Shown here: one piece after another, positions 1 through 39,722 of the stretch
How positions within the stretch are numbered: position 1 is the stretch's first letter
How the letters are laid out: each line of letters starts with the position of its first letter
Assembly (NCBI GenBank): GCA_021323705.1
Contig: JAJPKL010000028.1
Coordinates: 1-39,722, forward strand
Origin: Nitrososphaerota archaeon
Lineage (GTDB): Archaea; Thermoproteota; Nitrososphaeria; Nitrososphaerales; Nitrosopumilaceae
DNA length: 39,722 nt
Direction of reading: 5' to 3'
Notes under the pieces: generated by a model
Told to the model about the DNA's origin: nothing
Databases searched by the model: none
The model's input: only the letters and a program-made list of their open reading frames with translations
Made by a program: the position numbers and the translations under genes

Positions 1-126
1 GTCAAATGCAGGAAGAAAGTCGAGATCGCAAATCCAAAAGAAGTTAAGCTAAAGAATGGACGACCTGCGGTAAAGGGCCAATGCCCAAAATGTGGCACTA
101 ACGTCTTTCGAATAGGAAAGCCTTAG
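1..126 (+). CDS. DUF5679-type small zinc protein, 3' end only
   Basis: This is the last 41 codons of a gene that begins before the window. The visible protein has a CRKK stretch after an upstream Cys, then a region rich in Lys and Asn, then CPKCG, and ends FRIGKP. This matches my memory of the DUF5679 family, very small proteins with two paired-cysteine knuckles that probably bind one zinc. No function is established. A T-rich stretch (about 134-148) follows the TAG stop and could serve as an archaeal terminator before the aIF2-beta gene. The family call is good. The true start is not visible. Confidence 0.75.
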   Translation, partial: VKCRKKVEIANPKEVKLKNGRPAVKGQCPKCGTNVFRIGKP

Positions 127-189
127 AGGACCACTTTCTTCTTTTTTGAAACTAAATCAATATAGGTAGCGGCAGAGCCAAACATATAG

Positions 190-612
190 TTGACAAAAAG
201 CGATTACGAGAAACTACTCAAGAAAGTACAAGATAAGGTAACTGAAATTAGAAAGGATTCTACATCTAGGTTTGAACTTCCCAAAGTTGACATTATGTGG
301 CAAGGCAACAGGACATTTTTCCGAAACTTTCCAGAATTTCCAAAAGTATTGCGCCGAGAACCTGAAAAAATTCTCCAGTATCTTTCTAAAGAATTTGCAA
401 CTCCTGCTCAATATGCTGGCGATAAGGCTGTGTTTGTAGGCAAAAAAGAGCCTCACGAATTCACATCCCTACTAACTAGATATGTAAAAGAATACGTAGA
501 GTGCCCCATGTGTAAAAGCCCCGATACAAGAATAGAAAAATCCAACAGAGTGCACTTTCTTGTATGCGAGGCGTGCGGAGCTAAGTCAAGTCTAAAGGGC
601 CAATACGCATAA
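190..612 (+). CDS. eif2b: Translation initiation factor aIF2 subunit beta
   Basis: A 140-aa protein of typical archaeal aIF2-beta length. aIF2 is the heterotrimer that carries initiator Met-tRNA to the small ribosomal subunit. The N-terminal helix is followed by the alpha/beta core (FPxxPKVLRREPEKILQYL, about residues 47-67). A C-terminal zinc ribbon follows, with CPMC at about 105-108 and CEAC at about 126-129. The start is TTG at 190, with an AT-rich TATA-like stretch (AATCAATATAG, about 155-165) upstream, so translation may be leaderless. The stop TAA shares its last base with the ATG of the next gene, so the two are probably one transcript. Confidence 0.95.
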   Translation: MTKSDYEKLLKKVQDKVTEIRKDSTSRFELPKVDIMWQGNRTFFRNFPEFPKVLRREPEKILQYLSKEFATPAQYAGDKAVFVGKKEPHEFTSLLTRYVKEYVECPMCKSPDTRIEKSNRVHFLVCEACGAKSSLKGQYA

Positions 613-908
613 TGGCCTTTGCAGTAAGAATTGTAAACTATCAGCGTAACAGGATGTTAAACATATGTGACTCTAATCTAGTTGGAAGGACTCTGGTTGA
701 AGCAGATTTGACTATGAACATAACCCAAAGCTATTTTGCAGAAAGGATTGTAGACGAAAAAGAAGCAGAACAGTTGCTGCGCAATTCTTCTATTATCAAC
801 ATGGTTGGAGAAGAAACCGTTAACCTTTCAGTAAAAATTGGAATTGGTTCACAAAAAGGAGTGAAAAAGATTGAAGGTGTTCCATTCCTTTTAGTTTTTA
901 AATTTTGA
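612..908 (+). CDS. DUF424 family protein
   Basis: A 98-aa protein starting on the last base of the aIF2-beta stop codon (TAATG), so it is almost certainly co-translated with it. It fits the archaeal DUF424 family in length and in features such as the N-terminal N-x-C-D and the central DEKEAEQLLRNSSIINMVGE segment. In many archaea DUF424 sits beside aIF2-beta and other translation genes, which suggests a translation or RNA-related role, but the biochemical function is unknown. There are no membrane segments or signal peptide. The beginning of the next gene's promoter follows the stop directly. Confidence 0.85.
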   Translation: MAFAVRIVNYQRNRMLNICDSNLVGRTLVEADLTMNITQSYFAERIVDEKEAEQLLRNSSIINMVGEETVNLSVKIGIGSQKGVKKIEGVPFLLVFKF

Positions 909-920
909 AAATACAACAAT

Positions 921-930
921 TATATACTTA
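921..930 (+). promoter_or_regulatory. TATA box for the aIF1A gene
   Basis: TATATACTTA lies 26-35 bases before the TTG start at 956, the distance expected for an archaeal TATA box when transcription begins at or just before the start codon. No ribosome binding site is visible between them, which supports a leaderless transcript. Confidence 0.6.
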
Positions 931-955
931 CTGAGTAGATCGAAGACTGAGAATT

Positions 956-1267
956 TTGGGAAAGCGTAAAGTACTAAGCGAAAGCGAACTGAAGGAAATG
1001 AAAATGCCTGAAGAAGGGGAGATGCTTGGCAGAGTCATTAAACTATTGGGAAGTGATCATGTTTTAGTAAAATGCACTGATGATAAAACAAGAATGGGAA
1101 GAATTCGTGGTAAGCTGAAACGAAAAATATGGATCCGTGACAACGACATTGTAACTATAGCTCCATGGGATTTCAAAGCAGACGACCGAGGAGACATCAC
1201 GTGGAGATACACACTGTCGCAAGTAGACTGGCTAAAGGAAAACGGATATCTTCCAAAAGATTTTTGA
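956..1267 (+). CDS. eif1a: Translation initiation factor aIF1A
   Basis: A 103-aa protein with the S1-like OB fold of IF1/eIF1A, which occupies the ribosomal A site during initiation. Family features include MPEEGEMLGRVIKLLGSDHV, the RIRGKLKRKIWI segment on the RNA-binding face, and the conserved VTIAPWDF. The TTG start at 956 gives MGKRK and is preceded by TATATACTTA at about 26-35 bases, consistent with leaderless translation. The long acidic C-terminal tail of the eukaryotic factor is absent, as is usual in archaea. It begins a new transcript, followed 37 bases later by rio1. Confidence 0.96.
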   Translation: MGKRKVLSESELKEMKMPEEGEMLGRVIKLLGSDHVLVKCTDDKTRMGRIRGKLKRKIWIRDNDIVTIAPWDFKADDRGDITWRYTLSQVDWLKENGYLPKDF

Positions 1268-1304
1268 GAGCGCAATCAATTTTACCAAGTTTGTTTAACT
1301 CACA

Positions 1305-2090
1305 ATGTTGACCGATGAACTTCAGAAAAAGTTAGCAAGACAAATTGACAGTAAGCTTTTAGAAAAAGATAGAGAAAGAAAATCTGAAAAAGATGGGTTT
1401 AACAAAAACAAAACACTTGACGAAGTTTTTGATAAATCTACAACGATGATTGTTTCAGGCCTGAAAAATTCCAAAATAATTTCTTATGTGAACGGCGCTG
1501 TGGGCTCTGGCAAAGAATCAAAGACGTACTGGGCAGTAGGGCCGTCTGGAAATGATCTGGCATTGAAGATATATCTTGTAGCTACCTCAAACTTCAAAAA
1601 AAGATATCCATACCTATTGGGAGATCCTAGATTTACAAAGGTTAGGAAGGGCACCAGGCACTTGGTTGAACTGTGGGCACAAAAAGAATTTGCCAACCTC
1701 AGCCAGTGCTATGAGAGCGGCATTCCCTGCGCCAAGCCTATAACCATAGTGAGAAATGTACTTGTGATGGACTTTGTAGGGAAAAATGGAGTTCCAGAGC
1801 CATTGTTGGTTGAAACCGAAGTAAACTACGAAGATTATGAAAACGCGATAACCATAATCGATGACTTGTACAATAAGGCAAAGCTTGTGCATGCTGACTT
1901 TTCAGAGTATAACATATTCAAGACCGAGAAAGGGCTGGTGGTCTTTGATTTTGGGTCTTCGGTAGACACTAGGCATCCAAATGCGGCAGAGTTTCTTGAG
2001 AGAGATATTAAAAATATAACCAAATTCTTTGTTAAGAGGGGATTGACTGTTACAAATCCATCTGATGTGATAAAGAGGATAATGAAATGA
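1305..2090 (+). CDS. rio1: RIO1-type atypical serine protein kinase/ATPase
   Basis: A 261-aa RIO kinase, which acts in late small-subunit ribosome maturation. Visible features are the RIO P-loop equivalent GAVGSGKES (about 64-72), the lysine in DLALKIY (K88), the catalytic loop HADFSEYN (H196, D198, N203), and the metal-binding DFG-like FDFGSS with D215. It has no regulatory extensions, which fits RIO1 rather than RIO2 (no N-terminal winged helix is seen). Its TGA overlaps the ATG of the KH-domain gene, giving ATGA. In eukaryotes the RIO kinases and the Dim2/Pno1 KH protein act on the same pre-40S particle, so this adjacency is meaningful. Confidence 0.95.
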   Translation: MLTDELQKKLARQIDSKLLEKDRERKSEKDGFNKNKTLDEVFDKSTTMIVSGLKNSKIISYVNGAVGSGKESKTYWAVGPSGNDLALKIYLVATSNFKKRYPYLLGDPRFTKVRKGTRHLVELWAQKEFANLSQCYESGIPCAKPITIVRNVLVMDFVGKNGVPEPLLVETEVNYEDYENAITIIDDLYNKAKLVHADFSEYNIFKTEKGLVVFDFGSSVDTRHPNAAEFLERDIKNITKFFVKRGLTVTNPSDVIKRIMK

Positions 2091-2659
2091 TCTTTGAAAA
2101 AATGATACTTATTCCTCTGGAAAGAGTGGGTGCCCTCATAGGGAAATCTGGAAAAGTAAAAGCCAAGATAGAAAAGATCTGCTCAGTCTCCTTATCAATT
2201 GATGGACAAACAGGAGAGATTATTATTAGAGGAACCGGTGATGTCGAAAACATGATGCCATTTAAAGCAGAAGAGTTAGTACTGGCAATAGGTCGAGGAT
2301 TTTCTCCTGACAAAGCCATGAGGCTTCTTGAAGGCGAAAACTCATTACATATAATCGATTTACGGGAATTTGTGGGAAAGTCTACATCGCAAATAGAACG
2401 TGTAAAAGGCAGAATAATAGGTGAAGGAGGAAGGGTACGAAAAAATGTTGAGGATTTGAGCGGTGCAAGCGTCTCAGTTTATGGTCGCACAGTTGCTATT
2501 ATCGGAGAAGGTAAACAGCTACGGTCTGCGGTCCAGGCAATAACTGCTCTTTCAAGCGGTAGCACTCATGGTAAAGTTTACAACGATCTCCAAGAATCAA
2601 GGAGAAGGCAAAAGATGGAAAAATTACAGCTATGGGAGGGTGAAAACGTATTTGAGTAA
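2087..2659 (+). CDS. KH-domain RNA-binding protein, Dim2/Pno1-like
   Basis: A 190-aa protein with two KH domains. The first contains the motif RVGALIGKSGKVKAKIE (about 14-30). The second has RIIGEGGRVRKNVEDLSGA (about 109-127), a GxxG loop (GEGG) that contacts RNA. Archaeal homologues resemble Dim2/Pno1, which helps in small-subunit rRNA maturation. The start ATG overlaps the rio1 stop; a second Met six codons in (before ILIPLER) is another possible start. The end of the gene contains GGAGG and overlaps the likely start of top6B, so translation is probably coupled. Confidence 0.9.
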   Translation: MIFEKMILIPLERVGALIGKSGKVKAKIEKICSVSLSIDGQTGEIIIRGTGDVENMMPFKAEELVLAIGRGFSPDKAMRLLEGENSLHIIDLREFVGKSTSQIERVKGRIIGEGGRVRKNVEDLSGASVSVYGRTVAIIGEGKQLRSAVQAITALSSGSTHGKVYNDLQESRRRQKMEKLQLWEGENVFE

Positions 2660-4487
2660 AGAGACTTTCAGCCAAATATCTCCAAGTGAGTTCTTTTACA
2701 GGAATCGAGATCTTGCTGGCTTTAGCAACCCTACAAGGTCACTTTATACATCTGTGAGAGAATTTGTAGAAAACGCGCTAGACGCTTGCGACCAAAAGAA
2801 GATACTTCCTGATATTCATCTATCAATAAAGGCAGTAGATGCTGAACAATCTGACCCAAAGCACTACATCTTGACTGTCAAAGACAACGGTCCTGGCATA
2901 GAGCCAAAACACGTACCACATGCGTTTGGAACTGTTCTTTACGGCTCAAAGTTTGGACTCAAGCAGGCAAGGGGAATGTTTGGCCTTGGGGCTACTATGG
3001 CTATATTGTACGGCCAAATAACTACCAACAAACCTGTCACTGTGAAAAGCTGTGCAGACGGAAAAACAAGCGATGAGTTTGTAATGTTGCTTGACATCCA
3101 GAAAAATAAACCTGTTATCCTCAAACACAATGTAAAGGAAGCAACAAAGACAGGACTTGCCGTAAGTATTGTGCTTGAGGGAGATTACTCAAAAGCAGGA
3201 TCAAAGATACGCGACTATGTCTCTCAAACATCACTTATCACTCCTTATGCTTCAATTTCATTTGAAGATCCTTCTGGCGAAAAATTCCATTATCCAAGAA
3301 TTGTAAAGGAAATGCCTCCTCCACCTACTGTAATCAAACCACATCCACATGGTGTTGATGTTGAAACCATACGAAGAATGATAGTGGATACACATTACCA
3401 GATTCCTCCAGTAGATAATAAAATGATAGAAAAAGTAAGAAAGGAATTGGGTCAAAAGAAAAATCTTTCAGCTAAAGACATCCTTGAGAGAGCACAGAAG
3501 CGGTGGTCAGAACTATCAAGACCGGTTAGAACAATTATTGCTGTAATGTCATTTTTGAATATAGACTTTGACGGGCTGCAAAAGATGCGAATTGATGACA
3601 TTGATGTTGCCAACAAAAAAATCACATACTGGGATTTTGGTGAATCCCAATCTCACTCTATAGATCTCGACCCTGAAAGTCCATTCTATAAACAACTTGC
3701 AAATACAGTACAGGGTGACACACTGGTTACATTTTTGACCAAAAGATTTCAAAGAGTAGGGCCGACAACAGCAGAAAAGTTCTGCGAGTTTGCAAAACTC
3801 AAGCCTGAGAGGAGAATAGGAAGCATGACAAACGAGGAACTTGTCAGGCTTGCAGACGCACTGCAGAAATTTGATGACTTCCTTGCCCCCGATCCGAGCT
3901 GTCTTGCACCTTTAGGAGAAGAGCCTCTCTCCAAGGGTGTCATGAAGTTTTTCAATCCTGAATTTGCCTCTGTGATACAGCGTAGCGCGTCTGCATATTC
4001 CGGATTTCCATTCATTGTAGAGATGGGTATAGCGTACGGCGGAGACATTCCGTCAACTGGACTTAAGGTATATAGATTTGCCAACCGAATTCCGTTGCTT
4101 TATGACGAAGGAAGCGACGTTGTGCTAAAAATAGTCAACGAGATGGATTGGAGCAGGTACAAAGTAAAAGGCGATCCTCCTCTTGTCATAGTTTCTCATA
4201 TCTGTTCTACTAGAATTCCATACAAGACAGTTGGAAAGGAAAATGTTGCAGATAGGCCAGAACTTGAGCGTGAACTGAAAAATGCATTGCAGTATTTGGC
4301 AAGAAAGCTTGCTGTCCACATGTCAAGACAAGGTGCTGCAGACATGGCAAAGAAACGAGCCAACCTCTATGCAAAATATGTGCCTCTTATAGCTCAATTT
4401 GCAACAGAACTGTCGGGAAAGAAAAAAGAACCAAATTATAAACAACTAATAAAGATGGGAAGTGAAATTGAAGAACAAATCCAATAA
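2652..4487 (+). CDS. top6B: DNA topoisomerase VI subunit B
   Basis: The GHKL ATPase subunit of type IIB topoisomerase, which relaxes and decatenates DNA with subunit A. Bergerat motifs are clear: REFVENALDACD (the metal-binding Asn), VKDNGPGIE, and the glycine-rich lid near RGMFGLGATMA. An open reading frame extends to 2568, but the family normally begins just before 'SPSEFF'. I prefer the TTG at 2652, which overlaps the KH gene stop and has GGAGGG 11 bases upstream. A GTG at 2640 is also possible. From 2652 the protein is 611 aa. The 3' end overlaps top6A by 26 bases. Confidence 0.94.
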   Translation: MSKETFSQISPSEFFYRNRDLAGFSNPTRSLYTSVREFVENALDACDQKKILPDIHLSIKAVDAEQSDPKHYILTVKDNGPGIEPKHVPHAFGTVLYGSKFGLKQARGMFGLGATMAILYGQITTNKPVTVKSCADGKTSDEFVMLLDIQKNKPVILKHNVKEATKTGLAVSIVLEGDYSKAGSKIRDYVSQTSLITPYASISFEDPSGEKFHYPRIVKEMPPPPTVIKPHPHGVDVETIRRMIVDTHYQIPPVDNKMIEKVRKELGQKKNLSAKDILERAQKRWSELSRPVRTIIAVMSFLNIDFDGLQKMRIDDIDVANKKITYWDFGESQSHSIDLDPESPFYKQLANTVQGDTLVTFLTKRFQRVGPTTAEKFCEFAKLKPERRIGSMTNEELVRLADALQKFDDFLAPDPSCLAPLGEEPLSKGVMKFFNPEFASVIQRSASAYSGFPFIVEMGIAYGGDIPSTGLKVYRFANRIPLLYDEGSDVVLKIVNEMDWSRYKVKGDPPLVIVSHICSTRIPYKTVGKENVADRPELERELKNALQYLARKLAVHMSRQGAADMAKKRANLYAKYVPLIAQFATELSGKKKEPNYKQLIKMGSEIEEQIQ

Positions 4488-5568
4488 ACAAAAGACAGCA
4501 GAGGCAAGAAAAGAGAAACTTCTATCCGTCCTGCAGGACCACGGCGTTAACATATACAACGATCTTGATCAAGGCAAGTTTCCACAGTTTGTTATTCCAA
4601 GCAGGTCAGTAAACAATATTGTATATGACAAGAAAATCAGACAATACATTCTGGGAAATGCGCGTGCGGTTCGAAGCTCAAGAAACATGTCGCAACTTCG
4701 CTCTTACACTCAGCTTGCATGGCTTGCATTTTTTGTCAACAGGCTTATACGAGAAGGAAAGTCCTCTACGCTAAGAGACATCTATTATTCGTCTCAAGCG
4801 TTCAGCATAGATTTTGAAGACCAGCCAGAATCAGATAACATCATAGTGGATTTGGAAGCAGTCACTTCAAGTCCACGCGAAGAATTCCACATCTTCCCAG
4901 AAGAGAGAAGTAGTGTCTTTGGTGACCTTACTATTGAATATACAGTACCTGGCTATGAAGGCAAAAGGGTAAACTTGTCTGACCATCCTGATGGGTATTT
5001 GATAGGTCCAAGTCTTAGCAGCGCAGAGTTGGTCGATACAAGCGCTGAACTAGTCATTGCCATTGAGAAGGGTGGTCTCTTTACAAGGTTTGTGGAAGAA
5101 AACGTGCACAAAAAATTCAAGTCAATCATTGTAGATACTGCAGGACAAGCGCCGCGTTCCACTAGAAGCCTCTTGCGTAGACTGAATCAGGAACTGGGAC
5201 TTCCAGTAGTAATATTGGCCGACGGCGACGTCTATGGAGAGCACATTGCTATGGTGATAAAGTCTGGGTCAGCCAACGCGGCTCACTTGCGTGAGCTAAC
5301 TGTGCCAGATGCCAAATGGCTTGGAGTATGGGCAACTGATATTGAAAAATACAAGCTGCCTACCATACCAATGACCGAGTCTGACATTAAAAGAATCTAT
5401 GACTTGCAAAAAGATCCGAGATATCAAGAAGGAAACTGGAAAAAACAACTAGAAGTATTTTTGAAACTCAAGAGAAAGGCTGAACTTGAAGCATTCTCCA
5501 AGTACGGCCTGACAAATATCACAGACAAGTATCTTCCTGCAAAACTGGAAGAATCAAAGAGCCTCTAG
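4462..5568 (+). CDS. top6A: DNA topoisomerase VI subunit A (Spo11-like)
   Basis: The DNA-cleaving subunit of topoisomerase VI, 368 aa. The winged-helix catalytic region has the tyrosine pair in RDIYYSS (Y108/Y109, one of which attacks DNA). The Toprim domain has E202 in VIAIEKGG and the DxD of ILADGDVYG (D254, D256), which bind magnesium. The GTG start lies inside the end of top6B, so the two subunits are translationally coupled. This completes the chain rio1, KH protein, top6B, top6A. The 3' end overlaps the convergent Hsp20-domain gene by 15 bases. Confidence 0.96.
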   Translation: MKLKNKSNKQKTAEARKEKLLSVLQDHGVNIYNDLDQGKFPQFVIPSRSVNNIVYDKKIRQYILGNARAVRSSRNMSQLRSYTQLAWLAFFVNRLIREGKSSTLRDIYYSSQAFSIDFEDQPESDNIIVDLEAVTSSPREEFHIFPEERSSVFGDLTIEYTVPGYEGKRVNLSDHPDGYLIGPSLSSAELVDTSAELVIAIEKGGLFTRFVEENVHKKFKSIIVDTAGQAPRSTRSLLRRLNQELGLPVVILADGDVYGEHIAMVIKSGSANAAHLRELTVPDAKWLGVWATDIEKYKLPTIPMTESDIKRIYDLQKDPRYQEGNWKKQLEVFLKLKRKAELEAFSKYGLTNITDKYLPAKLEESKSL

Positions 5569-6054
5569 CTTTTTTATCCGTAAAGTGAGTACGCCGTTTC
5601 TGTATTTGAAATCAGATATTCCCATATCTGGTGTTGTCTCAATAGGCACTTCCTTTGAAAAGTGACCCGAACCACGTACATACAAAACTCCCTCAATTAA
5701 TCTGACAGTTACCTGATCTTCTGGGCCTGGTACCTCGGCCACAAATACAATCTCATTTTCGCCTTTGATTAGGTCGTATACCCAATTCTTTGTCTCGGAC
5801 TCTTTGGGCGTATATTGCGGCTGAGTATCTTTTGTCATTTTCTTGAGGACTCGAACCCAGTAAATCATAATTGCCGCTGTTATGCCAATCAAGATGAAGC
5901 TTACATATCCCGCATCATTTCTTAGCGACAAGATGTATACTACTCCCAAGAATAAGAGAACCATCAACGGTATTATGAAATCAAACGACTTGTCGTTAGA
6001 ATATCGGCTTTTGTAGCTAGTCAATCTATTCTGTATAAACAACCATCCCTCCAA
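5554..6054 (-). CDS. Two-helix membrane protein with C-terminal Hsp20/alpha-crystallin-like domain
   Basis: A 166-aa protein. Residues about 24-43 and 49-68 are hydrophobic and should form two membrane helices. A charged linker follows. Residues about 92-166 look like an alpha-crystallin domain: alternating strands EIVFVAEVPG, VTVRLIEGVLYVRG, and the final GVLTLRIKK, which resembles the GVLxVxxPK ending of small heat-shock proteins. A membrane-tethered small heat-shock-like domain is unusual; a role in membrane stress is only inference. The gene is convergent with top6A. Confidence 0.75.
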   Translation of the reverse strand: MEGWLFIQNRLTSYKSRYSNDKSFDFIIPLMVLLFLGVVYILSLRNDAGYVSFILIGITAAIMIYWVRVLKKMTKDTQPQYTPKESETKNWVYDLIKGENEIVFVAEVPGPEDQVTVRLIEGVLYVRGSGHFSKEVPIETTPDMGISDFKYRNGVLTLRIKKLEAL

Positions 6055-6115
6055 ATATAAACACTCGTAGATTTTTCAAACCAATTTTGGGGTTAGTGGT
6101 GTTGTTTCTTGATTG

Positions 6116-6685
6116 TCAATTGGAGGATTGGGGGGTTCCCCACCTTTTGAAGAGATCGTGCTCAATCCCAAACTGGTCGAGGCATTTTCCAACTATATGA
6201 TTTATCATGTCATCTATGTTTTTTGGCTTGTTGTAAAATCCTGGCATTGCAGGTAAAATGACTATCCCTATCCTTGCAAGCTTTAGCATGTTTTCAAGAT
6301 GGATGCTTGTCAGCGGAGTCTCTCTTGGAACAATTACCATCTTGCGGGATTCTTTTATAGTGACACCCGCTGCACGCGCAACAAGGGTTTCCTCGTAACC
6401 ATTAGCAATGCTGGAAAGAGTCTTCATACTGCATGGTATTATGATCATCCCATCTGTTTTGTAGGTGCCGCTTGAAACACTTGCAGCCATGTTAGAGTCT
6501 TCAGAATAGCTGGCAGCAAGTGATTTTACATAATTCAGGTCAAAATCTGTTTCTAACGTCAGGCATTTTTTTGCCCATTCAGTCATTATGAGATGAACAT
6601 CAACCTTGCAATGCTTTAGGACTTCAAGCATCCTAATTCCGTAGACAATTCCAGAACTGCCTGTTATCCCTACTATTATCTTCAC
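6116..6685 (-). CDS. ubiX: UbiX-type flavin prenyltransferase
   Basis: A 189-aa flavoprotein of the UbiX/Pad1 family, which attaches a prenyl group to FMN to make the cofactor of UbiD-type decarboxylases. The N-terminal GITGSSGIVYGIRMLE is the flavin-binding loop, and IIIPCSMKTLSSIANGY and VPRETPLTSIHLENMLKLA are diagnostic family motifs. Length is normal. No UbiD partner is in this window, so the decarboxylase served must be elsewhere. It faces the TrmB-like gene across a short divergent promoter region (6686-6740). Confidence 0.93.
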   Translation of the reverse strand: MKIIVGITGSSGIVYGIRMLEVLKHCKVDVHLIMTEWAKKCLTLETDFDLNYVKSLAASYSEDSNMAASVSSGTYKTDGMIIIPCSMKTLSSIANGYEETLVARAAGVTIKESRKMVIVPRETPLTSIHLENMLKLARIGIVILPAMPGFYNKPKNIDDMINHIVGKCLDQFGIEHDLFKRWGTPQSSN

Positions 6686-6740
6686 ACTAGGACTGCTTGC
6701 ATTCGCTATTTAATTTCATAGTTTTGGGCATTCTTTAATT

Positions 6741-7121
6741 ATGGCAAAACTTGTCCATGCACATGTGAGTGTAAACATCAACGATGTTAAAGAAAAACTT
6801 GTTTCAGAACTTAGACTAACACCCATGCAAGCAAAAGTTTTCGTTCTGATTGTAAAGGATGGAAAAAAATCTGCAGAAAATATTGCTCAAAGTCTTGGCA
6901 TATCAAGCTCGCAAGCACTTGAAGTGGCAAAGAGTCTTGTTGATCTCGGTGGGTTCATTGACATAAAGACAGAGTTCGAGTCTATGCATCCGAGATTTGC
7001 TGTGGTTAACATGTATAGAAGAATGTGTTTGCGGGAAAACATTCCTTTTAAAAAGAATTTGCTAGTTGACAACATATCTATTGTTTTAGAAAAACCATAT
7101 GATGATGCAAGAACTAAATAG
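6741..7121 (+). CDS. TrmB-like winged-helix transcription regulator
   Basis: A 126-aa protein with a clear winged helix-turn-helix (about residues 25-75): LTPMQAKVFVLIVKDGKKSA, then AQSLGISSSQALEVAKSLVDLGGF. The LTxxQAKVYxxL pattern is typical of the TrmB family, but the sugar-binding C-terminal domain is absent, so this is a short one-domain form. The target genes cannot be told from the sequence; it is divergent from ubiX. The 3' end overlaps alternative upstream starts of the next gene. Confidence 0.75.
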   Translation: MAKLVHAHVSVNINDVKEKLVSELRLTPMQAKVFVLIVKDGKKSAENIAQSLGISSSQALEVAKSLVDLGGFIDIKTEFESMHPRFAVVNMYRRMCLRENIPFKKNLLVDNISIVLEKPYDDARTK

Positions 7122-7143
7122 AACCCATTATGGAGAAGGAACG

Positions 7144-7542
7144 ATGTCTGTAGATCAAGATTCTTGTAAACATGAGATAGTTTACTTTGGAGTAACCAAC
7201 ATAAATTATGAAAAAAGAACTATAGGTTCTGTAGACTCGTGGCGTTGTGTAAAATGTAAAAAGTTATTCTGTGAGGAAAAACAACTAGGAATTGACAGCA
7301 TTGTTGATTATGTTGGAATGCCAAAGATATCTTCAGATCAAAAATGGGCAGTCCTCTTATGTAACCTAAAAAAACACAAGGAAAAATGGAAGCTTGTAAG
7401 GATGAAAAAAGATGACGAAATTCAGCATGAATGTTTGGGAGACAAAGTCGTTACACTCAAAGTCAAAGACTTTAAGGTAGAAGATGACAAGCACTGGAAC
7501 TTTTTAATTGAAAACTCCATAAACAAGGCAGTCGAGATTTAG
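7144..7542 (+). CDS. Hypothetical protein with an N-terminal cysteine/histidine zinc-binding segment
   Basis: The reading frame extends back to 7099, but the ATG at 7144 is preceded by GGAGAAGGA at a good ribosome-binding distance, so I take it as the start (132 aa). The N-terminal part has CKHE, then CVKCKK and a further Cys after Phe, a plausible zinc site. The remainder is a mixed alpha/beta sequence with a Trp in KHWNFLIENS near the end. I do not recognise the family. It follows the TrmB-like gene closely and is followed 9 bases later by another small gene, so the three may be co-transcribed. Confidence 0.65.
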   Translation: MSVDQDSCKHEIVYFGVTNINYEKRTIGSVDSWRCVKCKKLFCEEKQLGIDSIVDYVGMPKISSDQKWAVLLCNLKKHKEKWKLVRMKKDDEIQHECLGDKVVTLKVKDFKVEDDKHWNFLIENSINKAVEI

Positions 7543-7550
7543 AATCCAGT

Positions 7551-7835
7551 ATGAATCTTGAGGTTCATATAAACAACGTGCATGGAAGCCAAATCGCAGC
7601 CAAGATAACGGGAATTTTCACTCTGGATGGCCACTCCTTCAAGTTTAATGCTATTGCATTTGGAAGGATAGGAGGCCACAATGTCGGCGCAAAAATTTCA
7701 AAAACAGTCCAAAAGGAATTAGTAAAACTTGGCTACAACGCAGATGATGTCATAAACGAACTACAGCAAAAACTAGTTCGTGGAGACATCTCTATACCTG
7801 AAGGACTCAAAAAAGAATCCTTTGCAGACAGCTAA
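7551..7835 (+). CDS. Conserved-looking hypothetical protein
   Basis: A 94-aa soluble protein with no membrane segment or cysteine. The first half is beta-rich ([19 protein letters not shown], then [14 protein letters not shown]) and the second half is helical. I do not recognise a family. It starts 9 bases after the preceding gene, suggesting one transcript, and its stop overlaps by 4 bases the stop of the convergent mtnP gene. Confidence 0.6.
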
Positions 7836-8626
7836 AACCCTGCCTCTTCTAGTGCTTTTGCACACGAGCAGCTTCTCTGTTGGGGTATGAGGTCAAGAAG
7901 CACGCCAAGAAGATTCTTTGTAGTGTGCACATTTTTTGATAGTGTTTCTAAAACCTCTTTGGCAGTAACTGGCTTTTCTGACCATACATCATAATCTGTT
8001 ATGGTGGAAATTGAGACATAACACATCTGGGCCTCCCTTGCAAGCTGGCATTCTGGAACAAGGGTCATTCCTATTATGTCCGCCCCTATGACATTTTTGT
8101 AGAGCTTGGACTCTGCCCGTGTGGAAAATCTAGGTCCTTCTATGCAGACATAGGTTGCATCCTTGTGTAGGTGCAAATCAATCTTTTTTGCAGCACTGTA
8201 TACCGAAGCTTGAAGCTCTGGGCAGAAGGGGTCTGCTACCGATATGTGAATTACTTTACCATCTTCAAAAAGGGTATATTTTCTTGATTTTGTAAAATCG
8301 ATAAACTGGGAAGGAATGACAAAATCTCCAGGCTTTAATTTTTCTTGCAGGCTGCCAACTGCAGACGGTGCAATTATTCTCTTGATTCCCATCTCTTTGA
8401 ACGCCCAGATATTTGCTCTAAAGTTTATCAAGTGGGGAGGGATTGTGTGTTTTCTTCCATGCCTTGGCATGAACGCAACTTTTCTGCCCTTGTAAATTCC
8501 AACTGTGATGGAATCAGAAGTTTTCCCAAAGGGTGTGTCTACTGTGATCTCTTTGCTCTCACTTAGTAGGCCTGGGTCATAGATTCCAGTGCCACCAAAT
8601 ATCCCTATTTCAGCTTGCTCTGTCAA
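7832..8626 (-). CDS. mtnP: S-methyl-5'-thioadenosine phosphorylase
   Basis: A 264-aa enzyme that splits methylthioadenosine with phosphate into adenine and methylthioribose-1-phosphate. Family motifs are FGGTGIYD at the phosphate-binding N-terminus, [41 protein letters not shown] and [14 protein letters not shown]. The C-terminus contains CSC, resembling the paired-cysteine end I recall from the thermostable Sulfolobus MTAP II. The start ATG overlaps the stop of apt (ATGA), so product adenine is passed to a co-translated salvage enzyme. Confidence 0.95.
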
Positions 8627-9135
8627 TATTTCACCAGAGATTCATGTCTGTAGCCCTTGATTGCTTTGGATCCTTTCAGGTCTGTTAATTCTATAATAAA
8701 GGCAAAGCCAGTAACTGTGCCCCCCAACTTTTCAACCAGCTTTGCTGCAGCTTTTGCAGTACCTCCAGTTGCAAGCAGATCGTCGCATATGAAAACTCTC
8801 TCTCCTTTTGTTATTGCGTTACTTTGAATCTCCATTGTTGCAGTCCCGTATTCTATGTTATACGTTAGTTTGTGTGTGGAGCCAGGCAACTTGCCTTGTT
8901 TTCTTATCATTACCATTCCTTTGTTATACTTGAGAGCCAACGCGCAGGCTAAAGGAAAGCCCCTTGATTCTATGCCCACAAAGACATCTACGTCGTTTGG
9001 GTGAATTCGCTTTGAAAACTCGTCTATTATAAGTGAAAGTGCGGATGGATCTCTTAAGAGCGGGCTAATGTCTCTAAATAAGATGCCTTTTTTTGGAAAG
9101 TCAGGTATCTCTGCAATTTTTTCTTTTAGGTTCAC
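8623..9135 (-). CDS. apt: Adenine phosphoribosyltransferase
   Basis: A 170-aa APRT converting adenine and PRPP to AMP. The PRPP-binding signature [17 protein letters not shown] is present (about 113-129), as are [14 protein letters not shown] near the N-terminus and [17 protein letters not shown], which is diagnostic of APRT. Length is normal for the bacterial/archaeal enzyme. It overlaps mtnP downstream by 4 bases, forming a two-gene methylthioadenosine salvage operon read leftward. The promoter should lie in 9136-9180, which is AT-rich. Confidence 0.95.
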
Positions 9136-9185
9136 AAATGCTTCACAATCTGTGGATGTAAAAAATATTTCTCAATGTAGAGTAT

Positions 9186-11342
9186 TTACTGAATTGTTAT
9201 GGGTGTAGTCAGTTTGCCTGCTATGCTTGATACTTGGATTGTATATGTTCCTGCTCCAAAGGACTTGGGGATAAACCATTCCGTGCTATAATCTCCACGG
9301 TTTGTTGATTCTATGTGTAATGTCTGAAGTGGCGTGGGGCCTGAACCAAGTATGTTTATAACTACTCCTACTGATTGGCCTACACCGCTTCCGGAAATTT
9401 GAACAATGTCTCCAGTGCTGTAGGTAGGCGGGCTCTTGTCAAGCTGCACTGTCATTGTAGACTCTGACTTTACAACGATTGGCAAACTCTTGTGGTTTAT
9501 GCCGCTTGTTGCATCCATCTTCCAAGTTCCAGCCACTCCGTCATCTGGAATTCTAAAGTCAAATGCTGAAAATCTTCCATCCTTATCTACAAAGGTCTGT
9601 TCTGACTTGACCTGTAAGCCGTTTGGATCTGTCAAGCTCATCTGTATGATGCAGTTTTGGTTGGCAGTTCCAAAGATTAGTATTCCATCTCCTGGATAGT
9701 ATGTGTCTTTGACAGTTCTAAGGCCTATCTGTCCGCAACCTGTTTGAAGGCCTACTGCAAAGCTTTTCTCTACCTTGTCATTGCCTCTGATGATTGCAAG
9801 AGTATAGATTCCAGGGGTATATGATGTCAAGTTGAACGAATATGAGGAAAAGCCGTCTTGCCCAAGCAATACTGTGTCTGAGAACTTTTCTTTATCTGAT
9901 GGATCGATAACTACCAAATTCAATGTAGAACCAGGTGTGCCAGAGATGCTGACCTGAGGCCTGTCGGTGACCTGATAATTCAATTTGTCCAAATTGACCG
10001 ATAACAATGGAGGAGGAGTTACGCCTATTCCCATGTTGAGATTGATTATATCATTTCCCTGCGAAGCTGTTATGGTATAATAAGTTCCAACAGTGGCTGC
10101 ATTATTAACCTTGTATGTTGTTGAAAATTTTCCTTCTGAGGTGACATTGATATCTTTAGCATAGACTTGGCTTCCAGTTTGATCTGTTATTGATACGGAT
10201 ACTGGTTGGTCAGATATGGATGTCCCATTTATTATCACCGTGTCTCCTGGGTTGTACTGCTTCTGCGATGTCTCTATTGAAAATTTGTGAGCGGTAGTTA
10301 CTGTATATTGTTTGGAAACATGGTCATTTCCGTCAGACACTGATACTGTATACTTGCCAAATGGCGTGTCGTTTGGAATTGTTTGTGAGACTTGATAGTT
10401 TCCGTTTTTATCAGCGGTAGCGGTAAAGGTGGTGATACTTGTTCCATTTGAGTCTAAAATGGAGACAGCTACTGTACTGCCAGCATCTGCAGTTCCACTT
10501 ATCTTGCCAGTCTCGCCAGGATGCAAAACAGGATCAACATTTACAGTTAATGATTTTGTAAGTTGGGTGGTACCACGAGGAGGCGGAGCTGGTTGTAGAG
10601 TGGTAGTAAACGACTTCTGATTGTTTGCTTGGTCTTTTAGAACAAAGTTTACACTTCCAGGTTGTTGAGATTTTGGAACTGTGGCCGTTACGACAAAGTT
10701 TCCACCGCTATCTGATGAAAAAGAATAGATCTTTTGACTTCCCAAATACAAGTCAAGAGGGGTCGATGATCTAAAACTTTGTCCTACTACACGTATATCA
10801 AAACCGGGACTTGGGGTGGAAGGAACGATTCTGAAAGTTGACGTATCTAATATTCCACCCAGAAGCGTAGGCTGTTCACTGGTGTTGGTTTTCGTGTTTC
10901 CGTTTCCAGGATTGTTGCCATTATTTGGAGGTGGCTGTACTACGGCCCCAATCTCGCCATTGCCCAATTGGTTATTGTTTGCATCAGATGCACTCCATAC
11001 AAGATCTGGAGTTGGATTGTCAGTACTGATGGAAAATGTAGTCGAGTCTCCCGGCTTGACTGGATTTGATGCAAAAAATGTTATTGTTGTAGGAGATGTC
11101 TTCTTTCCTATCCAGCCGTTTTGAAGCGTAAATGATTTAAAATTTCCATTTTTTATCTCAAGCGAAAAAGATGCAATGTCTGAAGTGCTTGAGGGGCTGT
11201 TAGCAATTTGAAGCAAAGTCTTGCCAGCTGTATTTGTTGAAGTAACTGAGGTTTGACCGGGCAAGGCCTCAGCTATGGGTATCAAGGTAGTCAGTGTACC
11301 ACTAATGATTAATGCCAGAATAATACTGGATTTTAATAACAC
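9186..11342 (-). CDS. Large secreted Ig-like repeat protein
   Basis: A 718-aa protein with a signal peptide (about residues 1-26, hydrophobic and ending in AEA-L). After an N-terminal beta domain comes a Pro/Asn/Gly linker (about 137-155). The rest is a string of Ig-like or big-Ig beta domains of about 85-95 residues, each with the pattern 'Y.PGDTV.I.GT' and 'G.F..T' (for example near FSIETSQKQYNPGDTVIING). No membrane anchor or catalytic motif is seen. It is probably an exported cell-surface or envelope protein, possibly binding other surface layers. A T-rich coding strand is expected on this strand. Repeat number was not computed exactly. Confidence 0.85.
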   Translation of the reverse strand: MLLKSSIILALIISGTLTTLIPIAEALPGQTSVTSTNTAGKTLLQIANSPSSTSDIASFSLEIKNGNFKSFTLQNGWIGKKTSPTTITFFASNPVKPGDSTTFSISTDNPTPDLVWSASDANNNQLGNGEIGAVVQPPPNNGNNPGNGNTKTNTSEQPTLLGGILDTSTFRIVPSTPSPGFDIRVVGQSFRSSTPLDLYLGSQKIYSFSSDSGGNFVVTATVPKSQQPGSVNFVLKDQANNQKSFTTTLQPAPPPRGTTQLTKSLTVNVDPVLHPGETGKISGTADAGSTVAVSILDSNGTSITTFTATADKNGNYQVSQTIPNDTPFGKYTVSVSDGNDHVSKQYTVTTAHKFSIETSQKQYNPGDTVIINGTSISDQPVSVSITDQTGSQVYAKDINVTSEGKFSTTYKVNNAATVGTYYTITASQGNDIINLNMGIGVTPPPLLSVNLDKLNYQVTDRPQVSISGTPGSTLNLVVIDPSDKEKFSDTVLLGQDGFSSYSFNLTSYTPGIYTLAIIRGNDKVEKSFAVGLQTGCGQIGLRTVKDTYYPGDGILIFGTANQNCIIQMSLTDPNGLQVKSEQTFVDKDGRFSAFDFRIPDDGVAGTWKMDATSGINHKSLPIVVKSESTMTVQLDKSPPTYSTGDIVQISGSGVGQSVGVVINILGSGPTPLQTLHIESTNRGDYSTEWFIPKSFGAGTYTIQVSSIAGKLTTPITIQ

Positions 11343-11445
11343 TATATTCAGAGTCTAGTCGTCTCTCAATTAAATCTTAATGATAAATCATCCATTTGGT
11401 GTATGTATCAAACATAATTGAGAAGAGCAAAGATTAGATGATCTC

Positions 11446-13527
11446 TTACCGTGAATAGGGAAGGGTTGTTTGTGAGACAAGATTTTGGTTTTGCCTTATG
11501 CGCTCTGCTATCAGCCTGTATATCGACCTGAACTGGTCTTTTGTTTTATCTGTCAAAAAGTCAGTTTCATTTATGGCTATCTTCTCGCAGATGTACCTGC
11601 ATATCTCCTCTCTGTCAAATTTCTCCCATCCTAGGTGCTGGTTTTCTTTCCAGATTTCATTTAGGTTGTCTATTGTGCTTCTTTTTCCCTTTGCCATAAC
11701 AGCTTCTTTTGTCAACGCCTTGTACCCTTCTTTTCTAAGCTTTACTTCGTATGTCTGATTTACTGCATACAGATAATCCTCATCTACTATGAAATCTTCC
11801 AAGAATTGCTTGGTCTGACCTCCAAGCTCAAATGATATCATTTGGACCTTTTTGAATTGATTTGCCTCAAGCTGACTGGCAATCTGGCCTGACTCTTCTG
11901 TATTGTCCAACAAAACAAACGTATCATACCCATGATTCCTGTAAAATGTGGCCAAGGCCATGACAGAGTTTTTGCTGTAAGCCGGTACTACATTGAGCGG
12001 ATTCATGGATAGGTTTGGATCTTTTAGGAATTTGTCAAATGCATTAAGATACATGCAGTCAGACATTGTTTCAACAATGATTACGGGTCTAGAGTTGAAT
12101 CCTATCTGCCTGTCAACAATTGATTCCACAAGTCCTCTTGAAAGACCGTACAGGATGGGAATCAGTGTCTGGTCGTCTGCATTCCAATAGTCGTAGTAAA
12201 TGTGGCTGAGATGTTTTCTCTTGTCAAGCTCAACAACCAAGAGGTTTCCTGGAGTATAATCAAATATCATAAATGGCGAGTGTGTAGCATACAGTATCTG
12301 GTTAGATCCTGCTAGACCTTTGAGCAGATCAGATATTCCTCTCTGCTGTGCGGGGTGAAGGTTTCTTGCAGGCTCGTCAAGCAACAATATTGCTTCTTTT
12401 AGCTCTGCCTTCTGAGTCTCTGCTGCAAAGTTTACTATGAAAGAAAATGTCCACTTGAATCCTTCTGCCCTTCTGTTCAAAAGGCCTGTGTTGGTGACAG
12501 TACCGTCCTTGTGAACATCAGATATTACGACACTCAAGATATTTCCTGGATTCCACCTCAGCTCTACATGAATTGGGTCTCCCTTCCATGCTGGGTTTAA
12601 CCTATCGCTGAGTTTTCTGCTTGCAGTGTGGAGCAGTTTGATGAGCCTTGATGGGCTATTTTGTGCTTCTTCTAGCTTTTGTGCATCCAGGTCTGCTAGA
12701 TAAAACAAGTTCATTACGGTCTCTGCTTTGTCAAACTCTTCGATATACTCCAGACCTTTTGGTCTGATTCCTCTTGTCTCTCTCAAAAACTCTTCAAGGT
12801 CAATGTTTCCAAGTATCTTTTTGTAATCGGAAAAATAGACAAACCTTGGGTGCAGTTTGTCCTCAATAAAGTTCTCAAGAGCAGACCTCTCGGTTGTGCC
12901 AATTAACATGTTATCAAATATGTAATCGAGGTCTTGGTAGATTTTTTTCCAATCCGATATTATGCGCGGGTCTTCTGATGCAAGCAAGTAAATGCTGTTG
13001 TTGAATTCTGCCATGGTATTCATAAAAACATCCCTTGTCCTAGGCGGAGGCGCCGTTAGAAATTTGGTATCAAGGCGTATTCTTATGGAGTTTGGCATGG
13101 AATTGACAAAGTCTTGTATCCTCTCGACAAAGTTTTCCCAAGAATTGAGCCTCTTGCTTGCCTCCCCGCTTATCTTGATATCTCCAAAGTCATACTGAAC
13201 ACGTGGGTTCGTGTTTGTTCTGTAAATCTTGAGGCGCCTTATATCTTGCAGGTTTGGAAATTTTTCTCTGATTAGACCAACTTCGTTTTCATTTAGTTCA
13301 AAATCTCCTTCTGCTAGCTTTATTTCTGACTTTAACTCCTCTGTCATCTCATCGCATAAATCAAGCTCTGAAACTTTTTGATCTTTGTTTAGAAGAGTAA
13401 GAGCTTCAAGTATTGTTGTCTTGCCGCTCTCATTTCTTCCCACAAATGCAGCCAAGTCTCCAACTTTGATCTCCCCAGAATCATGAATACAACGATAAGC
13501 TCTAACTCTAAACTTCCTAAGCCGCAT
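11446..13527 (-). CDS. OLD-like AAA ATPase with C-terminal Toprim-like domain
   Basis: A 693-aa protein. Walker A is GRNESGKTT (30-38) and Walker B is EAILLLDEPARNLHP, with ILYATHSPFM after it, the usual ABC-type ATPase order for OLD/RecF-like proteins. The last third resembles Toprim: IIVETMSDCMYLNAF, then FVLLDNTEESGQ. The usual DxD of Toprim appears as DNT, so nuclease activity is uncertain. OLD proteins act as nucleases in phage defence or DNA repair. It stands alone in a core-looking region, with no GajB-like helicase beside it. Confidence 0.8.
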   Translation of the reverse strand: MRLRKFRVRAYRCIHDSGEIKVGDLAAFVGRNESGKTTILEALTLLNKDQKVSELDLCDEMTEELKSEIKLAEGDFELNENEVGLIREKFPNLQDIRRLKIYRTNTNPRVQYDFGDIKISGEASKRLNSWENFVERIQDFVNSMPNSIRIRLDTKFLTAPPPRTRDVFMNTMAEFNNSIYLLASEDPRIISDWKKIYQDLDYIFDNMLIGTTERSALENFIEDKLHPRFVYFSDYKKILGNIDLEEFLRETRGIRPKGLEYIEEFDKAETVMNLFYLADLDAQKLEEAQNSPSRLIKLLHTASRKLSDRLNPAWKGDPIHVELRWNPGNILSVVISDVHKDGTVTNTGLLNRRAEGFKWTFSFIVNFAAETQKAELKEAILLLDEPARNLHPAQQRGISDLLKGLAGSNQILYATHSPFMIFDYTPGNLLVVELDKRKHLSHIYYDYWNADDQTLIPILYGLSRGLVESIVDRQIGFNSRPVIIVETMSDCMYLNAFDKFLKDPNLSMNPLNVVPAYSKNSVMALATFYRNHGYDTFVLLDNTEESGQIASQLEANQFKKVQMISFELGGQTKQFLEDFIVDEDYLYAVNQTYEVKLRKEGYKALTKEAVMAKGKRSTIDNLNEIWKENQHLGWEKFDREEICRYICEKIAINETDFLTDKTKDQFRSIYRLIAERIRQNQNLVSQTTLPYSR

Positions 13528-13635
13528 CTAGCGCTATTGCCCTAGTCTATGATTTAACTTATTCGTCAAAATTGTCATGAATCATCAGACTCCGACCAAA
13601 TAGATATAAGGGAATTCAAGTGGTTAGATTACGAA

Positions 13636-14118
13636 ATGTGTGCAAAGAAAATTGCTTATGTTGTTTTTGTGTTTCCTGTGGTAATATCAATAATACTTGG
13701 TGGATATGTTTTATCTGATGTTTTGGCACAACCAGGACGGGTGCTAAACTTTTCACAAGGATTCAATTTCGCATCTGAACCAAGTCAAGTAGGAAGCAAA
13801 GACATCAGAATAGTGAACCTGAACAGCTCATATCCTGTATCCGTACCGCTCAGCTTTACTGTCAGGGTAAACAACACCTCTTTTGACTGCGGTGACCTGT
13901 ACATGACAATTTATAACGCAAATACCGAACCCAAGCAAGTCGTAGCTCAGAACGCCTACTTTAGCCAGTGTTTTGTACAAACCAACTCTACGCTTCCTAT
14001 GCATGAGGCATTCTCCCCAACCATAAACAGCACTGGAACTTATCAGATTGTAGCCGATATGAAGGACAAGTCGTACCAGAACGAGATAAACGTGACTGCC
14101 ACCTTTAGCGTCCAGTAA
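13636..14118 (+). CDS. Secreted hypothetical protein
   Basis: A 160-aa protein with an N-terminal hydrophobic segment (about 7-30) followed by VLAQPGR, a likely signal peptide. The mature part is beta-rich and contains four regularly placed cysteine or tyrosine positions (two visible Cys, in SFDCGDL and FSQCFV), which could form a disulphide. It has several N-x-S/T sites. No family recognised. A short AT-rich divergent promoter (13,528-13,635) separates it from the OLD-like gene. Confidence 0.65.
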   Translation: MCAKKIAYVVFVFPVVISIILGGYVLSDVLAQPGRVLNFSQGFNFASEPSQVGSKDIRIVNLNSSYPVSVPLSFTVRVNNTSFDCGDLYMTIYNANTEPKQVVAQNAYFSQCFVQTNSTLPMHEAFSPTINSTGTYQIVADMKDKSYQNEINVTATFSVQ

Positions 14119-14196
14119 ACGGAATTATATGTTATTATATTGCAATCGACGAACCATTGTTGAGGAAATAGCGCTTATTGTTATTGAGATATAGTT

Positions 14197-14802
14197 ATGG
14201 CTAAAAAAACAGAAAAACCAACTAAAACCGAGGAAAAGAAACCAAAGAAAGTCGAAGAGAAAAAGGTATCAAAGAAAGAAGAAAAGAAACCAAAGAAAGT
14301 CGAAGAGAAAAAGGTATCAAAGAAAGAAGAAAAGAAGAAAGCTGCAGGATCTAAGAAAAAACAAGCAGAACTTACTGAGGAAGAACTTGAAGAAATTGAT
14401 GAAAAAGAGATTGAAAATTTTGCGATTGAGGGGCTTGACATGGAAAAGCTCAAGACCACAGTGCTTGACTATGTTGCAAAACGTGGAGACGATGGAATGT
14501 TCCAAAGCGAACTGTGGAAGAAACTCAAACTCTCAAGCAGAGATGGCTCAAGGCTTGCTCTAAAACTTGAAAGACAGCATCTCATAAAAAGAGAAAAGAT
14601 TCTGCAGGACGGGAGGTGGACATACAAGCTCAAGATTGCCCATGTTCCTGTAAGTACCCAGTCGATAGGGTCTGCGCCATGCCTTATCTGTCCAGTAGAG
14701 CAAAAATGTACAGTAGAAGGCGAGGTAAGCCCCCGAACCTGTCCGCTAATTGAGCAATGGGTTTTAACTGAATTTGTAAATTCTAAAAAGGCAAAGAAAT
14801 GA
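14197..14802 (+). CDS. Candidate TFE-beta (RPC34/RPC39-like) with Lys-rich N-terminus
   Basis: A 201-aa protein. Residues 1-55 are Lys/Glu-rich and contain a perfect 16-residue tandem repeat. Residues about 80-145 form a winged helix (LDYVAKRGDDGMFQSELWKK and RDGSRLALKLERQHLIKRE). The C-terminus has C162, C165, C171 and C182, with spacing x2-x5-x10. I recall this same spacing from the iron-sulphur cluster of the RNA polymerase III subunit RPC39 and its archaeal relative TFE-beta, which helps open the promoter. The assignment is by pattern, not by search. The stop overlaps the rlmE start by 4 bases. Confidence 0.7.
   Translation: MAKKTEKPTKTEEKKPKKVEEKKVSKKEEKKPKKVEEKKVSKKEEKKKAAGSKKKQAELTEEELEEIDEKEIENFAIEGLDMEKLKTTVLDYVAKRGDDGMFQSELWKKLKLSSRDGSRLALKLERQHLIKREKILQDGRWTYKLKIAHVPVSTQSIGSAPCLICPVEQKCTVEGEVSPRTCPLIEQWVLTEFVNSKKAKK
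14233..14328 (+). repeat. Perfect 48-bp tandem repeat, two copies
   Basis: Bases 14,233-14,280 are identical to 14,281-14,328. The repeat lies in the N-terminal coding part of the candidate TFE-beta gene and adds 16 Lys/Glu-rich residues per copy (EKKPKKVEEKKVSKKE). The DNA identity is complete, including third codon positions, which suggests a recent duplication. Copy number may vary among strains. Confidence 0.95.
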
Positions 14803-15395
14803 AACTATTAGATGCAAGACGAGACCTGTACCGAAGACTGGCCCACCAGGAAGGATATAGGAGCAGGGCTGCATACAAGCTCAAAGAACTGAATACTTCA
14901 TACAGAATCATCGGCCCTGGGTTTTCTGTTCTGGACTTGGGCTGCTCGCCAGGGGGGTGGACTCAGGTGGCACTAGAACTTGTTGGAAACAGAGGCAAAG
15001 TAATGGGAGTAGACAAGTCATTTGTTGAAGAAATTCCAAACGCGAACATAATACGAGGAGACATTGAGGATGAATCTATTGTAGAATCCATTTTTGATTA
15101 CTTTGGAACAAAGGTAAATGCTGTGATATGTGACCTCTCTCCCCAGGTAACTGGTACATGGTCTGTAGATCATGGAAGGCAAATCTCCTTGAACTACTCG
15201 GCAAGTAAAATAATGGACCATGTTCTTGCACGAAAAGGAAATGCGCTGTTTAAGGTCTTTGATGGTGAATACTCAAATGAGTTCAGGGACTATCTAAAGA
15301 AAAAATTTGTCAAAGTGCAACTGAAAAAGCCAAAGGCAAGTCGAAAGACAAGCAGTGAACTATACCACATATGCTTGGGATATCTTGGAAACTAG
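14799..15395 (+). CDS. rlmE: RlmE/FtsJ-type rRNA 2'-O-methyltransferase
   Basis: A 198-aa SAM-dependent 2'-O-ribose methyltransferase, probably of 23S rRNA. The SAM motif is VLDLGCSPGGW (44-54). The catalytic K-D-K-E tetrad is visible: K27 in AAYKL, D112 in ICDLSP, K152 in LFKVFDG, E187 in SSELYH. Length is typical. The start codon overlaps the stop of the TFE-beta candidate (ATGA), so the two are co-translated, linking transcription and rRNA modification. It overlaps convergent trm1 by 4 bases. Confidence 0.95.
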   Translation: MKLLDARRDLYRRLAHQEGYRSRAAYKLKELNTSYRIIGPGFSVLDLGCSPGGWTQVALELVGNRGKVMGVDKSFVEEIPNANIIRGDIEDESIVESIFDYFGTKVNAVICDLSPQVTGTWSVDHGRQISLNYSASKIMDHVLARKGNALFKVFDGEYSNEFRDYLKKKFVKVQLKKPKASRKTSSELYHICLGYLGN

Positions 15396-16522
15396 ACTAG
15401 AGATAGAATCTCGTTTATGGGAGCATCAGTCTTAAAGGCAGCAGGATTAAGGCTGGTTGGAGTTGCCCTAAACCCTGCCTTCTGAATCTTTGTTATTGTC
15501 TTTGCAAGCGAGATGGGGGGACAGCGCTTCATGTGGGCAATTTCATCAATGGTATAATATGTGGGAGGCATCTCAACTTCTTCCCTGCATCTTTCCAAAA
15601 TTTTCTTACATGACTTGTCTACTTCAAACTCTTCTTCTTTTGCAATCATATTGTTTACAAAGTCCTTGTCGTATAGTCTGCCAATCCAGAGAGGTCCTGC
15701 AAGCTCTGCCTTTGATTTGCAAACTTGGCATTCCGGATTGTTCTCTTTTGTGGCATGTCTATTGCCGCAGTTTTTGCAGTCAAGGATGTATCCCATCTCT
15801 TCTCCGTCTCCTGTCCTGACAAGAACCTTGACGTATGTCTTGTAGTAATGCATGTTATTTTGTACAAACAAGGGAACTATCTTTACGTCAAGCCTTCCTG
15901 CAACTAGGTTGGTGCATCCAAGAATCAGCCTCAGTGCTATTTCATCTCCGTACTCTGCCCTCACTGGTACGCCATAGTACTTTCTCTTGCAGGCAGCAGG
16001 AAAGAGACCATGCAATACAGTAAGGTCGGTTGCAGTAGTGGAAAGAAGTCCTCCATGAAATGTGGCCCGAATTGCACAATCAAGATATCGTGATGGTGAC
16101 CCAAATGGATCGACGTCAACAATTGCGCCCCTCTGGTCTCTTTTGGAGTGCAAGCTGAGAAACCTGCACGCTTCATTTTCTGAAAAGATGCAGTTTGTGA
16201 CGTTATTTAATTTGGCAATTTTTTCTGCAATCTCGAGCGCTTTTGGGTTGACATCATTTACAAAAACTTTTTCTACCTCACGCAACTCGTTTGCAACTCT
16301 GACACTTCTTGCCCCAATGCCTGAAAGCGAGTCAAGAAACGTCTTTGGACCTTTAAAGTTTTGAATAAAGGTGGCATATGCTATTATTGAAAAATCCCTG
16401 TTTATCCTTGCTCTTGGATTGAAAAAAGCTGGCTCTTTTGGAGGAGCCTTGTCTATCAACGACTCTTGTGGTACTAGAAGCTTGGTAGTACCTTCCACTA
16501 TCTCGACAAGACTTGATTCCAA
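15392..16522 (-). CDS. trm1: tRNA (guanine-26,N2-N2) dimethyltransferase
   Basis: A 376-aa Trm1 enzyme that dimethylates G26 of tRNA. The N-terminus has FFNPRARINRDFS; the SAM-binding loop is LDSLSGIGARSVRVANE; the catalytic DVDPFGSPSRYLD motif is clear; and a zinc-ribbon region CKNCGNRHATKENNPECQVC follows. Length matches archaeal Trm1. Translation start ATG at 16,522 gives MESSLVEIVEG. The gene is convergent with rlmE. Confidence 0.95.
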   Translation of the reverse strand: MESSLVEIVEGTTKLLVPQESLIDKAPPKEPAFFNPRARINRDFSIIAYATFIQNFKGPKTFLDSLSGIGARSVRVANELREVEKVFVNDVNPKALEIAEKIAKLNNVTNCIFSENEACRFLSLHSKRDQRGAIVDVDPFGSPSRYLDCAIRATFHGGLLSTTATDLTVLHGLFPAACKRKYYGVPVRAEYGDEIALRLILGCTNLVAGRLDVKIVPLFVQNNMHYYKTYVKVLVRTGDGEEMGYILDCKNCGNRHATKENNPECQVCKSKAELAGPLWIGRLYDKDFVNNMIAKEEEFEVDKSCKKILERCREEVEMPPTYYTIDEIAHMKRCPPISLAKTITKIQKAGFRATPTSLNPAAFKTDAPINEILSLV

Positions 16523-16571
16523 CGGTAATGTGTAATTTACGTTGATTTAATAAATTGAAATGTAGGGACGG

Positions 16572-16718
16572 ATGGTTCAGATGTCTACATTTGAGTTTAT
16601 GAGAGCAGTAAAGAAGGGAGATGCCAAATCTAAGACTCTCTTGATAACTCCATTTGAAATACGAGCAAACGAATTTTCTCAAATGCTGCCAACAAGCAAG
16701 GTAGGATGGTTTTGTTGA
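16572..16718 (+). CDS. Small hypothetical protein, possibly frameshifted
   Basis: A 48-aa frame: it starts ATG at 16,572 with a helical, Lys-rich N-terminus and stops at 16,718 after GWFC. Codon choice looks coding. Directly beyond, the +1 frame continues as DGFVERPLLSTRLVSSVKEI to a stop at 16,789-16,791, which also reads like protein. Dropping one base in the GTAGGATGG region (about 16,701-16,709) would join both into one protein of roughly 72 aa. It could be a broken gene, a sequencing error, or coincidence. It is the only candidate gene in 16,523-16,839; the rest of that stretch is AT-rich promoter for rnhB. I do not recognise the protein. Confidence 0.45.
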   Translation: MVQMSTFEFMRAVKKGDAKSKTLLITPFEIRANEFSQMLPTSKVGWFC

Positions 16719-16839
16719 AAGACCGCTCTTGTCAACTAGGCTCGTCTCTTCTGTAAAAGAGATACTGGATTTATCATGCAATAAGCAGTAAAAAACAACC
16801 GCTAAATGATTTAATACATCTAGTGCAAGAACAACTCAA

Positions 16840-17469
16840 ATGCAAGTCTGCGGCGTTGATGATGCTGGGAGAGGGTCGGCAATCGGGCCGCTTGTAATAG
16901 CAGGAATAAGCATTGAGCGCAGAAAGATAAAACAACTCATGGCGCTTGGAGTAAAAGACTCTAAACAACTTACTCCTCGCACAAGAGAGAACTTGTATAA
17001 AAAAATATTAGAACTTGTTGACGATTACTATGTGGCCAAGATCTCGCCGCATATGATAGACAAGAGCGTTCAGAAAAACCAGCTAAACCAACTTGAAGGA
17101 AAGTACATGGCAAAGGTGATTGCCAACCTCAGACCAGACTCTGCATATGTGGACTCGTGCGATGTAAACCCTGCACGGTTTGGGTTGTTGATATCGAAAC
17201 TTGCACATCTAGACAAGGTGCACTCTAGCCATCATGCAGACAAGAGATTCCCCGTGGTCTCTGCAGCATCTATAATTGCCAAGATAAATAGAGACAGAGC
17301 CATTGCAAAGATACGAAAAGAATTTGATGTGGGAAGCGGCTATCCGTCAGACCCTAAGACGATGAACTTTATACGAAAAGCAATTGCCTCAAATGGCGTG
17401 CCGCCGAAATTTGTGCGAAAAAGCTGGAAACCTGTAAAGATATTGCTTGGCTCTGCACAATCAGCCTAG
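16840..17469 (+). CDS. rnhB: Ribonuclease HII
   Basis: A 209-aa RNase HII, which removes RNA from RNA-DNA hybrids and single ribonucleotides. The N-terminal motif is CGVDDAGRGSAIGP; most family members have DEAGRG, so the second acidic residue is Asp instead of Glu here. Other features are KDSKQLTPRTREN, AYVDSCD and the SHHADKRFPVVSAASIIAK segment, which holds the third acidic region. An AT-rich stretch with TTTAATA (about 16,810) suits a promoter. The 3' end overlaps the convergent fibrillarin gene by 9 bases. Confidence 0.95.
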   Translation: MQVCGVDDAGRGSAIGPLVIAGISIERRKIKQLMALGVKDSKQLTPRTRENLYKKILELVDDYYVAKISPHMIDKSVQKNQLNQLEGKYMAKVIANLRPDSAYVDSCDVNPARFGLLISKLAHLDKVHSSHHADKRFPVVSAASIIAKINRDRAIAKIRKEFDVGSGYPSDPKTMNFIRKAIASNGVPPKFVRKSWKPVKILLGSAQSA

Positions 17470-18135
17470 ATACTTGGCAACTATCATGCTGTGGTCTTTT
17501 TCATATGGTGCCAAGTTTATCTCTTGAACTATCTCAAAGTTTTCTTTTAGTTTCTCAGCCTCCATTCGAGTTATCTCTGATGGATCTTTTGTAACATCGA
17601 TGCTTCGCGTCTTAACTACGAGCATCAAGTAGCCACTTTTTTTCAAAAATGTCTTGCAGTTTAAGATGGCAATCTCTGTCTGGTCTGGCTGTGCAATGTC
17701 AACATAAACAACATCGATGGTACCATATACTGCAAAATACTCTTTAGGATTTCTTGCATCCTGTAAGATTGGAACTATGTTTGACCTGTATGACGCAACT
17801 CTGTCAAGAAACTCTCTTGCTACCCTGCTTGTGTGTTCTACACAAAAAACAATTCCGCTTGGACCTACAATGTCTGAAACATGGCTTGCAGTGGTGCCAG
17901 TAGAGACTCCAAGATAGAGTACTCGAGACTTTCTAACTATGGGAAGTGTGTGGAGGTCATTCATTATGGCAGCACCAAGCTTGCTCCTGTAAGGATCCCA
18001 TGCCCTAAACTCCTCATCTTTGATTTTTACTAGTTTTTCTTTGTATACTTGGTTTCCTGGAACGAGGTTTAGAGTGGCTAGCCTTTTTTCTCCTTCTACT
18101 TTAACCCAGAAAATATTACCTTCTTCGTTTTCCAA
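17461..18135 (-). CDS. flpA: Fibrillarin-like rRNA/tRNA 2'-O-methyltransferase
   Basis: The methyltransferase of the box C/D RNP. SAM-binding VLYLGVSTGTTASHVSDIVG and the later VYVDIAQPDQTEIAI are typical. The open frame extends to 18,291, but that would read through the end of nop5. The normal fibrillarin N-terminus corresponds to 'NIFWVKVEGEKRLAT', so I choose the TTG at 18,135 (224 aa), which overlaps the nop5 end by 20 bases. The overlap fits the known operon nop5-flpA, whose products form a complex. Confidence 0.9.
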   Translation of the reverse strand: MENEEGNIFWVKVEGEKRLATLNLVPGNQVYKEKLVKIKDEEFRAWDPYRSKLGAAIMNDLHTLPIVRKSRVLYLGVSTGTTASHVSDIVGPSGIVFCVEHTSRVAREFLDRVASYRSNIVPILQDARNPKEYFAVYGTIDVVYVDIAQPDQTEIAILNCKTFLKKSGYLMLVVKTRSIDVTKDPSEITRMEAEKLKENFEIVQEINLAPYEKDHSMIVAKYLG

Positions 18136-19384
18136 ATTTCCTTCGTTTTGATTTTTTCCAGTCGCTCTTTTTGTCTCTTTGTCTGCCAAAATCGCCGTGT
18201 CTTCGCTCTCTCTGCTCAAATGGTCTGCGCTGCTGTGGGGGTGTAGCAGGCTTTTGTGGGGGCTCTTTGTATTTTTCCCCAATCTCACCAATTCTGATGT
18301 TTAGTTTTTCAAAGAGAGTATCGTTTCTTCCTCCTCCAAAAACATCGACTCTTGCTGCAAGTGCGGCCTTGGCAGCTATTGCTCTTGCTATCTTGCCGCG
18401 CTGCCATCTGGGAGCTGCATGGACAAGGGTGTGTTGGAATAGGAGCCCGTGCTTTGGAGGCTGGGCGCCTGTTTTAAGTGAGCGGAAGAGTGCCTTTTCT
18501 GCACCTAGAACCTGAATTGTACTTGCAGGCATGGTTGCAAGTCTCCTGAGGCTTCCTGCCCTGCCAAGTATTCTTGCGCCAACTGACGTTCCCAAGATGC
18601 CTGAAAGGTTTGGAGCAATTGTTTTCATCTGAGTCTCGATGTGTTTTTCAAGCGTTGTTCTAAGCTCAAATAGCTCCAAGATCTGCTTTGCAAGGCTTTG
18701 AACTATGGAGAGATTTTCACTTGAGATCTGCCCTCCCCTGCTCTTTTCTTGCAGTAGTGACAACATCTCTATCTTTTCATCGGGAAACCCTGCATCGCTG
18801 TACACCTTTTGATTTAGGTTGTCCCGGCGACCGGCAAGAACTATCTTGGAATATCCACTGATTGTATCAATTAGGTTGTCTAGCTCTGGAAAGTGAAGAC
18901 CATACCACTCCCTAAGCCTTGAGCTTAGCAGGTTGATCATCTTGTCAGTCTCATCTAGTGCATTTATGGCCTGTATGATGTGAAGGTCAGGACTCTCGGA
19001 GATCTCTGTAACTTTTGAAGAAGATAACTGCATTGCAAACTCTCTTAGCTTTGCTCTTGCTTCGTGCTCGTCAGCTGCAAAGCTGGAATCTATCAGAACC
19101 CGAATCTTGGAGGACTGGATTGTCTCAATCTTGTTTTCTTCCATAAGTTCTGCATCAATTGTATTTTTCTTTAGGAGCTTGAGCAGTCCTGGATCATTGA
19201 CTGACACACTTGCAGCTCCTGATTTGGCAAGAAACTGTGCAAGCTCATCAATGTCTGCCTTTTCTTTCTTTAATTCGATATACTCCTTTGCAGGATTTCT
19301 AAACGGAATTGATTTCACACACTTGTTATTGTCAAAAACTGCAATGCCAAGCTCTGTTAGAATTACAGAATGCATACAAAGCAT
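18116..19384 (-). CDS. nop5: Nop5/Nop56-58 box C/D RNP protein
   Basis: A 422-aa scaffold protein that joins fibrillarin to the L7Ae/guide RNA complex for 2'-O-methylation. The Nop domain is plain: APNLSGILGTSVGARILGRAGSLRRLATMPASTIQVLGAEK. It is followed by the KHGLLFQH and RGKIARAIAAKAALAARVD region. A coiled-coil with SRLREWYGLHFPEL precedes it. The tail is Arg/Lys-rich. The annotated ATG gives MLCMHS; the second Met (three codons in) is also possible. It is followed directly by flpA. Confidence 0.96.
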   Translation of the reverse strand: MLCMHSVILTELGIAVFDNNKCVKSIPFRNPAKEYIELKKEKADIDELAQFLAKSGAASVSVNDPGLLKLLKKNTIDAELMEENKIETIQSSKIRVLIDSSFAADEHEARAKLREFAMQLSSSKVTEISESPDLHIIQAINALDETDKMINLLSSRLREWYGLHFPELDNLIDTISGYSKIVLAGRRDNLNQKVYSDAGFPDEKIEMLSLLQEKSRGGQISSENLSIVQSLAKQILELFELRTTLEKHIETQMKTIAPNLSGILGTSVGARILGRAGSLRRLATMPASTIQVLGAEKALFRSLKTGAQPPKHGLLFQHTLVHAAPRWQRGKIARAIAAKAALAARVDVFGGGRNDTLFEKLNIRIGEIGEKYKEPPQKPATPPQQRRPFEQRERRHGDFGRQRDKKSDWKKSKRRKFGKRRR

Positions 19385-19464
19385 TTCAATGTCTTACTAA
19401 AAAAGGTAACAGTAGGTAAATCATACATCAACCGTTATAAGACAAACATTTTGTATGATTAGAA

Positions 19465-20373
19465 GTGACTCCCGACATATCGACAAATGTGGGGCCAATC
19501 TCACTTGAACGACCCACAATGCTTGCTTCAGGTATTCTCGGTATATCGCTTGAGGTCTTTGCTCGCTTATATAAGGAAGGGGCAGGAGCGCTTGTAACAA
19601 AATCATTGAGCAAAGAGCCATGGGAGGGTTATCCAAATCCAACGGTAGTTGGTGTCAAGAGCGGATATCTAAATGCAGTAGGGCTGTCAAACCCAGGAGC
19701 TGCTTATTTTGCAGAGATGATCTCCTCTAACAAATCTGTACCAATCATTGTAAGCTTGGTCGGTTCTGTTCCAGAAGATTTTGTTTTCATGATAAAACAA
19801 TTTGAAAATGTCAAGGTCTTGGCCTATGAGCTGAACTTGTCTTGTCCCCATGTGGAAAAAGTGGGACTTGAAGTTGGCGACGATCCGCAACTTGTGCAAA
19901 AAATTGTAAGAGAGGTAAAGAAAGCATCCAAGGTTCCGGTGATTGCCAAGGTAGGACTTGGCTCGTCGGACTATCTTGAGACAGTGCGGGCGTCATGTGA
20001 CGCAGGGATTGATGCAATTACTGCAATCAACACCGTGCGGGCAATGGCAATTGATGTAGAGACAACGCGCCCAGTGCTGAGCCACAAGATAGGTGGACTG
20101 TCAGGAACTCCGATAAAGCCAATCGCAGTTCGATGTGTATACGAAATATCATCAAAGTTTGACATACCGATAATTGGATGCGGCGGTGTATCAAGCTGGG
20201 AAGATGCTGTCGAGTTTATGCTTGGAGGTGCAAGCGCAGTTCAGATTGGCAGTGCGTTGGCAGACAAGTGGACTGGAGTCTTCTCTGAGATAAACATGGG
20301 TATAGCAAGATACATGGAACGAAAAAACTTTGGAAAAATTGGTGATATAGTTGGAATTGCAAAAAAGTATTGA
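19465..20373 (+). CDS. pyrD: Dihydroorotate dehydrogenase, catalytic subunit (class 1B-like)
   Basis: A 302-aa FMN enzyme of pyrimidine synthesis. Features are the N-terminal [13 protein letters not shown], the catalytic-loop [20 protein letters not shown] (Cys as the base, as in class 1), [13 protein letters not shown], and the phosphate-binding [28 protein letters not shown]. The GTG start at 19,465 follows an AT-rich region. It overlaps pyrK by 23 bases, which supports a PyrDK complex. The divergent gene to the left is nop5. Confidence 0.94.
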
Positions 20374-21169
20374 TACTGTCAAGATTGTGACAGTTGAGAA
20401 AGTAATTGATGAGACGCCAACTGTGCGCACACTAGTTTTTTCTGATGAATTTTTGGCAAATGTCATGCCGGGACAGTTTGCGATGGTCTGGATTCCAGGA
20501 ATAAATGAGCTTCCTATGAGCATAATGGTAACACAGGACAAGACAAAGGCTGCCTTTACTGTGCGAAAACACGGCCTTGCCTCGACAGCACTTTACTCTG
20601 TCAAGCCAGGCGACTCAATTGGAGTGAGGGGGCCGTATGGCAACTCCTTTACCATAAAGGAGGGCAAGTTGTTGATTGTAGGTGGGGGAACAGGGCTTGT
20701 GCCCCTCATGAGGCTTGCAACATTTCTAAAAAAGACAGATGAAGTAACTGTAATAATTGGCGCCAAGACAAAAGAAGAAGTCTTTTTTGAGGGTCTGGCA
20801 AATGATATCCTCAAACAAAACAAGCACAAGGTAGTTGTAGTGACAGAAGACGGTACATATGGAGAGTCGGGGCTTGTGACTGACGCAATGCAAAGGCTGC
20901 TCAAAGAAAATACATTTGATGCGGTATACACATGCGGTCCTGAAAAAATGATGCACAAGGTAGTACAGCTTGCAACTGAAAAAAAAATCCATGTGGAGGC
21001 AAGCATTGAGAGGATGATGAAGTGCGGCATGGGGCTCTGTGGAAGCTGTTGCTTTGGCGATGTGTTGGCATGCAGGGATGGGACCGTATTTACTGGTCAA
21101 TATTTGCTCACAAACAAGGAGTTTGGGTACACCCGCCGAAGTAAATCAGGCATTTTGGAAAACTATTAG
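20351..21169 (+). CDS. pyrK: Dihydroorotate dehydrogenase electron-transfer subunit
   Basis: A 272-aa FAD/[2Fe-2S] subunit that passes electrons from PyrD to NAD. Features are the flavin-binding RGPYGNSFT, nucleotide-binding GGGTGLVPLMRLA, YTCGPEKMMHKV, and the cysteine cluster in KCGMGLCGSCCFGDVLACRDG near the C-terminus. The start is taken as TTG at 20,351; another TTG lies two codons on at 20,357, and I cannot decide between them. Overlap with pyrD argues for translational coupling. Confidence 0.93.
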   Translation: MELQKSIDTVKIVTVEKVIDETPTVRTLVFSDEFLANVMPGQFAMVWIPGINELPMSIMVTQDKTKAAFTVRKHGLASTALYSVKPGDSIGVRGPYGNSFTIKEGKLLIVGGGTGLVPLMRLATFLKKTDEVTVIIGAKTKEEVFFEGLANDILKQNKHKVVVVTEDGTYGESGLVTDAMQRLLKENTFDAVYTCGPEKMMHKVVQLATEKKIHVEASIERMMKCGMGLCGSCCFGDVLACRDGTVFTGQYLLTNKEFGYTRRSKSGILENY

Positions 21170-21225
21170 ACGTGTGCAAATACTGGAAACTTTAATATGC
21201 TATAGCAATTCACTGAGATTGAAAA

Positions 21226-22950
21226 TTGGGCCATCCTAAAATTGTGCTAAGTGCTGATCGCACACTCATGTCGCCATACCGTGGCATATCTTTGGCGACC
21301 TTCTTTGGCTGTGCACCAGCAATTGATCCGCACAGACCAAAAAACAGCATATGGTACTATCTGCTAAAAAATCAGGTAACGCCAAAGGTACTCTTTGACT
21401 TTATCTGCAATCCAATAGCCCACACCAATGGAGTTGCATCATATGCACCATACGGGCTTCGAAAGGTAGAGGCAGCGCTTCTAAGGGATGGGTTCAAGCG
21501 AGAAGATGTAGTCGTAGCTCATCCAGACCACATTGAGAAATTCATCGGCCCTGAGACAGAGGTGGTTGGTACCTATGAGATGGATCCTCTTGGAATGGGT
21601 CCTGTCACAATGACATTTACTTATGGTAGAAAACAGATTTCATATGATGAATATTACAACGCATACCTGCACAAGAAAATTTTAGAGGCAAAGAAGAAGA
21701 ACGGCAGCCAGGCCAAAGTGATTGTCGGCGCGTCAGGAACTTGGCAGTACAACTATGATCCAAAAAAGATCCAAGAATACGGGCTGTATGCTGTGCTTGA
21801 GGGAGAACTTGGCGGCATTGCACCTGAGATTGACGGACACGCCGGACTATTCTTTAACAAACTAATTGCCAACGAGTTTGAAAACATGAATCCGTTTGTT
21901 AAAAGCGACTTTAAAGTTGAGGTAAAAGAATTTGGAAAAGACAGTGGCAAATTCCACGGAAGGTTCATCCACTACTGGGACGAGCCCGAAGTTGATCAGA
22001 TTCCTGAAATCGTAGAACCAAGCATGCACGGCATGGTTGAGGTCATGCGAGGATGTGGACGAGGATGCAAGTTCTGCGACGTCACGCTGCGACCATTACG
22101 ATACTATCCTCCAGAAAAGGTAAAACGTGAGATCGAAATCAACATAAAAAAAGGTGGACAGAGAAACGCATGGCTTCACAGCGATGACATCTTTGTGTAT
22201 GGACTTGATCCAAGAAAGACAAAGAACATGGCTCCAAACAGAGAAGCACTGGAAGAACTCTTTACTGCAGTAATGTCAACTGGCATTGTTCACACCAATC
22301 CAACTCACGGAACTCTTGCAGGTGCAATAGCAGACGAGAAACTAATTCCAAACATTTCTAAAATTATTCACTCAGGGCCTGACAACAAGATTGGAATTCA
22401 GTGTGGGTTTGAGACAGGCAGCCTTAGGTTGATTGGAAAATATGCAGACAGGAAACTCTCACCATACAAGCCAGAAGAATGGCACTGGGTTGTAAAGGAG
22501 GGAGTCAAGACGCTAAACGAGTACCACTGGATACCTGCATTTACACTAATCATGGGACTTGACAACGCAGAAACAGAAGATGATGCATGGGAGACAATAC
22601 GACTCATAAGCGAACTTGAAAAGGAGCAGCCAGAATCAATGTTTACTACGACACCGCTAACCTTCGTGCCAATCGGACTGCTAGAAAAATCAGAATTCTT
22701 TGATATAGGAAATGAGATGACTGCAGCACAACTTGGCGTGATGTACAAGACATGGCAGCACAACTTCAAGTATGGAATTCAAAAGTTCATGGACAAGACA
22801 GGCCACAACAGCCCAGTCAAGAGAAAGTTGTTTACTGCACTGGCAAGGTCGCTTGGCGGAGTTCCGCTAAGTGCAATGGAAAAGTTTGCGCGAAAGAAAG
22901 GCGCAGAGCATGAGCGCGTCATTGATACAATCAAGGCAAAGTACTGGTAA
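21226..22950 (+). CDS. Radical SAM enzyme with an N-terminal B12-binding-like region
   Basis: A 574-aa protein. The radical SAM cluster is C277-x3-C281-x2-C284 in RGCGRGCKFCDVTLRPLRYY. Upstream, residues about 60-200 resemble the cobalamin-binding fold seen in B12-dependent radical SAM proteins (ASYAPYGLRKVEAALL, DVVVAHPDHIEKFIGPETEVVG). Downstream are GFETGSLRLIGKYADRKLSPY and IPAFTLIMGLDNAETEDDAW. The TTG start gives MGHPKIV and has TTTAATATGC about 26-35 bases upstream. Substrate unknown; a methylthiotransferase or methyltransferase-like role is conjecture. Confidence 0.85.
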   Translation: MGHPKIVLSADRTLMSPYRGISLATFFGCAPAIDPHRPKNSIWYYLLKNQVTPKVLFDFICNPIAHTNGVASYAPYGLRKVEAALLRDGFKREDVVVAHPDHIEKFIGPETEVVGTYEMDPLGMGPVTMTFTYGRKQISYDEYYNAYLHKKILEAKKKNGSQAKVIVGASGTWQYNYDPKKIQEYGLYAVLEGELGGIAPEIDGHAGLFFNKLIANEFENMNPFVKSDFKVEVKEFGKDSGKFHGRFIHYWDEPEVDQIPEIVEPSMHGMVEVMRGCGRGCKFCDVTLRPLRYYPPEKVKREIEINIKKGGQRNAWLHSDDIFVYGLDPRKTKNMAPNREALEELFTAVMSTGIVHTNPTHGTLAGAIADEKLIPNISKIIHSGPDNKIGIQCGFETGSLRLIGKYADRKLSPYKPEEWHWVVKEGVKTLNEYHWIPAFTLIMGLDNAETEDDAWETIRLISELEKEQPESMFTTTPLTFVPIGLLEKSEFFDIGNEMTAAQLGVMYKTWQHNFKYGIQKFMDKTGHNSPVKRKLFTALARSLGGVPLSAMEKFARKKGAEHERVIDTIKAKYW

Positions 22951-22981
22951 AGACAAACCAAATACATAAATTGCATTAATA

Positions 22982-22999
22982 GCACGAAATAATTCGTGC
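22982..22999. promoter_or_regulatory. Inverted repeat over the S30e start codon
   Basis: GCACGAA (22,982-22,988) and TTCGTGC (22,993-22,999) are perfect inverted copies separated by ATAA. The GTG start of S30e is inside the right arm. It could be an operator for a DNA-binding protein or, if the mRNA has a leader, a hairpin hiding the start codon. The sequence shows only the symmetry. Regulatory function is inference. Confidence 0.45.
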
Positions 23000-23175
23000 C
23001 AACTCACGGATCGCTTACCAAAGCAGGAAAAGTTAGAGGCCAGACGCCCAAGGTTCAAGCAAGAGAACGACACGGGGAGATTGGCATCATACGAAACCGA
23101 GACAATTTTAGAAAGAGATTCATACTAAAACGAGTACCTGGGCAGAACAAGCCAGGTCAGAGAAGAAGGAAGTAA
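22996..23175 (+). CDS. rps30e: Ribosomal protein S30e
   Basis: A 59-aa basic protein (too short for many gene finders) starting GTG with PTHGSLTKAGKVRGQTPKV, followed by the long basic stretch NRDNFRKRFILKRVPGQN and RRRK end. This is the short eukaryotic/archaeal S30e, a small-subunit protein. An inverted repeat overlaps the start codon (see the separate entry). An AT-rich stretch (AATACATAAATTGCATTAATAG) upstream suits a TATA box and a near-leaderless transcript. Confidence 0.93.
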   Translation: MPTHGSLTKAGKVRGQTPKVQARERHGEIGIIRNRDNFRKRFILKRVPGQNKPGQRRRK

Positions 23176-23279
23176 TCTGCGACATACCATTAACTCAATT
23201 TTCATTTCGTGTGCAGCATTTTCTGTAATTTGTTTATGAGCAAATCTTTTTTTATAGTGGCGCGTTTGGTGACTTCATA

Positions 23280-23537
23280 ATGGGAAACGAATCAAACTCT
23301 ATAGCTTGTTCCAAGTTGATTGAGATCAAAGGCTGTGATGAACCAACGACAACCAAGCAGGGAAAGCAGTATGCGGTTGATACCTCTAAGGAACCGCGAG
23401 TTATCTTCAAAGATGCGATAGGAAATGCAAGGGAGATGAAGTTCAAGCGAAACTGTACCATTACACTAACGCAGGAAAAGATATTCTATAACAGGGATGA
23501 TGTGGAAATCAAGCCTGCTACAATTACGCAAACTTGA
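23280..23537 (+). CDS. Small hypothetical protein
   Basis: An 85-aa soluble, mostly charged protein, starting ATG at 23,280 with a T-rich/TATA-like stretch (TTTTTTTATAG, about 23,246-23,256) about 25-30 bases upstream, which supports a real leaderless gene. The only cysteines are three scattered ones. No known family. Confidence 0.6.
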   Translation: MGNESNSIACSKLIEIKGCDEPTTTKQGKQYAVDTSKEPRVIFKDAIGNAREMKFKRNCTITLTQEKIFYNRDDVEIKPATITQT

Positions 23538-23578
23538 AAAAAAATCCTTTCTTTGTGTATCGATATAGTTTAGAATGA

Positions 23579-24247
23579 CTACTTGATTATTCCGTTGTTG
23601 AGAAGATACTCCAACGTTTTTGTATATTCATGAGCTGAAATATCGCCCTCTGACACAAGGCCAGCATCGTATCTCACCCATGACGGTATGGTTGTAAGGT
23701 CTGACGTGTTGTTGGATTTGATTATCTGATAGTCTACCAAATTATTGATTCCGTATAAATAATCAGAATCTCTACTCTTTCCGTCGTGCCATAGTCTTGA
23801 TGCGTCAATGAACCATGCAGGCAGTGTTTTTGATGATACCACATCATGAGTAGGTAGGTTTTGCAACTTGATGGTCGATTCGTAGGTCTCACTTCTGGTA
23901 TAACCAAATGTCTTTCCTCCTAAAAATTCTGCATAGAAGTGGAAGGGCAACCCATTGTCCTTTGGTACAGCTTTCCATAAAGCTGAAAACCTTCCCTCAG
24001 AATCTGTTATGGCTACTGCCACAATCATGTCAGGATGTATGTACTTGACATCATCTTCAATGAAAACAGTTCGATTTGAAATTGGTGCTCCGCCAGGTGT
24101 GGTTATCTTTCCTGAAAACGTCACGTTAGAATTTTCTGTCAATATGCTGCCAATTAGGTCTAGGTGAATATTGGCATATGAGGAAGCAGAAGCAGAAAGC
24201 ATGGTAAACGGTATGACTAGAATTATTCCAAGATAGATTTTATTCAT
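23579..24247 (-). CDS. Secreted protein with beta domain and two GII-type repeats
   Basis: A 222-aa protein with a signal peptide (hydrophobic residues about 5-22, then SASSYA). Residues about 27-120 look like a carboxypeptidase-regulatory or Ig-like beta domain (NVTFSGKITTPGGAPISNRTVF). The C-terminal part has two tandem copies of the small thaumarchaeal motif that ends in 'gI..Li..gIIK': one from LPAWFIDASRLWHDG to YQIIK, the other from IPSWVRYDAGLVSEG to NGIIK. I know that motif from many exported proteins of ammonia-oxidising archaea. Role unknown. Confidence 0.8.
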   Translation of the reverse strand: MNKIYLGIILVIPFTMLSASASSYANIHLDLIGSILTENSNVTFSGKITTPGGAPISNRTVFIEDDVKYIHPDMIVAVAITDSEGRFSALWKAVPKDNGLPFHFYAEFLGGKTFGYTRSETYESTIKLQNLPTHDVVSSKTLPAWFIDASRLWHDGKSRDSDYLYGINNLVDYQIIKSNNTSDLTTIPSWVRYDAGLVSEGDISAHEYTKTLEYLLNNGIIK

Positions 24248-24370
24248 TTTTTATTACTCTTTCAAAGTAATATTTTATATCATTTTTTTCTTGTAAACAA
24301 ATACCATAAAATCAAGCAAAAACAATGTCTAAACTATCCGGCGTAGACTAATTCTTTGTGTCAAGACATG

Positions 24371-24634
24371 TTACTTGGCATTCATTATGTGATATTTTCT
24401 AAAACAAAACAAAACATTGATCAATATTACGATTCCATAGAGGGCAAAAAGAGACGGCATCGCTACATCTAACTGGCTTGGTGACTGTATGTTCTTCCAT
24501 GTTATATAGTAGAGATTATCGAGAAGATGATTGTAATGGCACTGATTCTTATGATGAGCTCCTTTGCAATTCCTAGCGATAACATGTTTACTAAAAATGA
24601 ATCCTGCGTACAAGATTAATAAGATATTTAACAA
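24371..24634 (-). CDS. Hypothetical two-helix membrane protein (weak)
   Basis: An 87-aa frame with a hydrophobic N-terminus (about residues 2-16) and a C-terminal hydrophobic stretch (about 62-78), separated by a Cys/His segment (ARNCKGAHHKNQCHYNH). That pattern could be a small membrane protein, but no family is recognised and the gene could be chance. It sits alone between a secreted protein and small genes. Confidence 0.35.
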   Translation of the reverse strand: MLNILLILYAGFIFSKHVIARNCKGAHHKNQCHYNHLLDNLYYITWKNIQSPSQLDVAMPSLFALYGIVILINVLFCFRKYHIMNAK

Positions 24635-24700
24635 TTATTTTTTACTTGCATTTTGAATTAATATTCCAGGGTGATAGCAAGTGGCTTACACTGATACAAA

Positions 24701-24838
24701 ATGCGGGTGGGCAAGAGCTTGATTCACACATGTCCATTATGTCAAATTAAGATGGATCTTGACTATCACTATCCGTTCAAGTATTTCTGGTGTGATGATT
24801 GTAGGGAAAGAGTAAGAAGATATTGGAAACCATACTAG
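24701..24838 (+). CDS. 45-aa zinc-ribbon protein
   Basis: A short frame beginning ATG at 24,701 that encodes CPLC in its first third and CDDCRERVRRYWK near the end. The two CxxC pairs are separated by an aromatic stretch (YHYPFKYFW), a typical single zinc ribbon. It ends TAG at 24,838. There is no upstream ribosome binding site. Function unknown; a DNA- or protein-contacting accessory is possible. Confidence 0.6.
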   Translation: MRVGKSLIHTCPLCQIKMDLDYHYPFKYFWCDDCRERVRRYWKPY

Positions 24839-24901
24839 AAGATTCTTAGCTAAAAATCAGTCCATATTGCTAAATACTATTTTTTCTCACTCACTTGAAG
24901 G

Positions 24902-25117
24902 GTGTCACTTTACATCATCAATGAGGTTCAGGCAAAGGATATTGCCAGAGAATTTCTTCAACAACACTATTCGGTAATCAAGGCAGAAATCCCAGTCTTA
25001 AAAGAAGGTGCCTGGCTTGTTGAGGTTTGGGTTTCTGCACCTAATATCAAGAAGTTCCAAATTAAGATAAGCTCCAAGACAGGTCAAATCATGGAATTTT
25101 TTAGAACCAATAATTGA
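24902..25117 (+). CDS. Small PepSY-like protein
   Basis: A 71-aa protein starting GTG. The pattern A.DIAREFLQQHYSVIKAEI then 'GAWLVEVWV' and 'FQIKISSKTGQIMEF' resembles a PepSY fold: one helix followed by three strands ending in 'D/SxxTGxI'. It lacks a signal peptide, so it would act in the cytoplasm. AT-rich TATTTTTTCTCA lies about 20-30 bases upstream. The assignment is by shape only. Confidence 0.55.
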   Translation: MSLYIINEVQAKDIAREFLQQHYSVIKAEIPVLKEGAWLVEVWVSAPNIKKFQIKISSKTGQIMEFFRTNN

Positions 25118-25119
25118 TT

Positions 25120-25449
25120 CTATTGGCTTAATCTTTGTAAAAATATTGCCAGATTCTGATTTTCATCATCCAGACCAATAAACGCGGTCTTGATCTTTTC
25201 TACGGTGACAAGATATGAATCACCAAACAAATATTTCAAGGCAGAGTTCAGAACATCAGGGTTTCGGTAGCAGTCAGAAAACGTAAGGCTGTGGTCTGCT
25301 AGAATTTCGCTGACTCTGGTATATGTCTGAAGTCCAATCTGCATTAATATTTTTTCGATAATTGATGCAACCACATCTGACATTAACTTCTCGCTATCCG
25401 CCAAATCTCTTCTCTCTCCTACCTGTGTACGGTAGAACATGACTATCAA
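25120..25449 (-). CDS. Thaumarchaeal-type small helical protein
   Basis: A 109-aa helical protein with the pattern IIEKILMQIGLQTYTRVSEI, SDCYRNPDVLNSALKYLFG and IKTAFIG. I associate this ('..DCy..P..L...L..lfG..y..iv..I...')  with a recurrent thaumarchaeal family of unknown function, from memory and unverified. It overlaps nothing and ends 3 bases after the PepSY-like gene, convergently. It is the last core gene before the mobile elements. Confidence 0.55.
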   Translation of the reverse strand: MIVMFYRTQVGERRDLADSEKLMSDVVASIIEKILMQIGLQTYTRVSEILADHSLTFSDCYRNPDVLNSALKYLFGDSYLVTVEKIKTAFIGLDDENQNLAIFLQRLSQ

Positions 25450-25504
25450 TTAAATATTGTACGGGATGTTTTTTGTAAACAAGCTAATCGTCAACTGAAA
25501 CGAA

Positions 25505-25605
25505 CTGCAAAAATGCTCATCACAGACGGTTTACAATCATACCGTATGCATACAAAAAGGAATTTTTGACACAGAAAGGACAGGGAATAGTCCACATAAA
25601 GTAAA
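25505..25605 (+). pseudogene. Relic of a DDE transposase
   Basis: ATG at 25,513 opens a short frame reading MLITDGLQSYRM before a stop; after a frame change the line continues TQKGQGIVHIK. Compare the resident transposases: VITDSLRTYEDAIRKEL then VAHIKT. The second Asp of the DDE triad (ITDGLQSY versus ITDSLRTY) and the HIK that follows are both recognisable, so I read this as a decayed relative of the same transposase. It lies in the 310-base gene-free stretch 25,450-25,759, with only AT-rich DNA and the E1 left repeat otherwise. Confidence 0.5.
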
Positions 25606-25661
25606 TCAGACTACAAGGTGATATAAATAATAACAAAATGATCCTAAGATTGAACAGTGTC

Positions 25662-25669
25662 ACAAAATG
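25662..25669. repeat. Left copy of the 8-bp direct repeat flanking E1
   Basis: ACAAAATG immediately before TACACTGG of E1. The identical 8-mer lies immediately after E1 at 32,050-32,057. This is what a target-site duplication of an IS6-type element would look like. A third ACAAAATG is at 25,633-25,640. Confidence 0.8.
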
Positions 25670-25770
25670 TACACTGGTAACTTGAGTGGAGATTTCTCAA
25701 CTTGAAATTAAGTGTTAATTTTAGGGTGATTTTAGACGGGTTGAAAAATGGGTGTTAAGTTAGGGGTGAT
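25670..25770 (+). repeat. E1 left terminal inverted repeat (101 bp)
   Basis: Begins TACACTGGTAACTTGAGTGG. By my ungapped count, it matches the reverse complement of 31,949-32,049 at 87 of 101 positions, with the outer 20 bases identical. GTGTTAA recurs at positions 43 and 83 and GGTGAT at 56 and 96 of the repeat, a 40-bp period. The stop codon of the HARE-HTH gene (25,760-25,762) lies inside the inner edge. Confidence 0.9.
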
Positions 25771-26011
25771 TTTTGTTTGAGTGTTTCGGATTCAACCCAT
25801 AATGCCCCATGCTTGTTTTAACAAATGGGGATTTTTCTCCATTTTTTTGAATATCACGAATAATTAGACTGCGTAAGGTTTGATCAGGAGTTTTACCTTT
25901 TGTATTCACAAGCCCACGCTTGATAATTTTAGAGGCAAGTTCGCCATAATGTAGTGGTTTTTTAGATTCCGTGAGTATTATTATTGCTGCTTCTTTGAAG
26001 GTTATTGGCAA
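25760..26011 (-). CDS. HARE-HTH-type winged helix protein (E1)
   Basis: An 83-aa protein with the pattern TFKEAAIIILTESKKPLHYG, ELASKIIKRGLVNTKGKTPD and a C-terminal strand FVKTSMGHYGLNPK. This is the HARE-HTH/HB1 fold that is often fused or placed next to restriction enzymes and chromatin proteins. It is the last gene of the E1 restriction-modification operon, 46 bases after the specificity subunit gene. Its coding end lies inside the E1 left repeat. Role probably in DNA recognition or regulation of the system. Confidence 0.75.
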   Translation of the reverse strand: MPITFKEAAIIILTESKKPLHYGELASKIIKRGLVNTKGKTPDQTLRSLIIRDIQKNGEKSPFVKTSMGHYGLNPKHSNKNHP

Positions 26012-26057
26012 CTTACATAACCATTACGATATTACAAATATTTAGTCCTTAGTAATC

Positions 26058-27530
26058 TCATTTCTGTTTTGTGAGTAATTTAATAAATTCTTGTTTAACA
26101 TATTCCTTCTCTGTTTCAATTTCTTTTTCGTTTTTTTCTTTTTCTTTTAACCAGTTTTTTATATTATCAATGATAGTTTTTTGCTGTTCATCTGTTTTTG
26201 GGATGATTACTTGTAATTGTTTTAAATTTTCAGGATTTATGTTGTTACCACCACCTCTTGCTTCGTTTGTTGACCCTGTTGCTAAGTAGTTGACCTGAGC
26301 GTTATTCAAGTTAGATCCAGTTTGCAGATACATTATCTGTGCCTGTCCTAGTTCTGAATTTATAAAATTCGCAATATATAGAGGATGAATCTTTTTTTCT
26401 GGCTTAATTCGGAATCTAAGAACGAATGAACCAAATGTGAAACCATCTTCTTTTTTTGAGATCCATGCACAGGTTCCAACAGTCCTACTTCGGGTTATAA
26501 GTAAATCATTTTCATGTACTAATTTCTCTTCTGGTACTTCATCAACATAACGAAGATTGTCATGATGAATCATGGAATCTAATTCTATATTTTCAACATT
26601 GATAAACGGAATTACACTTTTCTCTTTCCCAAAGTTATTAACTCCATATTCTATATCCCCATCTACCAATTCGCCTAACGATACAGCCTGTTTAGATTTG
26701 AGATATTCTTTTACCATATAGGTTAAAGGATGATTCCATATAAAATCAAGCCTGTCGGTTACTGAATCAAAATGACTCGAAAAGTAATCGTATAATTTGA
26801 TAGGAGTCTTTAAGTGTGATTCTGAAAGAATCGCATTACGAATTTTCCACCGCAGGTTTTTTCTTATTTCAAGAAGATTCATAATTTTTTTATCCATGAT
26901 AGAAATTTTATCTACAATTTCTTTTTGCACATCATTTTTAGTTGTTTTTGGAGGACAGATAATTTTGATCCTGCTAATTTCAGTGGTATTGATATTGGGT
27001 TGATCTACATCGTGTTTGTTTCTTTCAAATTGGATTTGACCAAATGGTGAGTTTAGATAATATGTCAGAAACTGCGGATTGATTTTTTCTTCATCAGGCT
27101 GTAGACGTGCTATAGATTGGCTGATATTCGCCTTTTCTTTACTATCATAAACTGCACATCTACCAATAGATCCAGCCATAGTAACTAAAACATCATTTTT
27201 GTGTAACTGGGATGATTTCAATTTTGTATAATGAATTACGTCATCAATATAGTTCAGATCTGTGAGATCTAGTTTGCCATTCTGTATATTCCTAGCACCA
27301 AGAAAAGGAATGCCCTTCATGGGAAAAATATAATCTTCAGGAGTATTCCCATTTACTATGTCAGTTTTAAGAAGCGTACTTAGTTCTACAATATCGTAGC
27401 CACAGGATGATAGAAAGGTTATTAGATTTTCAAATTTTGGATGCCAGTAATCATAATCCAATCTATCGTCCTGAGTCATCATCAGTGGATCTCTAGTAAA
27501 AAATTCTGATTCAGTTTTGATTTTTCTCAA
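26058..27530 (-). CDS. hsdS: Type I-like specificity subunit HsdS (E1)
   Basis: A 490-aa protein with two target-recognition regions, each followed by a conserved helical segment. Motifs include KGIPFLGARNIQNGKLDLTD and NDVLVTMAGSIGRCAVYD in the first half, then VIPFINVENIEL and ENDLLITRSRTVGTCAWI in the second. HsdS determines the DNA sequence that the system recognises. Its start overlaps the end of the methyltransferase gene by 20 bases, so the pair is co-translated. Two complete recognition halves are consistent with a bipartite target. Confidence 0.9.
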   Translation of the reverse strand: MRKIKTESEFFTRDPLMMTQDDRLDYDYWHPKFENLITFLSSCGYDIVELSTLLKTDIVNGNTPEDYIFPMKGIPFLGARNIQNGKLDLTDLNYIDDVIHYTKLKSSQLHKNDVLVTMAGSIGRCAVYDSKEKANISQSIARLQPDEEKINPQFLTYYLNSPFGQIQFERNKHDVDQPNINTTEISRIKIICPPKTTKNDVQKEIVDKISIMDKKIMNLLEIRKNLRWKIRNAILSESHLKTPIKLYDYFSSHFDSVTDRLDFIWNHPLTYMVKEYLKSKQAVSLGELVDGDIEYGVNNFGKEKSVIPFINVENIELDSMIHHDNLRYVDEVPEEKLVHENDLLITRSRTVGTCAWISKKEDGFTFGSFVLRFRIKPEKKIHPLYIANFINSELGQAQIMYLQTGSNLNNAQVNYLATGSTNEARGGGNNINPENLKQLQVIIPKTDEQQKTIIDNIKNWLKEKEKNEKEIETEKEYVKQEFIKLLTKQK

Positions 27531-29523
27531 TAAGACCGCCTGTAAAGCCTAACGATTCAAATCTTTTACGATTGAATTGTAGCCCGTTATAACAACTTAG
27601 AATCTTTGATTTGAAAGACTGATATTCAGAGAGAATATCTTTTCCTTCCGCATTCATGAGGTGATTAGGAGCAATGCGTTTCTTAGTATCCATTCCAACT
27701 CTAGCAGCATGAGCATAGAATATAGGTTCCGTCTGAATGGCAGTAGAATCATCCTTTTTTATTGCGTACAATATTGAAGTTTTTGTTGGTGTTTTTGAAA
27801 CTGGGATGAATGTTTCGTTTGTCAGAGATATTATTGCTTTGATGTAAAAATTCTGACGTATGAATTGTCTTGTTTTTTTATAATCATCAGTGTTGAGAAT
27901 ACCTTCATCTAAAATAATCAATAATTTTCCACCTCGCCATTCAGGCTTGGCATCTGAATCTCTTTTATCTTTTAAATAATATTTACATACGTTAACAAAT
28001 AACGCACTACCTTTCATAACATTACCCGTGATAGTTTCTTCCCCGTTTTCATTTTCTTCATCTGGTTCTTCAATAGTACGAGGAATTACTTCTATTCTTT
28101 TTAGAAATTCTTCACCATATTTTCTGTAATTTATTTTACCTAGAGGCGGATTAGTAAGAATGACATCTACTTTGTTATCGAGTCCTCTCTTATCCAATAA
28201 GAGTCCATCATCGCTCCAAATATTGGATTTTCCATCATCATGAATGTACATGTTCATTTTAGCAAGTTTAGCTACGTTTGGATCATTATCAGTACCAAAC
28301 AATTGTTTTCGTATTATTGATTCAGTTGTTTTGTCAGAGTCTTTCCCAGACACTTTGTGAATCATATCATCCATAGCCCAAATCAAAAATCTTCCAGTTC
28401 CACAGGCAGGGTCTAAAACAAGATCACTTGTTTCAAGTTCTGCAAGTTTTACCATGAATTGTACTACTGATTTGGGGGTGAAAAACTGACCTACTTTAAC
28501 GTCCTTACTAGATCGTAATGCGAGAACCTCATAAGCAGCCCCCAGACCGTCTACTTTTTTCAAGTAAAAATGATATTTTTCCAACGGTTCGATTACATTT
28601 TTTATAACAAAATCATCATCTAGTCCCTCTGCCAAATGATCAGATTTCGTAAATAGTTCGGATTTTTGAAATTCTTCTTCATTCCGTATTATTTCAAACA
28701 ATTTGTGAATTGCTTTTTTCTTCTTTGTCTGTCCATGAGCCTGTTGAAATTCATTGAATGTTTTAACTGTAAAATAGTTTTTCCCTTCTCGCCTGCTTTC
28801 CTTTTTTTCTTCAAACAATTTGATAAAAACCAGATATATCAGATTTTTGATTGCCTCTGAACCTGTTGCAATTCCAAACTCTCGTAATCTATCTTCTATC
28901 TTTTCTAACTCCCCAAATAAATCCTGTTCAAGTTTTGCGTGCTGTAAAATTTCCTTATCGTCAATATCTTTCTTCAATGTGAAATCGTTAGGAAATAATT
29001 GCTCAAAGAATATACTTAGAATTTTATCATCGTCTACAAACTCGTAATATCTATCAAAAACTGTTAATATCTGATCTATTGGATAAATATCCCTATGACT
29101 TGTACTAAGTTTTTGAATTATTAATTCAAAGGTAGGAAAACATATTGGAATGATCTTTTGGTCGAGTGTTTTCCTTGCTGTGTTATAATCATGTATAGCA
29201 TTAATCATTCTGTAGTGAGTGGACGGAGATACATAAACTGTGAAACATTTTTTCTTAGAAAATTCTTTTTTTCTTTTATTAAGATGGTCAGAAATAGAAA
29301 GCATTTCTCTATCAGAAGATGACTTTGTTGTTTGTGTAACTTCTACATTGATATGTATTTGTTCATTCCATAAATCAATATCAGGCAAACCCCCCGTAGA
29401 TTGTGATGTTGTAGTTCCATTATGTCTAATCTGAAAGCCACGTTTCTCAAATGCATCTTTTAGATCCTTTGTGATTTGTTGTTCAAGTTGCGTTCTAGGA
29501 TCTAAATCGTCATATTTTGTCAT
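27511..29523 (-). CDS. Nuclease-like/adenine methyltransferase fusion (E1)
   Basis: A 670-aa protein. Residues about 45-110 form a possible PD-(D/E)xK domain: LPDID (P47, D48, D50) and NVEVTQ (E61), but the usual Lys after E is Thr/Gln. Residues about 200-330 are helical like HsdM N-terminal regions. The N6-adenine methyltransferase follows: FFTPKSVV, motif I DPACGTGRFL (371-380), motif IV LTNPPLGK (near 456-463). Together with the downstream HsdS this resembles a type IIG/type I hybrid system without a separate HsdR. Start ATG overlaps the TGA of the zinc protein gene. A separate R gene is absent from E1. Confidence 0.85.
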   Translation of the reverse strand: MTKYDDLDPRTQLEQQITKDLKDAFEKRGFQIRHNGTTTSQSTGGLPDIDLWNEQIHINVEVTQTTKSSSDREMLSISDHLNKRKKEFSKKKCFTVYVSPSTHYRMINAIHDYNTARKTLDQKIIPICFPTFELIIQKLSTSHRDIYPIDQILTVFDRYYEFVDDDKILSIFFEQLFPNDFTLKKDIDDKEILQHAKLEQDLFGELEKIEDRLREFGIATGSEAIKNLIYLVFIKLFEEKKESRREGKNYFTVKTFNEFQQAHGQTKKKKAIHKLFEIIRNEEEFQKSELFTKSDHLAEGLDDDFVIKNVIEPLEKYHFYLKKVDGLGAAYEVLALRSSKDVKVGQFFTPKSVVQFMVKLAELETSDLVLDPACGTGRFLIWAMDDMIHKVSGKDSDKTTESIIRKQLFGTDNDPNVAKLAKMNMYIHDDGKSNIWSDDGLLLDKRGLDNKVDVILTNPPLGKINYRKYGEEFLKRIEVIPRTIEEPDEENENGEETITGNVMKGSALFVNVCKYYLKDKRDSDAKPEWRGGKLLIILDEGILNTDDYKKTRQFIRQNFYIKAIISLTNETFIPVSKTPTKTSILYAIKKDDSTAIQTEPIFYAHAARVGMDTKKRIAPNHLMNAEGKDILSEYQSFKSKILSCYNGLQFNRKRFESLGFTGGLIEKNQN

Positions 29524-29681
29524 TTCTTACCTTCTCCCTTTCTGAACTTCTGTTTAGGTCTATTCCAGTAAGGGCTTTTGCACTTTGGGCAGATCACTGG
29601 TTCAATCGTAATGTCTCTTGGTGCCCATTCATGATTGCATCTAAGGCACTTGAAACCGTCTATTTTTATCCGATACGACAT
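29520..29681 (-). CDS. 53-aa four-cysteine zinc-ribbon protein (E1 core)
   Basis: Reads YRIKIDGFKCLRCNHEW near the start, then CPKC and the basic tail SPYWNRPKQKFRKGEGKK. CxxC pairs at residues 12-15 and 31-34 form a zinc ribbon. The matching E2 protein is identical at 46 of 53 positions by my count. I recall this type of domain (CxxCgHeWxPR...CPkCkSPYWnrPr) from small bacterial and archaeal proteins of unknown role, often in mobile or toxin-antitoxin contexts. Its stop overlaps the methyltransferase start (ATGA), so it is the operon's first gene, and it faces the transposase gene. Confidence 0.85.
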   Translation of the reverse strand: MSYRIKIDGFKCLRCNHEWAPRDITIEPVICPKCKSPYWNRPKQKFRKGEGKK

Positions 29682-29770
29682 ATGATATTAGCTATATTAT
29701 ACACATATTTTAATAAACATATCTTATTACACAATGTTTATATGATCTGTACACTATACCTAAAAGGTAT
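29682..29770. promoter_or_regulatory. Divergent promoter between zinc protein and transposase (E1)
   Basis: The 89 bases are strongly conserved with E2 36,690-36,778. TTTATAT (29,737-29,743) lies about 28 bases before the transposase ATG and is a good TATA box; TGTACACT (29,748-29,755) sits between TATA and start and repeats the outer end of the terminal repeats (TG|TACACT). A run of TATATTATACAC and TTTTAATAA serves the opposite strand. Confidence 0.65.
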
Positions 29771-31126
29771 ATGATGAAACAAGAAAACAAAAGAAGCGAA
29801 AAAGCGATCGAAATTTTCTCCGAAGCCAACTCGATCAGAAAGATAACCAAGAACCACTATCGGGTCAAATCGCAAACTCAGGACAAGATCTACAACGTGA
29901 CAAAACTCAGAGATGCCGATGTCTGGGTTTGTGACTGCGCTGATTTCAACTTCCGTCTTACCCACAAGGATGACAAACGATGTAAGCATATCCGAAGTGT
30001 TCTCATACTGCAAGATTCTATCGAACAGGAACTAAACATTGAGAAACTTGACATTCCAAAAGTATGTCCAAAATGCAGTTCTACAACAATAATAAAGAAC
30101 GGTATTAGAATAGTTCAGAACAATCTCAAAAGACAGCGATATGCATGCAAGCAATGCAATTTCAAATTCTCATTCCATGAAAGCGGATTTTCTGGGATGC
30201 GAATTAGTCCTCAAATCATCATAGAATCGATAAACCTCAAGATGTCTGGCATGTCATACCGAAACATAAAGAGGCACATCAAGGCAACACATGATGTAGA
30301 GGTAAGCCATGTATCGATTACAAAATGGGTAGGAAAGTACATGGCAATCATCAAGGAATATGCTGACACGCTTGTACCAGAACTATCTGATGTCTGGTCG
30401 CTTGACGAGGCAATGATAAACGTCAAAGACACCAAGGAGATGAAGGGCAAGGGATTCTATGACTGGCTTTGGACTGTGATTGACCCAAAGACTAGATTCA
30501 TTCTTGCAACTGAGATCTCAAAAAGGCGTGAAATTGTAGATGCAAGAAGCATCGTATCAAAAGCAAAAGAGGTATCAAGACCAAACTTTGTGATTACGGA
30601 TTCGCTTAGGACATACGAGGACGCAATAAGAAAAGAACTCGACTGTAGAAAAGTTGCACACATCAAGACAAATGCGATCAAGGACGGATTTCAGAACCGA
30701 CCAATAGAGAGGTATCACAACGAACTACGAGAAAAGACAAAATCCATGAGAGGTCTAGGCAATGACGAATCGGCTCAAAAGTATGCTGATGCTTATGCAA
30801 CATATCATAACTTTGCAAGAGAGCATACGGGACTTGAAGGAAAAACACCAGCCGAAGCAGCAAAGATTGACCTTGGACTAGGCAATAACAAGATAAAGGA
30901 TCTAATCACAAAGAGCCAAGAATCTACCAAATGTAACTTTGTAGTGCAGTTGGGAAAACGAATTGATATGGTCAACATCATAAACGAAAAAGACTGTATC
31001 AAGGTGATTGCAAAAGGCTGGATGGAGAGACCGACTTGGAGAGAGATAAACGATATTCTAAGACTGAATCAATTCAGTTGGCTTTCAAATGGAAAAGACA
31101 GTTGTTGGATGAAACTATCCTCCTAA
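29771..31126 (+). CDS. IS6-like DDE transposase with SWIM zinc finger (E1)
   Basis: A 451-aa protein. A SWIM finger is at C54, C56, C71, H73 (CxCx14CxH), then a zinc ribbon at C99, C102, C126, C129, an HTH-like region (about 150-190), and the catalytic triad D212 (WSLDEAM), D277 (VITDSLRTY), E313 (PIERYHNELRE), with 35 residues between the last two. The KGFYDWLW and IERYHNELR motifs fit an IS6/IS240-like rve fold. A C-terminal extension (about 390-451) is not in ordinary IS6 enzymes. ATGATG gives two possible starts; 29,771 is used. It probably acts on the 101-bp repeats. Confidence 0.9.
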   Translation: MMKQENKRSEKAIEIFSEANSIRKITKNHYRVKSQTQDKIYNVTKLRDADVWVCDCADFNFRLTHKDDKRCKHIRSVLILQDSIEQELNIEKLDIPKVCPKCSSTTIIKNGIRIVQNNLKRQRYACKQCNFKFSFHESGFSGMRISPQIIIESINLKMSGMSYRNIKRHIKATHDVEVSHVSITKWVGKYMAIIKEYADTLVPELSDVWSLDEAMINVKDTKEMKGKGFYDWLWTVIDPKTRFILATEISKRREIVDARSIVSKAKEVSRPNFVITDSLRTYEDAIRKELDCRKVAHIKTNAIKDGFQNRPIERYHNELREKTKSMRGLGNDESAQKYADAYATYHNFAREHTGLEGKTPAEAAKIDLGLGNNKIKDLITKSQESTKCNFVVQLGKRIDMVNIINEKDCIKVIAKGWMERPTWREINDILRLNQFSWLSNGKDSCWMKLSS

Positions 31127-31160
31127 GTTTTTTATTTCCATGTTTAGGTGATGTCTGACA

Positions 31161-31322
31161 ATGGTTGTTTCAGATAAAGAGATAGTAAGACGATTGAAGG
31201 AAACAATAGAATTTCTTAAAGTGGAATCTGTTGGCGGTGTTTGGAATACGCCTCAGTTAATCGATATGTTAGAGGACTTGTTCAAGGAAGATTCTAAAAT
31301 CTTTAAGAATAAAGAGCGATAG
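31161..31322 (+). CDS. Small hypothetical protein (E1)
   Basis: A 53-aa helical frame starting ATG at 31,161: SDKEIVRRLKETIEFLKVES then VWNTPQLIDMLEDLF. The Glu/Lys-rich amphipathic segments look coding, but the family is not known. It follows the transposase by 34 bases and may share its transcript. It overlaps the minus-strand 78-aa gene at its 3' end by 20 bases. Confidence 0.45.
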   Translation: MVVSDKEIVRRLKETIEFLKVESVGGVWNTPQLIDMLEDLFKEDSKIFKNKER

Positions 31323-31539
31323 TAAGTTTCTTCATATTGGTCATCTTAGCCACTAGACAATCAGGGCACATGATGACCCCTTCATTGTTAGTAAGTTGGG
31401 TCATAGCCTTTCCATATTCAGCGATCTGATTTTTCAAAGATGGTAACCAAACAGTTTCATAGAAAATTATACAACAAGTTGGAATCTTGTGTCTGATTCC
31501 AGTCCAAAATTCAATATCTACTGGTTTTTTGTCTTGCAA
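31303..31539 (-). CDS. Small Cys-containing hypothetical protein (E1)
   Basis: A 78-aa protein with the segment RHKIPTCCIIFYETVWLPSL and, near the end, MCPDCLVAKMTN, two paired cysteine groups that could bind zinc. I have a faint memory of similar 'HKIP.CC..FY' proteins from archaeal and phage genomes, unverified. It is the only minus-strand gene on the right side of E1. Confidence 0.5.
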   Translation of the reverse strand: MQDKKPVDIEFWTGIRHKIPTCCIIFYETVWLPSLKNQIAEYGKAMTQLTNNEGVIMCPDCLVAKMTNMKKLTIALYS

Positions 31540-31617
31540 GATCCCGTAGTAAAGAGCGATCAGCGATCTAAATCTTTCGGTAAATGTTTAATGACTTGTT
31601 ATTGACACCTGATCCAA

Positions 31618-31809
31618 ATGGAACCAAATCTTAGTTATGCTGAATGTCCTAATTGTTACAAGAAAGCAAGTGGAAAGACTAAAGTCAATGAAATCTTTGG
31701 CTTTAGAAGATTCAAAGGGCATCTGTATGTTCAGTCGCATTGCAAAGAGTGCAGAAAAGCAGAGCAAAAAGACAGGCAAAGAAAAGGGATAGAACAACCT
31801 AGGAGTTAG
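31618..31809 (+). CDS. Small zinc-binding protein (E1)
   Basis: A 63-aa protein with CPNC (near residue 10-13) and HCKEC (near 44-48), separated by NEIFGFRRFKGHLYVQS. It resembles the Cys-pair part of HNH-like or phage zinc proteins, but no catalytic His pattern is seen. It ends 1 base before the coiled-coil gene and they are likely co-transcribed. Confidence 0.6.
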   Translation: MEPNLSYAECPNCYKKASGKTKVNEIFGFRRFKGHLYVQSHCKECRKAEQKDRQRKGIEQPRS

Positions 31810-31810
31810 C

Positions 31811-31948
31811 ATGTCTGCAAACCAAGAAAGACGTATTCAAAAAATTGAGACTAGAATAGATTCGATGGAAAAAAGGCTGAAAGACTTTGATGATAGGATA
31901 AAGAAACTAGAGCAAACTAACATAAGGCGACAAAGTATTAGAGGATAA
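31811..31948 (+). CDS. 45-aa coiled-coil protein at the right end (E1 core)
   Basis: Starts ATG at 31,811 (AT-rich, no clear ribosome site) with QERRIQKIETRIDSMEKR, a heptad-repeat coiled coil, then a basic end. The E2 right-end gene has the same start: QERRIQKIETRLDTVERD. The TAA stop (31,946-31,948) ends at the base before the E1 right repeat. Because both elements keep this gene in this place, it is probably part of the transposition machinery or its control. Function unknown. Confidence 0.75.
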   Translation: MSANQERRIQKIETRIDSMEKRLKDFDDRIKKLEQTNIRRQSIRG

Positions 31949-32049
31949 ATCACCACTAAATTAACATCCACTTTTCAGCCCTGACAAAATCACCCCAAAA
32001 TTAACACTCAATTTCAAGTCGGGAAATCCCCACTCAAGTTACCAGTGTA
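31949..32049 (-). repeat. E1 right terminal inverted repeat (101 bp)
   Basis: Ends CCAGTGTA at 32,049 and is the inverted counterpart of the left repeat (87/101 identical by my count). It directly abuts the stop codon of the coiled-coil gene. Confidence 0.9.
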
Positions 32050-32057
32050 ACAAAATG
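32050..32057. repeat. Right copy of the 8-bp direct repeat, shared with E2
   Basis: ACAAAATG, identical to the base run left of E1. It directly joins E1 and E2: CCAGTGTA, ACAAAATG, TACACTGG. It is both the right flank of E1 and the left flank of E2. Confidence 0.85.
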
Positions 32058-32158
32058 TACACTGGATAGTTAGAGGTTGAAACCACTGACTCAAACAAGT
32101 TGTAAAGAAACGGGTCATTTTTTGGGGTCAAAAAGTGGGTGTAAAGTTACGGTTGATT
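32058..32158 (+). repeat. E2 left terminal inverted repeat (101 bp)
   Basis: Begins TACACTGGATAGTTAGAGGT and matches the reverse complement of 39,614-39,714 at 84 of 101 positions by my ungapped count, with the outer 25 bases identical. TGTAAAG occurs twice (near 44 and 83 of the repeat), followed by GGGTCATT and GGTTGATT, a period of about 40 like that of E1. Confidence 0.9.
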
Positions 32159-32372
32159 AGTCTCTATCATCTGTTAGAAATGCAATTACTAAACCTATGA
32201 GAAAGACTATTCCTAATGCCTTTGCAAAATCTCCAAAGGATACAGCATTTTGCTTTTCTTGTTCTAATAAATGCCTTAGTTCAATAGCCTCATCTGTTGT
32301 AATGATTCCCATCTGAAGTTTATGAGTTAGTTCTTCCTTTCTTGTAATTTGATCAGGAGTAAGATCAACCAT
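32157..32372 (-). CDS. Small membrane protein (E2)
   Basis: A 71-aa protein. Residues 1-40 are helical and charged (LTPDQITRKEELTHKLQMGI and TTDEAIELRHLLEQEK); residues about 50-66 (ALGIVFLIGLVIAFL) form one membrane helix. Its start overlaps the end of the upstream 86-aa gene by 8 bases. The stop overlaps the inner edge of the E2 left repeat by 2 bases. No family recognised. Confidence 0.65.
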   Translation of the reverse strand: MVDLTPDQITRKEELTHKLQMGIITTDEAIELRHLLEQEKQNAVSFGDFAKALGIVFLIGLVIAFLTDDRD

Positions 32373-32625
32373 TTCCAGTATTTTCTCCTCTAAATGTATT
32401 TAATAATGCAAGTAGTTCTGTTATGTTATTTCTTACCCAAGTTGCTAACGTTGGGTCATTTTGAATACCATTAACCAGCCTATTCTCTATTTTATCAAGC
32501 CGTTCTGATAATCGCCTTTGTTCATTTGAAGATTTTTCAACATGTCTTCCTGTTGCAAAACCTGCTCCAAATACTGCAATCGCTCCAACTATTATTGCAA
32601 TTACAAGATTGGGATCTGTGCTCAA
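32365..32625 (-). CDS. Small membrane-anchored coiled-coil protein (E2)
   Basis: An 86-aa protein with one N-terminal membrane helix (about 7-26, VIAIIVGAIAVFGAGFATG), then a charged heptad-like region (EQRRLSERLDKIENRLVNGI) and a C-terminal helix. Co-translated with the following 71-aa gene by overlap. Could be two parts of one membrane complex; function unknown. Confidence 0.65.
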   Translation of the reverse strand: MSTDPNLVIAIIVGAIAVFGAGFATGRHVEKSSNEQRRLSERLDKIENRLVNGIQNDPTLATWVRNNITELLALLNTFRGENTGNG

Positions 32626-32671
32626 ACTGGTTTGATCATATATTTCAACTATTTAAGAAAAACTGAATTTC

Positions 32672-33139
32672 GTGAATGAAACAATCTATAAAAGTCACAA
32701 TGCCATAAACTTATCAGTGTTTAGACTATCGCTATTTCCCAAGAAAAGAAAGTCAGTAAGTAGAAGGAAGAGAACCTCCAAGCGAGTGAATATCGCCAAA
32801 ACTAAATTTAGGACATTTAATGATGGTTACAAACTTGGAGACAAACTGGTAAAGGCATGGAACTCACAACCAAATCCACCACCTGTCTACATTGCTGGTA
32901 ATAGAATACATCATGGCTTGGTTGGAGTTTTGTTGGGTCTTGCAGGCATAGTCATTGAACAGCCTGCGTTAATTGGTCTTGGAACCAGACTGGCAATAGA
33001 TGATATTTCAGATATGCCGAACTGGTTGAATTTTGAAAATAGTTCGACACAGCCACAATTCCAAACAGGCTATGTACAACCTATGCAATATCTTCCAACT
33101 TCATTTCCATCTCTTGGACAGAGAAATGAATTTGTTTAA
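32672..33139 (+). CDS. Hypothetical protein with conserved RIHHG-type region (E2)
   Basis: A 155-aa protein, GTG start. The N-terminus is basic (KKRKSVSRRKRTSKR). The middle has GNRIHHGLVGVLLGLAG, then a hydrophobic stretch ending LGTRLAIDDISDMPNWLNF. The 'R-I-H-H-G ... D-D-x-x-D ... W' pattern recurs, from memory, in archaeal virus and provirus proteins of unknown role; the two His and the acidic group could bind a metal. It faces the small membrane pair across a short promoter. Confidence 0.6.
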   Translation: MNETIYKSHNAINLSVFRLSLFPKKRKSVSRRKRTSKRVNIAKTKFRTFNDGYKLGDKLVKAWNSQPNPPPVYIAGNRIHHGLVGVLLGLAGIVIEQPALIGLGTRLAIDDISDMPNWLNFENSSTQPQFQTGYVQPMQYLPTSFPSLGQRNEFV

Positions 33140-33149
33140 GACCTAAAAA

Positions 33150-33329
33150 TTATTTCTTTGATTTTGGAATAGTCCAAGAACTTTTTGGACTCTGATAATG
33201 GCGGAAACGTTTCTCACACTTGCATATATATTGACTTACTGAAACAGTTTTCAAATATTGCCAAGTTTTTAATGGATTTTGGGTTTGAATTTTACCGCAA
33301 AAAGGACATTTTGGGTTGGAATTAATCAT
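33150..33329 (-). CDS. 59-aa zinc protein following the TBP-like gene (E2)
   Basis: Starts ATG at 33,329 and overlaps the end of the TBP-like gene by 8 bases. The first Cys pair is CPFCGK and the second is CKCEKRFRHY, like a zinc ribbon. The overlap suggests co-translation with the TBP-like protein. It is too short to be a TFB. It could be a partner of it. Confidence 0.65.
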   Translation of the reverse strand: MINSNPKCPFCGKIQTQNPLKTWQYLKTVSVSQYICKCEKRFRHYQSPKSSWTIPKSKK

Positions 33330-33879
33330 GATACATACTTTGGATTTTCTTCATAAGATCAAAATATGCATGGTTTAATTCTTCCAATGTTTTTGCACCT
33401 GTAATAATGACTTTTCCTGTTGCAAAAATTAGACAAACTATACTACCATAAGTTCTATAAACAATTCCTGAGAATTGATCTGGCTCATAAATACTTCGAG
33501 GCAACATTACAGATAAAATATTCAAATTTATCGTTTTTTCCAATGAAATGGAGGATACGATATTGTGTATTCTGGGTATGATATTAAATGATTTTATGAA
33601 TTTGTATTTTTTTAAAATTTGAGATGCTCTCTTTAGATCATGATATGCTTGATCAGGACTTTTAGAGCCAACTGAAATTAATTTGCCTGATGCAAAAACA
33701 ACTACTTTTCCAAACATGATATTATCTTTAACATATCCGCATTTGTAGGCTTTTAAATTAGAACTTAGAAAACGATGTTTATTAAAAGATAGAATATCGA
33801 CTTTATGATTAAGATCAGCAGTACATACCACATTTGAGATTTTGATTTCCTTCCTTATTGTATATTCTAAATTTTGCAT
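33322..33879 (-). CDS. Divergent TATA-binding protein (TBP) on transposon E2
   Basis: A 185-aa protein with the two-repeat TBP fold. Repeat 1 (about 13-92) has KISNVVCTADLNHKVDI and VVVFASGKLISVGSKS; repeat 2 (about 103-180) has IPRIHNIVSSISLEKTINL, YEPDQFSGIVYR (131-142) and CLIFATGKVIITGAKT. The second repeat fits canonical archaeal TBP, except FPG is FSG. In repeat 1 the matching stirrup (about 41-52, NLKAYKCGYVKD) has lost the YEPEQFPGLVYR signature, so DNA contact may be altered. It starts a minus-strand operon with the 59-aa zinc gene. A TBP as mobile-element cargo is unusual. Confidence 0.88.
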   Translation of the reverse strand: MQNLEYTIRKEIKISNVVCTADLNHKVDILSFNKHRFLSSNLKAYKCGYVKDNIMFGKVVVFASGKLISVGSKSPDQAYHDLKRASQILKKYKFIKSFNIIPRIHNIVSSISLEKTINLNILSVMLPRSIYEPDQFSGIVYRTYGSIVCLIFATGKVIITGAKTLEELNHAYFDLMKKIQSMYHD

Positions 33880-33949
33880 TATTTCTAATTCTATTCATAC
33901 TAATAAAAAACATTGTTTAATATTCAATTAAGTTAGGAATGAAATAAAA

Positions 33950-34513
33950 TTAGCCCGATACTATTTGTTTTTCAAATATCTCATCAATTTTTTGCCTTAT
34001 AAAAAGATCAATTTTTTGTCTTAGAACAAGTATTGATTTTACAGGTTTCATGATCTCAATCTGCTTGGAATGTGCGGGAATTTCAAAATCTGCTTCATAC
34101 AGTTGATCTAAAGTCAATGTTTTTGACCCTTCACTTACACTTAATTCTTGTAATTGTTTTTGATAAAAAATTGAAAAAAACTCAGGATCAATTTTTTGTA
34201 TGGCGTCTGATCTTACTTTAAAAAAACCCGCATGATGATTAAGAGCAAATTTCTGTGTTCCTGACTTGTAAGTCATAGAACCTGCACTTCCATCTAAACT
34301 GAGGATTATTCCTTCTCCTTCAAAGATTGTTATTGGCTCATCTTGTTTTGTCCTACCATTAACAGATACCAATCTGTCTATAGTGTTATGTTCTTGATTA
34401 CCTCCCCAAATCGGAATAAATTCACCTCCATATTGAATTGATTTGTAAATTGCCTCATCTGTTAAGCCAAAATCTCCTTTTTTTACTGGTTCAAACATAT
34501 CAAGGAATTTCAA
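33950..34513 (-). CDS. Single-TRD specificity subunit HsdS-like (E2)
   Basis: A 187-aa protein of about half the length of a normal HsdS. It has one target-recognition domain (FIPIWGGNQEHNTIDRLV, GEGIILSLDGSAGSMTYK, FALNHHAGFFKV, TLTLDQLYEADFEIP) and one C-terminal helical arm (LVLRQKIDLFIRQKIDEIFEK). It would have to dimerise to read a two-part site. Its start overlaps the nuclease/methyltransferase end by 4 bases. Confidence 0.85.
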   Translation of the reverse strand: MKFLDMFEPVKKGDFGLTDEAIYKSIQYGGEFIPIWGGNQEHNTIDRLVSVNGRTKQDEPITIFEGEGIILSLDGSAGSMTYKSGTQKFALNHHAGFFKVRSDAIQKIDPEFFSIFYQKQLQELSVSEGSKTLTLDQLYEADFEIPAHSKQIEIMKPVKSILVLRQKIDLFIRQKIDEIFEKQIVSG

Positions 34514-36528
34514 ATTATGTTTCTTACCTCTTCTTTTATTTGACTTACATTTTCTAGTAGTTGACTCACAGTAATATAATGTGGTTTAAATGGTCTTAGA
34601 TAATATTCAGGTAAAAGACAATAATATGATTTAGGATCTGTTATTTTAGTTAATTCAACAAAACCGCCTTTTCTAAGTTTAATCTTTTGACCTTGTTCGT
34701 TTATCCATTCTGTTCCATTTGTTTTTTCATCATCAAAACGCTTCCATGCTTCTTCTAACCGTCCTACCATTTCTTCCCCTTCTGTACTAACCCATCCTGA
34801 TATTTCATCATGCATCCAACCATTACGATTATTCCTAAGTTTAGTCGGAAATCTCTTATCTGAATTTGCTAATCCATCATTGTCTATAATATACATCCAA
34901 ATTGGCTTTTTTTGGATTTTTGTATTTGATTTATTTTTCTTAGTAATGTAAACGGCATAAGTTTTTTCTTTTGTATATGGTGCAAAAGCAAATTTTGGTA
35001 ATGACACGATTGCATCAATATCACATTTCTCTAGTAGCTCTTTTCGTAATTCAGAAAGACTTGGATTTTCTAATACTCCATCAGGTTGTATTATACATGC
35101 ATGACCTCCATCTTTTAATAATTTTATCACTTTACATAGAAATGCAATTTCGGTTCGATTTGATGATATTATGGAAGTTTCTGCTTTTATTGTACCAGCA
35201 CCATAAGGGGGATTTGTTACTATATACTTCCACTGTTCATCTTCAAAATTTCGAACAAGAGCATTATCAGGAATCATATTAGTGTGACCATCGCCAACTA
35301 AAAACATATTCAGTTTAGTTCTGGAAATATTTTCTTTCCTAACATCGATTCCCCAAAAACATTCTTTTTCAAGAAATTTGACAGCGTTTTTTGTAAGAGT
35401 ATTAGTTTTTGCATATTGTTGATGGAGTATCTTGAAACTTTCAGTTAGAAATCCACCAGTACCGCAAGCAGGATCAAGTATTTTGAATTTATTTTGTTCA
35501 TCAAAGTATTGTTCATCTAAAAGAAGCAATTTGGCTAATATGTATGCATAATGTCTACGTGTAAAATATTCACCAAATTCTTTTTTCTCTTTTCCACTTG
35601 CAAACATTTCATATACTGCACCGAATAAGTCAAAACCACACCCATGAAGCGGTTTCATTGAATTAATCACATCGTAAATCTGTTTTACTTCATCTTTTGC
35701 AACTAAGGGTTTTTCTGTAGCATTTCCAGTAATAATTACACGTACTTTTTCCATAAAATTAACAAATTCTCCAAATTGAGATTCTTTTTCTAATCTCTGA
35801 ATATATTGAGATAAATTTGCAACAACTTTTTCGGAGGGAAAATTCTCAGTCACATCCGAACAATCTGACCAATATATTTTGGTATTATCCTTCTTACCAC
35901 TAAGCATTTCTTTTTCTTCAAAATATTCCAACGAAATGAAACCTATTGTAAAGTCTATTTTTTGAACATTATTCTCAAAATTTATGTTTCTATAAATTTT
36001 AGCAAGTTCCCAAAGTTTTTTGTTAAATACTGCTTCAGAAATAACTGATAGAGAATCCACATTTGTAAGAATATTATCTAAAGTGGGATCTTTTCCTAAT
36101 TTTGATTTTATCAGTCTTAATATATCAATAGTTTGAAATTCCCGAATTGGGTTTTTGTTAAGTTTGATTTCCTCGCCAGTTTTAGTATTATAGAAAATAC
36201 TTGTTTTACAGTTTGTCACTATGAAATATGGTAGTTTTAATTTTGGTGCTTTTTCTTTGCCCTGTTTTATTGCATCATGCCAAAATGAATCTCCCACAGT
36301 TGCATCATCTTTGGCTTCTGCATAAGCAACTAAATTTTCTATAAATTCAGTATCATTTTTTTTGTTTGGTTCATATTCAAATTCAGAAATTAACAAATCT
36401 GGTCGTTTAGAACCAGTGTATTTAGTAAATGTAGTATCATTAACGATTTGTTTTATCGGTATTGATAACTGACTGACTAAAACTTCATGAATGAATCGTG
36501 TTACTGTTAATGCCTCTTGTTTACCCAT
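34510..36528 (-). CDS. Nuclease/adenine methyltransferase fusion (E2)
   Basis: A 672-aa protein. The N-terminal domain has a complete PD-(D/E)xK pattern: RPDLLI (D44) and AYAEAKDD (E71, K73), then a Type I-like region. The methyltransferase has EYFTRRHYAYIL, motif I DPACGTGGFL (352-361) and motif IV VTNPPYGAG. It resembles type IIG/type I fusion enzymes with a separate S subunit. Unlike E1, the nuclease Lys is intact. Its start overlaps the zinc protein stop (TAATG). Confidence 0.88.
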   Translation of the reverse strand: MGKQEALTVTRFIHEVLVSQLSIPIKQIVNDTTFTKYTGSKRPDLLISEFEYEPNKKNDTEFIENLVAYAEAKDDATVGDSFWHDAIKQGKEKAPKLKLPYFIVTNCKTSIFYNTKTGEEIKLNKNPIREFQTIDILRLIKSKLGKDPTLDNILTNVDSLSVISEAVFNKKLWELAKIYRNINFENNVQKIDFTIGFISLEYFEEKEMLSGKKDNTKIYWSDCSDVTENFPSEKVVANLSQYIQRLEKESQFGEFVNFMEKVRVIITGNATEKPLVAKDEVKQIYDVINSMKPLHGCGFDLFGAVYEMFASGKEKKEFGEYFTRRHYAYILAKLLLLDEQYFDEQNKFKILDPACGTGGFLTESFKILHQQYAKTNTLTKNAVKFLEKECFWGIDVRKENISRTKLNMFLVGDGHTNMIPDNALVRNFEDEQWKYIVTNPPYGAGTIKAETSIISSNRTEIAFLCKVIKLLKDGGHACIIQPDGVLENPSLSELRKELLEKCDIDAIVSLPKFAFAPYTKEKTYAVYITKKNKSNTKIQKKPIWMYIIDNDGLANSDKRFPTKLRNNRNGWMHDEISGWVSTEGEEMVGRLEEAWKRFDDEKTNGTEWINEQGQKIKLRKGGFVELTKITDPKSYYCLLPEYYLRPFKPHYITVSQLLENVSQIKEEVRNII

Positions 36529-36689
36529 TACTTCTTCCCTTCTCCTTTTCTGAACTTCTGTTTAGGTCTATTCCAGTAAGGACTTTTGCAATCTGGGCAT
36601 ATTACTGGTTCTTTGTTAATGTCTCTAGGAATCCACTCATGACTGCACCGTAGACATTTGAAACCATCTATCTTTACTCGATATGCCAT
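36528..36689 (-). CDS. 53-aa four-cysteine zinc-ribbon protein (E2 core)
   Basis: Counterpart of the E1 gene, starting AYRVKIDGFKCLRCSHEW, then CPDC and the same basic tail (KSPYWNRPKQKFRKGEGKK). Seven of 53 residues differ by my count. Its TAA overlaps the methyltransferase ATG. It is the first gene of the minus-strand operon and shares the divergent promoter with the transposase. Confidence 0.85.
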   Translation of the reverse strand: MAYRVKIDGFKCLRCSHEWIPRDINKEPVICPDCKSPYWNRPKQKFRKGEGKK

Positions 36690-36778
36690 TTGCTATTAGC
36701 TATATTATACACATATTTTAATAAACATATTGTATTACACAATGTTTATATTATATGTACACTATACCTAAAGATAAT
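36690..36778. promoter_or_regulatory. Divergent promoter between zinc protein and transposase (E2)
   Basis: Same length and layout as the E1 region. TTTATA lies before the transposase start and TGTACACT is at 36,756-36,763, matching the outer tip of the terminal repeats. Conservation of this non-coding stretch is comparable to the flanking genes. Confidence 0.65.
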
Positions 36779-38131
36779 ATGATGACAGAAAACCCAAGAA
36801 ACGAAAAAGGAATACAAATCCTCTCCAAAGGAAACCACATCACAAAACTAGGCAAGAACCACTACAGGGTAGAATCACAAACCTCAGACAAGTCATACAG
36901 CGTAAGAAAGACACCTGATGCTGACGTATGGGAATGCACTTGTGCGGATTTTAACTTCAATCTAAGAAAAGGCAAGGACGACAAGAACTGCAAGCACATA
37001 CTAGCCTGCATGATGCTACAAACTACAGTACAGACTGAAAAGAAAATAGAAAAGATAGACTTGCCAAAAGTCTGTCCAAAGTGCCAGTCCACAACATACA
37101 GAAAACATGGATATAGGATCGTAAAGGAAAAAATCAAAAGACAACGCTATGACTGTCTGCAATGCAACCACAAGTTCACTCTAAACGACAGTGGCTTTGC
37201 AAACATGAGATTCAGTCCTCAAATCATAACAGAATGCATCAACCTGAGTATGAATGGCATGTCATTGCGAAACATTGCAAGACATATCAAGTCAGTCCAT
37301 GATGTAACTGTATCACATGGTGCCATAGCAGACTGGGTCAAAAAATACATGGGATTGATCAAGGAATATGCCGACTCTCAAATACCAGAACTTTCTGATG
37401 TATGGTCGCTTGACGAGGCAATGATTAACGTCAAAGATACCAAAGAGATGAAAGGTAAGGGATTCTATGACTGGCTTTGGACTGCAATAGATCCAAAGAC
37501 AAGATTTGTCATTGCAACCCAAATCTCAAAGAGGCGTGAAATTGTTGATGCACGAAACATCATCGCAAAAGGAAAACAAGTATCACAACCAAACTATGTG
37601 ATTACCGATTCCTTGAGAACCTATGAACAGGCAATCAGAAAAGAACTTGACAACCGCAAGGTTGCACACATAAAGACAAATGCTCTCAAAGATGGATTCC
37701 AAAACAGACCGATTGAGAGATACCATAATGAACTGCGAGAGAAACTAAAGGCAAAGCGTGGTCTTGGAAACGATGAATCGGCACAAAGGTTTGCAGAGAA
37801 CTATAGAACCTACCACAATTTTGTCAGAGGACACACTGGACTAGATGGCTCTACACCTGCGGAAGCATCAGGAATAGACCTAGAACTTGGACACGACAAG
37901 ATAAGGGATCTCATAACAAAATCTGTAGAATCCAAGAGTAATTTTGCTGTACAATTAGGGAAGAGAATCGAGAAAGTCAACATAGTGAATGAAAAGGATT
38001 CCATCAAGATAACCTGCAAGGGTTGGATGGAAAAGCAGACTTGGAGAGAGATAAATGACATCCTAAAACTGAGTGGTTTTAACTGGCTGTCAAACGGAAA
38101 GGATAGTTGCTGGCTAAAACTACTCTCCTAA
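36779..38131 (+). CDS. IS6-like DDE transposase with SWIM zinc finger (E2)
   Basis: The E2 paralogue: SWIM finger in WECTCADFNF ... CKH, zinc ribbon CPKC ... CLQC, triad in VWSLDEAM, VITDSLRTY and IERYHNELRE. The catalytic core is about 80% identical to E1 by eye, with many silent differences, so both seem under purifying selection. The frame extends to 36,755 but homology with E1 supports ATGATG at 36,779 (450 aa). A C-terminal extension is also present. Confidence 0.9.
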   Translation: MMTENPRNEKGIQILSKGNHITKLGKNHYRVESQTSDKSYSVRKTPDADVWECTCADFNFNLRKGKDDKNCKHILACMMLQTTVQTEKKIEKIDLPKVCPKCQSTTYRKHGYRIVKEKIKRQRYDCLQCNHKFTLNDSGFANMRFSPQIITECINLSMNGMSLRNIARHIKSVHDVTVSHGAIADWVKKYMGLIKEYADSQIPELSDVWSLDEAMINVKDTKEMKGKGFYDWLWTAIDPKTRFVIATQISKRREIVDARNIIAKGKQVSQPNYVITDSLRTYEQAIRKELDNRKVAHIKTNALKDGFQNRPIERYHNELREKLKAKRGLGNDESAQRFAENYRTYHNFVRGHTGLDGSTPAEASGIDLELGHDKIRDLITKSVESKSNFAVQLGKRIEKVNIVNEKDSIKITCKGWMEKQTWREINDILKLSGFNWLSNGKDSCWLKLLS

Positions 38132-38244
38132 ATTTTTTGAATTTTACCTTTACAATTAGTCAATGATCGACATAAGGATCTCTTTATAAGCAAAAATTGG
38201 CTTAAGACAGGCGTTGAAAATTATAATTTTTTATTTTCACGGGC

Positions 38245-38274
38245 AATGCAAAATAATGCAAAATAACGCAAATA
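38245..38274. repeat. Three tandem 10-bp repeats before the TIR-domain gene
   Basis: AATGCAAAAT (38,245), AATGCAAAAT (38,255) and AACGCAAATA (38,265) follow one another. The last copy runs into ATATATTTT (38,271-38,280), a likely TATA box about 20 bases before the TTG start at 38,294. Ten-base spacing puts the copies on one face of the helix, so they may be a protein-binding operator. Confidence 0.55.
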
Positions 38275-38293
38275 TATTTTCTGGGTGTTATAA

Positions 38294-39424
38294 TTGACAT
38301 CTAAGGAAAAAACCATCAATTTAGAGAACATTCCTATTGAATCCAAGAGTACAAGAGGTAGAAAGGCAGGTGCGATTCCATTTCCAAGAAATTCTTTGAC
38401 AGATGCTATAAGAGTAGCAAAATCAATTTGGAATGATAACGCAGGTCGACCATTTCCTTTAGGTGATATTGCAACCAAACTTAACTATAGCCCAACATCT
38501 GGTAATTTTAGAGATTTAATACGATCTGCTGAAAGATATGGATTAACAGAAGGTACATGGGTACAAGACACAACAAAACCAATTGCACTCTCAGCTTTAG
38601 GGATGTCAATTGTTGCACCAAAAGTAGATGAAGATCCAAATGCGTACATACGAAAAGCATTAGAGACACCAGAGGTATTCAAAGAGTTTCTTAATTCTAT
38701 TAATGGTCGTGTCATTCCTCCTGAAGATTCATGTAAAAATTCTCTTATCAGAGATCACCATATTCTAAAAGAAGATGCTAATGTTTGCTATGCAGTCTTG
38801 ATGAAAAACATACAAGAATTGAACCTTTCACAACCTAACACGCAAGGAACGCCTTATCTCAGATTAGATAAACTGTCAGCAACTCTGCCAACTTTACCCA
38901 TAACAGAGGAAAGTGAAAAGATAGAAGGCAATATGGAACAAATTGTAGAGTCAGAGGAATCTGAAAAACCAACATCTAAAGAAACAATTCAAACAAAATC
39001 AATACCACGTGTTTTCATCAGTCATAGTAAGAACAAGAAGATACTTGACCAATTGAAAGAGATGTTGAAATTTGGTGAGTTCGAATATAGAATTGCCGAA
39101 GAGAAAGAAACTACAGCAATTCCCATTTCAGAAAAGGTTTTTGGTCTTATGAGAGAATGTAATTGTGCTATAATAAACATAAGTGCCGATGATGAAATGA
39201 AGCAGGCGGACGAATCCTATAGAATTAACGAGAATGTACTTATTGAGATTGGTGGTGCTTTCATCCATTATGATAAACGAGTTATACTTCTAGTTGACAA
39301 AAGACTCACTCTGCCTAGTAATTTACAAGGTCTTTACCGATGCGAATACGAAGGTGATGAACTTTCATGGACGGTGGCAATGAAACTACAAAAAGCACTT
39401 GCTGAATTTAAAGAGAAAATTTAG
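38294..39424 (+). CDS. wHTH protein with C-terminal TIR-like domain (E2)
   Basis: A 376-aa protein. Residues about 34-108 form a winged-helix (LTDAIRVAKSIWNDNAGRPF and the GLTEGTWV turn), like DUF5343. A charged linker (about 205-237) leads to a TIR-like domain (about 239-370): RVFISHSKNKKILDQL, ISEKVFGLMRECNCAIIN (with candidate catalytic E280), NENVLIEIGGAFIHY and VILLVDKR. It resembles the TIR-like domain of bacterial/archaeal defence effectors (PF10137-like), so NAD-cleaving activity is possible but unproved. TTG start after a TATA-like box; leaderless likely. It sits between transposase and coiled-coil gene. Confidence 0.75.
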   Translation: MTSKEKTINLENIPIESKSTRGRKAGAIPFPRNSLTDAIRVAKSIWNDNAGRPFPLGDIATKLNYSPTSGNFRDLIRSAERYGLTEGTWVQDTTKPIALSALGMSIVAPKVDEDPNAYIRKALETPEVFKEFLNSINGRVIPPEDSCKNSLIRDHHILKEDANVCYAVLMKNIQELNLSQPNTQGTPYLRLDKLSATLPTLPITEESEKIEGNMEQIVESEESEKPTSKETIQTKSIPRVFISHSKNKKILDQLKEMLKFGEFEYRIAEEKETTAIPISEKVFGLMRECNCAIINISADDEMKQADESYRINENVLIEIGGAFIHYDKRVILLVDKRLTLPSNLQGLYRCEYEGDELSWTVAMKLQKALAEFKEKI

Positions 39425-39472
39425 ATATTCTCCCTAAGAACTTTTTATATTAGATTTTCATTCATTTACTAA

Positions 39473-39613
39473 TTGTCAGCAGATCAGGAAAGACGTATTC
39501 AAAAAATTGAGACTAGGTTGGATACAGTAGAAAGAGACATGAAATCTCTTAGGGATAGAGTGAAGAAATTAGAAGATCTTAACACGAGACTCCAAGGTCT
39601 CCGAAGAACCTGA
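39473..39613 (+). CDS. 46-aa coiled-coil protein at the right end (E2 core)
   Basis: TTG start at 39,473. The protein begins SADQERRIQKIETRLDTVE and is a heptad coiled coil like its E1 partner (QERRIQKIETRIDSMEKR). The TGA (39,611-39,613) ends exactly at the base before the E2 right repeat, as in E1. The nearby TTTTTATATTAG (about 39,442-39,453) is a TATA-like box. Confidence 0.72.
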   Translation: MSADQERRIQKIETRLDTVERDMKSLRDRVKKLEDLNTRLQGLRRT

Positions 39614-39714
39614 AATCAACCTAAACTTTACACTCCTTTTTTCATATCAAAAAATGACCCGAAACTTTACAACTTGTTTGTGTCATCACTTTCAACCTCT
39701 AACTATCCAGTGTA
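39614..39714 (-). repeat. E2 right terminal inverted repeat (101 bp)
   Basis: Ends CCAGTGTA at 39,714, the inverted counterpart of 32,058-32,158 (84/101 identical by my count). It directly abuts the stop codon of the coiled-coil gene. Only 8 further bases (GCTTACCA) are in the window. Confidence 0.9.
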
Positions 39715-39722
39715 GCTTACCA

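Follow-up and report, generated by a model that had tools for sequence, protein, structure and literature searches.

Why does one and the same 8-mer, ACAAAATG, recur at the edges of two large mobile elements and of a short remnant beside them? The window, by which we mean the whole stretch of 39,722 nucleotides that was analysed, is an entire contig (C17) of an archaeal genome of 1.84 Mb in 44 contigs. A first-pass annotation had read the order of 8-mer, remnant, 8-mer, element E1, 8-mer and element E2 as a decayed earlier insertion followed by E1 and E2, with newcomers entering beside an existing end. Its three coordinates for the 8-mer (25633-25640, 25662-25669 and 32050-32057) are exact, and the 21 bases between the first two copies end in CAGTGTC as it described. 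The features up to the right edge of E1 are as follows:

24669-24740, + strand: remains of the C-terminus of a decayed IS6-type transposase from a different subfamily; it reads GDSKWLTLIQNA..., resembling the C-terminus of the intact G203 copy (L012), and holds ACAAAATG at 24696
25508-25640, + strand: decayed central fragment of an IS6-type transposase, last codons NNNKM (AACAAAATG)
25633-25640, no strand: first ACAAAATG, in the conserved transposase codons NNNKM; probable left target-site duplication (TSD) of X
25641-25661, - strand: relic X, the outermost 21 bp of a sister element, whose outer end is at 25661
25662-25669, no strand: left TSD of E1 (ACAAAATG), an exact repeat flanking the terminal inverted repeats (TIRs), and also the 8 bp adjoining X
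25670-32049, + strand: E1, IS6-related cargo transposon of 6380 bp with 103-bp TIRs (86% complementary) and an 8-bp TSD
26058-27530, - strand: E1 cargo, restriction-modification specificity subunit (Methylase_S; Pfam PF01420, E 1e-20)
27511-29523, - strand: E1 cargo, N6 DNA methylase with AlwI-type endonuclease region (Pfam PF02384, E 4e-32; PF09491, E 2e-5)
29771-31126, + strand: E1 transposase, 451 aa (Pfam DDE_Tnp_IS240, PF13610, E 4e-16; NCBIfam IS6, 109 bits, cut-off 125)
32050-32057, no strand: right TSD of E1, an exact repeat; the same 8 bp abut E2

The number of ACAAAATG copies is ordinary, with 6 on both strands of the window vs 4.2 expected and 26 of 100 shuffles reaching 6, and the chance of finding the 8-mer at one given place is about 3e-5. 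It is therefore the position of the copies and not their count that is remarkable, because the second and third abut both ends of E1, of which they are a clean 8-bp TSD. The concern that the 8-mer might be common by chance was thus justified for its count but not for its exact abutment to the TIR ends, and the further copy expected near 24,695 does exist, at 24696, within coding sequence of a decayed IS6-type transposase (codons IQNA). Chance repeats of an AT-rich 8-mer together with a chance CAGTGT-like sequence would agree with this count, and also with a family-wide search for the junction pattern in 250 genomes, in which hits stayed at control level because the ends diverge and exact hits in G041 and G208 came without matching terminal repeats. 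Such coincidence is contradicted, however, by the exact abutment to the TIR ends, by the fact that the 21 bp are homologous to sister ends and by independent arrays in two complete genomes (see below), and we consider it scarcely credible. The ends of E1 (25670-25772 and 31947-32049) contain repeated TGTTAA-TT-GGG-type motifs around 40 bp apart, perhaps representing several predicted transposase binding sites per end.

The remnant is a true relic as the first-pass annotation had suspected, since sister elements in G115, G182, G102 and G180 have ends that match positions 25641-25661, at best with 86-93% identity. Immediately to its left, the sequence from 25508 to 25640 shares 70-79% nucleotide identity with transposase genes of around 12 relatives, and every alignment stops at 25640. 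The NNNKM codons continue as GAAAG in around 20 relatives, and it is there that the window switches to the relic. The first ACAAAATG had been taken simply as a flank of the remnant. Its bases belong to an older, different transposase gene, so that we infer its role as a TSD from its identity with 25662-25669, and on this basis it is probably the left TSD of X. The best reading of this sequence is that X inserted into the NNNKM codons with ACAAAATG as TSD and later lost all but 21 bp. In some relatives of X, AAATG directly precedes the corresponding 21 bp, which makes a short-repeat deletion plausible. The other half of this decayed transposase, looked for in the continuation of the sequence, was not found. 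A reading of the 21 bp as an ABC-ATPase gene start (MILRLNSVTK) was dropped, since they matched element ends and the part upstream of them matched transposases. A small unnamed gene at 25120-25449 of the window, possibly old cargo of X, has homologues within element B of G180 (L069 10041-10334; see below) and in other relatives.

To the right of the third 8-mer lies E2 with its cargo:

32058-39714, + strand: E2, cargo transposon of 7657 bp with 101-bp TIRs (83% complementary), flanked by ACAAAATG on the left and GCTTACCA on the right
33322-33879, - strand: E2 cargo, TATA-binding protein paralogue (Pfam TBP, E 2e-31)
33950-36528, - strand: E2 cargo, N6 DNA methylase and short specificity subunit (Pfam PF02384, E 2e-33; PF01420, E 7e-9)
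36755-38131, + strand: E2 transposase, 458 aa, 71% identical to that of E1
38294-39424, + strand: E2 cargo, TIR-domain (CAP12/Pycsar-type) effector (Pfam PF10137, E 5e-18)
39715-39722, + strand: GCTTACCA, chromosomal 8 bp at the edge of the radA promoter and last 8 bases of the contig, which continues on C3

The right flank of E2 is GCTTACCA, so this element has no matching TSD, and the common 8-mer that had been placed beside it is found at its left edge (32050) and not at its right. The continuation beyond the window was judged from contig ends of the same genome, one of which (C3; L281) opens with GCTTACCAATACCTTTATTAGG, i.e., first GCTTACCA and then the promoter and gene of RadA (Rad51 family, E 8e-92), whose ATG lies 37 bp past the 8-mer. 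This match shows that the right flank is real, and because the right end of E2 is present as a single copy in the genome, no second copy accounts for it. The mismatched flanks may have arisen when E2 deleted the DNA adjacent to it up to ACAAAATG, or when E2 copies recombined and thereby joined the flanks of two strains. Contigs C17 and C3 meet exactly at GCTTACCA, the junction of E2 and radA, and the assembly break at this point may mean that the junction is variable in the population.

The transposases of E1 and E2 are proteins of around 450 aa with a zinc-binding N-terminus and an IS240-type DDE domain (Pfam). NCBIfam IS6 is their best-scoring model, with scores of 109 and 113 that stay below the cut-off of 125, and their ends (TACACTGG) of around 100 bp and their lengths of 6.4 and 7.7 kb are not the short ends with GG tips and the size of around 0.8 kb typical of IS6. 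An AlphaFold model of the transposase reached a pLDDT of only 55, too low to be of use. No Cas1 match was found among the main E1 and E2 proteins (Pfam). Close relatives (around 52-91%) occur in Nitrosopumilus-type assemblies and in one labelled Nitrososphaera, and none was found in the viral contigs searched. A scan for 8-bp repeats flanking inverted ends yielded 19 elements of this clade (2.3-7.1 kb), often with restriction-modification or AAA-ATPase genes as cargo. Overall, an 8-bp TSD was seen for E1 and 28 further elements, though not for E2.

That new elements come to lie beside an existing end, as had been proposed from the window, is borne out by stacks in other genomes. In the complete genome of G180, two different elements form a double array of the form CAAAATAC-A-CAAAATAC-B-CAAAATAC, and at radA in G176, a complete genome from the held-out set, TGTTTCGA occurs four times around three elements of a triple array, with a fourth end beyond. 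Further elements lie exactly one TSD beside an existing end in G115, G289, G192 and G014. Among the first 19 elements, which served as discovery set, an IS6-like end stood at offset 0 beyond the TSD in 6 of 38 flanks (around 0.09 expected). Predictions were then written down before twelve unseen loci were opened, and the ten TSD elements that resulted had ends at offset 0 in 6 of 20 flanks (around 0.06 expected, P 2e-11), with the qualification that flanks within one stack are not independent. Element A of G180 (L069 7476-9824) has perfect 109-bp ends around an aldo/keto reductase and an NAD-dependent epimerase gene but no transposase, and it would therefore be a passenger that needs to be moved in trans. 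On the psmB side of the G180 array, a 72-bp repeat intervenes, so that no empty site was obtained there. This repeat is present twice in inverted orientation (L069 15719-15790 and L208 2914-2985) with CTTATTTG adjoining one end of each copy, as expected if intramolecular transposition had inverted the 28 kb between them.

Stacks of this kind might also form by ordinary recombination, with separate insertions joined via similar ends or short repeats and 8-mers that match because a flank was carried along. Events of this type are required in any case by the mismatched flanks of E2 and the deletion junction of X, and G211 carries an E2-like relic at the same radA edge. Against this stands that neighbours in G180 and G176 have different ends, yet the 8-mers are identical throughout each stack, and that no fixed 8-bp spacing would be expected beside unrelated ends. 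We therefore regard recombination as a very unlikely origin of the stacks and return to repeated insertion at a reusable site.

What defines this site? Each stack has a different 8-mer, so the hotspot is not defined by the 8-mer. The TSDs of the clade rather directly precede TATA-like boxes, with a distance to the start codon that is often 34-39 bp, and the promoters of radA, ssb and transcription factor B (TFB) recur. AT content peaks at positions +8 to +12 beyond the TSD (0.85 vs 0.61 at +8 to +11; 0.84 in the held-out set). In the discovery set, the ATG of an open reading frame lay 34-37 bp beyond the TSD at 7 of 17 sites vs 2.2% of random positions, with a window that was picked after seeing this first set and that held, slightly wider, in the second: there, the ATG was 36-39 bp beyond the TSD in 6 of 8 loci, three of which are the same orthologous promoter and hence not independent. 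This fixed spacing to a TATA-like box and a start codon is that of a promoter-directed type of site, while several TSD sites have no start codon nearby. Besides radA and ssb, the target genes include TFB (three loci with longer leaders), alanyl-tRNA synthetase and a ribosomal stalk protein. The elements upstream of TFB genes (L365, L059 and L150 in G223, G008 and G337) come from three different genera.

The same base may be used again and again. Of 30 genomes of the genus, most have an element or relics of element ends at one identical base of the ssb promoter. In G196 a 5.4-kb element lies there between two copies of TGATGGAC, and G202 and G187 have the homologous right-hand flank with a single 8-mer, the state without the G196 insertion. 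At radA, relatives that share the left neighbour of the window have a variable island there, which in G204, G208, G209 and G211 is closed by an element end or relic that is followed by 8 bp and then the radA promoter. Elements with a neighbouring end are also found at the radA promoter in G176, G014 and G237 of three other genera, so the array of the window is an instance of a family-wide radA hotspot. The earlier notion of a hotspot thus holds in that the place is reused, with the amendment that it is set by promoter position (radA here, ssb and TFB elsewhere) and not by the 8-mer sequence; that the hotspot is the promoter is new relative to that annotation.

A different possibility is that resident ends guide the newcomer, i.e., that the transposase binds an existing terminal repeat, even a decayed or foreign one, and sends the new element to the adjacent 8 bp, with promoters merely being where first insertions survive. 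This would fit the position of E1 between the end of X and E2, away from the promoter, and elements A and B of G180, flanked on neither side by a start codon at the usual distance. IS26, IS911 and IS30 likewise insert beside existing ends, as described in one review (PMC7986276). Many elements, however, stand alone at the promoter position with no other end beside them, different genera have insertions at the same promoters, and the promoter-side flanks do not resemble ends. We therefore think end guidance unlikely, though clearly less so than recombination. Since the promoter-side flanks showed no resemblance to element ends in a comparison with a 10-bp end model, one common sequence cue was not supported. 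In G176, TIR identity drops with distance from the promoter (34, 29 and 20 of 40), a gradient suggesting that newcomers are added at the promoter.

Our preferred reading is that E1, E2 and X are probably IS6-related cargo transposons of a defence type with promoter-proximal, stack-forming insertion at a radA hotspot. Their clade would be characterized by a DDE_Tnp_IS240 transposase with a zinc-binding N-terminus, ends of around 60-100 bp, an 8-bp TSD and restriction or other defence-type cargo. Insertion would place the 8-bp target immediately upstream of a TATA-like box and in many cases 34-39 bp ahead of the start codon, and each insertion would copy the target so that the site remains available and a stack grows whose neighbours are parted by one identical 8-mer. 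In the window, X would have entered ACAAAATG of the decayed transposase next to a sequence resembling a TATA box (TATTATTTATATC when read outward), followed by E1 at the same 8-mer, one TSD from the end of X. Most of X would then have been lost, and E2, whose right edge is the radA promoter, would have become linked to the 8-mer either through adjacent deletion of the IS6 type or because E2 copies recombined. Counting against the promoter reading are the different flanks of E2, the position of E1 away from the radA promoter and the fact that the 8-mer of X and E1 differs from the present 8-mer on the radA side.

The cue itself could be TBP/TFB or the open promoter. More specifically, and as a tentative proposal only, the clade, as a widespread group of archaeal DDE transposons, might pick its target via the basal transcription machinery, with TBP/TFB bound to the TATA box, and thereby stack defence genes upstream of genes that are essential, among them radA, ssb and TFB, with each insertion regenerating the target, a process in which the TBP of E2 may take part. 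E2 carries a TBP paralogue, and its clade inserts beside TATA-like boxes.

Among known systems, the IS6/IS26 family is similar in its IS240-type DDE domain, its 8-bp TSD and its new copies beside resident ends, and E2 could be explained by the intramolecular deletions (including adjacent deletion) and inversions that the family is known to make (PMC7986276). By contrast, members of the family are mostly around 0.8 kb long with 15-20-bp ends and GG tips, and a single one with a passenger gene, ISDsp3, is named in the review (PMC7986276), whereas the elements described here have 2-7 kb, ends of 60-100 bp and cargo. Moreover, targeted insertion of IS26 is conservative and exchanges flanks, while here the same 8-mer is copied at each insertion. 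IS911 and IS30 resemble our elements in insertion beside existing ends, as cited by the review (PMC7986276), but belong to other transposase families, and the neighbours seen here have different ends. Casposons at thaumarchaeal ef-2 are alike as related elements in tandem at one host gene with TSDs (PMC6563490), but they use a Cas1-type integrase and lie inside the coding gene and not upstream of promoters. These tandem casposons (PMC6563490) are the nearest parallel in the literature searched, in which we found no account of promoter-proximal targeting or of such stacks for IS6-type elements. The simple rule that emerges would be that mobile defence genes of ammonia-oxidizing archaea gather promoter-proximally, with the gene left intact and the site renewed by each insertion. 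In eukaryotes, the retroelements Ty1/Ty3 and the Dictyostelium TRE elements integrate at a set distance from Pol III promoters and leave the gene intact. The likeness would be one of working, in the set promoter distance and the intact gene. If the promoter is indeed the cue, prokaryotes would have, in this clade, a counterpart to the promoter-directed integration known from yeast and Dictyostelium.
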